Positions 1-64,000 of a stretch of DNA of 64,000 nucleotides are shown in pieces; positions within the stretch are counted from its first letter, which is position 1, and every line of letters begins with the position of its first letter. The stretch spans positions 1,054,001-1,118,000 of the forward strand of contig NZ_CP109496.1 in the NCBI RefSeq assembly GCF_036231355.1, in the 5' to 3' direction. A program made the position numbers and the translations under genes. Source of the stretch: Streptomyces sp. NBC_01431 (lineage in GTDB: Bacteria; Actinomycetota; Actinomycetes; Streptomycetales; Streptomycetaceae). Below the pieces are notes generated by a model. The model was not told the DNA's origin. It did not search any database and worked only from the letters and a program-made list of their open reading frames with translations.

Positions 1-12
1 CCGCCGGTCTGA
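1..12 (+). CDS. 3' tail of an upstream gene (partial)
   Basis: The first twelve bases read Pro-Pro-Val-stop and end 13 nt before the next start, so an upstream plus-strand gene of the same operon probably ends here. Nothing more can be said from the sequence. If the operon is Pel-like, a PelF-type GT4 glycosyltransferase would be the expected neighbour; that is inference. Confidence 0.4.
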   Translation, partial: PPV

Positions 13-25
13 GCCGGGTGGCCGG

Positions 26-1411
26 ATGAGCGGCCCCATCGCTCTGGAGCCGCCCGACGGCCGCGACGACACGCTGACGCTCCGGCTCGCCGTCGAGTCC
101 ACGATGACGCTGAGGCTGCCCGATCGCGTCCGGCGGGCGGGCAGGGACTCGGCCATCGACCGACTGGCGGCCCACCTCGCCGAGCAGATCGGTCCCGCCG
201 TGCACGCCTACGAGGTCGCGGCCGTCCTGGAATCCGAGGGACTCACGGCCCAGCAGATCGCGGACGAGTACGGTCACGACAGCCTCTTCACGCTCGCCGA
301 GGACCTCTACAGCCGGGTGCCGCGCAGCTTCCCGGAGCCGCCCGCGGCCGCCGATCCCTGGGCCCCCGACCATGTGCGGTGCGCGCTGCGCGGCGCGCTG
401 TTCGCCCTGCCGGGGCTCGCCTATCCGCTGACCGCGCGCCTGTGGCAGAGCGAGGAGGCCGTCCTCGCTCTGGTGGTGGCGGGTCTCGTCTCCTGGTCGT
501 GGGGGCAGGGGCTCGGCCACCGCGCGTATCTGCGGATGGCGGCGGGCCGGGCCGATGCGGCCCGCACGCTGATGGCCGGCGCCCCGTTGGGCGCACTGCT
601 CGCTTCCTTCCTGGGGCTCGCCCTGGTGGGCCCCGGCCCCGCGGCGGTGTTCGTGGTGGGGCAGTCCTGCTATCTGGCCGCGGCGGGGGTCCTGCTGGTG
701 CTGGCCCGCGAACGGCTGCTTCTCGGGGCGCTGGCCCCGCTCATCGCGGGGGGCGCGATGCTGCCGTGGTGGGATCCCGGTCCGCTGCCGCGCGTGGGGC
801 TGAGCGTGCTCACCCTGACGCTGGTGGTGGCCGCCGTCGGCCACTGCTTGCGCGGCGCCCTCAAGGGGTCCGCGAAGTCCAACTCCCCGACACCGCCCTT
901 CAGTTCCTCGCTCCCGTACGGGCTCTTCGGACTCGCCGCCGGGGTGCTCGTGGCCTTCGCGGGGCAACGGCATCCGTTCGCGGTGATCGCCCTGACGCTC
1001 AGCATGGGGCCCGCCGAATGGCTGCTCTACCGCTACCGGGGGCTGGCGGTGGCGGCGCTGCGGGCCACGGCCACCCCGGCCGCGTTCCGGTGGCGGTCGG
1101 GCGCCGTCCTCGCGGGCTGCCTCTTCGTCTATCTGCTGCCCCTGTTCCCGGCGGCGCTGCTCACCGGGGCCAGGCCCGCGCCGTTGCTCGCGCTCGCGGC
1201 GCTGCTGTGGACGGCGCTGCTGCTCCAGGCGTTCGGCATCGCCTGGCTGCCGGCCGCGGTCAGCCTGGCCGCCGCGACCGGGGTCGCCTCGTCCGATCTG
1301 CTGGCACCCGCGCTCGCCCCGCTCGCGCCCCTGTTCTGCTGTACGGCCGCCGCCACCGCGCTGGTGGGCGGCACGGTCCATCTGCTCGGGCGGCCGACCG
1401 CGCACGCCTGA
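26..1411 (+). CDS. Polytopic membrane protein of exopolysaccharide operon
   Basis: This 461-residue protein has a soluble N-terminal part of about 120 residues, rich in charged residues and apparently cytoplasmic. About ten hydrophobic helices follow, from roughly residue 125 to the C-terminus. It begins 13 nt after the preceding stop and lies upstream of sugar-nucleotide genes and two polysaccharide hydrolases, so a role in assembly or export of a surface polymer across the membrane is likely. PelG-type exporters and other MATE-like flippases are comparable in size, but I recognise no diagnostic motif. I therefore assign no specific transport reaction. The family assignment is open; its membership of the cluster is fairly secure. 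Confidence 0.75.
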   Translation: MSGPIALEPPDGRDDTLTLRLAVESTMTLRLPDRVRRAGRDSAIDRLAAHLAEQIGPAVHAYEVAAVLESEGLTAQQIADEYGHDSLFTLAEDLYSRVPRSFPEPPAAADPWAPDHVRCALRGALFALPGLAYPLTARLWQSEEAVLALVVAGLVSWSWGQGLGHRAYLRMAAGRADAARTLMAGAPLGALLASFLGLALVGPGPAAVFVVGQSCYLAAAGVLLVLARERLLLGALAPLIAGGAMLPWWDPGPLPRVGLSVLTLTLVVAAVGHCLRGALKGSAKSNSPTPPFSSSLPYGLFGLAAGVLVAFAGQRHPFAVIALTLSMGPAEWLLYRYRGLAVAALRATATPAAFRWRSGAVLAGCLFVYLLPLFPAALLTGARPAPLLALAALLWTALLLQAFGIAWLPAAVSLAAATGVASSDLLAPALAPLAPLFCCTAAATALVGGTVHLLGRPTAHA

Positions 1412-1518
1412 CCGCCGCACCACACCGCACAGCACACGGCCCACACCGGGCCACCGGCATCACGCACCGCACCGAGTCGATCACCGAATGTCCTGAACAG
1501 CCTTGAAAGGAGCGGCAG

Positions 1519-2520
1519 TTGACTTCCGCACCGCTTGTCGCCGTCACCGGAGCCGAGGGCTTCATCGGCTCCCACCTCACCGAGGCCCTGGTCGCCTCCG
1601 GGCACCGGGTCCGCGCCATGGCCCAGTACAACTCGTTCTCCTCCTACGGCTGGCTGGAGACCCTGCACCCCGACGTCCTGGACCAGGTGGAGATCGTCCT
1701 GGGCGATGTCCGCGACCCAGGCTCGGTGCGGGGCCTGGCCGAAGGCGCCGAGGCCGTCTACCACTTGGCGGCCCTCATCGCGATCCCGTACTCCTACCGC
1801 GCGCCGCACAGCTATGTGGACACCAACGTCACCGGCACCCTCAACGTGCTGGAGGCGGTTCGCGCCCTGCGGACGCCGCGCCTGGTGCACACCTCGACCA
1901 GCGAGACGTACGGCACCGCGCAGACCGTACCCATCACCGAGGACCACCCCATCAACACCCAGTCCCCGTACGCCGCTTCGAAGGCCGGCGGTGACCGGCT
2001 CGCGGACAGCTACTACGCGAGCTTCGCCACCCCCGTGGTGACGCTGCGCCCGTTCAACACCTACGGGCCGCGCCAGTCGATGAGGGCCGTGATCCCCACC
2101 GTCATCGGCCAGGTCGCGGCCGGCTCGCGCACCATCACGCTGGGCGACCTGCGGCCGACCCGGGACTTCACGTTCGCCGCCGACACGGCGCGGGCGTTCC
2201 TCGCGGTGGGCACCGCGCCGGCCGAACGCGTGGTGGGACGGACCTTCAACGCGGGGACCGGCACCGAGATATCGGTCGGCGATCTGGTGCGCCTCATCGG
2301 CAAGGTGATGGGCGCCGAGCTCGACGTCCAGGAGGACACCCAGCGCATCAGACCGGCCAACTCCGAGGTGATGCGCCTGGTCGCGGATGCGAGCCGGCTG
2401 ACCGCGGCGACCGGCTGGCAGCCGGGGCACGACCTGGAATCGGGTCTGGCGCGGACCGCGGAGTTCTTCCGCGATCCCGGCAACCTCGCCCGCTACAAGA
2501 CCGGCATCTACAACATCTGA
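1519..2520 (+). CDS. NAD-dependent sugar-nucleotide 4,6-dehydratase, LegB-like SDR
   Basis: An extended short-chain dehydrogenase of 333 residues. The NAD-binding glycine motif GAEGFIGS spans residues 11-18, and the catalytic Tyr151-xxx-Lys155 pair (YAASK) is present. The region around residues 30-46 (VRAMAQYNSF, then GWLE) resembles LegB-type 4,6-dehydratases, which make 4-keto-6-deoxy sugars from a UDP-amino sugar; GDP-mannose 4,6-dehydratases are the nearest alternative. The start is TTG, chosen because a strong AAAGGAG ribosome site lies 6 nt upstream and the protein then begins just before the Rossmann strand. The likely job is supply of a modified NDP-sugar for the polymer. The substrate is not provable here. 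Confidence 0.85.
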   Translation: MTSAPLVAVTGAEGFIGSHLTEALVASGHRVRAMAQYNSFSSYGWLETLHPDVLDQVEIVLGDVRDPGSVRGLAEGAEAVYHLAALIAIPYSYRAPHSYVDTNVTGTLNVLEAVRALRTPRLVHTSTSETYGTAQTVPITEDHPINTQSPYAASKAGGDRLADSYYASFATPVVTLRPFNTYGPRQSMRAVIPTVIGQVAAGSRTITLGDLRPTRDFTFAADTARAFLAVGTAPAERVVGRTFNAGTGTEISVGDLVRLIGKVMGAELDVQEDTQRIRPANSEVMRLVADASRLTAATGWQPGHDLESGLARTAEFFRDPGNLARYKTGIYNI

Positions 2521-2550
2521 CCCGCCAGGCCCAATCTCAGGGAGGCTCCC

Positions 2551-3264
2551 ATGCACGTAGTGATACTCGCCGGAGGCAAGGGTGTCCGGCTGCGGCCCTA
2601 CACCACGGCGCTGCCCAAGCCGCTCGTCCCGATCGGCGACCAGCACACGATCCTGGAGATCGTGCTGCGCCAGCTCGCGGCCGCCGGGTTCACCGGATGC
2701 ACCATCGCCATCGGCCATCTGGGCCAGATCATCCGCGCCTACGTCGGCGACGGCGAACGCTGGGGCCTCGACATCGACTACTGCACCGAGGAGAGCCCAC
2801 TGGGTACCATCGGCCCGCTCCTGACCATGCGGGACCGGTTGCCCAAGTCCTTCCTCGTCATGAACGGAGACATCCTCACGGACCTCGACTACGCCGACGT
2901 GCTGAACCAGCACCGCGCCGGTGGCGCCCCCCTGACCATCGCCACCTACGCGCGCAAGGTGCACATCGACTTCGGGGTGCTCACCACCGACGAGACCAAG
3001 GTGGTGGCCTTCACCGAGAAGCCCAGCATGGACTACCGGGTGTCGATGGGCGTGTACGGGCTGTCCCTCGACACGCTGGACGCCTACACCGCGGGCCTGC
3101 CGCTGGGCTTCGACGAGCTGGTGCTCGACCTGCTCAAGGCCGGCACCCCGCCGCACGCCTACGCGTTCGACGGCTACTGGCTCGACATCGGCCGCCCGGA
3201 CGACTACGACCGGGCGAACGCCGAGTTCACCACCCACCGCTCGCTGCTGCTCAAGGGGGCCTGA
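2551..3264 (+). CDS. Sugar-1-phosphate nucleotidyltransferase
   Basis: A 237-residue NTP-transferase with the family signature at its N-terminus (LAGGKGVRLRPYT, then LPKPLVPIGD). It also has the metal-binding MNGDILTDLDY near residue 110 and TEKP further on. It is short and lacks the left-handed beta-helix found in GlmU or GDP-mannose pyrophosphorylase long forms. It should couple a sugar-1-phosphate to a nucleotide to give the activated donor. A GGGAGG site lies upstream of the ATG, and the gene sits 30 nt behind the dehydratase, so the two probably act in one pathway. Base and sugar specificity cannot be read from the sequence. Confidence 0.88.
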   Translation: MHVVILAGGKGVRLRPYTTALPKPLVPIGDQHTILEIVLRQLAAAGFTGCTIAIGHLGQIIRAYVGDGERWGLDIDYCTEESPLGTIGPLLTMRDRLPKSFLVMNGDILTDLDYADVLNQHRAGGAPLTIATYARKVHIDFGVLTTDETKVVAFTEKPSMDYRVSMGVYGLSLDTLDAYTAGLPLGFDELVLDLLKAGTPPHAYAFDGYWLDIGRPDDYDRANAEFTTHRSLLLKGA

Positions 3265-3271
3265 ACTCCCC

Positions 3272-4180
3272 ATGCGCATCCTTGTGTTGGGCTTCAGCGG
3301 CTATCTGGGCGGCCATGTCGCCCGGGAGCTGCGCGCCCTGCCCGGCGTGCGGTTCTTCGGCGCGGGACGCGGCCCGGCCGCGGACCTCGCCGTCGACCTC
3401 GCCACCGTGGCGCCCGGACAACTCGCCGAGCGGTTCTACTCGTTCGCGCCGGACGCCGTGATCAACTGCGCGGGTGCGGTCGGCCCGCAGTCGGTGTCGC
3501 TCGCCGAGGCCAACGTCCGCGGTCCGGCCGTGCTGTGCGCGGCGCTGCGCGAGGCCGCGCCCGCGGCCCGGCTCGTCCATCTCGGATCGGCGGCCGAGTA
3601 CGGACCGACCGGGATCGGCGAGCGCGTCACCGAAGAGGCCGCGGCGCGCCCGAGCACGCTGTACGGGGCGACCAAGCTGGCCGGCACGCTGGCCGTCACC
3701 TCGTCCGGGCTCGACGCCGTGGTCCTGCGGGTCACCAATCCGGTCGGTCCGGGGGCGCCCGCCGCCGGGTTGCCCGGCCGTCTGGCTCGGCAGTTGCGCG
3801 ACCTCGGGCCCCGCCGCGTCGTGCGGCTCGGCGACCTCTCCGCGCACCGCGACTTCGTCGACGCGCGGGACGTCGCCCACGCGGCGGTCCTCGCGGCGAC
3901 GGCCGCGGGTCCGCTGCCCCCGCTCCTCAACATCAGCAGCGGACGGGCCGTACCGGTAAGGGAGTTGGTGTACGAGCTCGCCCAAGCGGCGGGCTTCGGC
4001 GGACGCTTCGAAGAAGGCGCCGAAGGCTCCGCCCGCTCCGCCGATGTCCCCTGGCAGTGCTCCGACCCGGGCGCGGCCCGCACCACCCTGGGCTGGTCGC
4101 CGCGCCACCGCCTGGCCGATTCGGTGTCCGCGCTGTGGGCGGCCGTGTGCGCCGAACCGGACCGGGAACCGGTGCACTGA
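3272..4180 (+). CDS. NAD-dependent epimerase/dehydratase (SDR)
   Basis: A second extended SDR in the operon, 302 residues, with GFSGYLGG at residues 7-14 as nucleotide-binding loop and a YGATK catalytic motif near residue 130. The segment DFVDARDVAHA, common in sugar-nucleotide epimerases and reductases, is also present. It starts 7 nt after the preceding stop, and its ribosome site (AAGGGGG) lies in the end of that gene. It may epimerise or reduce the 4-keto product of the LegB-like enzyme, which would give a two-SDR plus nucleotidyltransferase pathway. The exact reaction is unknown. Confidence 0.83.
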   Translation: MRILVLGFSGYLGGHVARELRALPGVRFFGAGRGPAADLAVDLATVAPGQLAERFYSFAPDAVINCAGAVGPQSVSLAEANVRGPAVLCAALREAAPAARLVHLGSAAEYGPTGIGERVTEEAAARPSTLYGATKLAGTLAVTSSGLDAVVLRVTNPVGPGAPAAGLPGRLARQLRDLGPRRVVRLGDLSAHRDFVDARDVAHAAVLAATAAGPLPPLLNISSGRAVPVRELVYELAQAAGFGGRFEEGAEGSARSADVPWQCSDPGAARTTLGWSPRHRLADSVSALWAAVCAEPDREPVH

Positions 4181-4839
4181 TGCTGCTCGTTCCGCTCTAC
4201 GTCCACCCCGCCGAAGACCCGGACGCGTGGCGCCTGCTCGCCGAGGCGGCGGCCGGCGTCTACGCGGTGGTGCTCAACGCGGCGGACGGGCCGGGCGGCG
4301 CCCCGGACCCGGCGTTCACCGAGCCGGTCCGGGCGCTGCGCGCGGCCGGGGTCCGGGTGCTCGGCTATGTCGACCTGGACTACGGCGCCCGGCCCGTCGA
4401 GGCCGTACTGCGGGACCTGGAGCGGCACCGCGACTGGTACGCAACCGACGGCTGCTTCCTGGACCGGGCGCCCGCCGACCGGACCGGCCTGCCGCTGGTG
4501 CGGCGGGTCGCCCGGACGGCGCGGCGGTGCGGCGCCACCACCGTGGTGCTCAACCCGGGCGTCCATCCGGCGCCCGGGTACCTGCGGACCGCCGATGTCG
4601 TCGTCACCTTCGAAGGGCCCTGGACGACGTACGTGTCCGCCTTCACCCGGCCCGGCTGGGCCGACCGCCGCCCGCCGGAGCGCCTGTGCCACCTCGTGTA
4701 CGGGGTGCCGCAGGCGCTCACGGCACTGGCCGTGCGGACCGTGCGGGAACGCGGCGCCGGTGTGTGCTGCGTGGTCGAGCGCGGCCTGCCCAATCCCTGG
4801 GCGGCGCTGCCGCCCGTCCTCCCCGGAAAGACACCATGA
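4180..4839 (+). CDS. Spherulin-4 / GH135-like protein
   Basis: A 219-residue protein with the spherulin-4 hallmark start LLVPLYVHP followed by an (alpha/beta)8-like pattern of hydrophobic strands. It has conserved acidic segments GYVDLDYG and DGCFLDR and a late TFEGPW. Fungal Sph3 enzymes of this family (GH135) cleave partly deacetylated galactosaminogalactan; that is family knowledge. No signal peptide is visible, so it may act in the cytoplasm or leave by another route. The ATG overlaps the previous stop by one base (TGATG), which fixes the start and implies translational coupling. The next gene follows through an ATGA overlap. Confidence 0.8.
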   Translation: MLLVPLYVHPAEDPDAWRLLAEAAAGVYAVVLNAADGPGGAPDPAFTEPVRALRAAGVRVLGYVDLDYGARPVEAVLRDLERHRDWYATDGCFLDRAPADRTGLPLVRRVARTARRCGATTVVLNPGVHPAPGYLRTADVVVTFEGPWTTYVSAFTRPGWADRRPPERLCHLVYGVPQALTALAVRTVRERGAGVCCVVERGLPNPWAALPPVLPGKTP

Positions 4840-5729
4840 ACCGCACCCTGCCCCTGATGTGCACGGCCGTCGCCCTGCTGCTGTTCGCCACCGCCTGTTC
4901 GTCGAACTCCTCGGACGACGCGGACGGCCCGGACGAGCCGCAGCCGACGGTCACGCCAGCCCCCTCCTCCCCCACCGCGCCCGCGCCGAGCCGGTCCGCC
5001 GGCTCTTCGCCGAGCGGTTCGGCCCCGGCCAAGCCGTGGCAGCCCAAGCCGGGCACCGCCTGGCAGTGGCAGCTCAACGGCCGGGTGGACAGCGGCCCCG
5101 ACGTTCCGGTGTACGACATCGACGGCTTCGAGAACACCGCGGCCGACGTGGCCAAGCTGCACAGCCAGGGCCGCAAGGTGATCTGCTACATCAACGCCGG
5201 CGCCTGGGAGAACTTCCGCCCGGACAAGGACGCCTTCCCCCGCGAGGTGCAGGGCGAGAACAACGGCTGGGACGGCGAGCGCTGGCTCGACATCCGGCGC
5301 GTCGACATCCTGCGGCCCCTGATGGAGCGGCGCTTCGACATGTGCCGCGAGAAGGGCTTCGACGCGGTGGAACCGGACCTGATGGACGGCTACCTCAACA
5401 AGACGGGGTTCCCGCTCGACGCCGCGCAGCAGCTCGCGTACAACCGCATGATCTCCCAGATCGCGCACGCCCGGGGCCTGGCGGTGGGGCTCAAGAACGA
5501 TCTCCAGCAGATTCCCGAACTGCTGCCCGCCTTCGACTTCGCGGTCAACGAGCAGTGCGCGCAGTTCGACGAGTGCACCCAGCTCACCCCGTTCGTGAAG
5601 GCGGGCAAGGCGGTCTTCCACGTCGAATACCAGCTGCCCACCAGCGACTTCTGTGCGGAGTCCGACAAACTCGGGCTGTCCTCGATGCGCAAGAACCTCA
5701 AGCTGGACACCTGGCGCCAGCCCTGCTGA
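4836..5729 (+). CDS. GH114 endo-alpha-1,4-polygalactosaminidase-like lipoprotein
   Basis: A 297-residue exported protein. A lipoprotein signal ends in LFATAC, with Cys about 21 as the lipid anchor. A Ser/Pro/Thr-rich linker runs to about residue 68, then a TM1410/GH114 barrel follows. Family features are WQWQLNG, VPVYDIDGFE, KVICYINAGAWE and the acidic active-site segment DAVEPDLMDGY (Glu179, Asp181). GH114 enzymes hydrolyse alpha-1,4-linked galactosamine polymers. The gene overlaps the spherulin-4 gene by ATGA, so two unrelated galactosaminan-hydrolase families are co-translated. Lipid anchoring suggests trimming of nascent polymer outside the membrane. Confidence 0.87.
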   Translation: MNRTLPLMCTAVALLLFATACSSNSSDDADGPDEPQPTVTPAPSSPTAPAPSRSAGSSPSGSAPAKPWQPKPGTAWQWQLNGRVDSGPDVPVYDIDGFENTAADVAKLHSQGRKVICYINAGAWENFRPDKDAFPREVQGENNGWDGERWLDIRRVDILRPLMERRFDMCREKGFDAVEPDLMDGYLNKTGFPLDAAQQLAYNRMISQIAHARGLAVGLKNDLQQIPELLPAFDFAVNEQCAQFDECTQLTPFVKAGKAVFHVEYQLPTSDFCAESDKLGLSSMRKNLKLDTWRQPC

Positions 5730-5740
5730 GCGGGTTCCGG

Positions 5741-6664
5741 TCAGCCGAGCAGGACCGCGATCAGCGAGAGGGACACCATCGACAGGAGGGTCGTGAGGAG
5801 CACGGTGTCCCGGGGCAGCTCCGTGTCGAGGCGGTATTCGGCGGCGAAGATGAAGGCGTTCTGCGCCGTGGGCAGTGCGGCGCAGAGCACCACGGCGAAC
5901 AGTTCGTGCCCGCCGAGGCCGAAGACCCAGCGGCCCAGCACATAGGCGAGCAGCGGCTGGACGGCCGTCTTCAAGGTGACGAGCACGGACCGCTCGGTGC
6001 GCCCCGCCGGGTCGGGCGCGGCCCGGCCGTTGAGCGACATGCCGAGGGCGAAGAGCGCCGCGGGGACGGCGGCGCCGCCGAGGATCTGGAGCGGCGAGGT
6101 CACCTCGGCGGGCAGGTGCAGGCCGAGTGCGGCCACCGCCACCCCGGCCGCCGAGGCCCCCACCACCGGGTTGCGGACGGGCAGTTGGAGCATCCGCAGC
6201 CAGCGCCGGCCCGCGTCCCGGCGTACGTCGAGCTCTATGAGGATCAGGATCAGCGGCGTGATGAACAACATCTGGAAGAGGGCGGCTGCGACGATGAAGG
6301 ACGTGTCGTGCAGGACGTGCACGGCCACCGGGATGCCGAGGTTCGCCGAGTTCACATAGGACGCGGCCATCGCGCCGATCGCCTGCTCGGCCTTCTTGCG
6401 CCCGAAAAGGCGCCGGCTCGCCAGGTGCCCGGCGGCGAACACGGCGAGCAGGCTGAGGGCGAAGACCGCGACGCCCGGCTGCGCGAGCACGCCCGGCCGT
6501 GACCTGGACATCGTGAGGAACAGCAGGGACGGCATCGCGAAGGTGAACGCGAAGCGGCCGAGCACCTGTTGGGCGTGGTCGCCCAGCACGTTGAACCGTC
6601 CGGCGGCCCAGCCGAACGCGGTGATGGTCCAGATGGGCAGGAAGCCGGAGAGAACCGAGTGCAC
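5741..6664 (-). CDS. AEC-family (auxin efflux carrier-like) transporter
   Basis: A membrane protein of about 307 residues with ten predicted helices in two groups of five. Conserved helix-breaking positions are of the AEC type (N-S-A-N-LG-I-P in helix 4, NAFIFA near helix 9). Members carry organic anions such as malate or malonate, or amino-acid-like substrates; the substrate here is unknown. I favour the GTG at 6664, which gives an N-terminus starting just before the first helix (HSVLSGFLP). A longer reading from GTG 6691 adds nine residues, and neither has a clear ribosome site. It converges on the GH114 gene with an 11-nt gap. Confidence 0.83.
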   Translation of the reverse strand: MHSVLSGFLPIWTITAFGWAAGRFNVLGDHAQQVLGRFAFTFAMPSLLFLTMSRSRPGVLAQPGVAVFALSLLAVFAAGHLASRRLFGRKKAEQAIGAMAASYVNSANLGIPVAVHVLHDTSFIVAAALFQMLFITPLILILIELDVRRDAGRRWLRMLQLPVRNPVVGASAAGVAVAALGLHLPAEVTSPLQILGGAAVPAALFALGMSLNGRAAPDPAGRTERSVLVTLKTAVQPLLAYVLGRWVFGLGGHELFAVVLCAALPTAQNAFIFAAEYRLDTELPRDTVLLTTLLSMVSLSLIAVLLG

Positions 6665-6718
6665 CGGCCAAGGATGCCCGACCCGCCGCACCCCGGCTCG
6701 GCTGGGGTCACCCGCCGG

Positions 6719-8155
6719 TCAGAAGGGATGGTCCGCCGGTTCGCGGCGCACCGTCGTCCAGCGCAGTTCGGTGAAGGCGTCCAGGTTGGCCGAGCCGCCG
6801 AACCGGGCGCCGGTTCCGGAAGCCGCGACGCCGCCGAACGGCGCGACGGCCTCGTCGTTGACCGTCTGGTCGTTGATGTGGGCGATGCCGGTCGGGATGC
6901 GGTCCGCGAGTTCCAGACCCAGCGCGGTGTCCCGGGTGACGATGCCGAGCGAGAGTCCGTACGGTCCCGCGGCGGCCAGCGCGGCGGCCTCGTCCAGGGT
7001 GGCGAAGGGGCGGACCGGCGCGACCGGCCCGAAGACCTCCTCGGCGTAGGCGGGACTGTGGTCGTCGACGTCGGCGAGCACGGTGGGCCGGTAGAAGAGG
7101 TCGCGGTGGGTGCCGCCCGCGACGAGCCGCGCCCCGCGGGCGGTGCTGGCCTCCACCAAGGCGTGGATCTTGGCGAGTTGGGGCCGGTCGATGACCGGGC
7201 CGAGGTGCACCTTCTCGCGGTACGGGTCGCCCACGGCCAGCGCGTCGGCTCTCGCGGCGAGCCGCTCGACGTACTCCTCGTACAGCGAGGCATGCACGAG
7301 GTGGCGGCCGGTGGTCATGCAGATCTGGCCCTGGTGGAAGAAGGAGCCCCAGGTGGCCTGCGCGACGGCGCCCTCGATGTCCGCGTCGGCGAGCACGACG
7401 AGGGCGGAGTTTCCGCCCAACTCCAGGTGGGCGCGCTTGAGTTGGTGGCCTGCGGCCTCGCCGACCCGGCGTCCGGCGGCGGTCGACCCGGTGAACGAGA
7501 TGACGGGGATCCGGGGATCGGCGACGAGCGCCTGTCCGGTCTCGGCGCCGCCCGGCAGGATGTGCAGCAGCCCCTCGGGCAGCCCGGCCTCGGCGAACAC
7601 GGCGCCGAGCGCGAGGCCGCCGCAGACCGCGGTGCGCGGGTCGGGCTTGAGCAGGACGGCGTTGCCGAGCGCGAGGGCTGGAGCCACCGAGCGGATGGAG
7701 AGGATGAGCGGGGCGTTGAACGGGGCGATCACACCGGTCACGCCGACCGGGACCCGCCGGGTGTAGGACAGTCGCGGCGCCTCGCTGGGCAGCACCTCGC
7801 CGAGCGGCCTGGACGCCAGGGCGGCGGCCTCGTAGCACTCCTGGGCGGCGACGTGCAGCTCGAAGTCCGCCTTGCCGGCCACGGAGCCGGACTCGCGCAT
7901 CAGCCACTGGCTCAACTCCTCGGCGTGGTGCGCGAAGAGGTCGCCCGCCCGGCGCAGGACCTGGGCGCGCGCGAAGTGCGGGGTGCGTGCCCAGGCGGTC
8001 TGCGCCGCGACGGCGGCTTCGGCGGCAGCGGCGATGTCCTCGGCGGTGGCGAGGGCGACGGCACCCAGCGACTGGCCGGTGGCGGGCTCGGTGACCTCGT
8101 ACTCACCTCCCGAGAGCCTTCTGGGCTGCCACGTCTTGGGGTCGAGCAGGGTCAT
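6719..8155 (-). CDS. Benzaldehyde-type NAD(P)+ aldehyde dehydrogenase
   Basis: A 478-residue aldehyde dehydrogenase with all key residues: Asn147 (PFNAPL), Lys170 (LLKPDP), FTGST near 221-225, Glu245 (LELGGN) and nucleophile Cys279 (GQICMTT). The pattern is closest to benzaldehyde/aromatic aldehyde dehydrogenases of the XylC kind, producing an acid such as benzoate. The ATG at 8155 has GGAG seven bases upstream. The open frame continues further up, but that extension has no ribosome site and no homologous-looking sequence. It stands behind a thiolase used in aromatic degradation, on the same strand but 177 nt away, so a separate promoter is possible. Confidence 0.88.
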   Translation of the reverse strand: MTLLDPKTWQPRRLSGGEYEVTEPATGQSLGAVALATAEDIAAAAEAAVAAQTAWARTPHFARAQVLRRAGDLFAHHAEELSQWLMRESGSVAGKADFELHVAAQECYEAAALASRPLGEVLPSEAPRLSYTRRVPVGVTGVIAPFNAPLILSIRSVAPALALGNAVLLKPDPRTAVCGGLALGAVFAEAGLPEGLLHILPGGAETGQALVADPRIPVISFTGSTAAGRRVGEAAGHQLKRAHLELGGNSALVVLADADIEGAVAQATWGSFFHQGQICMTTGRHLVHASLYEEYVERLAARADALAVGDPYREKVHLGPVIDRPQLAKIHALVEASTARGARLVAGGTHRDLFYRPTVLADVDDHSPAYAEEVFGPVAPVRPFATLDEAAALAAAGPYGLSLGIVTRDTALGLELADRIPTGIAHINDQTVNDEAVAPFGGVAASGTGARFGGSANLDAFTELRWTTVRREPADHPF

Positions 8156-8332
8156 GAAGGATCTCCAGTCACTCTGGTCGTCCGAGACGAAGTCCCGTGT
8201 GGGGCACGGCAGTTGGAAGCCCGCCACCGCGCGGGCGTCATCGTAAGGTGATTCACCGCTCAACGAAAACTCGGAGGTCCCCGACTCCCCTTCTCGCCCG
8301 CCGGTCCCCAACTCCCCCTGGAATACGGTGTG

Positions 8333-9517
8333 TCAGCGCTCAAGGACGAGGGCGAGGCCCTGGCCCACGCCAATGCAGAGCGCGGCCAGGCCGGTACCGG
8401 ATCCCGCGGCCGCGAGCTGGTGGGCGACGGCCCCGGCGAGGCGTGCACCGGACGCGCCCAGCGGGTGTCCGATGGCGATGGCGCCGCCGCGCGGGTTGAC
8501 CACGGCGGGGTCGAGTCCGGGCCATTCGGCGAGGCAGCCGAGCGACTGCGCGGCGAACGCCTCGTTCAGCTCGAAGGTGGTGAGGTCGCCGAACCCCTTG
8601 CCCGCCTTGGCGAGCGCCCGGCGCACCGCTTCGACCGGGCCGAGCCCGAAGAGCTGCGGCTCGATGCCGGTCACCGCCGAGCTGCGGATGCGGGCGAGCG
8701 GCTCGCGGCCGGTGGCCCGCAGCCCCTCCTCGTCGACCAGGAGCAGGGCCGCGGCCCCGTCGTTGAGCGGTGAGGCATTGCCCGCAGTCACCGAACCGTC
8801 CTTGCGGAAGACCGGCTTGAGGCGGGCGAGGGTCTCCGGGGTGGAGGACTCGCGGATGCATTCGTCGCGGAGCAGGGCGACGCCCTCGTACGGGACGACC
8901 TCTCCGTCGTACAGGCCCTTGGCCCAGGCCTCGGCGGCCTTGCGATGGCTGTCCAGGGCGAAGGCGTCCTGCTGTTCGCGGGTGATGCCGTGCTTGTCCG
9001 CGATGAGTTCGGCGCCCTCGCCGAGCGCGACCGTCCACTCGGCGGGCAGCTCGGGGTTGGTCATGCGCCAGCCGAGGGTGGTCGAGTACATCTGCTGATG
9101 GCCCGCGGGGAAGGCGCGTTCGGGCTTCTGCATCACCCAGGGGGCGCGGGACATGGACTCGACGCCGCCCGCGACGGCCACCGACGCGTCACCGACGGCG
9201 ATGGCGCGGGCCGCCTGGATGACGGCTTCGAGTCCGGATCCGCAGAGCCGGTTGACGGTGACGCCGGGCACCGAGACGGGGAGTCCGGCGAGCAGCACGG
9301 CCATCCTGGCCACGTCGCGGTTGTCCTCGCCCGCGCCGTTCGCGTCGCCGAAGTACACGTCGTCGATGCGGGCCGGGTCGAGCTCCGGGGTGCGGTCCAC
9401 CAGCGACCTGACCACATGGGCGGCGAGGTCGTCGGGCCGGACTCCGGCGAGCGCACCCCCGAACTTGCCGATCGGGGTGCGGACGGCGTCGACGATGTAC
9501 ACGTCGCGGATGCTCAT
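8333..9517 (-). CDS. Acetyl-CoA acyltransferase, beta-ketoadipyl-CoA thiolase type
   Basis: A 394-residue thiolase. Active-site Cys92 sits in NRLCGSG, the His of NEAFAAQ and GHPLGASGAR is near residue 345, and the second Cys is in LCIGVGQG near the C-terminus. The phrase DDVYFGDANGAGEDNRDVARMA is typical of PcaF/PaaJ thiolases, which cleave 3-oxoadipyl-CoA to succinyl-CoA and acetyl-CoA. The ATG at 9517 has GGGAG seven bases upstream. The upstream region holds a short TTCATGAA palindrome (9588-9595) that might be an operator. General beta-oxidation thiolase is the main alternative. With the aldehyde dehydrogenase it hints at aromatic or phenylacetate-type catabolism. Confidence 0.86.
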   Translation of the reverse strand: MSIRDVYIVDAVRTPIGKFGGALAGVRPDDLAAHVVRSLVDRTPELDPARIDDVYFGDANGAGEDNRDVARMAVLLAGLPVSVPGVTVNRLCGSGLEAVIQAARAIAVGDASVAVAGGVESMSRAPWVMQKPERAFPAGHQQMYSTTLGWRMTNPELPAEWTVALGEGAELIADKHGITREQQDAFALDSHRKAAEAWAKGLYDGEVVPYEGVALLRDECIRESSTPETLARLKPVFRKDGSVTAGNASPLNDGAAALLLVDEEGLRATGREPLARIRSSAVTGIEPQLFGLGPVEAVRRALAKAGKGFGDLTTFELNEAFAAQSLGCLAEWPGLDPAVVNPRGGAIAIGHPLGASGARLAGAVAHQLAAAGSGTGLAALCIGVGQGLALVLER

Positions 9518-9662
9518 CGGGTCTCTCCCACGGATCTCTCCACCGCGTCGGGCCGCTCCAGCGGCCTGTTCGCCCAGTGAAGTTATGTTCATGAATGGCT
9601 CCGCCGAGTCTCTGCCCGCCGCCGTCCGCTGTCAACGGGCCCCGGCCGGAACACGATCACCG

Positions 9663-9956
9663 TCACGGGCCGTCCGGGACCTCACTGACCAACACGGTCA
9701 GCCCGATGTCGAGTTCCGATCCGTCGACCAGCAGCGCCTCGACCGCGTGGGTGGCGGAGTCGATCTCGGCCACAACGCCGTGCCCGGCGTACCGCGGATA
9801 GCCCGAGACCCCCCTCTCACCGGTCGCCTCGACAACGGCGGACCGCACGGCGCTGTCCACCACCGAGGCGCCTCCCCGGTCCTCGACGTGTTCGGGAACG
9901 AGCAGGATCTCGAAACGCTGGGGGTGACGGCGCGCGCGCTCTGGTTGATTGCTCAT
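9663..9956 (-). CDS. Small conserved-looking hypothetical protein
   Basis: A 97-residue protein with no signal peptide or membrane helix. The reading begins at the ATG at 9956; an upstream extension of 12 codons looks less natural. Codon usage shows the expected G/C third positions, and the opposite strand has only shorter, poorer frames. I recognise no family. The composition (RFEILLVPEHV at the start, then alternating Val/Ala-rich strands and a Val-rich C-terminus) suggests a small beta-rich domain. It lies between the thiolase and a LacI regulator, both also on the minus strand. Confidence 0.55.
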   Translation of the reverse strand: MSNQPERARRHPQRFEILLVPEHVEDRGGASVVDSAVRSAVVEATGERGVSGYPRYAGHGVVAEIDSATHAVEALLVDGSELDIGLTVLVSEVPDGP

Positions 9957-10056
9957 GCCCCCGACGCTAAACACCCCGGCCGCCCGGCGCACGCCGTCCC
10001 GGCCCGGCTACCCATGAGCGCCCCGAAGGCGCGCGGCGCCGCTCGCCGCGGAGCGC

Positions 10057-11091
10057 TCAGCTCGATTCCCGGGGCACCGCCCGTGCGCCCATCAGATCGT
10101 GACGTTCCGGCGCGCCGTCCGGGTCGCGGACCACCCGGTCTACCAGCTCGGCCAGGTGGCGGCCGGTCACCATCTCCACGTGGACGGTACTCAGCGGGGG
10201 GCGCAGGAGTCTGCCCAGCAGGAGGTCGTCGGCGCCGATCACCGACACCTCGCCGGGGACATCGATGTCAGCGTCCTGGAGGGCCCGCATCAGCAGCATC
10301 GCGTACTCGTCGTTGTACGCGAACACCGCGTCCAGCCCCAACTCCCGCCAACACCCTGCCAGTTGGGCCGCTGCTTCCTCCTCGTACGCCATCGCCACGG
10401 GCTCAACCACGGCGTCCGTTCCGTGCACGGCCTCGCGGGCTCCGGCCAGGCGCGGCCGGGAGAAGAAGTCGAGCCCGTCCTCGGCGGGGATCAGTACGCC
10501 GATGCGGCGCCGGCCCCGTTCGAGCAGATGGCCGACCGCGCTCCGGCCGATCTCGCGCTGGTCCATCACGAGTGCGTGCGCGCCCTCGACGCGCTGCGGG
10601 CCGAGCGTTATCACCGCGCGGGCCCCGGAGCGCTTGAGGAGCTGGACGCCCTGCGGGGTCAGTTCGATCTCGCCCAGCGTCACGACGGCGACCGGCCGCA
10701 GCTCGGCCCAGGCGCGAGCCGCCTCGTCCGCGCCGAGCCCGAGGCTGCCGTACTGGACGACCGTGTAGTCGAGCCGGCGCAGCTCCCACTGGAGCTCGTT
10801 GAAGAACCGGCTGTAGAGCGGGCCCACCGGAATGTGCGCGGTGGGCAGCAGCACGATCCGGGTGTGCCCGGCGCGCAGGCTGCGGGCCGCGGCGTGCGGC
10901 ACATAGCCGAGTTCCTCGGCGGCGGCGCGGACCCGGGCCCGGGTCGGTTCGCTGATCCGCACGGCCGAGGTGTTGTTGAGCACGTAGCTCACGGTCGCCC
11001 GGGAGACCCCGGCCAGGCGGGCCACGTCGGCGCTGGTCGGTACGGGGCGGTCGGCAGGCTGCTTCGGTGTCTGGCTCATCGCGATCGGCAT
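10057..11091 (-). CDS. LacI/GalR-family transcriptional regulator
   Basis: A 344-residue repressor. The N-terminal helix-turn-helix (TSADVARLAGVSRATVSYVLNN) is followed by the hinge helix region (AAARSLRAGHT). A periplasmic-binding-protein-like effector domain with FAYNDEYAMLLMRAL and VSVIGADD follows. The effector is unknown. Start choice is open between 11091 and an ATG at 11079; neither has a strong ribosome site. The LacI genes of this genus commonly repress adjacent transport or hydrolase genes, and here the nearest divergent gene is an alpha/beta hydrolase almost 500 nt away. The linkage is therefore uncertain. Confidence 0.9.
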   Translation of the reverse strand: MPIAMSQTPKQPADRPVPTSADVARLAGVSRATVSYVLNNTSAVRISEPTRARVRAAAEELGYVPHAAARSLRAGHTRIVLLPTAHIPVGPLYSRFFNELQWELRRLDYTVVQYGSLGLGADEAARAWAELRPVAVVTLGEIELTPQGVQLLKRSGARAVITLGPQRVEGAHALVMDQREIGRSAVGHLLERGRRRIGVLIPAEDGLDFFSRPRLAGAREAVHGTDAVVEPVAMAYEEEAAAQLAGCWRELGLDAVFAYNDEYAMLLMRALQDADIDVPGEVSVIGADDLLLGRLLRPPLSTVHVEMVTGRHLAELVDRVVRDPDGAPERHDLMGARAVPRESS

Positions 11092-11589
11092 CTTTGCAGA
11101 CCCGTCCCGGCCGGGCTCTGGCGGATGGCCCGAATTCGATGCCGCAGAGGGCTTACACCAGTCACTGACACGTGTAATCTCGTGACGACGCGATCTGGCC
11201 CACTTCCCAGTCCCCGGAAGGCATCGTGGTCCCTTCCTCCCCGACCCCGGTGTCCCGGTGGCTGCCGATTCCCCAGGCCGCGGGGCCCGCGCGCACTGAT
11301 CATTTCGGCCACCGGCGCCACTGCGCGCTCCCCCCGTCGAGAGCAGCGCCCTCGGTCCTGGGCGCGCCGGCGGCGAACCCGATCAGGAGCGTGCGCCGAC
11401 AGACGTACGGGTTCGGTCGGGCACACTCTGGCGGTCGCGCCCACCGGCCCCGGCACCCGTACGGAACATGTACCCGTAAGGAACCAGGGCGGCCGGCACC
11501 TGACCGCACCGCCCGCCCCGGATCCCTACACCCGACCGGGATCCGTGGGCCCCACCCCCTCCGGAAACACCGCAGCGAAAGGCACCACC
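11092..11589. other. Long intergenic region between LacI and hydrolase genes
   Basis: About 500 bases without a convincing gene. Near the LacI end is a perfect ACACGTGT palindrome (11168-11175) inside a wider TTACAC...GTGTAA dyad (11153-11158 and 11172-11177), followed by TAATCT. This looks regulatory. The rest is GC-rich, and I see no RNA gene or hairpin worth naming. Confidence 0.4.
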
Positions 11590-12285
11590 ATGCAGCTCAA
11601 CACCCGCATCTGGGGAGAGGGCGACCGTGTCGCGCTCCTGGTTCACGGGATCATGGCCGACCACCGCACCTGGCGGAAGGTCGGGCCCGCGCTAGCCGAG
11701 CGGGGCTACCGTGTCATCGCGGTGGACCTGCGCGGCCACGGCGCGAGCGGGCGCGGCGAGTACACCGCCGACCTCTTCGCGGACGACCTCGTCGAAACCC
11801 TGCCGACCGGCGCCGAGTTGGCGATAGGGCATTCCCTCGGCGGGCTCTCCCTGGCACTGGCCGCCGAACGGCTGCGCCCGGCGCGCGCGGTGTACTCGGA
11901 TCCCGCCTGGCACCTCAACTCCCTTCAGGAGAGCGTCAGTCCGGAGCTCTTCGTCCAGTTCAAGTCGGTCACCCGGGCGATGGTCGCGGCGCTCAATCCG
12001 CGCTGGGAGGCCGAGGACGTCGACGTCGAGCTGGAAACGCTGAAGGTCTGGGACGAGAACACCGCGCGCGGCCTGGCCGGGATATTCGGCTCGGACCGGG
12101 CCCCCGCACGAGCCGTCGTGCCCTCACTCGTGCAGTTCGCCGACGCGAGCTTCCTGTACGAGGCCGCCGAGGCGGCCCGCCTCACGGCCCGCGGATTCGA
12201 AGTCCGCACCGTCAAGGGGGCAGGGCACACCATCCACCGCGACGACTTCGAGGGCTTCATGGCCTCGCTCGACGGCTGGATCTGA
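11590..12285 (+). CDS. Alpha/beta-fold hydrolase
   Basis: A 231-residue cytoplasmic hydrolase with the oxyanion motif LLVHGIM (residues 16-22), VDLRGHGAS, nucleophile Ser82 in GHSLGG and a C-terminal catalytic His in KGAGHTIHRDD. Size and pattern fit the general esterase/lactonase/haloperoxidase-like group. The substrate is unknown. The ATG follows GCGAAAGG, an acceptable ribosome site. A longer upstream reading in the same frame exists but runs antisense through the LacI gene and is rejected. Confidence 0.88.
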   Translation: MQLNTRIWGEGDRVALLVHGIMADHRTWRKVGPALAERGYRVIAVDLRGHGASGRGEYTADLFADDLVETLPTGAELAIGHSLGGLSLALAAERLRPARAVYSDPAWHLNSLQESVSPELFVQFKSVTRAMVAALNPRWEAEDVDVELETLKVWDENTARGLAGIFGSDRAPARAVVPSLVQFADASFLYEAAEAARLTARGFEVRTVKGAGHTIHRDDFEGFMASLDGWI

Positions 12286-12356
12286 GCCGGTGCCGGTGAG
12301 GCGGGCCGGGACTCGTCCCAACCGCTTCGGCGGCCCGGCAGGTTACGCTCGCCCGC

Positions 12357-12572
12357 ATGAACGAGGACATGGTGGGTCTGGTCGGGCGGGTGACCGGAAC
12401 GATCGGCCCCGGGCTCGTCGGGGAGGTCATCGTCAGGATCCGCGGCGGGGCCGAGCACTTCCTCGCCCACCCCGCGCCCGGGACGGGCCGACTGGAGTCC
12501 GGGACGGTCGTGACGGTGGTGGAATACCTGCCTCCGCGCACGGTGTACGTGATGGCCGCATACGACAACTGA
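12357..12572 (+). CDS. Small NfeD-like OB-fold protein
   Basis: A 71-residue soluble protein. The pattern GLVGRVTGTIGP, then GEVIVRIRGG, then a Val-rich strand and V-E-Y is that of the C-terminal OB-fold domain of NfeD proteins. It has no membrane segment, so it is a minimal soluble form. NfeD and SPFH/flotillin proteins are regularly encoded together, and a flotillin-like gene begins 142 nt downstream on the same strand. That context supports the call. It probably binds the flotillin oligomer or the membrane scaffold it forms. Confidence 0.8.
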   Translation: MNEDMVGLVGRVTGTIGPGLVGEVIVRIRGGAEHFLAHPAPGTGRLESGTVVTVVEYLPPRTVYVMAAYDN

Positions 12573-12589
12573 GCACGGCCACGCTCAAG

Positions 12590-12619
12590 TTGACCAGGGC
12601 TTTCACCGGTGCGTATCAA
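12590..12619 (+). promoter_or_regulatory. Candidate promoter of the flotillin gene
   Basis: TTGACC (12590-12595) and TATCAA (12614-12619) are separated by 18 nt and lie about 95 nt before the flotillin start. This would let the flotillin gene be transcribed independently of the NfeD-like gene. Confidence 0.45.
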
Positions 12620-12714
12620 GATTGCGACAAGGATTCGTCAGCGTCTTCACGCCGCTGGGGGCCGGGAGCACACTCCCCTCATCGGTGCCGAGCGGCACCG
12701 CATGAAGGGGGCGT

Positions 12715-14229
12715 ATGCCGATGGTCGTCGGCGTCGTGGCGGGACTGGTTCTCGCCACCATCATCGTTCTGATCGGCCTGTTCAAACTGATGTGGCGGGT
12801 GGCCGAACCGAACGAGGCACTCATCATCTCCGGCTCCAAGCACCGGACCGAGGGCCTGGGTGAGGGCATGGGGTTCCGCATCGTCACCGGACGGGGAACC
12901 CTGGTGCTGCCGGGTGTGCAGGCGGTACGCAAGTTGTCGCTCGATCTCAACGAGACCGAGCTGTCCGTGGACTGCGTGACCCAGCAGGGCATTCCACTGC
13001 GGGTCCGCGGCGTCGTGATCTTCAAGGTGGGCGACGACTTCGTGTCGATCGCCAATGCCGCACGACGCTTCCTCGACCAGCAGAAGATGATGTCGGAGCG
13101 GGTGCACAACGTGTTCGCCGGTCATCTCCGTTCCATCGTGGGCGGGTTGACGGTCGAGGACATGATCCGGGACCGGGAGAAGCTCACCGGCCAGACCCGG
13201 GCCGCCTGCGGTACGGAGATGGAGAAGCTCGGGTTGATCGTCGACTCGCTACAGATCCACGAGATCGAGGACCCGACCGGATACATCAAGAACCTCGCCA
13301 TGCCGCACGCCGCCGCGGTGCAGCGCGACGCCCGCATCGCGCAGGCGGAGGCGAACCTGCGGGCCACCGAGGCCGAACAGGCCGCGTTCGCGCAGATGTC
13401 GGAGGCCACCCGGGACAGCGAGATCCTCCAGGCCGGCTACCAGGCGGAGCGGGACAAGGCCGCGGCCAGCTCCCGGCAGGCCGGGCCGCTCGCGGACGCG
13501 GCCGCCCGGCAGGAGGTCGTGGTCCAGGAGACCCGGGTCGCCGAGCTGGAGGCACAGCGCCGCGAGCAGCAGCTCCAGGCGGATGTGCGCAAGCCCGCGG
13601 ACGCCCAGGCTTACGAGAAGAGGACGCTGGCCGAGGCGGAGCGCGACGCGCGCATCTCGGCCGCGCAGGCCAAGGCGAAGGAGACCGAACTCGCGGCGGC
13701 CGCGGAGGCGACCCGGGTGAAGACGGCCGCGGCCGCCGAGGCCCAGGCCACCGAGGCCCAGGGTCGCGCGGCCGCGACGGCGACCCGGGCGACCGGTGAG
13801 GCCGAGGCGGCGGCGACGCAGGCCAAGGGGCTCGCCCAGGCCGAGTCGGCGAAGGCCCAGGGCCTGGCCGAGGCCGAGGCGATCAAGGCGCGTGCGGCGG
13901 CGCTCGCGGAGAACCAGGAAGCCGTCGTCGCCCAGCAACTCGCCGAGAACTGGCCGCAGATCGTGGAGGCGGGCGCTTCGGCGTTCGGCAATGTGGAGCA
14001 CATGGTGCTGCTCAACGGCGCCGAGGGCATGTCGGACATGTTCGCGAAGGCGCTGACGATGGGTGGCACGGGTCTGGGCCTGGCCCGCCAGCTGCTGGCG
14101 TCGATGAACCAGGGCGCGGAGCAGACGGAGCGACCCGGCACTACCGCCAACGGGCGCTCCCCGGCGGTCCGTTCGCCGCTGTCGAAGCCGATTCCGATCA
14201 CGGAGGAGGACAGCGGGGGCCACAAGTAG
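12715..14229 (+). CDS. Flotillin-like SPFH-domain membrane scaffold protein
   Basis: A 504-residue protein. An N-terminal membrane helix (residues 2-24) is followed by the SPFH/band-7 domain (about 28-200) beginning AEPNEALIISG. A long Ala/Glu/Gln-rich coiled coil (about 205-400) with repeated EA-type heptads comes next, then a C-terminal flotillin region with ENWPQIVEAGA. Flotillins oligomerise at the inner membrane and organise functional membrane microdomains. The NfeD-like gene just upstream is the usual partner. A strong hairpin 17 nt after the stop ends the unit. Confidence 0.9.
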   Translation: MPMVVGVVAGLVLATIIVLIGLFKLMWRVAEPNEALIISGSKHRTEGLGEGMGFRIVTGRGTLVLPGVQAVRKLSLDLNETELSVDCVTQQGIPLRVRGVVIFKVGDDFVSIANAARRFLDQQKMMSERVHNVFAGHLRSIVGGLTVEDMIRDREKLTGQTRAACGTEMEKLGLIVDSLQIHEIEDPTGYIKNLAMPHAAAVQRDARIAQAEANLRATEAEQAAFAQMSEATRDSEILQAGYQAERDKAAASSRQAGPLADAAARQEVVVQETRVAELEAQRREQQLQADVRKPADAQAYEKRTLAEAERDARISAAQAKAKETELAAAAEATRVKTAAAAEAQATEAQGRAAATATRATGEAEAAATQAKGLAQAESAKAQGLAEAEAIKARAAALAENQEAVVAQQLAENWPQIVEAGASAFGNVEHMVLLNGAEGMSDMFAKALTMGGTGLGLARQLLASMNQGAEQTERPGTTANGRSPAVRSPLSKPIPITEEDSGGHK

Positions 14230-14245
14230 GCCTGGAATCACAGGA

Positions 14246-14280
14246 GTCGGCCCCCGCCCGGAATTCGGGCGGGGGCCGAC
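14246..14280. terminator. Bidirectional hairpin terminator
   Basis: A perfect 15-bp stem (GTCGGCCCCCGCCCG against its complement at 14266-14280) with a 5-nt loop, placed between the convergent flotillin and permease genes. There is no long T-run, which is normal for this genus. Confidence 0.85.
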
Positions 14281-14358
14281 GGTGCATTCGCCGCCGGGGC
14301 GGCAGTTGCTCCATCTGGCGGGTGCGAGGGCGAGCACCCGCCCGGCCCCGACCGCCCC

Positions 14359-15807
14359 TCAGGCAGGCAGCGTCCGCGTGGCCGAATCCTCCAGGTACTC
14401 CTCGCGTATCTCGCGCGGCCCGAACGGCCAGACCTTCTCGACCCGCGCCCACAGGAAGAAGGCGACACAGCCGAGCGCCAGCCAGGCCAGCGACCATTCG
14501 ATGGGGTGGCGGCCGGGCGAGTTCTTGTCGGCGTACCCGTAGATGACGAGCCAGCCCGCCAGCGCGATCAGGCTCGGCAGCGGGTAGAGCCACATCCGGT
14601 AGGGGCGGCGCAGGGCGGGCTGGCGCTTGCGCAGCACGGTGACCGCGAGGATCTGGGCGAGCGCCTGCACGATGACCATCACCGTGGTGAGGAGCTGGAT
14701 GAGGGTGGCCAGATCGGTGTGCCGGCCGATCAGGAAGCCCACGGCGGTGACGACGCCCATGGTGGCCAGGCCCACCATGGGAAAGCGGTGCCTGGGGTGC
14801 AGTTTGGCGTAGGGGCGGAAGAACACCCTGTCGCGGGCGGCGTCGTAGGGGACGCGGGAGCCGCCGAGCAGCCCCGTGAAGACGGAGGCGAACGCGGTCA
14901 CCAGGATCAGTACGGTCACCACGTCGGCGGCACCCTTGCCCCAGGCCTTCTCCAGGACCGCGGAGGCGACCGAGGTGGAGGCGATGTCGTTGGGGTCCAG
15001 CATCCGCTTCCAGTCGATGACGCCGAGGGTGCCGATCTGGAGCAGCAGATAGATCACCATGATGCCCAGGACGGAGTAGATGATGGAGCGCGGCAGGGTG
15101 CGCCCGGGGTCCTTGATCTCGGCGCCCATGTAGGCGGTGGTGTTGTAGCCGAGGTAGTCGTAGATGCCGATCGTGAGGCCCGCGGCGAAGCCGACCCAGA
15201 AGTGACCGCTCGTCAACTCGAAGGCGCTGGCCGGGTAGTTGAAGGCGAGGTGTGGGCTGAAGTCGGTGGCGGCGGCGGCGATCACCAGGGCCACGGAGGC
15301 GATCATGACGACCCACATCACGGCGGTGATCCGGGCGATGTTCTCGATGCCCCGCCAGAGCAGCAGGACGACGAGGGCGATGATGCCGAGCCCGATCAGG
15401 TCGCCGGGGGTCTGCCCGAGGTCCGGGGCGAGGTAGCCGAGGTACTGCACGAATCCGACGACGCCGGTGGACATGGCCAGCGGGATGAAGAGCATCGCCG
15501 TCCATACGAAGAGGAACGGCATGAGGCGGCCCGTGCGGTACTGGAAGGCCTGGCGCAGATAGACGTAGCTGCCGCCGGAGCCGGGCAGCGAGGCGCCGAG
15601 TTCGGCCCAGATCAGGCCGTCGGCGAAGGCGAGTATCGCGCCGGCGACGAATCCGATGACGGCCTGTGGGCCGCCGAAGGCGGCGACCATCAGCGGGATG
15701 GTCACGAACGGGCCGATCCCGCACATCTGGCTCATGTTGATGGCGGTGGCCTGGAAGAGTCCGATCCGGCGGACGAAACCGCCGTCCGGCGGTGGGGTTC
15801 CGGACAC
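14359..15807 (-). CDS. APC-family amino acid / amine permease
   Basis: A 482-residue permease with about twelve helices. The APC family start is visible after a short cytoplasmic tail (FQATAINMSQMCGIGPFVTIPLM), as are the GGSYVYLRQAF segment in helix 3 and YLGYNTTAYMGAEI in helix 6. The GTG at 15807 is chosen for its GGGAGG site six bases away; the frame extends upstream without support. Substrates of such permeases are amino acids, polyamines or related amines. The shared operator with a ROK repressor, and the same operator before an exo-glucosaminidase, raise the possibility of an amino-sugar-linked role, which is inference. Confidence 0.88.
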   Translation of the reverse strand: MSGTPPPDGGFVRRIGLFQATAINMSQMCGIGPFVTIPLMVAAFGGPQAVIGFVAGAILAFADGLIWAELGASLPGSGGSYVYLRQAFQYRTGRLMPFLFVWTAMLFIPLAMSTGVVGFVQYLGYLAPDLGQTPGDLIGLGIIALVVLLLWRGIENIARITAVMWVVMIASVALVIAAAATDFSPHLAFNYPASAFELTSGHFWVGFAAGLTIGIYDYLGYNTTAYMGAEIKDPGRTLPRSIIYSVLGIMVIYLLLQIGTLGVIDWKRMLDPNDIASTSVASAVLEKAWGKGAADVVTVLILVTAFASVFTGLLGGSRVPYDAARDRVFFRPYAKLHPRHRFPMVGLATMGVVTAVGFLIGRHTDLATLIQLLTTVMVIVQALAQILAVTVLRKRQPALRRPYRMWLYPLPSLIALAGWLVIYGYADKNSPGRHPIEWSLAWLALGCVAFFLWARVEKVWPFGPREIREEYLEDSATRTLPA

Positions 15808-15892
15808 TGGGGCCTCCCTGGGCTGTGGGTGAGGAAAGGGCGCTACTGCCGGTTCGCCAGTGCAGGGATTCGCCTCGGCGGTGAGCGTGCTT

Positions 15893-15911
15893 AAGTTAAG
15901 TACCTTTACTT
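15893..15911. promoter_or_regulatory. Dyad operator between permease and ROK regulator
   Basis: AAGTTAAG-TAC-CTTTACTT is an interrupted palindrome (7 of 8 positions pair) and strikingly AT-rich for this genome. It lies between the divergent permease and ROK starts. A second copy precedes the GH2 glucosaminidase. It probably binds the adjacent ROK protein. Confidence 0.7.
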
Positions 15912-15948
15912 TGACCGTCAAGGGGTCGTCAGTGAACTGCTCGGACCG

Positions 15949-17142
15949 ATGCGTGAGAATGATGCGATGACCAGCAGCGACGAGGGTGGCGACCTGCCCT
16001 GGAACCCGCAGCGGCAGCGCAGCTCCAACGAGCGCCTGCTGCTGGATCGGCTGCGCACCGGGGGCCCCGCCTCACGGGCCCAGCTGGCGCGGGACACCGG
16101 TCTGTCGAAGCCCACCGTGTCGAGCGCGCTGGCCTCGCTGGAACTCGCGGGACTGGTCCGCGAGGCGGGCACGATGATCCCCGACCGGGGCCGGGCCGCC
16201 GTGCTCTACGCCCCCGATCCGACCGCGGGTTACGCGCTGGGCATCGACATCGGCCGGGCCTGGCTGCGGGTCGCCCTCGCCGACCTCGACGGCACGGTCG
16301 TGGCCCGCTCCGAGGTCCGCAACCACGCTCGCACCTCGGCCACGATGGCCGATCTGGTGGTCAGCAGCGCGCACCAGCTCGTCGCGGGCTCGGGGGTGGA
16401 CGCGGACAAGATAGCTCAGGCCGTGGTCGGCACCCCCGGTGTGTACGACGCCGAGAAGCGGCGGGTGCGCTATGCGCAGCATCTGCCGGGCTGGGGCAGG
16501 CCGGGCCTGTTCGACCAGATGCGGGAGCGGCTCGGCATCCCGCTCGCGGTGCACAACGACGCCAACCTCGCAGCGCTCGGCGAGTACACCTTCGGCGTCG
16601 GCGCGGGCAGCAGGCTCTTCGTGTACGTGATGGTGGGCACCGGGCTCGGCATGGGCGTGGTCAGCGAGGGCCAGCTGTTCACCGGGGCGCACGGCGGCGC
16701 CGGGGAGATCGGGTTCCTGCCGTGGCCGGGCCGCCAGAAGCCGGACACGCTGGAGGGGGCGGTCTCCGGCGACGCGGTGGTGGAGGCCGCCCGCTCGCTC
16801 GGCATGGCGGGCCCGCTCACCGCGAAGGACGTCTTCGACGCGGCGCGGGCCGGAACTCGCCCCGCGGTCAAGGCCGTTCAGCTGGAGGGTGAGCGCCTCG
16901 CCCACACCGTCGCGGTGGTCGCGGCCGTCCTGGACCCCGACCTCGTGGTCCTCGGGGGCGGCGTCGGCCACAGCGCGGACCTGCTTCTGCGTACCGTGCG
17001 GGACACGCTGCGGGCGCTCACTCCGCTGCGTCCGAAGGTGGCGCCGAGTTCGCTCGGCGAGGACGCGGTGCTGCTCGGCGCGGTGGCCACGGCGCTCGGC
17101 ACGGCACGTGACGTGGCCTTCGACCGGCGCTCCGCGCACTGA
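15949..17142 (+). CDS. ROK-family transcriptional repressor (CsnR-like)
   Basis: A 397-residue regulator. The N-terminal winged helix-turn-helix (about 20-70: SSNERLLLDRLRTGG...SRAQLARDTGLSKPTVSSAL) is followed by a ROK sugar-binding domain with DIGRAWLRVA, VGTPGVYD and GAHGGAGEIGFLPW. The zinc-binding Cys cluster and the catalytic His of sugar kinases are absent, so it should act only as a regulator. CsnR, the known Streptomyces ROK repressor of chitosanase genes, is the model I have in mind because the operator recurs at an exo-glucosaminidase gene. Start may instead be ATG 15967. Confidence 0.87.
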   Translation: MRENDAMTSSDEGGDLPWNPQRQRSSNERLLLDRLRTGGPASRAQLARDTGLSKPTVSSALASLELAGLVREAGTMIPDRGRAAVLYAPDPTAGYALGIDIGRAWLRVALADLDGTVVARSEVRNHARTSATMADLVVSSAHQLVAGSGVDADKIAQAVVGTPGVYDAEKRRVRYAQHLPGWGRPGLFDQMRERLGIPLAVHNDANLAALGEYTFGVGAGSRLFVYVMVGTGLGMGVVSEGQLFTGAHGGAGEIGFLPWPGRQKPDTLEGAVSGDAVVEAARSLGMAGPLTAKDVFDAARAGTRPAVKAVQLEGERLAHTVAVVAAVLDPDLVVLGGGVGHSADLLLRTVRDTLRALTPLRPKVAPSSLGEDAVLLGAVATALGTARDVAFDRRSAH

Positions 17143-17209
17143 CGACGGCCTGTTACCCGCAGGCCTGCGATTGACATGCTCCACTCACTCCCCTAGCTTG
17201 CCGAGCACC

Positions 17210-17229
17210 TTAGTAAGGTTTCTTAACTT
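17210..17229. promoter_or_regulatory. Second copy of the ROK-type operator, before GH2 gene
   Basis: Read on the minus strand this is AAGTTAAG-AAA-CCTTACTA, identical in the left arm to the operator at 15893-15911 and 6 of 8 in the right arm. It lies about 75 nt before the exo-glucosaminidase start and just after TTGACA-like sequence (17172). Confidence 0.7.
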
Positions 17230-17302
17230 GGGTTGCCCGGCTTGCAATCGGCCGAGTTGCCCCGAAGCGCGGATGTCCCGACCAGCCCCCTGGGAGACCA
17301 CC

Positions 17303-20074
17303 GTGTTCCACCGCCCTGCCGCCGTGCGCCGAAGGACCGCCGCCGTCGCGGTCCTCGGCCTGGTCCTCGCCTTCACCGCCGGCACCTCGTCGGCCACGCC
17401 CCGCACCCGCCCCGTACCCCGCCCGGTCACCCACGTCGGCTCCGCACCGGGCAGCACGACCGCGCTGGCCGGATACGTGATCCGGTCGACGGCCGAGGTC
17501 GCCGACTCCCCGGCCGCCGTGTCGAGCCCCGGCTACCCGGCAGCCGGCTGGTACGCCGCCGGCCCCCGCTCCACGGTGCTCGCCGCACTGCTCGCAGCCG
17601 GAAAGTACCCGGACCCCTTCTACTCGGCCAACCAGCAGAAGATCCCGGCGGCCGACTTCGCGGTCCCCTGGTGGTACCGCTCGGACTTCACCGTCGCCGA
17701 CACCAACTCCCGTACGTACCTGGACTTCAGCGGGGTGATCTCGGCCGCCGACGTGTACGTCGACGGCAAGCAGGTGGCCGCCAAGGACACGGTCACCGGC
17801 GCGTACACGCGGCACGAGCTGGACGTGACCGACTTGGTGAGGTCCGGTACGAACACGGTCGCCTTCCGGATCCAGCCCAACAACCCGGACAAGGACCTCA
17901 CGATGGGCTGGATCGACTGGTTGCAGCCACCGCCCGACCGGAACATGGGCATCGTCCGCGACGTGACGGTCAGGCGGGGCGGCCCCGTCGCGCTGCGCGA
18001 CGCACATGTGGTGACGGCGCTCGCACTGCCGTCGCTCTCGTCCGCCGACCTGACCGTCAAGGCGCAGGCCCGCAACGACTCGGCGGCTCCGGTCACCGCG
18101 ACCGTCTCGGGCACCGTCGGGCAGGTCTCGTTCAGCCAGGACGTCACACTCGCGGCACACGAGACGAAGTCCGTCACCTTCACCCCGGCGTTCCACCCCC
18201 AGCTCCACCTGACCGCACCGCGCGTGTGGTGGCCGGCCGGGATGGGCGCGCAGCCCATGTACGACCTCGCCCTCACGGCCACGGTGTCCGGCAGCACGTC
18301 CGACCGGGCGCACGAGTCGTTCGGCATCCGCGATGTGAAGGCCCCGCTCAACGCCGACGGCGCGCGCCAGTACTCGGTCAACGGGCGTCCACTGCTGATC
18401 AAGGGCGGCGGCTGGTCCCCCGACGAGTTCCTGCGCTGGGACCGCACCTACGTCGAGGACCGGCTCAGGTACGCACTCGACCTCGGCTTCAACACCATCA
18501 GGCTCGAAGGCCACATCGAGCCGGACGAGTTCTTCGACCTGGCCGACCGCTACGGCATCCTGACCATGCCGGGCTGGGAGTGCTGCGACAAGTGGGAGGG
18601 CCAGGTCAACGGCAGCGAGTCGGGCGACAAGTGGACCGCCGCCGACTACCCGGTGGCGAAGGCGTCCATGGCCGCGGAGGCGGCTCGGCTGCGCGACCAC
18701 CCCAGCGTTGTCTCGTTCCTCATCGGCAGCGATTTCGCCCCCGACAAGACGATCGAGAAGAACTACGCCGACGCACTGAGCGCGGCCGACTGGCGGACCC
18801 CGGTGGTGAGCGCCGCATCCGACAACTCCGCCCCCATCAACGGCAGTTCGGGCATGAAAATGACGGGCCCCTACGACTGGGTGCCGCCGGGCTACTGGTA
18901 CAACAAGCAGGAGGGCGGGGCCACCGGCTTCAATTCCGAGACCAGCGCGGGCCCCGACATCCCGACCCTGGACACCCTGCGCCGCATGCTGTCCCCGGCG
19001 GAGCTCGCCGCCCTGTGGCAGAACCCCTCGGCGAAGCAGTACCACCGCTCCCCCTCGGCCACGTTCGCCACACTCAAGCTGTACGACGACGCGCTGGCGG
19101 GCCGGTACGGCACCCCCACCGGCCTCGACGACTACGTACGCAAGGCACAGCTCGCCCAGTACGAGAACGTGCGGGCCCAGTTCGAGGCGTACGGTCGCAA
19201 CGCGAAGGACGCCTCGAAGCCGTCGACGGGGGTCGTCTACTGGATGTTCAACAGCGGATGGACCTCCCTGCACTGGCAGTTGACGGACCGATACCTCGAT
19301 CAGGGCGGCGCCTACTTCGGCGCGAAGAAGGCCAACGAGCCGCTGCACATCCAGTACTCCTACGACAACCGCGCCGTGACCGTCGTCAACAACCGGACCA
19401 CCGCCGCCTTGGGACTCACCGCCCGGGTGACCCTCTTCACCACCGACGGCACGCGGAGGTACGACCGGACGGTGACGGGTCTCGACATCGGGCCCGGCGG
19501 CGCGAGCACCACCGCGCTGACCGTCCCGGCGTCGGTGAGCGGCCTGTCCCCCACGTATCTGGCGAAGCTGGTCCTCACCGACACCGGCGGCCGGGAGGTG
19601 AGCCGCAACGTGTACTGGCTCTCCACCAAACCCGACGTCCTGGACTACGCCCACACCGACTGGTTCCACACCCCGACCACGGCCTACGCCGACCTCAAGG
19701 GCCTCTCCTCGATGCCCAGGGCGACGGTGACCGCCACGGGGACGACCGCCGAGGGTCCGGACGGGACGTCCACGACGACGGTGACGGTACGGAACACCGG
19801 CTCGGGCACGACGCCCGCGCTCCTCACCGACGTCCACGTGGTGGACGCCCACGGCACGCCGGTTCTTCCGGTGCGGTGGTCGGACAACCAGGTGAGCCTG
19901 TGGCCCGGCGAGTCGGCGACCCTGACGGCGACGTACCGCACGGCGGACCTGCACGGCTCCGCGCCCCGGGTGCGGGTGTCGGGGTGGAACACCCCGACCG
20001 CCACGATTGGCCTCCACAGCCCGGCGGAGGCACTCTGGAAAAAGGGGACGCCCCCTGGAGGTGATGTGCCATGA
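17303..20074 (+). CDS. Secreted GH2 exo-beta-D-glucosaminidase (CsxA-like)
   Basis: A 923-residue exported enzyme with a signal peptide of about 32 residues (VRRRTAAVAVLGLVLAFTAGTSSA). The GH2 sugar-binding jelly roll, immunoglobulin-like domains and barrel follow. Catalytic residues match CsxA: the acid/base Asp477 in LIGSDFAPD and nucleophile Glu546 in FNSETSAGPD. An Asp acid/base is the distinguishing mark of exo-glucosaminidases among GH2 enzymes. It would release glucosamine from the non-reducing end of chitosan oligomers. The GTG start has GGGAG six bases upstream. An upstream ATG (17273) lacks a ribosome site. Confidence 0.92.
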   Translation: MFHRPAAVRRRTAAVAVLGLVLAFTAGTSSATPRTRPVPRPVTHVGSAPGSTTALAGYVIRSTAEVADSPAAVSSPGYPAAGWYAAGPRSTVLAALLAAGKYPDPFYSANQQKIPAADFAVPWWYRSDFTVADTNSRTYLDFSGVISAADVYVDGKQVAAKDTVTGAYTRHELDVTDLVRSGTNTVAFRIQPNNPDKDLTMGWIDWLQPPPDRNMGIVRDVTVRRGGPVALRDAHVVTALALPSLSSADLTVKAQARNDSAAPVTATVSGTVGQVSFSQDVTLAAHETKSVTFTPAFHPQLHLTAPRVWWPAGMGAQPMYDLALTATVSGSTSDRAHESFGIRDVKAPLNADGARQYSVNGRPLLIKGGGWSPDEFLRWDRTYVEDRLRYALDLGFNTIRLEGHIEPDEFFDLADRYGILTMPGWECCDKWEGQVNGSESGDKWTAADYPVAKASMAAEAARLRDHPSVVSFLIGSDFAPDKTIEKNYADALSAADWRTPVVSAASDNSAPINGSSGMKMTGPYDWVPPGYWYNKQEGGATGFNSETSAGPDIPTLDTLRRMLSPAELAALWQNPSAKQYHRSPSATFATLKLYDDALAGRYGTPTGLDDYVRKAQLAQYENVRAQFEAYGRNAKDASKPSTGVVYWMFNSGWTSLHWQLTDRYLDQGGAYFGAKKANEPLHIQYSYDNRAVTVVNNRTTAALGLTARVTLFTTDGTRRYDRTVTGLDIGPGGASTTALTVPASVSGLSPTYLAKLVLTDTGGREVSRNVYWLSTKPDVLDYAHTDWFHTPTTAYADLKGLSSMPRATVTATGTTAEGPDGTSTTTVTVRNTGSGTTPALLTDVHVVDAHGTPVLPVRWSDNQVSLWPGESATLTATYRTADLHGSAPRVRVSGWNTPTATIGLHSPAEALWKKGTPPGGDVP

Positions 20075-20343
20075 CCACGCTCGTCGGATGGCATGTGGAG
20101 CTGGAGTTCTCCGAAGAGGGGAACCGCACCAGCGCGGCGGCCCTGATCCGGCTCGCCGACGGCTCCGAGATCAAGGGGCGCGGCTATGCCCTGCGCCACC
20201 CGGCCGACCCGGAGCAGCTGCGGGTCGGCGAAGAGATCGCCGGTGCGCGGGCGCTCATGGGTCTCGCGTCCCAGCTGTTGCAGAAGGCCCACACCGAGAT
20301 CGACGAGGTCTCGGGCAAACAGTCGCTCCCGTTGACACCCTGA
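20071..20343 (+). CDS. DUF1876 (dsRBD-like) small protein
   Basis: A 90-residue actinobacterial protein with the family pattern: a beta-strand start (WHVELEFSE), R-T-S-A-A-A, then GRGYALRHPADPEQLRVGEEIAGARAL and a helix with LASQLLQKAHTEI. The fold resembles a double-stranded-RNA-binding domain, but the function is unknown. It overlaps the stop of the exo-glucosaminidase by four bases (ATGA), which is an odd partnership of a secreted enzyme with a cytoplasmic protein. Confidence 0.85.
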   Translation: MTTLVGWHVELEFSEEGNRTSAAALIRLADGSEIKGRGYALRHPADPEQLRVGEEIAGARALMGLASQLLQKAHTEIDEVSGKQSLPLTP

Positions 20344-20367
20344 GGCCCACCGCTTGCCCGCCCTGTT

Positions 20368-21414
20368 TCAGACGCGGCCGAGGACCGGCCACACCGCCGG
20401 GTCCTCGAAGCCCAGTGCCCACAGAGTGGTGTTGCGGATCCCGTGGCGGCGCAGGACCGGCAGGTCCGCGGCGACGCCGAGGGAGTCCTGGTACCAGACG
20501 TCGCGGACGCTGTCGTCCTCCTCGTACGTGAAGTGAGGTGTCTGCGACGCCGGGTCCAGTTGGTAGGCGATGCCCTTCGCCAGGCGCAACGCCTCGGCCT
20601 CCTTCCAGGTGACGTGCCGGGTCCTGCCGCCCGGCACCCAGTCCCAGCCGTAGGCGGGCAGCCCCATTTCCAGCCGGTCGGCGGGGATCAGCGCGGTGGC
20701 GTGGCGCAGGATGTCGTCGTACCACTGCGGGCTGGCCAGCGGGCCCGCTGCGCCGCCCGACCAGTGGAGGTCGTAGCCCATGATGCGCACCCGGTCGGCC
20801 GCCTTGCCGAGTGCGGCGTAGTCCCAGATGCGGCCGGTGTCCGCGGTCTGGGGGGACACGGTCAGGACGCACTGCTTGCCGAGGGCGTGCAGCCTTCCGC
20901 AGAGTTCCCGCGCGAAGGCGGCGTACGCGGCGCGGACGCCGAGGTATCCGTCCTCGCCGGTCGGGGCGATCGATTCGTAGTCGATGTCGATCCCGTCGTA
21001 GCCGCGGGCGCGCACGACGGTGAGCAGCGTCTCGACGTGGGTGGTGCGGCTGTGCGGGTCGGTGAGGATCTCGGCGAGCACGCCGGGGCCCATGGTCTCC
21101 ATGACGGTTGGTACGACCTTGATCCCGGCCTGGTGCAGCCCGTCGATGATGCGGGTGTCGCCTGCTCCCGGGTGCCCGTCGATCCGGTCGGCCGCCATCG
21201 CCTGGTACCAGAACGGGCTGACGGTGTGCAGTTGGGAGGCGTGCCGCAGCGCGTCCGCGTACCCGCCCTCCTGGTCCCAGTAGGGAAGCCAGCCGGAGAC
21301 GGTGCGCGCCGGCGGCTCGTCAGCGGACGCCTGGGGCTGGGCGAGGACGGTGAGCAGAGCGGTGACGGCGCACAGAGCGGCGAGGCGCACTCGCGCGCCG
21401 GGGGAAAGGGCCAT
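20368..21414 (-). CDS. Secreted GH18 glycoside hydrolase (YaaH/chitinase-like)
   Basis: A protein of about 348 residues with a signal peptide ending near QASA. The single GH18 barrel starts VSGWLPYW, with catalytic motif DGIDIDYES (Glu147) and later YDLHWSG and PAYGWDW. This architecture without a binding module is that of spore-cortex or peptidoglycan-type GH18 enzymes (YaaH-like) as much as chitinases. It would cleave beta-1,4 links next to N-acetylglucosamine outside the cell. ATG 21414 is preferred; GTG 21435 adds seven residues. It converges on DUF1876 with a 24-nt gap. Confidence 0.88.
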   Translation of the reverse strand: MALSPGARVRLAALCAVTALLTVLAQPQASADEPPARTVSGWLPYWDQEGGYADALRHASQLHTVSPFWYQAMAADRIDGHPGAGDTRIIDGLHQAGIKVVPTVMETMGPGVLAEILTDPHSRTTHVETLLTVVRARGYDGIDIDYESIAPTGEDGYLGVRAAYAAFARELCGRLHALGKQCVLTVSPQTADTGRIWDYAALGKAADRVRIMGYDLHWSGGAAGPLASPQWYDDILRHATALIPADRLEMGLPAYGWDWVPGGRTRHVTWKEAEALRLAKGIAYQLDPASQTPHFTYEEDDSVRDVWYQDSLGVAADLPVLRRHGIRNTTLWALGFEDPAVWPVLGRV

Positions 21415-21485
21415 GGGCCCGAGCCTGGTGCCCACCTGCCGTACCCGCCCTGCGGGTTGGGCCGTCCAGGTCCTACGGTGTCCGG

Positions 21486-21947
21486 ATGACCACGTATCTC
21501 AATGACCAGACCGACCGTCCTGCGCTGCCCGGCCAGAGCGGCCCGACGGCCACCGCCGAAGCCGATCCGCACGAGGTGGGGGTGGTGCGCATGGACTACG
21601 CGCCGGACCGCGACGGCGACCCCGACCCGGGCGAGATCGTCTGGACGTGGGTGCCGTTCGAGGAGAACGACGGGCGCGGCAAGGACCGGCCGGTGCTCGT
21701 CGTGGCGCGCGAGGCGGGCGGCACGCTGCTCGCGGTGCAGTTGTCCAGCAAGCGGCACGACCACGACCGCGAATGGGTGCCGATCGGCGTGGGGCCCTGG
21801 GACCGGGAGGGGCGCGAGTCCTGGGTGGACCTCGACCGGGTGCTGAGGCTCCACGAGCAGGGCATGCGACGCGAGGCCTGCGCCCTGGACCTGCCCCGCT
21901 TCACCCTGGTAGCCGGCCGCCTGCGCGAGCGGTACGGCTGGCGCTGA
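21486..21947 (+). CDS. PemK/MazF-like protein without partner
   Basis: A 153-residue protein with the PemK/MazF fold signature: GEIVWTWVPFEE, then GRGKDRPVLVVARE, an LSSK strand, and a late helix with VAGRLRERYGW. Proper MazF family members cleave RNA. The N-terminal 45 residues are an acidic, disordered-looking extension. No antitoxin gene lies beside it, so either the antitoxin is elsewhere or the protein is a domesticated relative. It diverges from the GH18 gene with 71 nt between the starts. Confidence 0.72.
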   Translation: MTTYLNDQTDRPALPGQSGPTATAEADPHEVGVVRMDYAPDRDGDPDPGEIVWTWVPFEENDGRGKDRPVLVVAREAGGTLLAVQLSSKRHDHDREWVPIGVGPWDREGRESWVDLDRVLRLHEQGMRREACALDLPRFTLVAGRLRERYGWR

Positions 21948-22301
21948 TCGCCGCGGTGGGAGGCCGCTTACGCCCCTGACCTCGAAGCGCGTGGTGCGGT
22001 CGCGGTCAGGGGTGACAACGCGCGGCTTTGGACCGTAGCGGGTAGTGTCCGCGAGAGCGGCACACAGCGGCTCGGCGACCGACCCGGTCCGGCCGATCTC
22101 GTTCTCGTACCGGCCGGTGTCGGTGCACCGTGTGCCGCACGATCCCGCCGAGTCGTGCACTCGTGACGGGCATCGTGGCGGTCCGCCGAAGACCCTGCAA
22201 TCGAATACTCGTCCGGATGGGCACTCTTGTGCGATGCGACGAAAATGACTTAGGTGGTACGGCATGTGCATTTCGAGCCCCGGGAAGGCGGGCAAGGAAC
22301 C
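21948..22301. other. Intergenic region upstream of egtA
   Basis: About 350 bases without a gene. TGACAA (22014-22019), 16 nt and TAGCGG (22036-22041) form a possible weak promoter about 260 nt before egtA. I see no riboswitch or strong hairpin. Confidence 0.35.
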
Positions 22302-23555
22302 ATGACCGCACGCGAGTTGACCGAAGCAGAGGCCGGTGACCTGCTTCGATGTATTTGTTTCAAGACGGGTCCGCCACGCGCCGTCGGCGTGGAGCTGGAA
22401 TGGCTCGTCCACGACCTGAACGATCCCCGGCTCCTCGTCCCGCACGAGAGCCTGCAAGCCGCCTACGCAGCATTGCGGACCCTGCCACTGCGGTCGGCGC
22501 TCACCGTCGAACCCGGTGGCCAGCTTGAGCTCAGCTCGCTGCCCGCCGCATCGCTCATGGAGTGCATTTCCACCACCGGAGCCGATCTGGCGGCCGTCCG
22601 CGCCGCTCTGGAGCCACGCGGCCTGACCCTCGTCGGTCTCGGCCAGGATCCCTGGCATCCCCCGCGGCGCATGCTGCACGAGGCCCGTTACGACGCCATG
22701 GAAGCCCATCTCGACCGTACGGGACCGGCCGGCCGCGCCATGATGTGCTCCACGGCCTCGGTCCAGGTCTGCATCGACGCCGGGTACGAGGAGCCCGGCC
22801 CGCTCGGCTTCGGGCGGCGCTGGCTGATGGCCCACCTGCTGGGCGCCGTACTGGTCGCCGCGTTCGCCAACTCCCCGGTCAGTACAGGGCGGTTGACCGG
22901 ATGGCGGTCGACGCGGCAGGCCAACTGGAGCGACCTCGACCCGGTGTGCGCACTGGCCCCGCCACTCGACGCGCCGCCGCGCGACGCCTGGGCGAACCAC
23001 GTCCTGGACGCGCCCGTGATGTGCCTACGTACCGAGGCGGGGCCGTGGTCGGCGCCGCCGGAGCTCACCTTCCGGCGGTGGCTGCGCACCGGGGCACCGC
23101 GCCCGCCCACCCGCGCCGACCTGGACTACCACCTGACCACCCTGTTCCCGCCGGTGCGGCCACGCGGTCATCTGGAGCTGCGGATGATCGACGCCCAGCC
23201 GGGCGCCGACGGATGGACCGTTCCGCTCGCCGTCACCAGCGCGCTCTTCGACGATCCGGAGGCGGCCGAGGCGGCCTACCGAGCCGTCAAACCCCTCGCG
23301 GAGCGCACCGGTTCACTGGCCGCGCCCCGCAACCCGCTCTGGCGGACGGCGGCTCGCGACGGACTCGCCGACCCGGAGCTGCGGGAGGTCGCCACCGTGT
23401 GCTTCGCGGCGGCGCTCGACGCGCTCCCCCGCCTCGGCGCCACCCGGGAACTCCAGGACCGGGTCGCCGCCTTCACCGACCGCTACGTCGTACGGGGCCG
23501 ATGTCCGGCCGACGACACCTCCCCACCCGTCCCAGCGAAGGACGTCACTCCATGA
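22302..23555 (+). CDS. egtA: Ergothioneine: glutamate-cysteine ligase EgtA
   Basis: A 417-residue GCS2-type ligase that makes gamma-glutamylcysteine, the sulfur donor for ergothioneine. Visible family elements are the start VGVELEWLVHD, the glycine-rich EPGGQLELSS, SVQVCIDAG and HLELRMIDAQP. The ATG at 22302 follows AAGGA. An in-frame ATG 16 codons earlier has no ribosome site. The stop overlaps the egtB start by ATGA, so the whole egt set is one translationally coupled operon. Confidence 0.93.
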   Translation: MTARELTEAEAGDLLRCICFKTGPPRAVGVELEWLVHDLNDPRLLVPHESLQAAYAALRTLPLRSALTVEPGGQLELSSLPAASLMECISTTGADLAAVRAALEPRGLTLVGLGQDPWHPPRRMLHEARYDAMEAHLDRTGPAGRAMMCSTASVQVCIDAGYEEPGPLGFGRRWLMAHLLGAVLVAAFANSPVSTGRLTGWRSTRQANWSDLDPVCALAPPLDAPPRDAWANHVLDAPVMCLRTEAGPWSAPPELTFRRWLRTGAPRPPTRADLDYHLTTLFPPVRPRGHLELRMIDAQPGADGWTVPLAVTSALFDDPEAAEAAYRAVKPLAERTGSLAAPRNPLWRTAARDGLADPELREVATVCFAAALDALPRLGATRELQDRVAAFTDRYVVRGRCPADDTSPPVPAKDVTP

Positions 23556-24853
23556 CCGACCCGGAGCTGCTCAGGGAACGCGCCCTGACCGCACTCACCG
23601 CCGCGCGTGCCCGCACCGGCGCGCTCACCACCAGCGTCGATGACCGTGAACTGACCGCCCAGCACTCACCGTTGATGTCACCCCTGGTGTGGGACCTGGC
23701 GCACATCGGCAACCAGGAAGAGCAGTGGCTGCTGCGCGCGGTCGCCGGACAGGACGCGATCCGGCCCGAGATCGACTCGCTGTACGACGCCTTCGAGCAT
23801 CCGCGTGCCACGCGTCCCAGCCTGCCGCTGCTCGCCCCCGCGGAGGCCCGCCGGTACGCCGCCGATGTACGGGGCCGGGCGCTCGACGTCCTGGAGCGCA
23901 CCCCGCTGCGCGGCGGACCGCTCACCGATGGCGGATTCGCCTTCGGCATGATCGCCCAGCATGAACAGCAGCACGACGAGACGATGCTGATCACCCATCA
24001 GCTGCGTGGCGGCCCCGCAGCCCTCACCGCGCCCGAGCCGCCGACCGGAACGACCGAGGGGCTGCCCGCCGAAGTCCTGGTACCCGGCGGCCCGTTCAGC
24101 ATGGGCACGTCCGCCGAGCCGTGGGCGCTCGACAACGAGCGTCCCGCGCACCACCGCGTCGTGTCCGCCTTCCACCTCGACACCACCCCGGTGACATGCG
24201 GCGCCTACCTCCGCTTCATCGAAGACGGCGGCTACGGCGACGCCCGCTGGTGGGAGCCCGCCGGGTGGGACATGGTCCGCGAACACGGCCTGTCCGCACC
24301 GCTGTTCTGGCGGCGCGAGGGCGGCCAGTGGCTGCGCAGGCGGTTCGGTGTGACCGAGCCGGTGCCGAACGACGAGCCCGTCCTGCACGTCAGCTGGTAC
24401 GAGGCCGACGCCTATGCCCGCTGGGCCGGGCGGCGGCTGCCGACCGAGGCGGAATGGGAGAAGGCGGCGCGCCACGATCCGGTCTCGGGCCGCTCGCGCC
24501 GCTACCCCTGGGGCGACGCCGACCCCACCGAGGCCCACGCCAACCTCGGCCAGCGCCATCTGCGTCCCGCGCCCGCCGGAGCGTACCCGGAGGGACAGTC
24601 CCCGCTGGGAATACGCCAGTTGATCGGCGACGTGTGGGAGTGGACGTCGAGCGACTTCCTGCCGTACCCCGGCTTCGTGGCCTTCCCCTACCGCGAATAC
24701 TCCGAGGTCTTCTTCGGGCCGGGGCACAAGGTGCTGCGCGGCGGCGCCTTCTCGGTGGACGAGGTCGCCTGCCGGGGCACCTTCCGCAACTGGGACCTGC
24801 CGGTCCGGCGCCAGATCTTCGCGGGCTTCCGCACCGCCCGGGACGCTGCCTGA
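23552..24853 (+). CDS. egtB: Ergothioneine: iron-dependent sulfoxide synthase EgtB
   Basis: A 433-residue enzyme joining gamma-glutamylcysteine to hercynine with oxygen. The N-terminal DinB-like half supplies the three iron-binding histidines: His51 (DLAHIG), then His137 and His141 (HEQQH). The C-terminal formylglycine-generating-enzyme/sulfatase-modifying fold runs from about residue 180, with VPGGPFSMG, RLPTEAEWEKAAR, DVWEWTSSDF and FRTAR. All expected parts are intact. ATGA and TGATG overlaps tie it to egtA and egtC. Confidence 0.95.
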   Translation: MTDPELLRERALTALTAARARTGALTTSVDDRELTAQHSPLMSPLVWDLAHIGNQEEQWLLRAVAGQDAIRPEIDSLYDAFEHPRATRPSLPLLAPAEARRYAADVRGRALDVLERTPLRGGPLTDGGFAFGMIAQHEQQHDETMLITHQLRGGPAALTAPEPPTGTTEGLPAEVLVPGGPFSMGTSAEPWALDNERPAHHRVVSAFHLDTTPVTCGAYLRFIEDGGYGDARWWEPAGWDMVREHGLSAPLFWRREGGQWLRRRFGVTEPVPNDEPVLHVSWYEADAYARWAGRRLPTEAEWEKAARHDPVSGRSRRYPWGDADPTEAHANLGQRHLRPAPAGAYPEGQSPLGIRQLIGDVWEWTSSDFLPYPGFVAFPYREYSEVFFGPGHKVLRGGAFSVDEVACRGTFRNWDLPVRRQIFAGFRTARDAA

Positions 24854-25605
24854 TGTGCCGTCATATCGCCTATCTGGGCAGCGCGTTGCCGTTGGCGGAC
24901 GTTCTCGTGCGGCCCGCCCACGGGCTGTACCGGCAGTCGTGGGAGCCGCGCCGTCAGCGGTACGGCACGGTGAACGCCGACGGCTTCGGTGTCGGCTGGT
25001 ACGCGCAGGACGATCCGGTGCCCGCCCGCTACCGTCGCGCGGCACCCGTCTGGGGCGACCTGAACTTCGCGGACCTGGCCAGGGTGGTGCGCAGTGACGC
25101 GCTGCTCGCGGCGGTCCGGGACGCCACCGAAGCGGGCGCGGACGGCGAGGCGGCGGCAGCACCCTTCGCCGCCGGGCCCTGGCTGTTCAGCCACAACGGC
25201 GCCGTACGGGGCTGGCCGGACAGCGCTGCGGGGCTCGCCGCCACGCTGCCCGCCGAAGCGCTGCTGCGCCTGGCGGCCCGCTGCGACGCCGCGTTCATCT
25301 GGGCGCTGGTGCTGAACCGCCTGACCGGCGGCGATCCGGCGGGCCAGGCGATGGCCGACACGGTGACCGAGCTGGCCGCCGCGGCGCCCGGCTCGCGGCT
25401 GAACCTGCTGCTCACCGACGGCGCCACGATCACCGCTACCGCCTGGGGCGACAGCCTCTGGTACCTGCACACGCCCGGCCACTCGGCCGCCGTCGCCTCC
25501 GAACCGTACGACGACGACCCTCGTTGGTGCGAGGTCCCCGACCGCACCCTGCTCGTCGCCGACCGGACCGACGTCCTGCTCACCCCCCTCAAGGAGCCCC
25601 AGTAG
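24853..25605 (+). CDS. egtC: Ergothioneine: class II amidohydrolase EgtC
   Basis: A 250-residue Ntn-type glutamine amidotransferase-fold enzyme. The nucleophile is Cys2, exposed when the initiator Met is removed (MCRHIAYLG). It also shows NADGFGVGWY and LFSHNGAV, both standard for the fold. It removes the glutamyl group from the EgtB product. The ATG shares one base with the egtB stop (TGATG), which fixes the start so that the nucleophile is at position 2. Confidence 0.95.
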   Translation: MCRHIAYLGSALPLADVLVRPAHGLYRQSWEPRRQRYGTVNADGFGVGWYAQDDPVPARYRRAAPVWGDLNFADLARVVRSDALLAAVRDATEAGADGEAAAAPFAAGPWLFSHNGAVRGWPDSAAGLAATLPAEALLRLAARCDAAFIWALVLNRLTGGDPAGQAMADTVTELAAAAPGSRLNLLLTDGATITATAWGDSLWYLHTPGHSAAVASEPYDDDPRWCEVPDRTLLVADRTDVLLTPLKEPQ

Positions 25606-26567
25606 TGCGCCCGTTCCAGCTGACCCGCACCCTGCCCGAGGACGCCACCGGGGCCGCGCTGCGCGCCGATGTGCTGCGCGGTCTGTCCAGTACGCCCAAG
25701 ACGCTGCCGCCCAAGTGGTTCTACGACGCGCGCGGCAGCGAGCTGTTCGAGGAGATCACCCGGCTGCCCGAGTACTACCCGACCCGGGCCGAGCGCGAGA
25801 TCCTCACCGACCGGGCCGCCGAGATAGCCGCCGCGACCGGCGCCCACACCCTGGTCGAGCTGGGCTCCGGCTCCTCGGAGAAGACCCGGCTCCTGTTGGA
25901 CGCGCTGCCCGCGCCGCTCACCTACATCCCGGTGGACGTGAGCGAGAGCGCGCTGGCCGGGGCGGCCGAGGGGCTGCTCACCGACCACCCCGGTCTGTCG
26001 GTCCACGCGCTGATCGCGGACTTCACCCACGGCCTCGAACTGCCCGACGCACCCGGGCCGCGTTTGGTGGCGTTCCTCGGCGGCACGATCGGCAATCTGC
26101 TGCCCGACGAACGAGCCGAATTCCTCATCTCTGTACGGAAGTTGATGGAACCCGGCGACTCGCTGCTCATCGGCACCGACCTGGTGAAGGAGGAATCCGT
26201 CCTGGTACGGGCGTACGACGACGCGAGCGGGGTGACGGCCGCCTTCAACAAGAACGTGCTGAGCGTCATCGACCGTGAGCTCGGCGCGGACTTCGACCCG
26301 GACGACTTCGCCCATGTGGCGTTGTGGAACCGCGAGGAGGAGTGGATCGAGATGCGGCTGCGGGCCCGCCGCGCGGTGACCGTGAAGATCCCCGAGCTCG
26401 ATCTGGTGGTCGCCTTCGCCGAGGGCGAGGAGTTGCGCACCGAGGTGTCGGCGAAATTCCGCGAGGACGGCGTGCGGGCGGAGCTGACGGCCGCGGGCTT
26501 CGTGCCGTCGCGCTGGTGGACGGATGCCGCCGGACGGTTCGCACTCTCGCTGGCGACCGCGGGCTGA
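25605..26567 (+). CDS. egtD: Ergothioneine: histidine N-alpha-trimethyltransferase EgtD
   Basis: A 320-residue SAM-dependent methyltransferase that makes hercynine from histidine, the first committed step. Visible features are PPKWFYDARGSELFEEITRLPEYYPTR, the SAM loop ELGSGSSEKT, and FLGGTIGNLLP, with C-terminal RWWTD. The GTG start overlaps the egtC stop by one base and has AAGGAG eight bases upstream. No egtE follows; the last step must be encoded elsewhere or be supplied by another PLP enzyme. Confidence 0.95.
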   Translation: MRPFQLTRTLPEDATGAALRADVLRGLSSTPKTLPPKWFYDARGSELFEEITRLPEYYPTRAEREILTDRAAEIAAATGAHTLVELGSGSSEKTRLLLDALPAPLTYIPVDVSESALAGAAEGLLTDHPGLSVHALIADFTHGLELPDAPGPRLVAFLGGTIGNLLPDERAEFLISVRKLMEPGDSLLIGTDLVKEESVLVRAYDDASGVTAAFNKNVLSVIDRELGADFDPDDFAHVALWNREEEWIEMRLRARRAVTVKIPELDLVVAFAEGEELRTEVSAKFREDGVRAELTAAGFVPSRWWTDAAGRFALSLATAG

Positions 26568-26588
26568 GCGCCGGAAGCACCGGTGCGG

Positions 26589-26614
26589 GGCCCGCGGCGC
26601 GAGCGCCGCGGGCC
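26589..26614. terminator. Hairpin terminator between egtD and a convergent gene
   Basis: GGCCCGCGGCGC (26589-26600) is complementary to 26603-26614, a 12-bp perfect palindromic arm pair with a very short loop. It lies between convergent stops and can serve both. Confidence 0.75.
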
Positions 26615-26628
26615 TCGCAGTCGGCCGC

Positions 26629-27075
26629 TCAGTGGGCTTGGGGCGCCGGCTCCAGGACGAAGACGGGGATCTCGCGGTCCGTCTTGCGCTGGTAGTCCGC
26701 GTAGTCGGGGTACGCCGCGACGGCGCGCTCCCACCACTGCGCCTTCTCCTCACCCGTGACCTCACGAGCCGTCATGTCCTGGCGCACCGTGCCGTCCTGG
26801 AGCTCCACCCGGGGGTCGGCGACGACGTTGTGGTACCAGACGGGGTTCTTCGGCGCGCCGCCCTGGGAGGCGACCACGGCGTACGCGCCGTCGTGCTCGA
26901 CGCGCATCAGGGGTGTCTTGCGCAGCTTGCCGCTCTTGGCGCCCCGCGTCGTCAGCAGGATCACGGGCATGTCGCGCATCGTCATCCCCTCCTTGCCGCC
27001 GGACTTCTCGATGAGATCGACCTGCTCGCGCACCCACTGGGTCGGGCTCGGCTCGTACTCGCCCTCGAGAGGCAT
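26629..27075 (-). CDS. Deazaflavin (F420)-dependent nitroreductase-fold protein
   Basis: A 148-residue split beta-barrel protein of the DUF385/DDN family. The pattern [46 protein letters not shown] and the C-terminal [11 protein letters not shown] are characteristic. Members use reduced F420 to reduce nitro compounds, quinones or fatty acids; which one applies here is unknown. The ATG at 27075 is used. It converges on egtD but is probably unrelated to ergothioneine. Confidence 0.9.
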
Positions 27076-27315
27076 GGATGGGTCCCTTCGTCGGTGAACG
27101 TTCGGGCCGGTCCGGCTTTGACCGACACACGGACAACGCCGGTGGCTCCGTCCATCTTCCCCTCGGCGACGCCCGCACTCCCCGAACGACGCCGCCGGGC
27201 CACGGCAGGAAGGCCGGATCGGGACGCTTGCCCGCGCTTGCCGCGGGCAGCTGGACCCGTGTCGTGTTCCGCGCCGGACGACCTCCCGCAGACTCCTACC
27301 GAGGACGTGCCTTCG

Positions 27316-27795
27316 ATGGTGACTCCCTCCGCTTCCCGGGCCGCTCCCCAGCCGTCGCAGGGCCGGGCGCTGCGTGCCCGCTCGGCCTGGTCGGGGGTGC
27401 TCATCGGCGTGGGCGTCGCCGCCTTCGTCGACGAGACCGTCTTCCACCAGCTGCTGCACTGGCACCACTTCTACGATCGTTCCACGCCGGACATCGGCCT
27501 GGTGTCCGACGGCCTCTTCCACGCCTTCGGCTGGTTCGCCGTCGTCATCGGTCTGGTCATGGTGGCCGATCTGCGGCGCCGGGCCGCCCTGGTGGGACGC
27601 GCCCTGGCGGGCGGCATCCTGACCGGCGCCGGTGCGTTCCAGCTGTACGACGGCACGGTCCAGCACAAGCTGATGAAGCTGCACCAGATCAGGTACCACG
27701 TCGATCTCACCCCGTACGACCTGACGTGGAACATCCTCGCCGTGCTGTTCATCGCGGCCGGAGTGCTGCTGCTGCGTGCGGCCAACCGCCGCTGA
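27316..27795 (+). CDS. DUF2243 integral membrane protein
   Basis: A 159-residue protein with four helices and several conserved histidines ([35 protein letters not shown]). This is typical of DUF2243, a family often beside CtaG-like genes. The His-rich pattern suggests metal or haem handling at the membrane, but no activity is established. The stop and the next ATG overlap (TGATG), so it is co-translated with the CtaG-like protein. A weak GAGG lies before the start. Confidence 0.85.
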
Positions 27796-28655
27796 TGACA
27801 GCGGAGCTGACGGTATTTCAGGCGGCTGCCCACGTCCACGGTGGCGCCCAGCCGGGCGGCGCCGCGCTCCTCGCCGCCGGAGGCGCGTTGAGCTGCGGGG
27901 CGGTGTATCTCCTCGCCTCGGCCCGGCTCCGCCGCCGCGGGGACCGCTGGCCGCTCCTGCGGGACCTCTCCTTCGGTGCGGGGGCAGTGGCTCTGGTGAC
28001 GGCGGCCCTCGCCTCCATGCCGGGCGCTCCGTTCACGGCCCACATGGTCCAGCACCTGGTCACCGGCATGGCGGCGCCGCTGCTGCTCGTCCTGGCCCGC
28101 CCGGTCACACTCGCCCTGAGATCGCTGCCGCCGGGCCCCCGGCGCCCCCTGCTGGCCGTGGTGCGCTCGCGCCCGGCCGGGTTGCTCGTGCTCCCGCCGG
28201 TGGCCGCGCTGCTCGACGCGGGCGGGCTGTGGCTGCTGTACCGCACGCCGCTGTTCGCGATCGCGCACGAGCGGCCCTGGCTCGCGGCGCTGGTCCATGT
28301 CCATGTGTTCGCGGCCGGGCTGCTGTTCTCGGCCGCGGTCTGCGCACTGGATCCGCTGCGCCGCCGCCACGGCCCGGCACTGCGGGGTGCCGCCCTGGTC
28401 GCGGCGGGCGGCGCGCACGCGGTCCTCGCGAGGACCCTGTACGCGACCGGCCCGCCCGGCACCCGCTTCGCCGCCGCCGATCTCGCGGGCGCCGCCGAGT
28501 GGATGTACTACGGCGGCGACCTCGTCGAGATCGCCCTGGCGGTGGCCGTCGCGGCCCAGTGGTACGCGGCCGCGGGGCGGCGCCTCGCGCGCGAGGCCCG
28601 CCGGGCACCACCCGGGCCCGGCGGGCCGCCCGCGTCAGCCTCCTACGGTCAGTGA
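27795..28655 (+). CDS. CtaG-like cytochrome c oxidase assembly membrane protein
   Basis: A 286-residue protein with about seven helices, of the caa3_CtaG family. Family histidine positions are [22 protein letters not shown] and a C-terminal [14 protein letters not shown]. These proteins assist copper-centre assembly of terminal oxidases. Start is set by the TGATG overlap with DUF2243. Its 3' end overlaps the convergent NDH-2 gene by 21 nt, so both transcripts run into one another; no terminator is seen. Confidence 0.88.
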
Positions 28656-29996
28656 CGCCGTGTGGGCACGGACCTGCTCCGGGGTCAGATAGGCATCCGT
28701 GTGCTCGAACTCCCGCAAGGTGCCTGGCTTTTGGGCCTGGAACCCGGTGCGGACGAAGTCGTCGCCGGCGACCGCGTTGAGCAACCAGTTGGTGAGCACC
28801 CGGGTCTTGGCGACATTGGTGCGCAGCGCCGACCAGTGGTAGCCGCGGGCCACGGCCTGGGCGAGCAGTCCGCGCAGTTCGATGCCGAGGGGTTTGGAGA
28901 CCGCGTCGCGGCCGCCGAGGTCGACGACGAGACCCAGGTCCTTGTGCTCGTAGGGCCGCAGCGGCTGGTGGCGCAGCGCGGCCACGATGTTGTCGGCGGC
29001 CTTCGGGCCCTGGCGCATGGCGTGCTGGGCGGTGGGCGGGCAGAAGGCGCCGTCGCCCTTGGCGAGGTCGGGGACGGCCGCGGCGTCGCCGAGGGCGAAC
29101 ACGCCGTCGAGGCCGGGCACGGTCATCTCGGGAGTCACCAGGAGCCGGCCGCGCTCGGTCTCCGCGTCGAGCGTGCCGACCAGCGGACTGGCGGCGACGC
29201 CGGCCGTCCAGATCAGGGTGCGGCAGGGCAGCACCCGGCCGTCGGTGAAGGTCACCTTGTCCGCCCCGGCCTCGGCGATCGACACCCCGAGCGACACCTC
29301 GATGCCGCGCTTCTGCAGGATCTCCATGGCGGCTTTGCCGAGCTTGTCGCCGAGTTCGGGCATGAGCTTGGGGGCGATGTCGATCAGGTGCCACTTGATC
29401 TGCCGCGGATCCAGGCGCGGGTACCTCTTGACCGCGTTCTGGGTGATCCGCTGGAGGCACGCCGCCGTCTCGGTGCCCGCGTAGCCGCCGCCCACGACCA
29501 CGAACCGCAGCCGGGAGGCCCGCTCCTCCTCGTCGCTGCTGGCGTCGGCCAGGTCGAGTTGGGCGATGACGTGGTCACGGATGTACGCGGCCTCCGCGAG
29601 GGTCTTCATGCCGCGGGCGTGGTCGAGCAGCCCCGGGATGTCGAAGGTGCGGGTCACGCTGCCGGGCGCCAGGACGATGTAGTCGTACGGCTGGTCGAGT
29701 GTCTCTCCGGTGATCTTGCGTACGACGCAGACCTTCGCCTTGGGGTCCACGCCGATGGCGCCGCCGGGGATGATCCGGGTGCGGTGCTTGGCGCTGCGCC
29801 GCAGCGAGACGGCCACCGACTGCGGTGTGAGCACCCCGGCCGCGACCTGCGGCAGCAGGGGCAGATACAGCTGGTAGGAGAACGGGGTGACCAGGGAGAT
29901 CTCCGCCTCTCCCGGTGTCAGCCGGCGCTCCAGGCGTCGTACGCATTCGACCCCTGCGAATCCGGCGCCTACGACGAGAATCCTCGGTCGTGCCAC
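28635..29996 (-). CDS. Type II NADH dehydrogenase (NDH-2-like)
   Basis: A 453-residue flavoprotein with two dinucleotide-binding loops, GAGFAG (residues 9-14, FAD) and VVVGGGYAGTETA (about 165-177, NADH). FALGDAA near residue 315 and a C-terminal membrane-associating part are also present. It would pass electrons from NADH to menaquinone without pumping protons. GTG 29996 is chosen for its AAAGGA site; 38 codons upstream are open but unconvincing. The gene overlaps the CtaG-like gene tail to tail. Confidence 0.9.
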   Translation of the reverse strand: MARPRILVVGAGFAGVECVRRLERRLTPGEAEISLVTPFSYQLYLPLLPQVAAGVLTPQSVAVSLRRSAKHRTRIIPGGAIGVDPKAKVCVVRKITGETLDQPYDYIVLAPGSVTRTFDIPGLLDHARGMKTLAEAAYIRDHVIAQLDLADASSDEEERASRLRFVVVGGGYAGTETAACLQRITQNAVKRYPRLDPRQIKWHLIDIAPKLMPELGDKLGKAAMEILQKRGIEVSLGVSIAEAGADKVTFTDGRVLPCRTLIWTAGVAASPLVGTLDAETERGRLLVTPEMTVPGLDGVFALGDAAAVPDLAKGDGAFCPPTAQHAMRQGPKAADNIVAALRHQPLRPYEHKDLGLVVDLGGRDAVSKPLGIELRGLLAQAVARGYHWSALRTNVAKTRVLTNWLLNAVAGDDFVRTGFQAQKPGTLREFEHTDAYLTPEQVRAHTASLTVGG

Positions 29997-30156
29997 GGTG
30001 TGCGTCCTTTCCCTGGGACCTGGGACCTGAGAACGGTGGGTCTGAGAACTGGGCCGTCCACTGCTCGGGTGCCCCTGACCGGCGTCCGTCAACACCCCCA
30101 TAGTGATCAACGCGGCGCGCGCGCACCACCGAACGCCCCGACCGGTGACCCGAAAC

Positions 30157-30195
30157 GGCGCTGCCCTCCCCGGGAGGTCCGGGGAGGGCAGCGCC
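30157..30195. terminator. Strong hairpin terminator after cyclophilin gene
   Basis: A 17-bp perfect stem (GGCGCTGCCCTCCCCGG and its complement at 30179-30195) with loop GAGGT, 21 nt beyond the cyclophilin stop on the minus strand. Confidence 0.88.
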
Positions 30196-30216
30196 GTCGG
30201 TGCAGGTGGGCGGGCG

Positions 30217-30708
30217 TCAGGCGACGGTGCCGCTCGCGCTGATGACGACGACGGCGCTCGGGCTGCCGCTGCGGCTGCCGAGCCCCTCGATCTGCTTCAC
30301 GAGGTCCTGGCCCTCGACTACCTCGCCGAAGACGACGTGCTTGCCGTCCAGCCACGGGGTGACGACGGTCGTCACGAAGAACTGGGAGCCGTTGGTGTCC
30401 GGGCCGCGGTTGGCCATCGACAGCAGGAACGGCCTGTCGTGCTTGAGGGAGAAGTTCTCGTCGGCGAAGGTCGCGCCGAAGATGCTCTTGCCGCCGGTGC
30501 CGTTGCCGTGGGTGAAGTCGCCGCCCTGGAGCATGAACTCGGGGATGACACGGTGGAAGGACGAACCGGCGTAGCCGTAGCCGTTCTGGCCGGTGGCGAG
30601 CTCGCGGAAGTTGCGCGCCGTCTCGGGGACGACGTCGTCGAAGAGCCGGAAGACGATGCGGCCGGCGTCCTTGCCGTCGATGGTGATGTCGAAGTAAACG
30701 TTTTGCAT
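30217..30708 (-). CDS. Cyclophilin-type peptidyl-prolyl cis-trans isomerase
   Basis: A 163-residue single-domain cyclophilin with the active-site Arg in [18 protein letters not shown], the GSQFFV strand and [12 protein letters not shown]. It has no signal peptide, so it acts in the cytoplasm. It speeds proline isomerisation in folding proteins. ATG 30708 is preferred (MQNVYFDI, with AGGA upstream); another ATG three codons earlier is possible. Confidence 0.95.
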
Positions 30709-30784
30709 GGGCCCCATCCTGACATCAGCCGCCCCGTGACCCAATCCCGGCACTCCCGTGGCGGTGCGAAACCCCCTGTGCTCG

Positions 30785-32038
30785 TCACGGGAACAGCAGC
30801 GAGGTGATCCGGTCGGAGGCGGCCTTGGCGGCCGTCTTCGGGTCCGCGCCGTTGAGCACGGCCGTCATGTAGGGCTTGATGGGGTTGTCGGCCTCGACGG
30901 CCGCCCACTGCGGCGAGTTGGGCGTGGCCTGCCCCTGCGCCGCGCCCCTGGCCATCGCGGCGGTGCCCGCCTGGCCTTCGACGGCGGGTGCGAGGGAGGC
31001 CTTGTTGGGTACGTAGTTCATCGTCGTGGCCAGGTCGGTCTGCCACTTCTCGCCGGTCAGCGCGGCGATGACCTGGACGGCTTGGGTACGGTGCGCGGTC
31101 TTGCGCGGGATGATCAGGTCCGAGCCGCCGGTGAAGACGGTGCCCGGCTTGGCGTCGGTCCGGCCCGGGATCGGGAAGTAGCCCAGCTTGTCGGCGAGCT
31201 TCGGGTTGGCCTTCTGGATTGCCTTGGCCGCGCCCGGCACCGCGATCATCTGCGCGATCTGCCCCTTGGCGAAGACGTCGGCCTGCGGCGGGGTCGCCTC
31301 GTCGGCGTTCTTGGGGCCCCGGCCGAGCGCCTGGAGCTGCTTGTAGAACTGCATGCCGCGCAGCGCGGCGGGGCTGTCGAGCGTCCCCTTCCAGTCACCG
31401 GTGTCCTCCTGGGCGAGCTCCCCGCCCTCGTCCCAGACGAAGCCGGCCAGCGTGTACCAGTCCTGACCGGCCAGGTAAATGCCTTGACTGGCGCCCGAGT
31501 TGAGCTTGGCCGTGTCGGCGAGCCACTCCGCGCGGTTCCTGGGCGGCTTGGTGATGCCGGCCGCACCGAAGAGGTCCTTGTTGTAGATGACGACGCGGTT
31601 CGCCGCGTACCACGGGATCCCGTACTGCATGCCGTCGACGTTGCCCGGCTGGGCGAGGCCGGGCAGCCAGTCGTTGCTGCCCCAGTCGCGCAGCGACTCC
31701 AGGGTCATGTCGAGCAGGCCACCGCTGGCCGCGTACTGGGGCACCTGGGTGTTGCCCACCTCGATGACGTCCGGGGCGTCGCCGCCCCGGAGCGCGGCAG
31801 TGATCTTCTGGCCGATTCCGGTCCACTCCTGGACGCGGACATCGAGCTCGACGCCGCTGTGCTCCTTCTCGAAGGAGCGCTTGAAGCGCTGTACGAAGTC
31901 GTCGGACGCGCTGTCCTTCATCAGCCACACGGTGACCTTGGTGGCGCCCTCACCGAATCCCGGCAGCGCGCCGCAGCCGCTGAGGCCGCAGACCGAGACG
32001 AGCGCGACGGAGCAGGCGAGGGTGCGGCGGATCTTCAC
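30785..32038 (-). CDS. Sugar ABC transporter substrate-binding lipoprotein (orphan)
   Basis: A 417-residue family 1 solute-binding lipoprotein. The signal ends at LSGC, then [56 protein letters not shown], and [19 protein letters not shown]. Such proteins bind oligosaccharides outside the membrane and hand them to permeases. No permease or ATPase genes are adjacent, so partners must be encoded elsewhere, possibly with a shared ATPase. Its promoter carries a DasR-type operator nearly identical to that of the chitinase gene at 37243, so an N-acetylglucosamine or chito-oligosaccharide ligand is a reasonable guess. Confidence 0.9.
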
Positions 32039-32127
32039 GAGAGGTCACCTTCTGCGTATGTGGCAAGCAGTCATGACCCGACGTGGGGGGCAAGCGCGAT
32101 GTGGCTTGTTCGGGTGTGGCTCGTGAG

Positions 32128-32154
32128 TTTGGTATGGACCAAAGGGGCGGTCAA
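32128..32154 (-). promoter_or_regulatory. Promoter with DasR-type operator
   Basis: On the minus strand, TTGACC (32154-32149) is followed after 17 nt by CAAACT. Within the spacer lies TTTGGTCCATACCAAA (32143-32128), a perfect 6-bp inverted repeat close to the TGGTCTAGACCA consensus of DasR sites. Repressor bound here would block RNA polymerase at the solute-binding protein promoter. Confidence 0.68.
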
Positions 32155-32198
32155 GTCCCGAGCGGGAGGAACCTTTCGAGCCACCGGCCTGACGGCGG

Positions 32199-32319
32199 CG
32201 TCAGACCTCGTGAGCTGGTCGGACCTCCGTTGTCCTCGGACCTTCCGTTGTCCTCGGACCCCGTGTCGTCAGACCTCCGGGCCGTCAGCTCTCGGCGCCG
32301 TCAGACCTCCGTGTCGTCC
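32199..32319. repeat. Cluster of GTCnGACCTCCG-like short repeats
   Basis: CCGTTGTCCTCGGACC occurs twice in tandem (32227-32242, 32245-32260). TCAGACCTC or TCGGACCTC occurs at about 32201, 32219, 32270 and 32302. The last copy is the dodecin C-terminal codons and stop, so the others look like partial duplications of that gene end. Confidence 0.6.
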
Positions 32320-32519
32320 TCCAGGCGGAATCCGACCTTCAGGCCGACCTGGAAGTGCTGGATCGCGCCGTTCTCGACGTGGCCGCGGATCTGCGTGACC
32401 TCGAACCAGTCGACTTGGCGGATCGTCTGCGTGGCGCGGCCGATCCCGTTCCGGATGGCCTGGTCCACGCCTTCGCTGGAGCTGCCGACGATCTCGGTGA
32501 CTCGGTAGATGTGATCCAT
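32301..32519 (-). CDS. Dodecin flavin-binding protein
   Basis: A 72-residue dodecin. It has the helix SSEGVDQAIRNGIGRATQTIRQVDWFEVTQIRGHVENG and the C-terminal strand QHFQVGLKVGFRLED; the Trp and Gln that sandwich the flavin are in VDWFEVTQIRG. Dodecins form hollow dodecamers that store riboflavin, FMN or related flavins and protect against photoreactions. The ATG has GAGGAG upstream. Confidence 0.93.
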   Translation of the reverse strand: MDHIYRVTEIVGSSSEGVDQAIRNGIGRATQTIRQVDWFEVTQIRGHVENGAIQHFQVGLKVGFRLEDDTEV

Positions 32520-32743
32520 GCGGGGGCTCTCCTCAGCTCGCGTTGGCTCGCGTTCTTTCACCGTGCCCTGTCGTCCGGGGTCGAACCGGCACCCGGACCC
32601 AGCCGTCCGGCGGGCGGACGGATGTGGGCCGCGGGCGGGTGGCCGCCCCACGCTCCCGGCGCGGGTGGCCGCCCCGCTCGCCGCCCGGAGCGCCCCTGGG
32701 GGCGTGTCCGGCGAGCGGCCCGAGGGCCGCCGAGCGGTCCGCG

Positions 32744-32941
32744 CTACATCGGCGGCTGATCGTCGCGGCGCGGCTGATCCGACCCCAGCTGCTCCTTGAG
32801 CCGGTCCTGAGCGGTGTCGACCTGGCCGCTGTACTTGCCCTGGGTCTTCCCGTCGACGTAGTCGCCGGCCTTGTCGATTCCCTGACCGGTCTGCTCCGGG
32901 TGCCCCTTGAACATCTGCTTCAGCTTGTCCATGACGGACAT
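32744..32941 (-). CDS. MT0933-like antitoxin-family protein
   Basis: A 65-residue hydrophilic protein matching the actinobacterial MT0933 antitoxin pattern (MSVMDKLKQMFKGHPEQTG, then GIDKAGDYVDGKT and YSGQVDTAQD). The name comes from mycobacterial Rv0909, but no toxin gene neighbours it here, so a real antitoxin role is doubtful. In streptomycetes such genes usually stand alone. It has an excellent AAGGAGG ribosome site. The 224 nt between it and dodecin hold no evident gene. Confidence 0.85.
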   Translation of the reverse strand: MSVMDKLKQMFKGHPEQTGQGIDKAGDYVDGKTQGKYSGQVDTAQDRLKEQLGSDQPRRDDQPPM

Positions 32942-33052
32942 CGTGGACCTCCTTGCCGAGATTTCCGGACCCCCTCAGCATCGCCGCTCAACCCCGGCCC
33001 TGCATCTGCGACGGGTGGTGCGCGGGCGCCGGCACCGTCGTACGCCCCTGCC

Positions 33053-33541
33053 TCAGGTGCGGCCCTCGCGCTCCTGCGCGTCTTTCAGCGCCGCGGAGGC
33101 GCCGGTCCACCGGGCCCGTACGACGCGGAAACCGGCCTGTTCCGCCGCGTCGCACACGAGCTCGTCGTCGTCCACCAGCATGCGGACCTCGCGGCCGCCG
33201 CCCAGCCTGCGCAGGATCTCCAGCTTGGTCACCCGGGCCGGCCGCCGGTCGTCGTTGCGGCGCATGTGGACCCGGCCGGACGGAAGCCCGTGCGTGGCGA
33301 GCCAGTCCACGGTGTCCGCGCGGCACCGCTCGGGCCGCCCCGTGAGATAGACGATCTCGCATTCCCGCGCGGCGTCCAGGCACAGCTCCACGCCCTCGGT
33401 GAGCGGCGGGTCGGCCGGGGCAGCGCCGAAGAAGGCGTCCCAGTCGCGCGGCTTGCGCTCCAGGAGGTACTGGCGGTGGGCGCTGTCCGCGAGGGTGCCG
33501 TCCAGGTCGAATACGGCCAGGGGCCTGCTCTTGTCGATCAC
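33053..33541 (-). CDS. HAD-family phosphatase, polynucleotide-kinase-phosphatase-like
   Basis: A 162-residue HAD hydrolase with motif I AVFDLDGTLAD near residue 8, motif II YLTGRPE, a Lys in VTKLEIL and motif IV VDDDELV. Domains of this short capless type resemble the phosphatase part of T4 polynucleotide kinase, or acid phosphatases. The substrate is unknown. GTG 33541 is chosen to place motif I close to the N-terminus; no strong ribosome site is visible. Confidence 0.83.
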   Translation of the reverse strand: MIDKSRPLAVFDLDGTLADSAHRQYLLERKPRDWDAFFGAAPADPPLTEGVELCLDAARECEIVYLTGRPERCRADTVDWLATHGLPSGRVHMRRNDDRRPARVTKLEILRRLGGGREVRMLVDDDELVCDAAEQAGFRVVRARWTGASAALKDAQEREGRT

Positions 33542-33600
33542 CCCGTCAGAGTAGGGGGGTCTCTGCTCGGGGGGTCCGGCCCGGGGTCGCCCCGCCCGCG

Positions 33601-33640
33601 CCCGCACCCGCACCCGCACCCGCACCCGCACCCGCACCCG
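33601..33640. repeat. CCCGCA hexanucleotide tandem repeat
   Basis: Six exact copies of CCCGCA plus a four-base remnant, in the short gap between the divergent HAD and oxidoreductase starts. Such repeats change length by slippage and could alter promoter spacing. Confidence 0.9.
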
Positions 33641-33677
33641 CCGGGAATCCTGGCGCGGCCAAGGCGTTGAACCCTGT

Positions 33678-34736
33678 GTGAGCTCAGTGATCGCGACGAC
33701 CCGATTCTCCGTCCTCGACCGCTCGCGCATCCGTGCCGGGCACAGCGGACCGCAGGCGCTGCGGGACACCGTGGCGCTCGCCCGCGAGGCCGAACGGCTC
33801 GGCTACCACCGCTTCTGGGTCTCCGAGCACCACGCCGTGCCCGGAGTCGCCGGTTCCGCGCCCACCGTCCTGGCCGCGGCGGTGGCGGCGGCCACCACCG
33901 GCATCCGCGTCGGCACCGGCGGTGTGATGCTGCCCAACCATCAACCACTGGTCGTGGCCGAGCAGTTCGGGGTGCTCGAATCGCTGTTTCCCGGCCGCAT
34001 CGACATGGGGCTCGGCCGGTCGGTGGGGTTCACCGACGCGATACGCACGGCGCTGGGACGCGACAAGAAGGACGCCGACGATTTCGCGGCCCAACTCGCC
34101 GAACTGCTCGGCTACTTCGACGCGACCCGGACTGCCCACCCACGCGTCCACGCCCGCCCAGCCGAAGGCCTGACCGTCCCCGCCTTCCTGCTGGCCACCG
34201 GGAAGGGGGCCCAGCTCGCCGCCGAGGCCGGGCTCCCCCTGGTCATCGCGAACGTGCGCGGCGAGGACGCGATGCTGCGCGCCATCGACGACTACCGCGC
34301 CGCCTTCCGCCCCTCCGCCCAGTCGGAGTGTCCCTACGTCGTGGTCTCCGGAGCGGTCGCCGTCGCGGACACCACCGACGCCGCCCGCGAAATCCTGCTT
34401 CCGGAGGCCTGGTCGACGGCGTACTCGCGTACCCGCGGCGAGTTCCCGCCGCTCTCCCCGGCCGCCGAGATCCGCCCGGCGGCGATGACCGGGCGCGAAC
34501 GGACCCTGTTCGAGGAGGCCCTGCGCGGCCAGGTGCACGGCACCGAGGAAGAGGTGGCCGACGCCCTGGACAAGCTCCTCGCGCGCAGCGGCGCCGATGA
34601 GTTCCTCGTCACCACGAGCACCTACGACCGGGCGGCTCTGCTGGACTCCTACCGGCGGCTCGCCGGGATCGCGGGTCTGACCGACCGCCCCGAGACCGCT
34701 GTGGCTGGGAGATCGGCAGCCGAGACACGATCGTAG
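33678..34736 (+). CDS. LLM-class flavin-dependent oxidoreductase
   Basis: A 352-residue luciferase-like protein: LGYHRFWVSEHHAVPGVAGSAPTV, IRVGTGGVMLPNHQPLVVAEQFGVLESLFPGRIDMGLGRSVG and later GTEEEVADALDKLLARSGADEFLVTT. It would use FMNH2 or F420 to oxidise an unknown small molecule. GTG 33678 starts the reading; GTG 33687 is an alternative and neither has a good ribosome site. It ends 9 nt before the UvrA-like gene, so the two are probably one transcript. Confidence 0.88.
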   Translation: MSSVIATTRFSVLDRSRIRAGHSGPQALRDTVALAREAERLGYHRFWVSEHHAVPGVAGSAPTVLAAAVAAATTGIRVGTGGVMLPNHQPLVVAEQFGVLESLFPGRIDMGLGRSVGFTDAIRTALGRDKKDADDFAAQLAELLGYFDATRTAHPRVHARPAEGLTVPAFLLATGKGAQLAAEAGLPLVIANVRGEDAMLRAIDDYRAAFRPSAQSECPYVVVSGAVAVADTTDAAREILLPEAWSTAYSRTRGEFPPLSPAAEIRPAAMTGRERTLFEEALRGQVHGTEEEVADALDKLLARSGADEFLVTTSTYDRAALLDSYRRLAGIAGLTDRPETAVAGRSAAETRS

Positions 34737-34745
34737 AATTCCGGT

Positions 34746-37088
34746 ATGCAAAGCCCCCCTGACCCGTTCGTCCGTGTTCGCGGCGCCCGCGAGAACAATC
34801 TGCGCGGGGTCGATGTCGACATTCCGCGTGACTGCCTCGCCGTGTTCACCGGCGTCTCCGGGTCGGGCAAGTCCTCGCTGGCGTTCGGCACGATCTACGC
34901 CGAGGCGCAGCGGCGCTACTTCGAGTCGGTGGCGCCGTACGCCCGTCGGCTGATCCACCAGGTGGGCGCGCCGAAGGTGGGCGAGATCTCGGGGCTGCCG
35001 CCCGCGGTCTCCCTGGAACAGCGCCGCTCGGCACCTTCCGCGCGCTCGTCGGTCGGCACGGTGACCACGCTTTCCAACTCGCTGCGCATGCTCTTCTCGC
35101 GGGCCGGCAGCTACCCGCCGGGGGCCGAACGCCTCGACTCCGACGCCTTCTCGCCCAACACCGCCGCCGGCGCGTGCCCCGAGTGCCACGGACTCGGCCG
35201 TATCCACCGCACCAGCGAGGAGCTGCTCGTCCCCGATCCCTCGCTGTCCATCCGCGAGGGCGCGATCGCCGCCTGGCCGGGTGCCTGGCAGGGCAAGAAC
35301 CTCCGCGATGTGCTCGACACGCTCGGATACGACGTGGACCGCCCCTGGCGGGAGCTCGACCGCGGCGACCGCGAGTGGATCCTGTTCACCGACGAGCAGC
35401 CGGTGGTGACGGTACATCCGGTGCGCGAGGCGGGCCGCATCCAACGCCCTTATCAGGGCACGTACTTCAGTGCCCACCGCTATGTGATGAAGACCTTCGC
35501 GGAGAGCAAGAGCCAGTCCCTGCGAGCCAAGGCCGAGCGGTTCCTGACCGCCGCCGACTGTCCTGCCTGCGGCGGACGCCGGCTGCGCCCCGAGGCGCTC
35601 GCCGTCACCTTCGCGGGCCGTACGATCGCCGAGCTCGCGGCCCTGCCGCTCAGCGCGCTGGCCCAGCTGCTGCGCGGCGCCGGCGGCGGCGCCACCGCCG
35701 ACGCCCTCACCGCCGATCTGCTCGCGCGCATCGGCCCGGTGAGCGAACTCGGCCTCGGCTATCTCAGCCTCGACCGCCCGGCCCCCACCCTCTCGGCGGG
35801 CGAGCTCCAGCGCCTGCGGCTCGCCACCCAGCTGCGCTCCGGGCTCTTCGGCGTCGTGTACGTCCTGGACGAGCCGTCGGCGGGTCTGCACCCCGCGGAC
35901 ACCGAGGCGCTGCTCACGGTCCTCAACCGGCTGAAGGCCGCGGGCAATTCGGTGTTCGTGGTCGAGCACCACCTGGACGTGGTGCGCACCACGGACTGGC
36001 TGGTCGACGTGGGTACGCTGGCGGGCGAACACGGAGGCCGGGTACTGCACAGCGGTCCCGTGGCCGGGCTCGCCCACGTCGAGGAGTCGGCGACGCGCCG
36101 CTTCCTGTTCGACCGCTCCCCCGCGCCACGGCGCACGGTCCGCGCGCCGCGCGGCCGGCTGGAGCTGACCGGGATCACCCGGCACAATCTGCGCGGCGTC
36201 GACGCGGCGTTCCCGCTCGGCGTGTTCACGGCCGTGACCGGCGTGTCCGGCTCCGGCAAGTCCACCCTGGTCGACGCCCTGAGTGAGGAACTTCCCGGCG
36301 TGGAACGGCTGGTGAGGGTGGATCAGAAACCGATCGGCCGCACTCCCCGTTCCAACCTGGCGACCTACACCGGCCTCTTCGACGTCGTACGCAGACTCTT
36401 CGCCGCGACCTCCCAGGCGCGAGAGCGCGGCTACAAGGCGGGGCGGTTCTCCTTCAACGTGGCGGGCGGGCGGTGCGAGACCTGCCAGGGCGAGGGTTTC
36501 GTGTCGGTGGAGCTCTTGTTCCTGCCGAGTACGTACACCCCCTGCCCGGACTGCCGGGGCGCGCGCTACAACCCCGAGACGCTGGAAGTCACCCTTGAGG
36601 GCCGGACCATCGCGGAGGTTCTGGACCTGACGGTGGAGACCGCGTCCGAGGTCTTCGCGGACACCCCGTCCGCCGCCCGCCCGCTGCGCGCCCTGCTCGA
36701 CGTGGGGCTGGGTTATCTGCGTCTGGGCCAGCCCGCCACCGACCTCTCGGGCGGCGAGGCCCAGCGCATCAAGCTCGCCACCGAGCTCCAGCGGGTACGC
36801 CGCGACCACACGCTGTACGTCCTGGACGAGCCGACGACGGGACTGCATCCGGCCGACATCGAGATCCTGCTGCGCCAGTTGCACGGTCTGGTCGACGCGG
36901 GCCATTCGGTGATCGTCGTGGAACACGACATGACGGTGGTCGCGGGCGCCGACTGGATGCTCGACCTCGGTCCGGGCGGCGGCGACGAGGGCGGCCGCAT
37001 CGTGGCGGCGGGGCCCCCGGCCGAGGTCGCCGACGCCGGGACGGGCCGCACCGCGCCCTACCTCGCGAAGGTCCTGGCCGGGAAGTGA
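34746..37088 (+). CDS. UvrA-like ABC ATPase, short form
   Basis: A 780-residue protein with two ABC ATPase halves. Walker A GVSGSGKSSL (near residue 41) and GVSGSGKSTL (near 502), signatures LSAGELQRLRL and LSGGEAQRIKL, and Walker B pairs YVLDEPSAGLHP and YVLDEPTTGLHP are all present. Zinc cysteines occur as CPEC, CPAC, CETC and CPDC. True UvrA is about 940-1000 residues, so parts of the insertion domains, including much of the UvrB-binding region, are reduced. Such paralogues (DrrC/UvrA2 type) are tied to drug resistance or special DNA damage. A housekeeping UvrA is unlikely. Confidence 0.9.
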   Translation: MQSPPDPFVRVRGARENNLRGVDVDIPRDCLAVFTGVSGSGKSSLAFGTIYAEAQRRYFESVAPYARRLIHQVGAPKVGEISGLPPAVSLEQRRSAPSARSSVGTVTTLSNSLRMLFSRAGSYPPGAERLDSDAFSPNTAAGACPECHGLGRIHRTSEELLVPDPSLSIREGAIAAWPGAWQGKNLRDVLDTLGYDVDRPWRELDRGDREWILFTDEQPVVTVHPVREAGRIQRPYQGTYFSAHRYVMKTFAESKSQSLRAKAERFLTAADCPACGGRRLRPEALAVTFAGRTIAELAALPLSALAQLLRGAGGGATADALTADLLARIGPVSELGLGYLSLDRPAPTLSAGELQRLRLATQLRSGLFGVVYVLDEPSAGLHPADTEALLTVLNRLKAAGNSVFVVEHHLDVVRTTDWLVDVGTLAGEHGGRVLHSGPVAGLAHVEESATRRFLFDRSPAPRRTVRAPRGRLELTGITRHNLRGVDAAFPLGVFTAVTGVSGSGKSTLVDALSEELPGVERLVRVDQKPIGRTPRSNLATYTGLFDVVRRLFAATSQARERGYKAGRFSFNVAGGRCETCQGEGFVSVELLFLPSTYTPCPDCRGARYNPETLEVTLEGRTIAEVLDLTVETASEVFADTPSAARPLRALLDVGLGYLRLGQPATDLSGGEAQRIKLATELQRVRRDHTLYVLDEPTTGLHPADIEILLRQLHGLVDAGHSVIVVEHDMTVVAGADWMLDLGPGGGDEGGRIVAAGPPAEVADAGTGRTAPYLAKVLAGK

Positions 37089-37161
37089 AAACCGTCGCCG
37101 GGCTCCGACTCGCCCCGCTCTCAGGGTAGTTGGCCCGATCGGCAAACAGCGCGGAATGAAT

Positions 37162-37202
37162 TGGCCTAGACCCTTGACCGGTTGATGGTCCAGACCAATC
37201 AT
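37162..37202 (+). promoter_or_regulatory. Chitinase promoter with two DasR-type elements
   Basis: Two direct elements, TGGCCTAGACC (37162-37172) and TGGTCCAGACCAAT (37186-37199), flank a -35-like TTGACC (37174-37179). AATCAT at 37197-37202 is 17 nt downstream of it. Direct repeats of this type are known from Streptomyces chitinase promoters and match the DasR consensus. Confidence 0.72.
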
Positions 37203-37242
37203 GGGGCGTCCGCACTCTCACCCATCTCGCTGGGAGCCCCCG

Positions 37243-38991
37243 ATGAGACGCCCGAGATCCGTCCGCGCCCTTCTCGCCACGCTCAGCACAGTCGCCGCGT
37301 CCGCCGGCCTCGTCATCGGGGCCGGCGGCGCCGCGCACGCCGCGGCTCCCCTCCCCGCCCACGTCTTCGCGCCGTACTTCGAGGCGTACTCCTCCGACAG
37401 CCCGGCCGACCTCGCGCAGAAGTCCGGCGCCAAGTACCTGACCATGGCCTTCGTCCAGGCGGAGGCGAAGGGCTCCTGCACCCCGTACTGGAACGGCTCG
37501 ACGAGCCAGCCCATCTCCTCCGCCGTCTTCGGCGCCGACATCTCCACCATCCGCTCGCGCGGCGGGGACGTCATCCCGTCCTTGGGCGGGTACGCGGCGG
37601 ACAACGGCGGCACCGAGATCGCGGACAGCTGCACCAGCGTCGACTCGATCGCGGCGGCGTACGAGAAGGTCATCACGACCTATGACATGTCCCGGCTCGA
37701 CATGGACATCGAGGACAACTCGCTGACCAACCAGGCGGGCATCGACCGCCGCAACCAGGCGATCAAGAAGGTGCAGGACTGGGCGGCGGCCAACGGGCGG
37801 TCGGTGCAGTTCTCCTACACCCTGCCCACCACGACCGGCGGGCTCGCCGACAGCGGTCTCGCGGTGCTCAGGAGCGCGGTGAAGTACGGCGCGAAGGTCG
37901 ACGTCGTGAACATCATGACCTTCGACTTCTACGACGGCGCCACGCACAACATGGCGAACGACACCCAGTCCGCCGCCACCGGCCTCTACAACCAGCTGGC
38001 CTCCCTCTACCCCGGCAAGACGTCCGCCCAGCTGTGGGGCACGATCGGCGTCACCGAAATGCCGGGCATAGACGACTACGGCCCGGCCGAGACCTTCACC
38101 ACCGCCGACGCGACGGCCGTCTACAACTGGGCAGCCTCCAAGGGCATCAACACCCTTTCCTTCTGGGCCCTCCAGCGTGACAACGGCGGCTGCCCCGGCA
38201 CCGGCGGCCAGGACACCTGCTCGGGAGTCGCCCAGGACCCCTGGTACTTCAGCCACGCCTTCGAGCCGTTCACCGGGGGTGGCGGGCCGGTCCAGGACGA
38301 CTTCTCGGTGGCCGTCGCACCCGGCTCGGCGTCCGTCGCGCCCGGCGGGTCCACCTCCGCCAAGGTGAGTACGGCGGTGACCTCCGGCAGCGCCGAGCCC
38401 GTGGCGCTGACGGCGACCGGCGCGCCCGCCGGAGTGACGGCCGGCCTCAGCCCGGCCTCCGTCACCGCGGGCGGCTCGGCACAGCTCACGCTCGCCGCCT
38501 CGGCCTCGGCCGCGCCCGGCACGTACCCCATCACCGTGACGGGAACGGCCGGCACGATCAGCCACTCCACGACCTTCGCGCTCACCGTGTCAGGCCCCGG
38601 CGGCGGCACCGGCGCGCTCGTCAACGGCGGTTTCGAGAGCGGCGCCCTCGCGCCCTGGACCTGCGAGAGCGGCGCCGGCGTGGTGTCGGGTCCGGTGCAC
38701 GGCGGCTCCTACGCGCTGCGGACCACACCCACCTCCGCGCAGACCGGCGAGTGCACACAGACGCTCACGCTGACCCCCAACACCCAGTACACACTGAGCG
38801 GTTGGGCGCAGGGCAGCTACGCCTACCTCGGCGTGCGGGGCGGCGCGACGGGTAGCACCTGGACCAACTCGACCGGCTGGTCCAAACTCACGGTGCCGTT
38901 CACGACGGGCGCCTCGGGCACCGTGACCGTCTATCTGCACGGCTGGTACGGACAGGGCGCGGTGTACGGAGACGACCTCTCCGTCAGCTGA
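37243..38991 (+). CDS. Secreted multidomain GH18 chitinase
   Basis: A 582-residue exported enzyme. It has a signal peptide ending near AAHA, a GH18 domain (about 35-345) with catalytic RLDMDIEDN (Glu157), FDFYDG and a late WALQRDNGGCPG. An Ig/FnIII-like domain (about 355-455) rich in Ala, Ser and Thr follows, then a C-terminal carbohydrate-binding jelly roll of CBM4/9 type starting NGGFESGALAPWTCESG. It should degrade chitin outside the cell. The ATG at 37243 follows GGGAG; an ATG at 37201 lies in the promoter. DasR-type control is likely from the upstream elements. Confidence 0.92.
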   Translation: MRRPRSVRALLATLSTVAASAGLVIGAGGAAHAAAPLPAHVFAPYFEAYSSDSPADLAQKSGAKYLTMAFVQAEAKGSCTPYWNGSTSQPISSAVFGADISTIRSRGGDVIPSLGGYAADNGGTEIADSCTSVDSIAAAYEKVITTYDMSRLDMDIEDNSLTNQAGIDRRNQAIKKVQDWAAANGRSVQFSYTLPTTTGGLADSGLAVLRSAVKYGAKVDVVNIMTFDFYDGATHNMANDTQSAATGLYNQLASLYPGKTSAQLWGTIGVTEMPGIDDYGPAETFTTADATAVYNWAASKGINTLSFWALQRDNGGCPGTGGQDTCSGVAQDPWYFSHAFEPFTGGGGPVQDDFSVAVAPGSASVAPGGSTSAKVSTAVTSGSAEPVALTATGAPAGVTAGLSPASVTAGGSAQLTLAASASAAPGTYPITVTGTAGTISHSTTFALTVSGPGGGTGALVNGGFESGALAPWTCESGAGVVSGPVHGGSYALRTTPTSAQTGECTQTLTLTPNTQYTLSGWAQGSYAYLGVRGGATGSTWTNSTGWSKLTVPFTTGASGTVTVYLHGWYGQGAVYGDDLSVS

Positions 38992-39132
38992 GCGCCGCGC
39001 GGGTCGCCTTCGGGGTGACGTCGCCGTTCGACGTCAATATGCCTCTGAATGGCGGTAGATGACGAAGTATCAGACTGGCTCGCGGCTTGCTGACGATCTG
39101 TAGCACAACAGAGTCCGCCGACAAGCTGATGA

Positions 39133-39933
<801 letters not shown>

Positions 39934-39959
39934 CGGCAAGAGCGAGTTGGGCGCAGGGA

Positions 39960-39988
39960 CGTGCCCCCGGGTGGCACCCGGGGGCACG
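39960..39988. terminator. Bidirectional hairpin terminator
   Basis: A perfect 13-bp stem (39960-39972 with 39976-39988, core GTGCCCCCGGGT) and a three-base loop, sitting between the secreted-protein gene and the convergent succinate dehydrogenase operon. Confidence 0.85.
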
Positions 39989-39996
39989 GGCGCGCC

Positions 39997-40748
39997 TCAG
40001 CGGCCGGCCCGCTTCGCCTTCCGCGTCGCCCGCAGCCACTCCTTGTTCATGGCCGCGATCGACGGCAGGGGGATGCCCTTGGGGCAGGCCGTCGCGCACT
40101 CCCCGGTCAGGGTGCACCCGCCGAAGCCCTCGTCGTCCATCCGGCCGACCATGTCGAGGACCCGCGTCTCGCGCTCGGGCGCGCCCTGTGGCAGGACGTT
40201 GAGATGGTTGATCTTGGCCGAAGTGAACAGCATCGCCGAGCCGTTGGGGCAGGCCGCCACGCACGCGCCGCAGCCGATGCACTCGGCGTGCTCGAACGCG
40301 AAGTCGGCGTCCGGCTTCGGCACCGGGGTGGCGTGCGCCTCGGGCGCGGCTCCGGTCGGCACGCTGATGTAGCCGCCGGCCTGGATGATCCGGTCGAACG
40401 CCGAGCGGTCCACCACGAGGTCCTTGACCACCGGGAACGCCGCCGCGCGCCACGGTTCGACATCGATGGTGTCCCCGTCGCTGAAGGACCGCATGTGGAG
40501 CTGGCAGGTCGTGGTCCGCTCGGGGCCGTGCGCGTCGCCGTTGATGACGAGCGAGCACGCGCCGCAGATGCCCTCGCGGCAGTCGTGGTCGAAGGCGACT
40601 GGTTCCTCGCCCTTGAGGATGAGCTCCTCGTTTAGGGTGTCGAGCATTTCGAGGAACGACATGTCCGCCGAGATGCCCTCGACCTCGTAAGTCGCCATGG
40701 CACCGGGCGAGTTGACGTTCTTCTGGCGCCAGACGCGCAGGGTGAGCT

Positions 40749-40752
<4 letters not shown>
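39997..40752 (-). CDS. sdhB: Succinate dehydrogenase iron-sulfur subunit
   Basis: A 251-residue subunit. The [2Fe-2S] cysteines lie in [15 protein letters not shown] with a following CQLH. The C-terminal ferredoxin-like half has [30 protein letters not shown]. It carries electrons from the flavoprotein to the membrane subunit. The start overlaps the flavoprotein stop by ATGA. The fused annotation as fumarate reductase is an alternative, since type-B enzymes of this kind can work both ways. Confidence 0.94.
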
Positions 40753-42698
<1,946 letters not shown>

Positions 42699-42700
42699 GC

Positions 42701-43405
42701 TCAGCTCACCACTTTGGTCATGACGGCGACGGGTACGGAGATGAAGCCGGCGAACAGCACCAGCGCGAGGGCGTTGGCGAGGAACTTGAGGGCCCGCTCG
42801 CGCGACGCGCTGCCCACACCGAGGGTCTGGGCGGCGCTCCAGAAGCCGTGCCGGACGTGGAGTCCGAGTGCGGCCATCGCCACGATGTAGACGACGTTCC
42901 CGTACCAGGTCGAGAAGGTGTCCACGACGTTCTGGTAGGGGTGTCCGGGCCGGAAGCCGGAGTGCACGGTGCCGGTCGTCAGGTCCAGGATGTGCCAGAC
43001 GATGAACAGGGCGAGGATGATGCCGCCCCAGCGCATCGTGCGGGTGGCGTAACTGGCGCCGCGCCGGCGGTGGACGTACTTGCTCGGCCGCGCCCTGATG
43101 TCGCGCCGGCTGAGCTGGTAGGCGCAGACCGCGTGTGCGACGACTGCGGCGACCAGCACCACGCGGATGAGCCACAGGGCCCACTCGTAGTGCAGGAAGG
43201 GCTCGCCGAGGGTGCGCAGCCAGTGGGCGTACGCGTTGAACTGGCCCGCCCCGAAGAAGATCTTCAGGTTGCCCATCATGTGAACGACCAGGTAGAGCAG
43301 CATGATCAGACCACTCACGGCCATGACCGTCTTCTTGCCGACGGTCGAGTCCCAGAGTGTGCGCGTCATGGACGGCCGTTTGTCCGTCCGCGTTGCCAGA
43401 GCCAT
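42701..43405 (-). CDS. sdhC: Succinate dehydrogenase cytochrome b subunit (type B)
   Basis: A 234-residue membrane subunit with five helices and the haem-ligand histidines of type-B enzymes ([51 protein letters not shown]). It holds two haems and reduces menaquinone. It is the first gene of the operon. ATG 43405 is used; an inner ATG (MTRTLWDS) is possible. Its divergent neighbour is a LysR regulator 83 nt away. Confidence 0.93.
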
Positions 43406-43464
43406 GCCATAGACGCTAGGGGCGGAAGGCCTGAGAGGTCCAAGACATGGTTCAGCTCATCTTC

Positions 43465-43479
43465 ATAGTGATGGCCTAT
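43465..43479. promoter_or_regulatory. LysR-type T-N11-A box
   Basis: ATAG-N7-CTAT is an inverted repeat with the T-N11-A spacing of LysR operators, in the gap between sdhC and the LysR gene and just before the regulator's start. It probably serves autoregulation and control of sdh. Confidence 0.65.
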
Positions 43480-43488
43480 CGTGGAGAC

Positions 43489-44424
43489 ATGCAGTTCCAG
43501 CAGCTCCTCTACTTCGTGGCGGTCGCCGAGACCCGGCACTTCACCCGGGCCGCCGAGCGCGTCCATGTCTCGCAGCCCTCGCTCTCCCAGCAGATCAAGG
43601 CGCTGGAGAACGAACTGGGCGCGGAGCTGTTCAGCCGCGCCCGCGGCAACATCGCGCTCACCGACGCGGGCGAGGCACTGCTCCCGCTGGCCCGGCGCAT
43701 CCTGGCGGACGCCGACACCGCGCGGATCGAGGTCCAGGAGCTGGCCCAGCTGCGCCGCGGCCGGGTGCGGCTCGGCGCGACCCCTAGCCTGTGCACCGGT
43801 CTGCTGCCGGACGTGCTGCGCTCCTTCCACGACCGCCACCCCGGGATCCAGCTCCTCATCGAGGAGGGCGGCTCCCACGATCTGGTACGTGAACTGGCGC
43901 GCGGCGCGCTGGACTTGGCGCTCATCGTGCTGCCGCTCCCGGCTGCGTCGCCCGCCCTCACCACGATCGAGCTGCTCCAGGAGGACCTGGTGGTCGTCTC
44001 CTCACCCGCCGAACCAGCGCTCGGCTCCGGGCCCCGGGTGCGGGTCGCCGATCTGCGCGAGGCGCCGCTCGTGATGTTCCGGCACGGCTACGACCTGCGG
44101 GAGCTGACGGTGGCCGCCTGCCGCGCCGAGGGCTTCGAGCCCGCGTTCACCGTCGAGGGCGGCGAGATGGACGCGGTGCTCGGGTTCGTACGGGCCGGGC
44201 TCGGCGTGGCCGTGGTGCCGAGCATGGTGGCGGCGCGGGCCGGGGACCTGCGGGTGACCCCACTGGCCCGGCCGGGCCTGCGCCGCACGATCGCGCTGGC
44301 CCACCGCAGCGACGTGGACCCGCCACGCGCGGCCCGGGAGCTTCAGCGGGTGCTGATGAGCATTGGTACGGGGCAGCGCGGGACGAACCCGCCCGGCGCC
44401 GCTCCCGGCCCTTGCGGGGTCTGA
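43489..44424 (+). CDS. LysR-family regulator divergent from sdhCAB
   Basis: A 311-residue regulator. The winged helix-turn-helix near the N-terminus (LLYFVAVAETRHFTRAAERVHVSQPSLSQQIKALENELGAELF) is followed by a LysR effector domain with RLGATPSLCTGLLPDVL and LGVAVVPSMV. The ligand is unknown. The start at 43489 agrees with the family N-terminus (MQFQQLLYF), though GGAG is only two bases away; ATG 43471 is possible. Its position suggests it controls the succinate dehydrogenase operon. Confidence 0.9.
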   Translation: MQFQQLLYFVAVAETRHFTRAAERVHVSQPSLSQQIKALENELGAELFSRARGNIALTDAGEALLPLARRILADADTARIEVQELAQLRRGRVRLGATPSLCTGLLPDVLRSFHDRHPGIQLLIEEGGSHDLVRELARGALDLALIVLPLPAASPALTTIELLQEDLVVVSSPAEPALGSGPRVRVADLREAPLVMFRHGYDLRELTVAACRAEGFEPAFTVEGGEMDAVLGFVRAGLGVAVVPSMVAARAGDLRVTPLARPGLRRTIALAHRSDVDPPRAARELQRVLMSIGTGQRGTNPPGAAPGPCGV

Positions 44425-44500
44425 GGAGCGGGGACTCTGGGGGGAGCGCCTTCGAACCCGGTCCGCGGACGGCCGGCACGGGCCGCGCCCGGGTGCGGCC

Positions 44501-44523
44501 CCCGGCGCAACGAAAGCGCCGGG
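44501..44523 (-). terminator. Hairpin terminator after the GGDEF-EAL gene
   Basis: CCCGGCGC (44501-44508) pairs with GCGCCGGG (44516-44523) around a 7-nt loop, 22 nt beyond the stop on the minus strand. The weaker GC stem beside it (44480-44500) may also help. Confidence 0.65.
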
Positions 44524-44544
44524 TACCAGGGCCGCCCCGCGAGG

Positions 44545-46719
44545 TCACACCGCGTCGACCAAGGCCAGCGAGTGGATCCGGTCCGGGGCGCCCGGCCTGG
44601 CGTAGTACCAGCCCTGCGCGGTGTCGCAGCCCAGCTCCTTCAGCTGCTCGGCCTGCGCCCCCGTCTCCACGCCCTCCACCGTCACCGCGAGGGACAGGCT
44701 GTGCGCGAGGGACACAATCCCCTCCACGATCTTGATGTCCACCGGATCGGCGGGCAGTTGCTGCATGGACTGGGTGAAGGACCGGTCGAGCTTGAGCACG
44801 CTCACCGGGAGCCGCCGGAGGTTGGCGAGGTTGGAATAGCCCGTTCCGAAGTCGTCCAGGGCTATGTCGACGCCCATCTCGGCGAGCTGGCGCAGCGGCT
44901 TCAGGAGGTCGTCGTCGGCGCCGATGAGCGCCGACTCGGTGACCTCCAGGCACAGCGCGCCGGGCACCAGCCCGGTGCGCTCCAGCATCTCCACGGTGTC
45001 GGCGACGAGGCCGGGGTGGTGCAGCTGGGTCGGCGACAGGTTGACGTTGATGCGCAGCGGGCCGCCGTCGGTGGCCCCGGGGTGGGCCTCCTGCCAGGCC
45101 CTGGCCTGGCGTACGGACTCCTGCATCACCCAGCGCCCCAGCGGCACGATGAGCCCGGTGTGCTCGGCCAGCGGGATGAACCGGTCGGGCCCGAGCACTC
45201 CGTGCTGCGGATGCGACCAGCGCACCAGGGCCTCCGCGCCGTGCACGCTGCCGTCGCCGAGGTGCACCAGCGGCTGGTACTCGATGAAGAACTCGCCGCG
45301 CTCCAGGGCGGCCGGCAGCGCGTTGGTCAGCCCGTGCCGGGTGATCGCGCGGGCGTCGGCCTCCGCGTCGGCCCACTCGAAGCGGTTGCCGCCCGCCGAT
45401 TTGGCCCGGTACATCGTGATGTCCGCGCTGCGCAGCACCTCGGCCGGGCTGCGCTCGCCCGCCGGGCCCTCGACAACGCCGATCGAGCCGCGCACGGTCA
45501 GTTCGCGGCCCTCGATGCGGATGGGGGTGGCGAGCGTGTTCAGGATGCGCGAGGCGAGTTCGTCGGCCTCGAACTCGGTGTCCGGGCCCGTGGTGAGCGC
45601 GACGAACTCGTCGCCGCCGAGCCGGGCCACCATTTCGCCGGGTCCGGTCGCGCAGCTCTGCAACCGGTCGGCCACCTCCACCAGGAGCCGGTCACCGGCC
45701 GAGTGGCCGAGGCTGTCGTTGACCGCCTTGAATCCGTCGAGGTCGAGGTAGCAGAGCCCGAACCGCTTGCCGTCGCCCGGGGCGAGGGCCTTTTCCAGCC
45801 GCTCGAAGAACAGGGTGCGGTTGGGCAGCCCGGTGAGGGCGTCGTGGGTGGCCTCGTAGCGTAGCCGCAGGTTGAGCAGCCGGCGTTCGGTGGTGTCCTC
45901 CATCAGCGCGAGCTGGTACTGCGGCCGCCCCTCGGCGTCGCGGAGCAGCGAGACGGTGAGGTTGGTCCACAGGACGGTGCCGTCGCCGCGGTAGTAGGGC
46001 TTCTCGACCCGGTAGTGGTCACGCTCGCCCCGGACGAGTTCCTCGTACAGCCGCCAGACCTGCGGGGCGTCCTCGGGGTGCACCCACTCGCTGACGTTGC
46101 GGCTGCGGATCTGGCCCTCGATGCCGCCGAACATCCGGGTGAGGGTCTCGTTCACCTCCAGGACGTGGCCCTCCAGGTCCGCGATGCCGATGCCGATCGC
46201 GGCGCCCTCGAAGACCGCGCGGAACCGGGTCTCGGTGGCGTGCAGGGCGTCCAGGGCGGCGCTGCGCGCCGACATCGCGGAGCGGGCGATGGCTTCCTGC
46301 TCGACCAGGGTGCGTTCGCGCAGGGCCGCCGCGAAGCCGGCCGCGAGCGCGTGCTGGAGCCGGGCGCAGCGGGCCCGTGCCTCGTCTGCGGCCAGTTCGT
46401 CGCCCGCGTGGCAGTACAGGACGAGGTAGGAGTCGACCACGCCGAGGCTGCGGCTCAGGGCGTCGGGGTCGGTGCAGTGCACGGCGACGAGGGCGGCGCC
46501 GACCTCGTGGGCGGGCGTCGGATCGAAGTGCCGCGCGTGCAGGGCGTGGATGAGGCGGCGGGCCAGCGGCACGAGGTGCTGCTCGAACTCGGGACGGGTC
46601 AGCGAGGTCGCGGTCACCGGGAATATCGCCCGGCTCCAGATCGTCGCGAACCGTCTGAGTCTGTCCTCGGGGCCGTCCGGCTCCACGTCCGGGCGCTGCG
46701 CCTGGGGCGGGATGCTCAC
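44545..46719 (-). CDS. rmdA: PAS-GGDEF-EAL cyclic-di-GMP enzyme (RmdA-like)
   Basis: A 724-residue cytoplasmic protein. A helical N-terminal region (about 1-160) is followed by PAS/PAC (about 165-290, RFRAVFEGAAIGIGIADLEGHVLEVN), GGDEF (about 300-460, intact ARLGGDEFVAL) and EAL (about 475-720, intact GAEALVRW and IALDDFGTGYSNL). Both the cyclase and phosphodiesterase signatures look competent. The domain order and the sdh and SCO0930-type neighbours match what I recall of RmdA (SCO0928), which influences aerial development. The GTG start overlaps the methyltransferase stop (GTGA). An open frame further upstream runs through that gene and is rejected. Confidence 0.88.
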   Translation of the reverse strand: MSIPPQAQRPDVEPDGPEDRLRRFATIWSRAIFPVTATSLTRPEFEQHLVPLARRLIHALHARHFDPTPAHEVGAALVAVHCTDPDALSRSLGVVDSYLVLYCHAGDELAADEARARCARLQHALAAGFAAALRERTLVEQEAIARSAMSARSAALDALHATETRFRAVFEGAAIGIGIADLEGHVLEVNETLTRMFGGIEGQIRSRNVSEWVHPEDAPQVWRLYEELVRGERDHYRVEKPYYRGDGTVLWTNLTVSLLRDAEGRPQYQLALMEDTTERRLLNLRLRYEATHDALTGLPNRTLFFERLEKALAPGDGKRFGLCYLDLDGFKAVNDSLGHSAGDRLLVEVADRLQSCATGPGEMVARLGGDEFVALTTGPDTEFEADELASRILNTLATPIRIEGRELTVRGSIGVVEGPAGERSPAEVLRSADITMYRAKSAGGNRFEWADAEADARAITRHGLTNALPAALERGEFFIEYQPLVHLGDGSVHGAEALVRWSHPQHGVLGPDRFIPLAEHTGLIVPLGRWVMQESVRQARAWQEAHPGATDGGPLRINVNLSPTQLHHPGLVADTVEMLERTGLVPGALCLEVTESALIGADDDLLKPLRQLAEMGVDIALDDFGTGYSNLANLRRLPVSVLKLDRSFTQSMQQLPADPVDIKIVEGIVSLAHSLSLAVTVEGVETGAQAEQLKELGCDTAQGWYYARPGAPDRIHSLALVDAV

Positions 46720-47528
46720 GCCTTGCGCCCCACAGCGGCGAAGCCCGAGAAGGCGTACGGATCTTCCTGGTCGGGCTCGTTCTCCGGTCGCCACAGCGGC
46801 ATCGACACCAGCCCCGGCTCCACCAGTTCGTACCCGTCGAAGAACCCGGCTATTTCCTCGCGGTCGCGCATGACCAGCGGATTCTTGATGTCGCGGTAGA
46901 CGCCCACCGTGCCGCCGGCCTCTTCCTCGCTGAGCGGGATGCCCTCGTAGGAGGCGTGGGTGAGGACGAGGAGGCTGCCGGGGGCGAGCGCGTCGCGCAG
47001 TTCCGCCACGGCGGCGTAGGGGTCGTCCTGGTCCTCCACGAAGTGCAGCACGGCGACCAGGAGGAGGGCCATCGGGCGTGACAGGTCCAGGAGTTGGGCC
47101 GTCTCCGGCGCGCCGAGAATGTCCTGGGGCTTGCGCAGGTCGGCCGCGGTTATCCCCGCGCGTTCGTTGCCTTCGAGGACGGCGCGGCTGTGGGCGACCG
47201 CCACCGGGTCGTGGTCGACGTACAGCACGCGCGCCTCGGGGCTGGCGGCCTGGGCGACTTCGTGGACGTTTCCGAAGGTCGGGATTCCGGAACCGATGTC
47301 CAGGAACTGCGTGATGCCCTCGTCGACGGCGAAGCGCACGGCGCGGCGCATGAACGCGCGGTTCGCCTGCATGATCTTGGGAAGTCCCGGCATGAACCGC
47401 ATGGCCTCGCGGGCCGCTTCCCGGTCGACCTCGAAATTGTGCGAACCGCCCAGGTAATAGTCGTAGATGCGGGACACGCTCGGCATCGAGATGTCGATGC
47501 CCTGAGGGGCCCAGGCGGGACGCTCCAT
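46716..47528 (-). CDS. DUF574-family SAM-dependent methyltransferase
   Basis: A 270-residue protein of the large Streptomyces DUF574 group: PSVSRIYDYYLGGSHNFEVDREAAR, RAFMRRAVRF, the SAM loop FLDIGSGIPTFGNVHEVAQ and YVDHDPVAVAHSRA. The substrate is unknown for the whole family. ATG 47528 has GGAG six bases upstream; a TTG five codons earlier is less likely. The GTGA overlap with the RmdA-like gene couples it to cyclic-di-GMP metabolism, which is worth noting because DUF574 genes often neighbour regulators. Confidence 0.9.
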   Translation of the reverse strand: MERPAWAPQGIDISMPSVSRIYDYYLGGSHNFEVDREAAREAMRFMPGLPKIMQANRAFMRRAVRFAVDEGITQFLDIGSGIPTFGNVHEVAQAASPEARVLYVDHDPVAVAHSRAVLEGNERAGITAADLRKPQDILGAPETAQLLDLSRPMALLLVAVLHFVEDQDDPYAAVAELRDALAPGSLLVLTHASYEGIPLSEEEAGGTVGVYRDIKNPLVMRDREEIAGFFDGYELVEPGLVSMPLWRPENEPDQEDPYAFSGFAAVGRKA

Positions 47529-47727
47529 CAATGTCTCCAACAAGTCGCCGCAGCACGGCCATGACCATGACCGTGTTCGCGCCTGAGGCTACTGATCGTC
47601 CGCCGAGAGGGCGAGTAAAAACGGAAATTGCTCGTCCGCTATTTGGTCACATGCCCTGGGCGTGTGCGCCGAATCGTACGTGCACCTGAGCCCGGATGCG
47701 CAATCGCCCCGGTGGGCGGCGCACGCA

Positions 47728-47766
47728 TCGGCCCGCCACCGCGCGGGGGTCGCGGTGGCGGGCCGA
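47728..47766. terminator. Strong hairpin terminator after SCO0930-type gene
   Basis: A perfect 16-bp stem (47728-47743 with 47751-47766) and a 7-nt loop, 18 nt beyond the lipoprotein stop on the minus strand. Confidence 0.87.
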
Positions 47767-47783
47767 CTCCGTTGGGCCCTGGG

Positions 47784-48737
47784 TTACTTGGGTGCGCCGA
47801 CGAGCTTCCCCTCGGGGGACACGGCGTACCACGTGCCGCCCATGCCCTGGCCATTGGTGTCGCCGGGCTTGGTGTCACCGGAGAAGGTGTAGACGGGCCA
47901 GCAGGTGATCGACTGCTGCTTGACTCCGTCGGGCCGGTTGAAGGTGACGAAGCCCTTCAGGGCGATGCCCTTGGTGTTGCTCTTGTCGACCGGGGCGACC
48001 GCCGGCCACTTCTGTAGACAGGCGCCGGTGCAGGCGGACTTCATGGGCCACGCCGAGTCCTTCTTGAACCGGTACACGGTCATGCCGCGCGCGTCCACGA
48101 TGACGTCGCCGAGCTTGGGGTCCTTGCGGACGGAGAGGCCTGGCATGGACTGCGCCGGGGCCTGGTCGGCGGCCGCCGCGGCCTTCTTGCCGTCGGGTGC
48201 CGCCGCGTGCCAAGTGCCGCCCACGTTCTGCCCGTTGGTGTCGCCGGGGTTGGTGTCCTTGGCGTACCGGTACATCGGCCAGCCGCCGATGGTGAGCTGC
48301 TTGGTGCCGTCGGCGCGGGTGACCGAGCCGAGCAGCGACGCATCGGCGCCCGCGGCCGCGCTGACCCCCTCGGCCGGCACGGCGGGCCAGGCCTTGGCGC
48401 AGTCGCCGGAGCAATTGGACTGCGGCGGACTCGCGGTGTCCTTGTCGAAACGGTAGAGGGTGAATCCGGCGCTGTCGGTGACGACCTTGCCGAGTTCCTT
48501 GCTGTCGGTGACGGCGAGTTGGCCGGCCTGTTTGGCCGAGGACTCGGCGCCGCCCGCCTGGCCGTAGCCGCCGCTCGACCCGTAGCCGTTGTCGGCGGGC
48601 TGCTGGGCGGCGCTGGCGTTGCCGACCGGCTGACCGGTGCCATAGCCGCTCGCCTTGTCCTGGCCGCACCCCGTCGCGGTCAGTGCCAGTACCGCTGCCG
48701 CCGCTGCCGCGAGCGATGCGCTGCGCCAGGTACCCAT
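47784..48737 (-). CDS. SCO0930-family lipoprotein with four YxFxxD-type repeats
   Basis: A 317-residue lipoprotein; the signal ends in LTATGC. A Gly/Tyr/Ser-rich linker precedes four repeats of the COG4315 kind: TLYRFDKD, MYRYAKD, TVYRFKKD and VYTFSGD. They are arranged as two double units with conserved cysteine pairs (CSGDCAKAWPAV and CTGACLQKWPAV). The function of these outward-facing proteins is unknown; a redox or metal-linked role has been suggested by their context in other genomes. The ATG has GGGAG upstream. It matches the SCO0930 family by pattern. Confidence 0.88.
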   Translation of the reverse strand: MGTWRSASLAAAAAAVLALTATGCGQDKASGYGTGQPVGNASAAQQPADNGYGSSGGYGQAGGAESSAKQAGQLAVTDSKELGKVVTDSAGFTLYRFDKDTASPPQSNCSGDCAKAWPAVPAEGVSAAAGADASLLGSVTRADGTKQLTIGGWPMYRYAKDTNPGDTNGQNVGGTWHAAAPDGKKAAAAADQAPAQSMPGLSVRKDPKLGDVIVDARGMTVYRFKKDSAWPMKSACTGACLQKWPAVAPVDKSNTKGIALKGFVTFNRPDGVKQQSITCWPVYTFSGDTKPGDTNGQGMGGTWYAVSPEGKLVGAPK

Positions 48738-48952
48738 GTCAACTCCCGTTGTCCGTAAGGCTGTTGAGGCGCCGTTGACGCCGGTTCATGGCCCTAAGTA
48801 CGGGCGGCGGGTGATGGTGTGTTCAACGCGGCCGAAGGAATTTTCCGGACCACCCCGAACACCTGGTCAACGGGCCAAACTCGAACAGGGGGTATCTCCC
48901 CCGTTCAGGCGAATCGGTTCTACGCCGCCCATGAGGACGGTCCGACCGAACG

Positions 48953-49549
48953 ATGATCGCCTCCGTGCAAGGACGACACCTCGCCGGACGGCTGCTCGCC
49001 GCTTCGGCCTTCACCCTGCTGCTGGCCGCCCCGGCCCCGGACGCACGGGCCGACGCCTGTGCGTACGCCGTGGTCGACGGGGACGGCTGGACCTGGGCGG
49101 TCGCGGGCGCGGGCAGCCACGTGCTGTGTCCGACGCCGGAGCCCACGCCGCCCACGCCCACGCCGCCCGTGCCCACTCCACCGCCGACTCCGACGCCCCC
49201 GCGCCCGCCGGCACCGCCCCCCGCGCCGCCGCCCGCCCCGGCGCCCAAACCACCGCCGAAGCCCGCGCCCCGGCCCACGCCGCCGCGCCAAGTGCCGCCA
49301 CCGGCGCCGCTTCCCGCCGTGCACCGGCCCGCGCCGCCGCCCGCACCGCCGGTGGTTTCGCCGCCCGCGCCGTCGCCGCGTCCCGCGCCCCCGGCCGCCC
49401 GGCGGGTCGTGCTGCGCGACTACCGGACGCCGCCGCGCAAGAAGCCCGCGCCGCAGCTCTCCCCCGTCACCCTCACGCTGCTCCTCACCGCGCCCGCCGT
49501 GCTCGGCGCGGCACTGCTGCGCACCCGTTCCGGCTCCCGCTCGCGCTGA
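48953..49549 (+). CDS. Proline-rich surface protein with C-terminal membrane anchor
   Basis: A 198-residue protein. It has a signal peptide ending near DARA, a short segment with two cysteines, then about 95 residues of Pro/Thr/Ala low-complexity sequence (bases 49130-49410). A basic stretch and a C-terminal hydrophobic helix followed by Arg/Ser complete it. This is the layout of a wall-spanning stalk held at the membrane or a sorted surface protein, but no LPXTG-like motif precedes the helix. The next gene begins 24 nt later. A weak ribosome site makes the start less certain. Confidence 0.7.
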   Translation: MIASVQGRHLAGRLLAASAFTLLLAAPAPDARADACAYAVVDGDGWTWAVAGAGSHVLCPTPEPTPPTPTPPVPTPPPTPTPPRPPAPPPAPPPAPAPKPPPKPAPRPTPPRQVPPPAPLPAVHRPAPPPAPPVVSPPAPSPRPAPPAARRVVLRDYRTPPRKKPAPQLSPVTLTLLLTAPAVLGAALLRTRSGSRSR

Positions 49550-49573
49550 GCCCGATTCCTCTGAGAGGTCCCC

Positions 49574-50335
49574 GTGTCCGACTGGCTCGTCCTGGTCATC
49601 GCCATGGCTGCCGCATGCGCGGTCGTGCTCACCATCACCTTGTTCAGCAACCGGCGGCTCGCCCCGGACGACGACCCCTCCGCCACCCCGGACGTCATCG
49701 AGTACATGACGATGATGGTCGGCGTGGTGTACGCCATCGTCCTCGGCCTTGCCATCGCGGGCGTCTGGGAGGGCCGGGCGGCCGCCCAGGAGGACGTGCG
49801 GCAGGAGGCCCAGGCCCTGCACGAGATCGACCGACGGGTCCAGGTGTATCCGGCCGAGGTCCGCGACCGGACCCGGGCCGACGTCGAGGCGTACGCCTCC
49901 TACGTGGTGCACACCGAGTGGAGCTACATGGCCGAGCACGGCAACGTGGCCGCCGAGGGCGGCCGGAAGCTGGAGAAGATCCGTCGCGATGTGACCGACT
50001 ACCACCCGCAGAACGACTTCGAGGGCCAGGCCTACCAACCGCTGGTCGACCAGGTGGCCGCCGTCGACGACGCCCGCACCGCCCGCGCGCAGGGCGCGAA
50101 AGCCACCATGCCGGGGGTCGTCTGGTTCGGTCTGATCGCCGGGGCACTCGTCACGGTGGGGATGATCTTCACGCTCCAGATCAGGCGCAGCTGGCGGGAG
50201 TTGCTGCTCGCCGGGCTCTTCAGTTCCCTGATCGCCTTCCTGCTCTTCCTGATCTGGGACTTCGACGCGCCCTTCGGCCGGGGCATCTCGGCGACCGCGG
50301 GCCCGTTCATCGCGTTGCTCCCGGGCCTCGGGTGA
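49574..50335 (+). CDS. DUF4239 membrane protein
   Basis: A 253-residue protein of the DUF4239 (bestrophin-like) family. Four to five helices (about 4-25, 45-68, 180-203, 212-232, and a short C-terminal one) surround a cytoplasmic or exterior coiled domain with RRVQVYPAEVRDRTRADVEAYASYVVHTEW. Function is unknown. GTG 49574 has GAGAGG upstream. It sits within the surface-protein island and might be an ion channel or scaffold. Confidence 0.85.
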   Translation: MSDWLVLVIAMAAACAVVLTITLFSNRRLAPDDDPSATPDVIEYMTMMVGVVYAIVLGLAIAGVWEGRAAAQEDVRQEAQALHEIDRRVQVYPAEVRDRTRADVEAYASYVVHTEWSYMAEHGNVAAEGGRKLEKIRRDVTDYHPQNDFEGQAYQPLVDQVAAVDDARTARAQGAKATMPGVVWFGLIAGALVTVGMIFTLQIRRSWRELLLAGLFSSLIAFLLFLIWDFDAPFGRGISATAGPFIALLPGLG

Positions 50336-50527
50336 CAGGTGCGAGGGGTGCGGGCCCGCCCCGAGACACGGGGCGGGCTCGGCCGGGTGGGCGACGCGGA
50401 TGCCCCATTCGCCGGACCGGGATCGCGACACGCCGCGCCCACTCCTAGCGTTTCGGTCATCGAGGTGCATTTACCCCTATCTGTGGAATCGGTCCGCAGC
50501 TGCGCCTCGGGGACCGGAGGATTGACC

Positions 50528-51091
50528 ATGGGCGCGATACGCATCGCATCCGCAGCCCTGACCGGCGCTGCCGCCCTGTCGCTCGCCGCGCCCGTCGCCA
50601 TGGCGGCCGGAACCAGCACCAACGCAAGCAACACCACGTCGTTCGCCTTCAGCGTGACCCCGTCGATGAGCGCCCCCGGCGGTCAGGTCACGCTCAACGT
50701 CACGGGCTGTGCGGGCACCGCCACGGCGTCCTCCGGTGTCTTCAACACCGTCTCCATCCCTCCCGACAGTTCGAGAAACGCGACGGTCGACGTCAACGCG
50801 AAGCGCGGCGCCTCGTACACCGTGACGTTCGCGTGCGGCAGCCAGCGCGCCACCTCGCAGCTGACGATCATCGGCGGCTCGCAGCCGACCATCAGTTCCA
50901 CCCTGCGGCCTCCCTCCACTCCCACCACCACTGCCCCCACCACTCCGCTCGGGGTCCGCGGCGGCCTCGGCGGCAGCGTGGACACGGCGGGCACCTGGGA
51001 GATGGCGGCCGGTGCCGCACTGGTCGCGGCGGCCGGCGGCGGCGCCCTGTTCTATCTGCGCCGGCGGGTAGCCCGGCGGCAGCGCTGGTGA
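50528..51091 (+). CDS. Cell-surface protein with C-terminal anchor, paralogue A
   Basis: A 187-residue protein. A signal peptide (cleavage near PVAMA) precedes an Ig-like beta domain (about 38-115) with a conserved Cys pair (VTGCAG, FACGSQ). A Pro/Thr linker follows, then the segment GVRGGLGGSV before a C-terminal helix and a RRR-V-ARRQ tail. That is a sortase-substrate layout (signal, domain, linker, motif, helix, positive tail), but without LPXTG or LAXTG. The minus-strand gene at 51184 has the same layout and GGLGG motif. The ribosome site GGAGG supports the start. Confidence 0.78.
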   Translation: MGAIRIASAALTGAAALSLAAPVAMAAGTSTNASNTTSFAFSVTPSMSAPGGQVTLNVTGCAGTATASSGVFNTVSIPPDSSRNATVDVNAKRGASYTVTFACGSQRATSQLTIIGGSQPTISSTLRPPSTPTTTAPTTPLGVRGGLGGSVDTAGTWEMAAGAALVAAAGGGALFYLRRRVARRQRW

Positions 51092-51117
51092 CCACCGTGG
51101 CGGCCACACGCCCGTCA

Positions 51118-51145
51118 CCCCCGAGTCCTGGCCGGGACTCGGGGG
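51118..51145. terminator. Hairpin terminator between the convergent paralogues
   Basis: CCCCCGAGTCC (51118-51128) pairs perfectly with GGACTCGGGGG (51135-51145) over a 6-nt loop, midway between the two stops. Confidence 0.85.
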
Positions 51146-51183
51146 CGACGGGCCGCCTGGGCCGTTCCGGGAGGTTCGTCCGG

Positions 51184-51675
51184 TCAGACCCGTACGACTG
51201 CGCGCCGGCGGCGGGCGACGAACACCGCACCGCCGATCGCGGCGGCGGCGACCAGGCTGCCGCCGACCGTCATCTCGGTGTCGGTGGGGCCGGCAGCGCC
51301 GCCGAGCCCGCCGTCGGCGCCGCGGCCTTCGAGGACCCTGAAGCTGCGGGTCGCCACCCGGTCGTTGTCGTTGCACTTGACCGCCAGGTTGTAGTTTCCC
51401 GGAGTCGTGTGGTCGTGGATCCTCGCCGTCGCGAAGTTGATGTCGCCCGCCGAGAGATGGACCTCGTCGAAGGCGTTCGACGTGACTCTGCCGCCCTGGC
51501 TGCAGCCCCTCGCGCTGATTCTCAGCGTGGCGCCCTGGTGGACCGAGGAGGGGTCGACATCGACGTTGGTCGGGCCGCCGCCGTTGGGCGGGCCCCCTGC
51601 GGCGGCCATGGGGGCGGCGAGCCCGACCGCGGCGCCGACGGCCAGCGCCACCGTAAGAGCGCGTGAAGCACGCAT
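51184..51675 (-). CDS. Cell-surface protein with C-terminal anchor, paralogue B
   Basis: A 163-residue paralogue of the gene at 50528, on the opposite strand and convergent with it. It has a signal peptide (near APMAAA), an Ig-like domain with the same spaced cysteines (SARGCSQGG, VKCNDND), a GADGGLGGAAG segment, a C-terminal helix and a terminal RRRR-containing tail. The two are diverged but alike in length, layout and Gly motif. GGAGG eight bases before the ATG fixes the start. A class F sortase gene lies divergent to it. Confidence 0.78.
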   Translation of the reverse strand: MRASRALTVALAVGAAVGLAAPMAAAGGPPNGGGPTNVDVDPSSVHQGATLRISARGCSQGGRVTSNAFDEVHLSAGDINFATARIHDHTTPGNYNLAVKCNDNDRVATRSFRVLEGRGADGGLGGAAGPTDTEMTVGGSLVAAAAIGGAVFVARRRRAVVRV

Positions 51676-52006
51676 CGTTGAACCTCCATGGGAGGACGCC
51701 CCGAAGCCGTGCTCCGGGATGATCGACGAGTACGCCTCCCATGACGAACCCTCACTGCCGCTCATACAAGCCGCATTTCGGCACTGATCCACCCTGGTGA
51801 ACCGGACCGTCCCCGTACGGCCCCCGAATCTGACGGACCCGCAGGTCACAGACCGTCAGATCAGTTTTGCCGCCGCGTTACCCGGATGGGTCAGGCCCGG
51901 TGGCCCACCACCCGTTCGCCACTGTCCGATCGCCGAGCGGGCACCGCGCCCTTACGGTGCTCGAAGGCGCGCTGAGGGTGGACGGCGAAGGAGATGACGA
52001 AGAGAC
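51676..52006. other. Divergent promoter region of paralogue B and sortase
   Basis: About 330 bases without a gene, separating the divergent starts. TCTGACGG and CCGTCAGA (51831-51838, 51868-51875) form an inverted pair that could bind a regulator of both genes. The rest is unremarkable. Confidence 0.4.
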
Positions 52007-52663
52007 ATGGCGCAGGAAGAGAGTGGCGTGGAGCGGCGCAGACGCTCCCCGTGGGGGGCCCTGGCCCTGGTGATGCTCACCGGCCTCGCGCTGATGCGCA
52101 ACGGTGCGGACGTGACGATGGGCCCGCCGCAGCCGGCCTCCGCGGCAGCGCTGACCAGCCATGCGGAGACCGTCTCCGCGCCGTCGGCCGCTCCGGTCGA
52201 GCCGCTGCCCTTCGCGCCCGCCTCGCGGATCCGGATCGGTGAGATCAAGGTGGACGCGCCGATCATGGACGTGGGCACCGACCCCCAGGGCTGGGTGCAG
52301 GCTCCCCCGCCGCAGGACCCGAACCTGGCGGGCTGGTACCAGAACGGCGTCGCCCCCGGCATGCGCGGCACCTCCGTGATCGTCGGCCACGTCGACAACC
52401 ACACGGGTCCCGCGGTCTTCTACGGGCTCGGCTCGCTCCAGAAGGGCAGCCACATCGAGGTCGCGCGCTTCGACGGCCGCACCGCGGTGTTCGAGGTGTA
52501 CGGCGTCGAGGTCTTCGACAAGGCCACCTTCCCCGGCACCCGGGTGTACGGCGACACCGGGCAGCCGGAGCTCCGGGTGATCACCTGCGGCGGCGGCTTC
52601 TCCAGGTCCCGGGGGTACGAGGGGAACGTCGTGGCCTTCGCCCGCCTCGTCGCCACGCAGTAG
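52007..52663 (+). CDS. Class F sortase
   Basis: A 218-residue sortase. The single N-terminal membrane helix (about 14-31) and a short Pro/Ala stalk precede the sortase barrel from about 74 (RIRIGEIKVDAPIMDVG). The catalytic triad is intact: His128 (VIVGHVDN), Cys194 (VITCGGGF) and Arg202 (SRGYEGN). Class F enzymes are typical of actinobacteria and link exported proteins to peptidoglycan; their substrates are poorly defined. The two GGLGG paralogues next door are natural candidates. The 3' end converges on a polysaccharide deacetylase with 33 nt between. Confidence 0.92.
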   Translation: MAQEESGVERRRRSPWGALALVMLTGLALMRNGADVTMGPPQPASAAALTSHAETVSAPSAAPVEPLPFAPASRIRIGEIKVDAPIMDVGTDPQGWVQAPPPQDPNLAGWYQNGVAPGMRGTSVIVGHVDNHTGPAVFYGLGSLQKGSHIEVARFDGRTAVFEVYGVEVFDKATFPGTRVYGDTGQPELRVITCGGGFSRSRGYEGNVVAFARLVATQ

Positions 52664-52696
52664 CCGGAGCAGCCGTGGAGCAGCCGCCCGCGGGAC

Positions 52697-53545
52697 TCAT
52701 CTGCGTCGCGGCGGCACCTTCAACTCGTATCCCTCGGACAGGAGTTGGGGCAGGTAGGTACGCAGGGCCGCGACGCTCTGCGAACGGTCGCCGCCCGCGT
52801 CGTGGGAGAGCACCACGACGCCGGGCGCGGCCCCGTCCAGCACCCGGCGGATGATGGTGGGGGTGCCGGGCGTGGTCCAGTCAAGGGAGTCGACGGTCCA
52901 GGCGAGCGGCTCCATGCCCATCTCGGCCTCGATCTCGAACACGTTGCGGTTCCAGGCTCCGTAGGGCGCCCGGAACCACTGCGGCGGCTCGCCGATGACC
53001 TGCTCGATGACCTCGCTGGTGCGTCCGATCTCGGAGCGGATCACGGCGGGGGCCGTCTTGTTGAGCTGCGGGTGGGTCCAGGTGTGGTTGCCGATGACGT
53101 GGCCGTCGTCCTGCATCTCGCGCAGCAGGTCGCGGTTGTCGGTGGCCATCTCGCCGCAGAGGAAGAACACCGCGCGCACGTCGTGCTCGCGCAGCGTCTT
53201 CAGGATGCCCGGGGTGTAGCGCGGGTCGGGCCCGTCGTCGAAGGTGAGCACCATCGAGCGAGGGCCCAGCTGGGGCATGCTCAGGAAGGGTCTGCGCCGC
53301 ACGGGTGGCAGCGCGGTGTGATAGCGGGGCGGGGTGTAGGCGGTCATGGGTTCCAGGCGGTACGCGCTCGGCCGCAGCCGGGACGCGGGGGCGCCGGGCC
53401 CCGCCGCGGCAGGGCCGGCGGCCGGTGCGGCCGCGCGGCGGGGAGCCTGGGGGGCGACCGTGTCCTCGGCGGTCAGCATCCGGGCCGCGGCCGCGGCTCC
53501 GATGCAGGCGGCGACGCGCAACACCGTCCGCCGACTGGGGAGCAT
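52697..53545 (-). CDS. Exported polysaccharide deacetylase (NodB fold)
   Basis: A 282-residue enzyme. The N-terminus SRRTVLRVAAC followed by an Ala-rich stretch resembles a Tat signal. NodB motifs follow: VLTFDDGPDPRYTP (metal Asp), GNHTWTHPQL (two histidines), RAPYGAWN and VVLSHDAGG. It removes acetyl groups from N-acetylated polymers such as peptidoglycan, chitin or the putative galactosaminan. ATG 53545 has AAGGG six bases away and is preferred over ATG 53560. It stands in the surface island beside the sortase and LysX. Confidence 0.9.
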   Translation of the reverse strand: MLPSRRTVLRVAACIGAAAAARMLTAEDTVAPQAPRRAAAPAAGPAAAGPGAPASRLRPSAYRLEPMTAYTPPRYHTALPPVRRRPFLSMPQLGPRSMVLTFDDGPDPRYTPGILKTLREHDVRAVFFLCGEMATDNRDLLREMQDDGHVIGNHTWTHPQLNKTAPAVIRSEIGRTSEVIEQVIGEPPQWFRAPYGAWNRNVFEIEAEMGMEPLAWTVDSLDWTTPGTPTIIRRVLDGAAPGVVVLSHDAGGDRSQSVAALRTYLPQLLSEGYELKVPPRRR

Positions 53546-53746
53546 CTGATCCCTTTTCATGACATGCGGCTTTTGTTCGTCATGTCGGCAGATTAGGGCG
53601 CCGGGGTCGTCGCGGGGGCGGCGAAACGTCAGCACCCGCCTGACACCAGCACGAATGGAGTCACCGGCCGGGCGGGGCTCACAGGGACGGGCCGACACCG
53701 GCGGGCGGCGCCAAGGGGGGCGGGGCGGACATCCGGCGGGCGGGGC

Positions 53747-56700
53747 TCAGGTGCGGCGGACCAGGGGGAAGGGGAGGGTCTCGCGGATGGTGAGGCCGGT
53801 AAGGAACATGACGAGCCGGTCCACTCCGATGCCGAGACCACCGGTCGGCGGCATGGCGTATTCGAGCGCGTCGAGGAAGTCCTCGTCGATCTCCATCGCC
53901 TCCGGGTCGCCGCCCGCGGCGAGGAGCGACTGCGCGGTGAGCCTGCGCCGCTGCTCGACCGGATCGGTCAACTCCGAGTAGGCGGTGCCCAGTTCGGTTC
54001 CGAAGGCCACCAGGTCCCAGCGCTCGGCGAGCCGGGGGTCGGTGCGGTGCTGGCGGGTCAGCGGGGAGACCTCGGTGGGGAAGTCCTTGTAGAAGGTGGG
54101 CAGCTGCGTCTTCTCCTCGACCAGTCGCTCGTACATTTCCAGCACCACGTCGCCGCGCGAGCTGTCCGGGGCGTGCGGCACCGCGGCGCGGTCGCAGAGC
54201 CGGCGCAGCGTCCGTTCGTCGGTGTCGGCGCCGATCTCCTCGCCGAGCGCCTCGGACACCGCCCCGTACAGCGTCTTGACCGGCCACGGTCCGGAGATGT
54301 CGTACTCGACGACCGTGCCGTCGGGGCCCGCCTTGCGGGCGATCGGCGCGCCGAAGGCGGCCGTGGCGGCGCCCTGGATCAGCTCCCGGGTGAGGTCGAG
54401 CATCACGTCGTAGTCGGCGTACGCCTGGTAGGCCTCCAGCATCGTGAACTCGGGGTTGTGCTTGTAGGAGACGCCTTCGTTGCGGAAGGTGCGGCCCATC
54501 TCGAAGACCTTCTCGATGCCGCCGACGCAGAGCCGTTTCAGATACAGCTCGGGCGCGATGCGCAGATACAGGTCCAGGTCGTAGGCGTTGATGTGGGTGG
54601 TGAAGGGACGGGCGTTGGCGCCGCCGTGGATCTGCTGGAGCATCGGTGTCTCGACCTCCAGATAGCCCCGCTCCAACAGGCCCTGGCGTAGCGCCTGGAC
54701 AGCGGTGGAGCGGGCCCGGACGACCTCGCGGGCCTCGGGGCTCGCCACCAGGTCGAGGTAGCGGCGGCGCACCCGGGCCTCGGGGTCGGCCAGGCCGCGC
54801 CGCTTGTCGGGCAGCGGGCGCAGGCACTTGGCGGTCATCTGCCAGTTGGTGGCGAACAGCGAGAGTTCGCCCTTGTCGCTGGTGGCGGTCGTGCCGGTGG
54901 CGGTGATGTGGTCGCCGAGGTCGACGTCCTGGGTGAACCGGCCGAGCACGGCGGCGCCCGCGCCCGCGCGGGTGAGGACCAGTTGCAGATCGCCGGACCA
55001 GTCGCGCAGGACGGCGAAGACGACACCGCCGAAGTCGCGTACGGCCATGACCCGGCCCGCCACCGTGGCCTGCTCACCCTCGCCCGCGGCCTTGAGCCGC
55101 GCGAGGGTGTGGGTGCGCGCCGGAACGACGACGGGGTAGGGATCGGTGCCGTCCGCGCGCAGCCGGTCGAGCTTGCGGTGGCGCACCCTTACCTGCTCGG
55201 GGAGTTGACGCTCCGTCAGTTCGGTGGCGCCGGGGCCCGCGAGTCCCAGGGCCTCGATGGAGGGCAGCCCTTCGGTGGTGACGGGCTTGCTGATGCCGCC
55301 CCGTGGTCGCCCCTTGCCCCAGAGTTTGCGCAGGCTCGGTACGGAGACGAAGCCCTCGGCGATGCCGGAGGCGAGTCCGACCCGGGCGAGCGAGCCGGCG
55401 TCGCCGTAGCAGAGGAAGCGGGGATACCACTGCGGCTGGTACTTCACGTTGGAGCGGTAGAGCGCCTCCAACTGCCACCACCTGGAGAAGAACAGCAGCA
55501 GTTTGCGCCACATCCGCAGCACCGGTCCGGCGCCGATCCGGGCGCCTTCCTCGAAGGCCGAGCGGAACACCGCGAAGTTGAGCGAGATCCGGCGCACCCC
55601 CACCTTCGGTGCGTACGCGCAGAGTTCGGCGACCATGAACTCCATCACGCCGTTGGGCGCGGTGCGGTCGCGCCGCATCAGGTCGAGCGAGATGCCGTCG
55701 GCGCCCCAGGGCACGAAGGAGAGCAGCGCGATCAGTGCGCCGTCGGCGTCGGAGGCCTCCACGAGCAGGCAGTCGCCGTCGGCGGGGTCGCCGAGCCGGT
55801 CCAGGGCCATGGAGAAGCCCCGCTCGGTCTCGGTGTCGCGCCAGGCGTCGGCGCGGTCGATGATCTGCTGCATCTCCTCGTCGGTGAGCGCCGAGTGGCG
55901 GCGGATCCGGGTGGTCGCGCCGGTCCGCGCGACGCGGCGGACGGCCTGGCGGGTGACGCGCATGTCGCGGCCGTCGAGGTCGAACTTGGCGACGTTCAGG
56001 ATCGCCTCGTCGCCGAGCTGGATGGCGCCGAGCCCGTGCCGGGCGTAGACGGTGGCCCCCTCCTCGGAGGCGCCCATCACGGCGGGCGCCCAGGCGTACT
56101 GCCGGGCGACGTCGAGCCAGGCGTCGATGGCCGGGCCCCAGGCCGCCCGGTCGCCGACCGGATCACCGCTGGCGAGTGCCACGCCGGTCTCCACCCGGTA
56201 GGTGACGGCGGCCTTGCCGCTGGGCGAGAAGACGACCGCCTTGTCGCGGCGGGTCGCGAAGTAGCCCAGCGAGTCCCGCCCGCCGTAGGCGCCGAGCAGC
56301 GCGCGGATGCGCGGCTCCTCGTCGCCGTGCAGGGCGGCCTCCATGCGCTGCGAGCGGAAGAGGGTGGCGGCGGCGCTCAGCAGGGCGATCGCGCCGAACA
56401 GGCCGAGGACGAAGTAGAGGGGCCGCGGCGGCCTCCCGTCGAACTGGCCGTTGGAAGCCAGGCCGCCGAAGACGCGGTTGGTGGCCCACAGCAGGCGCTG
56501 GCCGCGCGGCAGCGTGTCGGGGAACAGCTCGACGAGACCCCAGCCGACCAGCACGCCCGCGGCGAGTCCGAGGAGCAGCACCCCCATCGCCCGGCGGAAC
56601 GCGCCGCGCCGGGTCTCGGCGTAGAACTGGCGGCGGGCGAGGATCAGCACCACCAGTGCGGCGCCGCAGAACACGCCGTTGGAAATCCATGACCAGTCGG

Positions 56701-57019
56701 CGACAGTGAGCAGCAGCGCGTCGAGCAGGAACAGCAGGCCCAGGTAGCAGACGACCAGCCACCAGGCGACCTTCTTGCGGGCGCCGATCGCCGCGGCGAG
56801 CAGCAGCAGGAAGACGGCGTACGCGAGGTTGGCGCTGACCGGCACGCTGACGCGGTCGAGGAACCAGGAGATGGGGAAGAGCACCCGGCGCAGCGCGGGG
56901 ATGATCGAGATGACGCCGCAGTACAGGCCGAGCGCGCCGAAGTACATCGCGAACGCTTCGGGCACCCGCCCCAGAAAGCCGGCCCGGGACGGTATCGGCG
57001 CCGTCTCGCTGACAGTCAT
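53747..57019 (-). CDS. lysX: Lysyl-phosphatidylglycerol synthase fused to lysyl-tRNA synthetase (LysX)
   Basis: A 1090-residue fusion. About seven N-terminal helices (about 15-235) are followed by a DUF2156/MprF transferase domain (about 240-560, with DNVMEFM-like region MEFMVAELCAYAPKVGVRRISLNF). A complete class II lysyl-tRNA synthetase follows (about 590-1090: OB fold VAGRVMAVRDFGGVVFAVLRDWSGDLQL, motif 2 FRNEGVSYKHNPEFTMLE, motif 3 GLGIGVDRLVMFLTG). It makes its own Lys-tRNA and transfers lysine to phosphatidylglycerol, lowering surface charge and resisting cationic peptides, as in Mycobacterium LysX. ATG 57019 is the start. Confidence 0.93.
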   Translation of the reverse strand: MTVSETAPIPSRAGFLGRVPEAFAMYFGALGLYCGVISIIPALRRVLFPISWFLDRVSVPVSANLAYAVFLLLLAAAIGARKKVAWWLVVCYLGLLFLLDALLLTVADWSWISNGVFCGAALVVLILARRQFYAETRRGAFRRAMGVLLLGLAAGVLVGWGLVELFPDTLPRGQRLLWATNRVFGGLASNGQFDGRPPRPLYFVLGLFGAIALLSAAATLFRSQRMEAALHGDEEPRIRALLGAYGGRDSLGYFATRRDKAVVFSPSGKAAVTYRVETGVALASGDPVGDRAAWGPAIDAWLDVARQYAWAPAVMGASEEGATVYARHGLGAIQLGDEAILNVAKFDLDGRDMRVTRQAVRRVARTGATTRIRRHSALTDEEMQQIIDRADAWRDTETERGFSMALDRLGDPADGDCLLVEASDADGALIALLSFVPWGADGISLDLMRRDRTAPNGVMEFMVAELCAYAPKVGVRRISLNFAVFRSAFEEGARIGAGPVLRMWRKLLLFFSRWWQLEALYRSNVKYQPQWYPRFLCYGDAGSLARVGLASGIAEGFVSVPSLRKLWGKGRPRGGISKPVTTEGLPSIEALGLAGPGATELTERQLPEQVRVRHRKLDRLRADGTDPYPVVVPARTHTLARLKAAGEGEQATVAGRVMAVRDFGGVVFAVLRDWSGDLQLVLTRAGAGAAVLGRFTQDVDLGDHITATGTTATSDKGELSLFATNWQMTAKCLRPLPDKRRGLADPEARVRRRYLDLVASPEAREVVRARSTAVQALRQGLLERGYLEVETPMLQQIHGGANARPFTTHINAYDLDLYLRIAPELYLKRLCVGGIEKVFEMGRTFRNEGVSYKHNPEFTMLEAYQAYADYDVMLDLTRELIQGAATAAFGAPIARKAGPDGTVVEYDISGPWPVKTLYGAVSEALGEEIGADTDERTLRRLCDRAAVPHAPDSSRGDVVLEMYERLVEEKTQLPTFYKDFPTEVSPLTRQHRTDPRLAERWDLVAFGTELGTAYSELTDPVEQRRRLTAQSLLAAGGDPEAMEIDEDFLDALEYAMPPTGGLGIGVDRLVMFLTGLTIRETLPFPLVRRT

Positions 57020-57090
57020 GCTCAGCACTCTAGGGAGACCGGCGCCGGGCCGCCTGTCGGACGGGGCACCCGGCCGGTTAGCCTCAGTGC

Positions 57091-57570
57091 GTGACAGAGC
57101 AGCAGCCTCAGCCCCACCACCGGTCGCAGCGGTTCGAGCGCGGTACCGACGGTCCGAAGGTGATCGTCGTCGGCGTCGACGGCTCGGAATCCTCGCTCCG
57201 GGCGGCGGCGTACGCCAGTGGCCTGGCCCGGCGGCAGAACGCGCTGCTCGCCATCGTCTACGTCCAGCCGGTCCTTTCGGCGGGGGTCGCGCTCGGCGCT
57301 CCCGTCGCCGACACGACCGGCGAGATCGCCGAGGGCCTGGTCGCCGAGATCAGGGCGGCTGCGGAGCGGGTCCGGGAGATCTGGGACGTCCGCTGGGAGT
57401 TCCACACCTTCCGGGGCGACCCGTACTCCGGACTGGTGACGGCGGCCGACGAGCTGACGGCGGACGCGGTGGTGGTGGGCGCCTCGGAGTCGGCCGGGCA
57501 CCGCATCGTCGGCTCGGTGGCCGTCCGCCTGGTGAAGGCGGGCCGCTGGCCGGTGACGGTAGTGCCGTAG
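57091..57570 (+). CDS. Universal stress protein (UspA family)
   Basis: A 159-residue USP with VIVVGVDGSESSLRAAAYASGLARRQNALLAIVYV at residues 24-58 and DAVVVGASESAGHRIVGSVAVRLVKAGRWPVTVV at the end. The ATP-binding Gly pattern is partly kept. The GTG start lies only about seven bases after a TAGCCT (57079-57084) that looks like a -10 box, so a leaderless transcript is possible. It diverges from lysX with 71 nt between the starts. Confidence 0.88.
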   Translation: MTEQQPQPHHRSQRFERGTDGPKVIVVGVDGSESSLRAAAYASGLARRQNALLAIVYVQPVLSAGVALGAPVADTTGEIAEGLVAEIRAAAERVREIWDVRWEFHTFRGDPYSGLVTAADELTADAVVVGASESAGHRIVGSVAVRLVKAGRWPVTVVP

Positions 57571-57728
57571 CGCTCCGTGGGAAGGGGCGTTCGCCGGCCG
57601 CGGGCCGATGGGGGCCCACCGAGGCGCAGCCACACATGTGGAACGGGTCCAGCGGTTCGTCCTGAGCAATCCGGCGCTGTCTCGGCGCCGCTTAAGCGAG
57701 GTGGCGCACCGGACTTCCACCCGCCTGC

Positions 57729-58922
57729 TCAGCGCCCCATCGTCAGGCCGTCCTTCGCCGCACCGCGGCTGAGCACCGCCTCCTTGATGTGCTCCTGCGC
57801 CACGGTGTACTCGTCCCGGCCGGGCGCCTTGGCCAGGGCGTCGGGCAGGCTCATCACGCGGCCGAGGTCGACGTCGATCCACTGCGGTACGAACTCGGCC
57901 TTGGTGACCTCCCAGCGGGCGCCCGGTTTGACGGGCGGCGCGAAGGTGAAGCGGGCGATGGAACTCATGTTGCCGCGGTCGTCGCGCGCGTCCGTCTCGT
58001 TGAACATCTCGCCCGCGATCTGGTCGCCCTCCCCGTACACGATCCAGGTGCCGTTGACCTTCTCGTACGGCTGCGGGATGTGCGCGTGGGTGCCGAGGAT
58101 CAGGTCGATGTCGGGGCGGCCGCCGGTCTTCGACGCGGTGAGTGCCTTGCCGAGGGTGAGCTGCTGCTCGTCGGGCTCGGTCTGCCACTCGGTGCCCCAG
58201 TGGACGCTGACCACCACGAGGTCGGCGCCCGCGGCCCTGGCCGCCCGCGCATCCGCGATGATCTTCTTCTGGTCGATGAGGTGGACCGCCCACGGCTGTC
58301 CGTCCGGCATCGGGTGGTCGTTGGTGTCGTAGGTGTACGCGAGTTGCGCGACCTTGGCGCCGCCCGCCGACAGCAGCGCGGGCCGCGCCGACTCCTGGGC
58401 GGTGCGGCCGGACCCGGTGTGGCGCAGCCCCACCTTGTCGAAGGCCTTCAGGGTGCGGGCGACGCCGTCGGCGCCGTCGTCCAGGGTGTGGTTGGAGGCC
58501 GTGGAGCAGGAGTCGTAGCCGGTGTCCTTGAGCGCGGCGGCGATCTGCGGCGGGGACTTGAACGCCGGGTATCCGGTGAAGGGGCCCTCGTCCGGTCCGT
58601 ACACGGTCTCCATGTGGCAGATCGCCAGATCGGCCCGGGAGATGATCGGCTTGACCCCGGCGAGCATCGGTCTGAAGTCGTAACCCCTGCCGCCCGCATC
58701 GGAGTTGGCGCGCTCGATGGTCGAGTCGTGCGGGAGTACGTCGCCGGTGGCGACCAGGGTGAACGGCCGCTGGGCGACGGCGCCCCCGGAGGCCGGGGAC
58801 CGCTGCGGGTGCGGAGGTGCGGGGGCGGGCCGGTGCCCGTCGCCGCATCCTGCTGTGGCCGCGAACAGGAGGGCCGCGACGGCCGCCGCCCTGCCTCTCG
58901 CGCGCTGGATCGGCTGCTGCAT
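57729..58922 (-). CDS. CapA-family lipoprotein (metallophosphatase fold)
   Basis: A 397-residue lipoprotein; the signal ends in AATAGC. The CapA/PGA_cap domain has TLVATGDVLPHDST, DFRPMLAGVKPIISRADLAICHMET, STASNHTLDDGADGV and VVVSVHWGTEW, with ILGTHAHIPQP and WIVYGEGDQI near the C-terminus. The metal ligands of the calcineurin-like fold are all present. CapA relatives are needed for polyglutamate capsules in Bacillus, but most actinobacterial forms have no capsule genes beside them and their role is unknown. ATG 58922 is used with GGAG upstream. Confidence 0.87.
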   Translation of the reverse strand: MQQPIQRARGRAAAVAALLFAATAGCGDGHRPAPAPPHPQRSPASGGAVAQRPFTLVATGDVLPHDSTIERANSDAGGRGYDFRPMLAGVKPIISRADLAICHMETVYGPDEGPFTGYPAFKSPPQIAAALKDTGYDSCSTASNHTLDDGADGVARTLKAFDKVGLRHTGSGRTAQESARPALLSAGGAKVAQLAYTYDTNDHPMPDGQPWAVHLIDQKKIIADARAARAAGADLVVVSVHWGTEWQTEPDEQQLTLGKALTASKTGGRPDIDLILGTHAHIPQPYEKVNGTWIVYGEGDQIAGEMFNETDARDDRGNMSSIARFTFAPPVKPGARWEVTKAEFVPQWIDVDLGRVMSLPDALAKAPGRDEYTVAQEHIKEAVLSRGAAKDGLTMGR

Positions 58923-59198
58923 CGGTGTCGGGCTCCGTTGATCGGGGGCGGTCCTCTGTCCGAAATCCACCTCCCGAGCACGGCCCGGTCAAGCCGACAA
59001 GCCGTTCATATGACCGAAGACCGCTGGATCGGACGCATGCCCTCCCGCGTGTCGCCCCGCCCGGGGACCGCTCGCCGCACCACTCGCCGCCCGCTTCGAC
59101 CGCTTGTCGCACCGTGCGGTGCGCGATCTGTCGCCTTCCGCCCGGATGCGCTCGGATACGGGCTGCGGGCGACGGCATCCGGGGAAAGGGCGTTCACG

Positions 59199-59819
59199 AT
59201 GAGCACGACAGTCGCGGACCTGCGGCGGTACGCCCCCGAAACGGATCTGGCCGAACTCCAGCGGGCGCACGGTCCGGCGCTGCTCCGCTTCCTGCTCCGG
59301 CTGACCCTGGGCGACCGGCAGCGGGCCGAGGATCTCGCACAGGAGACCCTGGTGCGGGCCTGGCAGCATCCCGAGGCCTTCGAGGCGCCGTACCGCTCGA
59401 TGCGGCCGTGGCTGTTCACGGTCGCGCGGCGGCTCGCGATCGACGCGCACCGGGGCCGGCTCGCCCGGCCCGCCGAGGTCGGCGACGAGGTGCTGCTCAC
59501 CACGGCGGAGCCCGGCGACCACACGGAGCGCGCCGCCGCCGCGCTCGACGTCCGCGAGGCCGTGCGGACGCTCAGCCCCCAACACCGGGCGGTTCTCGTG
59601 CAGTTGTATTTCCGCGGCCAGAGCGTGAACGAGGCCGCGACGGCGCTCGGCATCGCGCCGGGAACCGTCAAGTCCCGTGCGTACTACGCGTTGCGTGCGT
59701 TGGCCCGGGTGCTGCCCGGCTATTCTTCCTCAGGGCCCGAAGGGCTCTGCTCAACGGGCGCCAGGTCCGTCTCGGCGAGCAGGGCGAGCAGCGACGGCGT
59801 GTCCGCGACCTCCCGGTAG
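59199..59819 (+). CDS. ECF-type RNA polymerase sigma factor
   Basis: A 206-residue sigma-70 family factor with region 2 (about 22-90: LLRFLLRLTLGDRQRAEDLAQETLVRAWQ, RPWLFTVARRLAIDAHRGR) and region 4 (about 115-170: LSPQHRAVLVQLYFRGQSVNEAATALGIAPGTVKSRAYYALRAL). The last 35 residues after region 4 are Ser/Gly-rich and unlike sigma factors; they come from DNA that is the 3' end of the oppositely directed anti-sigma gene. The AAAGGG site supports the ATG. It diverges from the CapA-like gene over 276 nt. Confidence 0.9.
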   Translation: MSTTVADLRRYAPETDLAELQRAHGPALLRFLLRLTLGDRQRAEDLAQETLVRAWQHPEAFEAPYRSMRPWLFTVARRLAIDAHRGRLARPAEVGDEVLLTTAEPGDHTERAAAALDVREAVRTLSPQHRAVLVQLYFRGQSVNEAATALGIAPGTVKSRAYYALRALARVLPGYSSSGPEGLCSTGARSVSASRASSDGVSATSR

Positions 59820-59926
59820 GCGGTCCGGCATCCGGCACAACGGCGCAGATGCGCGGCGACGAAACGGCCCTCGCCGGGGGCGAGAGCACCGAGTACGTAA
59901 GCGCCGAGCAGCTGCCGCACATGCAT
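59720..59926 (-). CDS. Zinc-finger anti-sigma protein, minimal
   Basis: A 68-residue protein on the minus strand, overlapping the sigma gene's 3' end by 100 nt. It has the ZAS fold pattern (MHVRQLLGAYVLGALAPGEG, then HLRRCAGCRTAYREV) with H-x3-C-x2-C. Canonical anti-sigma proteins follow the ZAS domain with a membrane helix and an exported domain; both are lacking, so this is a minimal soluble form or a remnant. It starts at ATG 59926 with GAGG upstream. It would bind and hold the neighbouring sigma factor, perhaps responding to redox through its cysteines. Confidence 0.75.
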   Translation of the reverse strand: MHVRQLLGAYVLGALAPGEGRFVAAHLRRCAGCRTAYREVADTPSLLALLAETDLAPVEQSPSGPEEE

Positions 59927-60048
59927 GAGCACCTCGTGACTTGTGACGGATCCTGCCCTTCTGGCCACGGCGGGCACGCGCCCCCGGTTCAATGCTCCCT
60001 GGAGCTCCCCGGGAGCGCCGGGACGGTCGATGAAAGAGGCGAGACAGG

Positions 60049-60543
60049 ATGCGTCCGGAGGGAAGTAACGGGACCAGCGGTGGCGAGCTGGTGGTGCCGA
60101 TGGCATGGATGTACGCCGAGTACATCGCAGACGAGTTGTTGCGTACCGGCGATCTGATGCCGCCGACGACGCTGGAGTTCCGGGCGGGGCGCAACGCGCT
60201 GGCCCTGACGATCTTCCTGTCCGACGGGGCGGTCGGCGGGGCGCGTGTGGTGGCCCGGCTCGAAGAATGGAGTTCGCTCACCGCGGCCGGGCGGCCGTGG
60301 CGGCGCTGGGTCTGTTCGCGGCTGCGGCACCTGGTCCACGCCGCGGATCCGGGTCCCGATCTCGCGATGGCGCGGGCCGCCTGGCGGTGGCTGGAGGAGA
60401 CCGAGCTGCTCGCGGCGGATCTGGACGCGGTGGTCCCGGGCGGGGTGGATCCGCGTGCGAGCGAGGAGGACGAGCCCCGGGTGTGGACACCCGCCTGGGA
60501 ACTCGGGCTGCCGCTCGGCCACTTGGCGATCCACCTCTTCTGA
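60049..60543 (+). CDS. Uncharacterised cytoplasmic protein
   Basis: A 164-residue protein of mixed composition (MYAEYIADELLRTGDLMPPTTLEF, WRRWVCSRLRHLVHAADPGPDLAMARAAWRWLEETELL). It has no signal peptide, no membrane helix and no motif I know. It is Trp-rich and helical in the second half. AAAGAGG lies nine bases before the ATG. It starts 122 nt from the divergent anti-sigma gene and ends a few bases before the convergent kinase, so it has no evident operon partner. Confidence 0.7.
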   Translation: MRPEGSNGTSGGELVVPMAWMYAEYIADELLRTGDLMPPTTLEFRAGRNALALTIFLSDGAVGGARVVARLEEWSSLTAAGRPWRRWVCSRLRHLVHAADPGPDLAMARAAWRWLEETELLAADLDAVVPGGVDPRASEEDEPRVWTPAWELGLPLGHLAIHLF

Positions 60544-60550
60544 CGTCACG

Positions 60551-61732
60551 TCAACTATGCACACCCGCACGGTATTTGGGTATGCGGGCCGTGACTTTCA
60601 TGCCCGCGCCGACGCCGGTCTCGATGACCAGGCCGTACGCGTCTCCGTACACCTGCCGCAGCCGTTCGTCGACGTTGAGCAGACCGATGCCGGTGGACGG
60701 GCCGCCGTCGCCGCGCAGGATGCGGCGCAGCCGTTGCGGATCCATGCCGACGCCGTCGTCCTCGATGACGACCTCGGCCTCGTTGCCCGCGTCCAGGGCG
60801 CTGATGGTGATGCGGCTGGTCGCGACCGCGCCTTCGATGCCGTGCTTGACGGCGTTCTCCACGAGCGGCTGGAGGCAGAGGAAGGGGAGGGCCACGGGCA
60901 GCACTTCCGGAGCCACCTGGAGGGTGACCGACAGGCGGTCGCCGAACCGGGCCCGAGCCAGGGCCAAGTACTGGTCGATGGAGTGGAGTTCGTCGGCGAG
61001 CGTGGTGAAGTCTCCATGTCTGCGGAACGAGTACCGGGTGAAGTCGGCGAATTCCAGGAGGAGTTCGCGGGCGCGCTCCGGGTCGGTCCGCACGAAGGAG
61101 GCGATGGCGGCGAGTGAGTTGAAGATGAAATGCGGTGAGATCTGGGCGCGCAGGGCCTTGATCTCGGCTTCGATCAACCGGGTGCGGGAGCGGTCGAGTT
61201 CGGCTAGCTCCAGCTGTACGGAGACCCAGCGGCCGACCTCGCCCGCCGCCCGCGCGAGCACCGCCGACTCGCGGGGCGCGCAGGCGATCAGCGTGCCGAG
61301 GACCCGGTCGTCCACCGTCAGCGGGACGGCCACCGCCCAGCGCAGCGGGCAGTCCAGGTCCTCGCAGGACAGCGGGAACGCCCGGTCGCGTCCGGTGTCG
61401 AGCAACGCCGCCATCTGATCCATGATGTGGGCGCTGTGGTGCTGCTCCCCCGCCCCGTCCCAGGTCAGGATGGTGTCGCGGTCGGTGAGGCAGAGCGCGT
61501 CGGTGCCGAGCAGCGAGCGCAGCCGGCGGGCCGATTTGCGGGCGGCCTCGGCGGTGAGGCCGGCCCGCAGCGGGGGCGCGGCCAGGGAGGCGGTGTGCAG
61601 GGTCTCGAAGGTGGCGAGCTCGACGGGTGTTCCGACGTCGCTGGGGCGCCGGGTGCGGGCGGTGCGCCGCCCGAGCAGGAATCCGGCGGCGGCGAGCAGT
61701 GGGCCGAGGAAGAGCAGTGCGGCCAGGGTCAT
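60551..61732 (-). CDS. LytS-like sensor histidine kinase
   Basis: A 393-residue kinase. One N-terminal membrane helix (about 2-22) is followed by a GAF-like sensor region with Cys123 and Cys128 (LSCEDLDC) and then the His_kinase domain of the LytS type. His201 in ISPHFIFNSL is the phospho-acceptor, LQPLVENAVKHG the N box, and a G box (DDGVGMDPQRLRRIL, GIGLLNVDERL) follows. The partner is the LytTR regulator upstream in the same operon. Its start shares an ATGA overlap with the symporter stop. The cysteine pair might sense redox; that is inference. Confidence 0.88.
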   Translation of the reverse strand: MTLAALLFLGPLLAAAGFLLGRRTARTRRPSDVGTPVELATFETLHTASLAAPPLRAGLTAEAARKSARRLRSLLGTDALCLTDRDTILTWDGAGEQHHSAHIMDQMAALLDTGRDRAFPLSCEDLDCPLRWAVAVPLTVDDRVLGTLIACAPRESAVLARAAGEVGRWVSVQLELAELDRSRTRLIEAEIKALRAQISPHFIFNSLAAIASFVRTDPERARELLLEFADFTRYSFRRHGDFTTLADELHSIDQYLALARARFGDRLSVTLQVAPEVLPVALPFLCLQPLVENAVKHGIEGAVATSRITISALDAGNEAEVVIEDDGVGMDPQRLRRILRGDGGPSTGIGLLNVDERLRQVYGDAYGLVIETGVGAGMKVTARIPKYRAGVHS

Positions 61733-63408
61733 CGGCGCACCCCTGACCCGCCGGCCAGGGCCTCGGGCAGGTGGAAGCGGGTCAGGGCGGCGTTGGTGCC
61801 GGGCGGGATCCGGGCCGGGGTGGCAAGCGACACCAGGACCATGGCGAGGAAGCCGACGGGCACCGACCACGGGGCGGGCCAGGCGAGCAGCGTGTGCGCG
61901 AGGCCGGTCGGGGCCGCCCCGAGGACGGTGACGGCGACGGCGAGCAGCGCGGAGCCGCCGCCGAGCAGCAGCCCGGCGGCCGCGCCCGGCGGGGTCAGGC
62001 GCCGCCACCAGATGCCGAGCACGAGCAGCGGGCAGAACGAGGACGCGGACACCGCGAACGCCATGCCCACCGCGTCGGCCACCGGCACCCCGCTGACCAG
62101 CAGTGCGCCGAGCAGCGGCACGGAGATGGCGAGCGGGGTCGCGAGGCGGAAGTGGCGTACGCCGCGGGAGGGGAGCACGTCCTGGGTGAGGACTCCGGCG
62201 ACCGCCATGGTGAGCCCGGAGGCGGTGGACAGGAAGGCGGCGAACGCGCCGCCCGCGACGAGCGCGCCGAGCAGATCGCCGCCGGTCCCGCCGACGAGCC
62301 GCTCGGGCAGCAGCAGGACGGCCGCGTCGGCGTCACCGGTCAGCCCGAGTTCGGGTGTGTACAGGCGTCCCAGCGCGCCGTAGACGGGTGGCAGTAGGTA
62401 GAACGCGCCGATCAGGGCGAGGACGACGACGGTGGCACGGCGCGCCTCGCGGCCCCCCGGGCTGGTGTAGAAGCGGACGACGACATGGGGCAGGCCCATG
62501 GTGCCGAGGAAGGTGGCCACGATGAGGCCGTACGTGGCGTACAGCGGGTGGTCGCCGCGGCCGGTGGCCGTGGGGACGCGGGTTTCGGCGGCGAGCGCCA
62601 GCCGGGCGCCGGCCGCGATGCGGTGCTCGCCCGCCGGGAGCGTCAGCGTCTCGCCGTCGTGGCGGCGGCCGTCGACGGTGCCGGTGGCGCGGACGGAGAG
62701 GGGCTGCGCCAGGCGCAGGGTCAGGGCGTCGGCGAAGTGCACGGTCCGCTGCTGGCGCAGCGTGGCCGGTTCGTCGTAGACGGGGCGCGGAGCGCCGTCG
62801 CCCTGCCAGGCGAGGAGCAGGAAGAACACGGGGACGAGCAGCGCGGTCAGCTTCAGCCAGTACTGGAAGGCCTGGACGAAGGTGATGGAGCGCATGCCGC
62901 CCGCGGCGACCGCGAGGACCACGACGCCCGCGACGAGTACCGGACCGAGCCAGCCGGGCGCGCCGGTCAGGATCTTCAACGTCAGCCCCGCGCCCTGGAG
63001 TTGGGGCACCAGATACAGCCAGCCCGCGCCGACCACGAACACGCTCACCAGGCGCCGCACGGCCCGCGATTCGAGCCGCCCCTCCGCGAAGTCGGGCAGC
63101 GTGTAGGCGCCGGAGCGGCGCAGCGGGGCCGCGACGAAGAGCAGCAGGACGAGGTAGCCCGCCGTGTAGCCGACGGGGTACCAGAGCATGTCCGGGCCCT
63201 GGACCAGGACGAGCCCCGCGATGCCGAGGAAGGAGGCGGCGGAGAGGTATTCGCCGCTGATGGCGGCCGCGTTGAGGCCGGGACCCACTGTGCGGGAGGC
63301 GACGTAGAAGTCGGAGGTGGTGCGTGAGACACGCAGGCCGAAGCCGCCGACGAGGGCGGTCGCGAGGACGACGGAGGCCACCGCCACCACGGCGTACGTC
63401 TGGCTCAC
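61729..63408 (-). CDS. Sodium:solute symporter, acetate/pyruvate type
   Basis: A 559-residue member of the solute:sodium symporter family with about 13 helices. The helix-1/2 region ends FYVASRTVGPGLNAAAISGEYLSAASFLGIAG, the GMRSITFVQAFQYWLK segment is present, and a large hydrophilic loop of about 95 residues follows (about 225-320), typical of the ActP/MctC group. The GTG start overlaps the DUF485 stop (GTGA). Monocarboxylates such as acetate or pyruvate are likely substrates by family, but specificity is not proved. Confidence 0.9.
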   Translation of the reverse strand: MSQTYAVVAVASVVLATALVGGFGLRVSRTTSDFYVASRTVGPGLNAAAISGEYLSAASFLGIAGLVLVQGPDMLWYPVGYTAGYLVLLLFVAAPLRRSGAYTLPDFAEGRLESRAVRRLVSVFVVGAGWLYLVPQLQGAGLTLKILTGAPGWLGPVLVAGVVVLAVAAGGMRSITFVQAFQYWLKLTALLVPVFFLLLAWQGDGAPRPVYDEPATLRQQRTVHFADALTLRLAQPLSVRATGTVDGRRHDGETLTLPAGEHRIAAGARLALAAETRVPTATGRGDHPLYATYGLIVATFLGTMGLPHVVVRFYTSPGGREARRATVVVLALIGAFYLLPPVYGALGRLYTPELGLTGDADAAVLLLPERLVGGTGGDLLGALVAGGAFAAFLSTASGLTMAVAGVLTQDVLPSRGVRHFRLATPLAISVPLLGALLVSGVPVADAVGMAFAVSASSFCPLLVLGIWWRRLTPPGAAAGLLLGGGSALLAVAVTVLGAAPTGLAHTLLAWPAPWSVPVGFLAMVLVSLATPARIPPGTNAALTRFHLPEALAGGSGVRR

Positions 63409-63782
63409 GGGGCGCGGCGCCCGTCCGTCGGCCGGTCGGCGACGAGGCGGGCGAAGTCCCGTTCGTTGCGCTCGGCGGTGCGCACGTACCACCAGGCGAT
63501 CAGGCCGAGCGGCGGGTACACGGCGAAGCCGAGCACGAAGAAGGTGACCGAGTCGTCGCGCAGCGCGCCCAGGGCGAGCGGCAGGGTGGCGACGGTGAGG
63601 GCGAGCACCGCGAACCCGGTGAGGCCGGCGCGCAGTTGACCGCGCATCAGGGAGCGGACGTAGGCGCCGCCGAGTGCGGTCTGCTCGTCGATCTCGGACT
63701 GGGCGCGGTGGCGGGGCAGCGGACGGACCCTCCTCGGCTCCCCCGTGACCGTCTCGCGCCGGCCGGCCTGCTCTGCGGACAT
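63405..63782 (-). CDS. DUF485 membrane protein, symporter partner
   Basis: A 125-residue protein with two helices (about 52-72 and 80-100) in the DUF485 pattern, found beside ActP-type symporters in many bacteria (YjcH-like). It probably modulates or assembles the symporter. The N-terminal 45 residues are polar. It follows the LytTR regulator gene by 44 nt and overlaps the symporter by GTGA. No strong ribosome site is seen. Confidence 0.88.
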   Translation of the reverse strand: MSAEQAGRRETVTGEPRRVRPLPRHRAQSEIDEQTALGGAYVRSLMRGQLRAGLTGFAVLALTVATLPLALGALRDDSVTFFVLGFAVYPPLGLIAWWYVRTAERNERDFARLVADRPTDGRRAP

Positions 63783-63826
63783 GGCGCGGAGTGTACGCAG
63801 CGCATCCCGGCTCCGGGAAGGGCAGG

Positions 63827-64000
63827 TCAGGGCCTGGTGCGGCGCAGCAGGCGGTCGCGTACGGTGCGCGCGTGGCGCCGGCTGACGGGGAGTTCGGCGT
63901 CACCGACCCGCACGCTCATGCTGCCCGCTTCCAGGCGGAGTTCGTCGATGCGGTCGAGGGCGACGAGATGGCTGCGGTGGACACGGACGAACCCGCGGCT
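63827..64000 (-). CDS. LytTR-type response regulator (partial, C-terminal end)
   Basis: Only the last 57 residues are in the window. They match the LytTR DNA-binding domain (FVRVHRSHLVALDRIDELRL and LPVSRRHARTVRDRLLRR). The 5' part, presumably with a receiver domain, lies beyond the window. It heads the operon of DUF485, symporter and LytS-like kinase, so the kinase and regulator bracket the transporter. Confidence 0.85.
   Translation of the reverse strand, partial: SRGFVRVHRSHLVALDRIDELRLEAGSMSVRVGDAELPVSRRHARTVRDRLLRRTRP

Follow-up and report, generated by a model that had tools for sequence, protein, structure and literature searches.

Closest described systems

Class F sortases are enzymes presumed to fix proteins to the cell wall. 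The class F sortase of Cutibacterium acnes has been studied biochemically and is reported to take LPXTG-type peptides, such as LPQTGE (PMC7451113, PMC13257024). For SrtF1 and SrtF4 of Actinoplanes missouriensis, AMIS_11010 and AMIS_36440, respectively, were suggested by the authors as possible substrates, and no motif was named; as described there, these proteins have a signal peptide, a transmembrane (TM) region and a basic tail beside a class F gene, with no known pentapeptide (PMC13251363). The LAXTG proteins handled by Streptomyces class E sortases, chaplins among them, are displayed at the cell surface and end in a pentapeptide, a helix and a basic tail (PMC5148588).

The locus analysed here lies in a 64,000-nucleotide stretch of the Streptomyces sp. 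NBC_01431 genome (the window, to which all coordinates refer) and carries a class F sortase, P0003, beside two convergent candidate substrates, P0001 and P0002. With the C. acnes system it shares, by description, the class F name and a transpeptidating sortase, whereas P0001 and P0002 lack the LPXTG motif reported for that enzyme. The two A. missouriensis proteins, likewise compared by description, resemble the pair in layout and in genomic setting. The class E substrates have the same layout but differ in their motif, and three LAXTG proteins matched in this genome do not carry the class F motif described below.

NCBIfam already models a related domain, the GVDTG sorting domain (NF058571, GVDTG_CTERM), whose layout and motif region are the same as those of the class F-linked signal. 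At E<=0.01 this model matches 60 of 62 C-termini adjacent to class F sortases, and it exceeds its cut-off at two places in this genome, both adjoining class F sortases. P0001 and P0002 reach 16.2 and 19.6 bits, below the cut-off of 29, and their pentapeptides, GVRGG and GADGG, lack the threonine. The preliminary description of this locus had proposed a possible new sorting system, but a sorting-domain model of this sort already exists. Our literature search found no paper tying NF058571 to class F sortases; GVDTG as a search term returned only an unrelated allergen study, and sortase combined with NCBIfam and CTERM returned none on class F, judged by title.

The sortase and its neighbours

P0003 (52007..52663, forward strand, 218 aa) is a class F sortase, with 206.9 bits against NF033748 (207.5 in the genome search) and a curated cut-off of 166. 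Its predicted structure (mean pLDDT 88) has a sortase fold with an N-terminal membrane segment, the helix at residues 15-33, and matches PDB sortases from E 2.0e-9; phmmer with P0003 against PDB gave 0 matches, and profile A6 recovered three distant sortases there. When 196 distinct class F rows are aligned, His128 is conserved in 194/194, Cys194 in 195/195, Asn207 in 194/195 and Arg190 in 193/195, while position 202 is Arg in just 9/187. The enzyme had been described as intact with His128, Cys194 and Arg202: its class and the first two residues stand, but Arg202 was rejected as the catalytic residue, and the conserved third residue is Asn207. Asn replaces Arg in actinobacterial class F enzymes (PMC6998099), and we infer that Asn207 is the residue described there.

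Both open reading frames reported earlier as surface proteins were found. P0001 (50528..51091, forward strand, 187 aa) has a signal-peptide-like start, a domain with the pair Cys61/Cys103, a Thr/Pro linker, the putative sorting motif GVRGGLGG (aa 142-149, with GGLGG at 145-149; 50951..50974, forward strand), a hydrophobic helix and an Arg tail. P0002 (51184..51675, reverse strand, 163 aa) carries the pair Cys58/Cys101 and the putative motif GADGGLGG (aa 119-126, with GGLGG at 122-126; 51298..51321, reverse strand), likewise ahead of a hydrophobic stretch and an Arg tail. The putative signal peptides were judged by eye and with a hydrophobicity rule. A scan of both sequences for L[PA]xTG was negative, in agreement with the earlier statement that neither has LPXTG or LAXTG. 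Although BLASTP gives no match between the two proteins, hhalign aligned their family profiles over 165 columns at 99.8% probability, with the Cys pair within the alignment; at the profile level they are genuine, distant paralogues, as had been proposed.

The predicted structure of P0002 has a confident beta sandwich at residues 36-118, and the linker and the C-terminal helix (139-157) are both of low confidence. Its best PDB matches, from E 1.1e-3 upward, are generic, some of them glycosidase accessory domains and others Ig-type domains. Because these matches are mixed and none passes E 0.001, the label Ig-like given to this domain is plausible, not secure, whereas the remainder of the described layout (one Cys pair each, GGLGG, hydrophobic C-terminal segment and Arg tail) was confirmed.

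Between the convergent stops lies a strong, perfect hairpin (51118..51145, unstranded), which is likely a bidirectional terminator. The convergence around it is as first described, but the hairpin has no T-run and was not called by a scan for T-tail terminators. Two further neighbours had been put forward as possible members of the system, and both were rejected. The bestrophin-like/DUF4239 gene is syntenic at 13 of 14 loci; of 37 genomes that lack the orthologous sortase, however, 32 have homologues of it, and the gene is therefore not tied to the sortase system. The proline-rich protein is without the motif (score -12.3).

A glycine-rich signal beside class F sortases

GxGG is conserved: its glycines do not vary among 12 sequences of the P0001 family or 11 of the P0002 family, and the motif also occurs beside other class F sortases. 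Motif discovery by unbiased EM in 154 non-redundant pre-TM segments yielded P-x-G-G-V-x-[TAG]-G-x-G, with a log-likelihood gain of 997 versus 149 for shuffled segments. When open reading frames with a predicted C-terminal TM helix and basic tail (TM-Arg ORFs) were searched for P-x-G-[GHSA]-[VAMP]-x-[TAG]-G-x-G without further filters, a match was found <=1.5 kb away for 176 of the 188 different class F sortases examined, leaving 12 without; requiring also a signal-like start and codon usage gave 165, leaving 23. The matrix behind these two counts and the 154 segments was trained on those same neighbours, and the 188 sortases were merged only above 97% alike, with related species kept. Eleven sortases pass only unfiltered, and the neighbour of one of them (L289) is perhaps a chance ORF. 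The motif is present in 0 of 36 TM-Arg ORFs lying >2 kb from a class F sortase. L[PA]x[TS][GAS] was found in 4 of 128 neighbours, no more than in shuffled sequence (mean 4.7).

GGLGG alone was accordingly rejected as the motif: it is the end, or second half, of a longer PxG-[GHSA]-[VAMP]-x-[TAG]-G-x-GG signal, in which the pentapeptide is here GVRGG or GADGG. Its proposed role as a recognition motif stands in so far as it lies within a conserved class F-linked signal, but it is not the entire motif, and the signal is not special to this island, being found beside class F sortases across the class. Variants of the P0001 motif at other loci are GVKAG (L059 and L060) and GVHAG (L308). A downstream T-x-E region, seen in P0002 and the L042 protein, was tried as a motif and rejected, as it is variable in the alignment.

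Linkage and co-occurrence

The orthologous sortase is present in 113 of the 150 Streptomyces genomes searched. Among the matches listed, 109 of 110 strong P0002-family matches and 88 of 102 strong P0001-family matches lie <=4.5 kb from it, and the paralogues are thus not widespread without the sortase. These counts take matches down to E 3.3e-30 (profile A3) and 1.8e-42 (profile A2) and omit three second-fragment rows of already-counted genomes, one of which (G030:C35) is on a sortase-free contig. The sole P0002-family exception among the matches listed, G140, has the sortase gene with an interrupted frame, and in G148, scored as P0002-family-negative, a match falls just under the cut, <=1.6 kb from the sortase. 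For six of the 14 unlinked P0001-family matches listed, the distance to a different class F sortase, measured between starts, is 0.7-0.9 kb. Both tests that were run on the pair as candidate substrates, family linkage to the sortase and conservation of GxGG, thus point in favour of that role.

Profile A4 is narrow, with a match for just 57 of the 150 listed class F sortases on which its proximity count is based. Among the matches listed, 64 score >=40 bits; of these, 56 have a class F sortase within 3 kb and 8 have no listed one at that distance. Of all 116, 75 fall in such neighbourhoods, which make up about 0.44% of the genomes. A further 40 loci were chosen among the 93 class F sortases that A4 does not match, and 20 more were hand-chosen for variety from the class F sortase list. 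Profile A5 uses 62 of 105 candidate rows; two of those omitted resembled antisense artefacts. Across 197 genomes of the class, among the matches listed, 70 have both signal and sortase, 7 the signal only, 32 the sortase only and 88 neither; these 32 are drawn from 102 class F genomes, with <=35 candidates scored per genome. The observed association exceeds chance.

Circularity was addressed by training on other loci. A Streptomyces-trained motif applied outside the genus found 14 of 21 neighbour segments (shuffles 2.4%). A profile from 53 of the 62 C-termini, with the window orthologue loci excluded, gave >=20 bits to 61 of 67 orthologue substrates and to none of the 36 far ORFs (<=9.6 bits); pre-TM-shuffled sequences also reached 20 bits in 94 of 335 cases, and part of the profile score therefore comes from the helix and tail. 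Because a few loci whose sortases are 54-58% identical remained in this training set, the analysis was repeated with 48 rows, seven more loci being excluded, and gave 61/67 orthologue substrates, 74/335 shuffled sequences and 0/36 far ORFs (<=8.9 bits). With these two profiles, built without its orthologue group, P0001 scores 33.8 and 31.1 bits, and P0002 28.5 and 25.0 bits. A 10-residue matrix trained without the window orthologues misses both proteins (P0001 -3.1, P0002 -9.6) and finds 10 of 64 orthologue segments. By this matrix and by the GVDTG model, P0001 and P0002 are outliers of the class F-linked signal.

Proposed function and alternatives

We consider that the locus probably comprises two paralogous substrates, anchored via a degenerate GVxTG-type signal, and the class F sortase dedicated to them. 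P0001 and P0002 would be exported by the Sec pathway, with the C-terminal helix and Arg tail keeping them in the membrane. Cys194 of the membrane-bound P0003 would then attack G-[VA]-x-[GA]-G-x-GG, the signal ahead of the membrane helix, which would be a degenerate form of the class F consensus of actinomycetes, P-x-G-G-V-x-[TAG]-G-x-GG. The scissile bond would most likely follow the fourth residue of the LPXTG-like pentapeptide (GVRG|G, GADG|G), and the freed ectodomain, possibly an Ig-like displayed domain, would be joined to a peptidoglycan precursor, with the cell wall as the presumed acceptor. Against a dedicated pair, the putative acyl-donor residue is Gly, not Thr, the C. acnes class F enzyme is reported to take LPXTG-type peptides, and no phenotype was reported for A. 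missouriensis after deletion of all four class F genes (PMC13251363).

More broadly, and with less assurance, we favour the view that actinomycete class F sortases form dedicated, non-LPXTG pairs, each enzyme (His-Cys-Asn, not His-Cys-Arg) having a private version of P-x-G-G-V-x-[TAG]-G-x-GG. The window pair would be an extreme case in which the threonine was lost, and the acyl intermediate would therefore form on glycine.

Alternatively, P0001 and P0002 could be membrane-held partners that keep their helix and help or control the sortase, or join it in acting on a different substrate, with the glycines as a flexible linker. The missing LPXTG and the Gly at the putative scissile position agree with this, as do the very low confidence predicted for the linker, as for a disordered stretch, and the fact that both paralogues commonly flank one sortase among the matches listed. 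A plain linker, however, would neither retain position-specific residues nor drop in profile score upon shuffling. Moreover, the signal is shared by proteins beside other class F sortases whose ectodomains are unlike by eye, and it is also found on two proteins of this genome (L013 and L018) with no class F sortase near, as for sortase substrates. We regard this alternative as unlikely.

Dedicated substrates of P0003 also account better for the data than two further possibilities, each of which we judge highly improbable. The genome has ten Pfam sortase matches, of which five are class F over the cut-off, and the C-terminal half of P0001 weakly matches an LAETG model (19 bits, cut-off 30); the pair could thus serve another sortase, of class E type, with the class F adjacency incidental, but LAXTG is absent from both proteins, the three LAxTG proteins among the matches in this genome fall below zero on the motif, and the P0002-family linkage is to class F (109/110 among the matches listed). 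Gly-rich or short pre-TM signals serve other proteases in other sorting systems, such as GlyGly-CTERM, in which the pre-TM signal is targeted by a rhomboid-like/intramembrane protease. MYXO-CTERM may be a further system of that sort (PMC11980579). One A5 member each weakly matches MprA_tail and MYXO-CTERM, but cleavage of the signal by a rhomboid or other intramembrane protease, with the class F sortase a mere neighbour, fits poorly with proximity and co-occurrence that are with class F sortases, class-wide.

Implications for class F sortases

With a glycine-rich signal beside nearly every related sortase examined, the role of class F sortases is now testable. PF00746 matches 4 of the 62 class F-adjacent C-termini at E<=0.01 and would miss such proteins, whereas the defined signal gives a candidate substrate beside most class F sortases examined, making knock-out and peptide assays direct. 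The class F signal may also lend itself to protein ligation, as a source of new and orthogonal sortase tags.

The island and its two candidate substrates

The host genome (G000) is of the Streptomyces type, with 8.98 Mb. The genes of two small secreted-looking proteins, P0001 (50528-51091, + strand) and P0002 (51184-51675, - strand), converge on a perfect hairpin (51118-51145) beside the gene of the class F sortase P0003, which starts at 52007; the coordinates of the ORFs agree with those first given. Both proteins carry a cysteine pair (Cys 61/103 in P0001, Cys 58/101 in P0002) and a GGLGG segment, and at their C-terminal end a hydrophobic stretch is followed by an Arg tail. A scan of the two sequences found L[PA]xTG in neither, in agreement with the preliminary description, which had reported no LPXTG or LAXTG. 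The pair had also been called paralogous, and correctly, although the distance is such that profiles are needed: BLASTP detected no relation between them, but the profiles of the two families are alignable across 165 columns with 99.8% probability. In the predicted model of P0002, residues 36-118 form a confident beta sandwich; the motif-holding linker has very low confidence, and the helix at 139-157 is of low confidence as well.

Four residues hardly vary in an alignment of 196 distinct class F rows: His128, Cys194, Asn207 and Arg190. The earlier view of an intact sortase with His128 and Cys194 stands, but Arg202 was discarded as evidence, since position 202 is Arg in just 9 of 187 rows. Actinobacterial class F enzymes have Asn in place of Arg (PMC6998099).

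The orthologous sortase is present in 113 of 150 Streptomyces genomes. Among the matches listed in these 150 genomes, 109 of 110 strong P0002-family matches and 88 of 102 strong P0001-family matches lie within 4.5 kb of it, so the paralogues are not widespread without the sortase. Six of the 14 other P0001-family matches start 0.7-0.9 kb from a different class F sortase. The sole P0002-family exception is genome G140, where the sortase gene is in place with its frame interrupted. Both families are kept beside this interrupted gene (locus L308, G140:C1:1620500-1630500), which is either a real loss or an assembly error. Judged from these sequences, the island is a real, well-conserved module of a sortase and its putative substrates.

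Two upstream genes had been suggested to belong to the system, and neither suggestion held. In 13 of 14 orthologous loci the DUF4239 protein, which is bestrophin-like (PF14023, 201.8 bits), keeps its syntenic position, and it has homologues in 107 of the 113 genomes with the orthologous sortase; it was rejected because homologues also occur in 32 of the 37 genomes without it. The proline-rich protein was set aside because it lacks the motif. The island is flanked by lipoprotein-like (47784-48737, with an internal repeat) and polysaccharide deacetylase-like (52697-53698) genes, both named by eye, which recur in L308 and in locus L310.

A glycine-rich signal beside class F sortases

All five class F sortases above cut-off in G000 adjoin a protein with a predicted C-terminal transmembrane helix and Arg tail (TM-Arg) and a glycine-rich segment before the helix: HVKTGVGGS, GVAAGGGG, VHAGGGG, GAVAAGAE and, in the window, GVRGGLGGS (P0001) and GADGGLGGA (P0002). 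A sixth class F sortase of this genome (G000:C1:2770681-2770971; L046 3745-3987) is apparently truncated, scoring 97 bits against a cut-off of 166 over profile positions 56-154, and no motif-bearing neighbour was found for it. Two further loci, L018 (G000:C1:4183669) and L013 (G000:C2:400751), encode proteins with the signal version PKG[AG]VAAGAE and have no G000 class F sortase nearby; their C-termini resemble that of the protein beside the class F sortase at C1:3176585.

A similar segment occurs in most of the class F loci surveyed, in sets of 80 (78 Streptomyces, one Actinacidiphila, one Streptomycetaceae), 40 (more Streptomyces loci, chosen because the first profile missed them) and 20 (outside Streptomyces). 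From 154 non-redundant segments an unbiased motif search extracted P-x-G-[GHSA]-[VAMP]-x-[TAG]-G-x-G; its log-likelihood gain was 997, compared with 149 on shuffled segments. With a matrix trained on the same neighbours, a motif-bearing TM-Arg ORF was found within 1.5 kb of 176 of 188 distinct class F sortases (157/168 in the first sets, 19/20 outside the genus), and of 165 when a signal-like start and codon usage were also demanded (149/168 and 16/20). L[PA]x[TS][GAS] matched four of 128 neighbours versus 4.7 in shuffles; LPXTG/LAXTG-like patterns are thus no commoner there than in shuffles. Judged from sequence, the proposal of GGLGG as recognition motif was right in kind but too narrow; the signal is shared among class F neighbours and not confined to the island. 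Outside the genus, sortase and candidate substrate are in some loci encoded on opposite strands (L294-L297); L288 has two sortases, and L303, like the window, two candidate substrates.

As the matrix was trained on the very neighbours it counts, further checks against circularity were made. None of 36 TM-Arg ORFs located more than 2 kb from a class F sortase (far ORFs) had a positive motif score, and a matrix whose training set excluded the loci outside the genus detected 14 of 21 neighbour segments from those loci versus 2.4% of shuffles. A profile of 53 C-termini, leaving out the window's orthologue loci, gave 33.8 bits to P0001 and 28.5 to P0002, and reached at least 20 bits in 61/67 of their orthologues versus 94/335 shuffles and 0/36 far ORFs. 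With seven further loci left out, these values were 31.1 and 25.0 bits, 61/67, 74/335 and 0/36. The shuffles indicate that part of the P0001/P0002 score comes from helix and tail. One result points the other way: with the window's group left out of its training, a 10-residue matrix detected neither P0001 (-3.1) nor P0002 (-9.6), and just 10 of 64 orthologue segments; because the longer profile recognizes the pair and the short matrix does not, we consider it a divergent version of the signal.

Among the matches listed for a narrow C-terminal signal profile (A4), 56 of 64 with at least 40 bits, and 75 of all 116, have a class F sortase within 3 kb; such neighbourhoods take up about 0.44% of the genomes. 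Matches of this kind were obtained for 57 of 150 listed class F sortases. Two strong matches far from listed class F sortases, G012:C1:8974424 (55.7 bits) and G012:C1:8308312 (55.1 bits), are candidate distant substrates. Signal and class F sortases co-occur across 197 genomes of the class: among the matches listed, 70 have both, seven the signal only, 32 the sortase only and 88 neither. The 32 may be due partly to the scoring of at most 35 candidates per genome and partly to other signals.

Relation to known sorting systems

In NCBIfam (June 2026), NF058571 ("GVDTG sorting domain") matches 60 of 62 class F-adjacent C-termini at E<=0.01. P0001 and P0002, however, both score below its cut-off and are therefore not filed as members, though they resemble this domain and probably work in the same way. 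In the accessible part of the literature, most subscription journals lying outside the search, we found no paper naming the signal described here for class F. In Actinoplanes missouriensis, AMIS_11010 (next to srtF1) and AMIS_36440 (next to srtF4) have been proposed as possible substrates, with no motif given, and no phenotype is reported for a quadruple srtF deletion (PMC13251363). The C. acnes class F sortase is reported to accept LPXTG-type peptides such as LPQTGE (PMC7451113, PMC13257024). For S. coelicolor, PMC5148588 gives five class F enzymes, whereas Table 5 of PMC6998099 gives two.

P0001 and P0002 are predicted to be laid out like sortase substrates: an export signal precedes a domain, then come a weakly structured linker carrying a conserved motif, a hydrophobic segment and a basic tail. 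Beside LPXTG, the motif can be set as G-V-x-[TAG]-G followed by xGG, the fourth residue being Gly in the window pair and Ala in divergent P0001-family members (GVKAG in loci L059 and L060, GVHAG in L308). Cleavage would follow residue 4 of this pentapeptide-like motif, with acyl transfer onto Cys194 of P0003 and then attachment to a peptidoglycan precursor. The value of the finding lies more in the general class F signal to which it led than in the island of the window.
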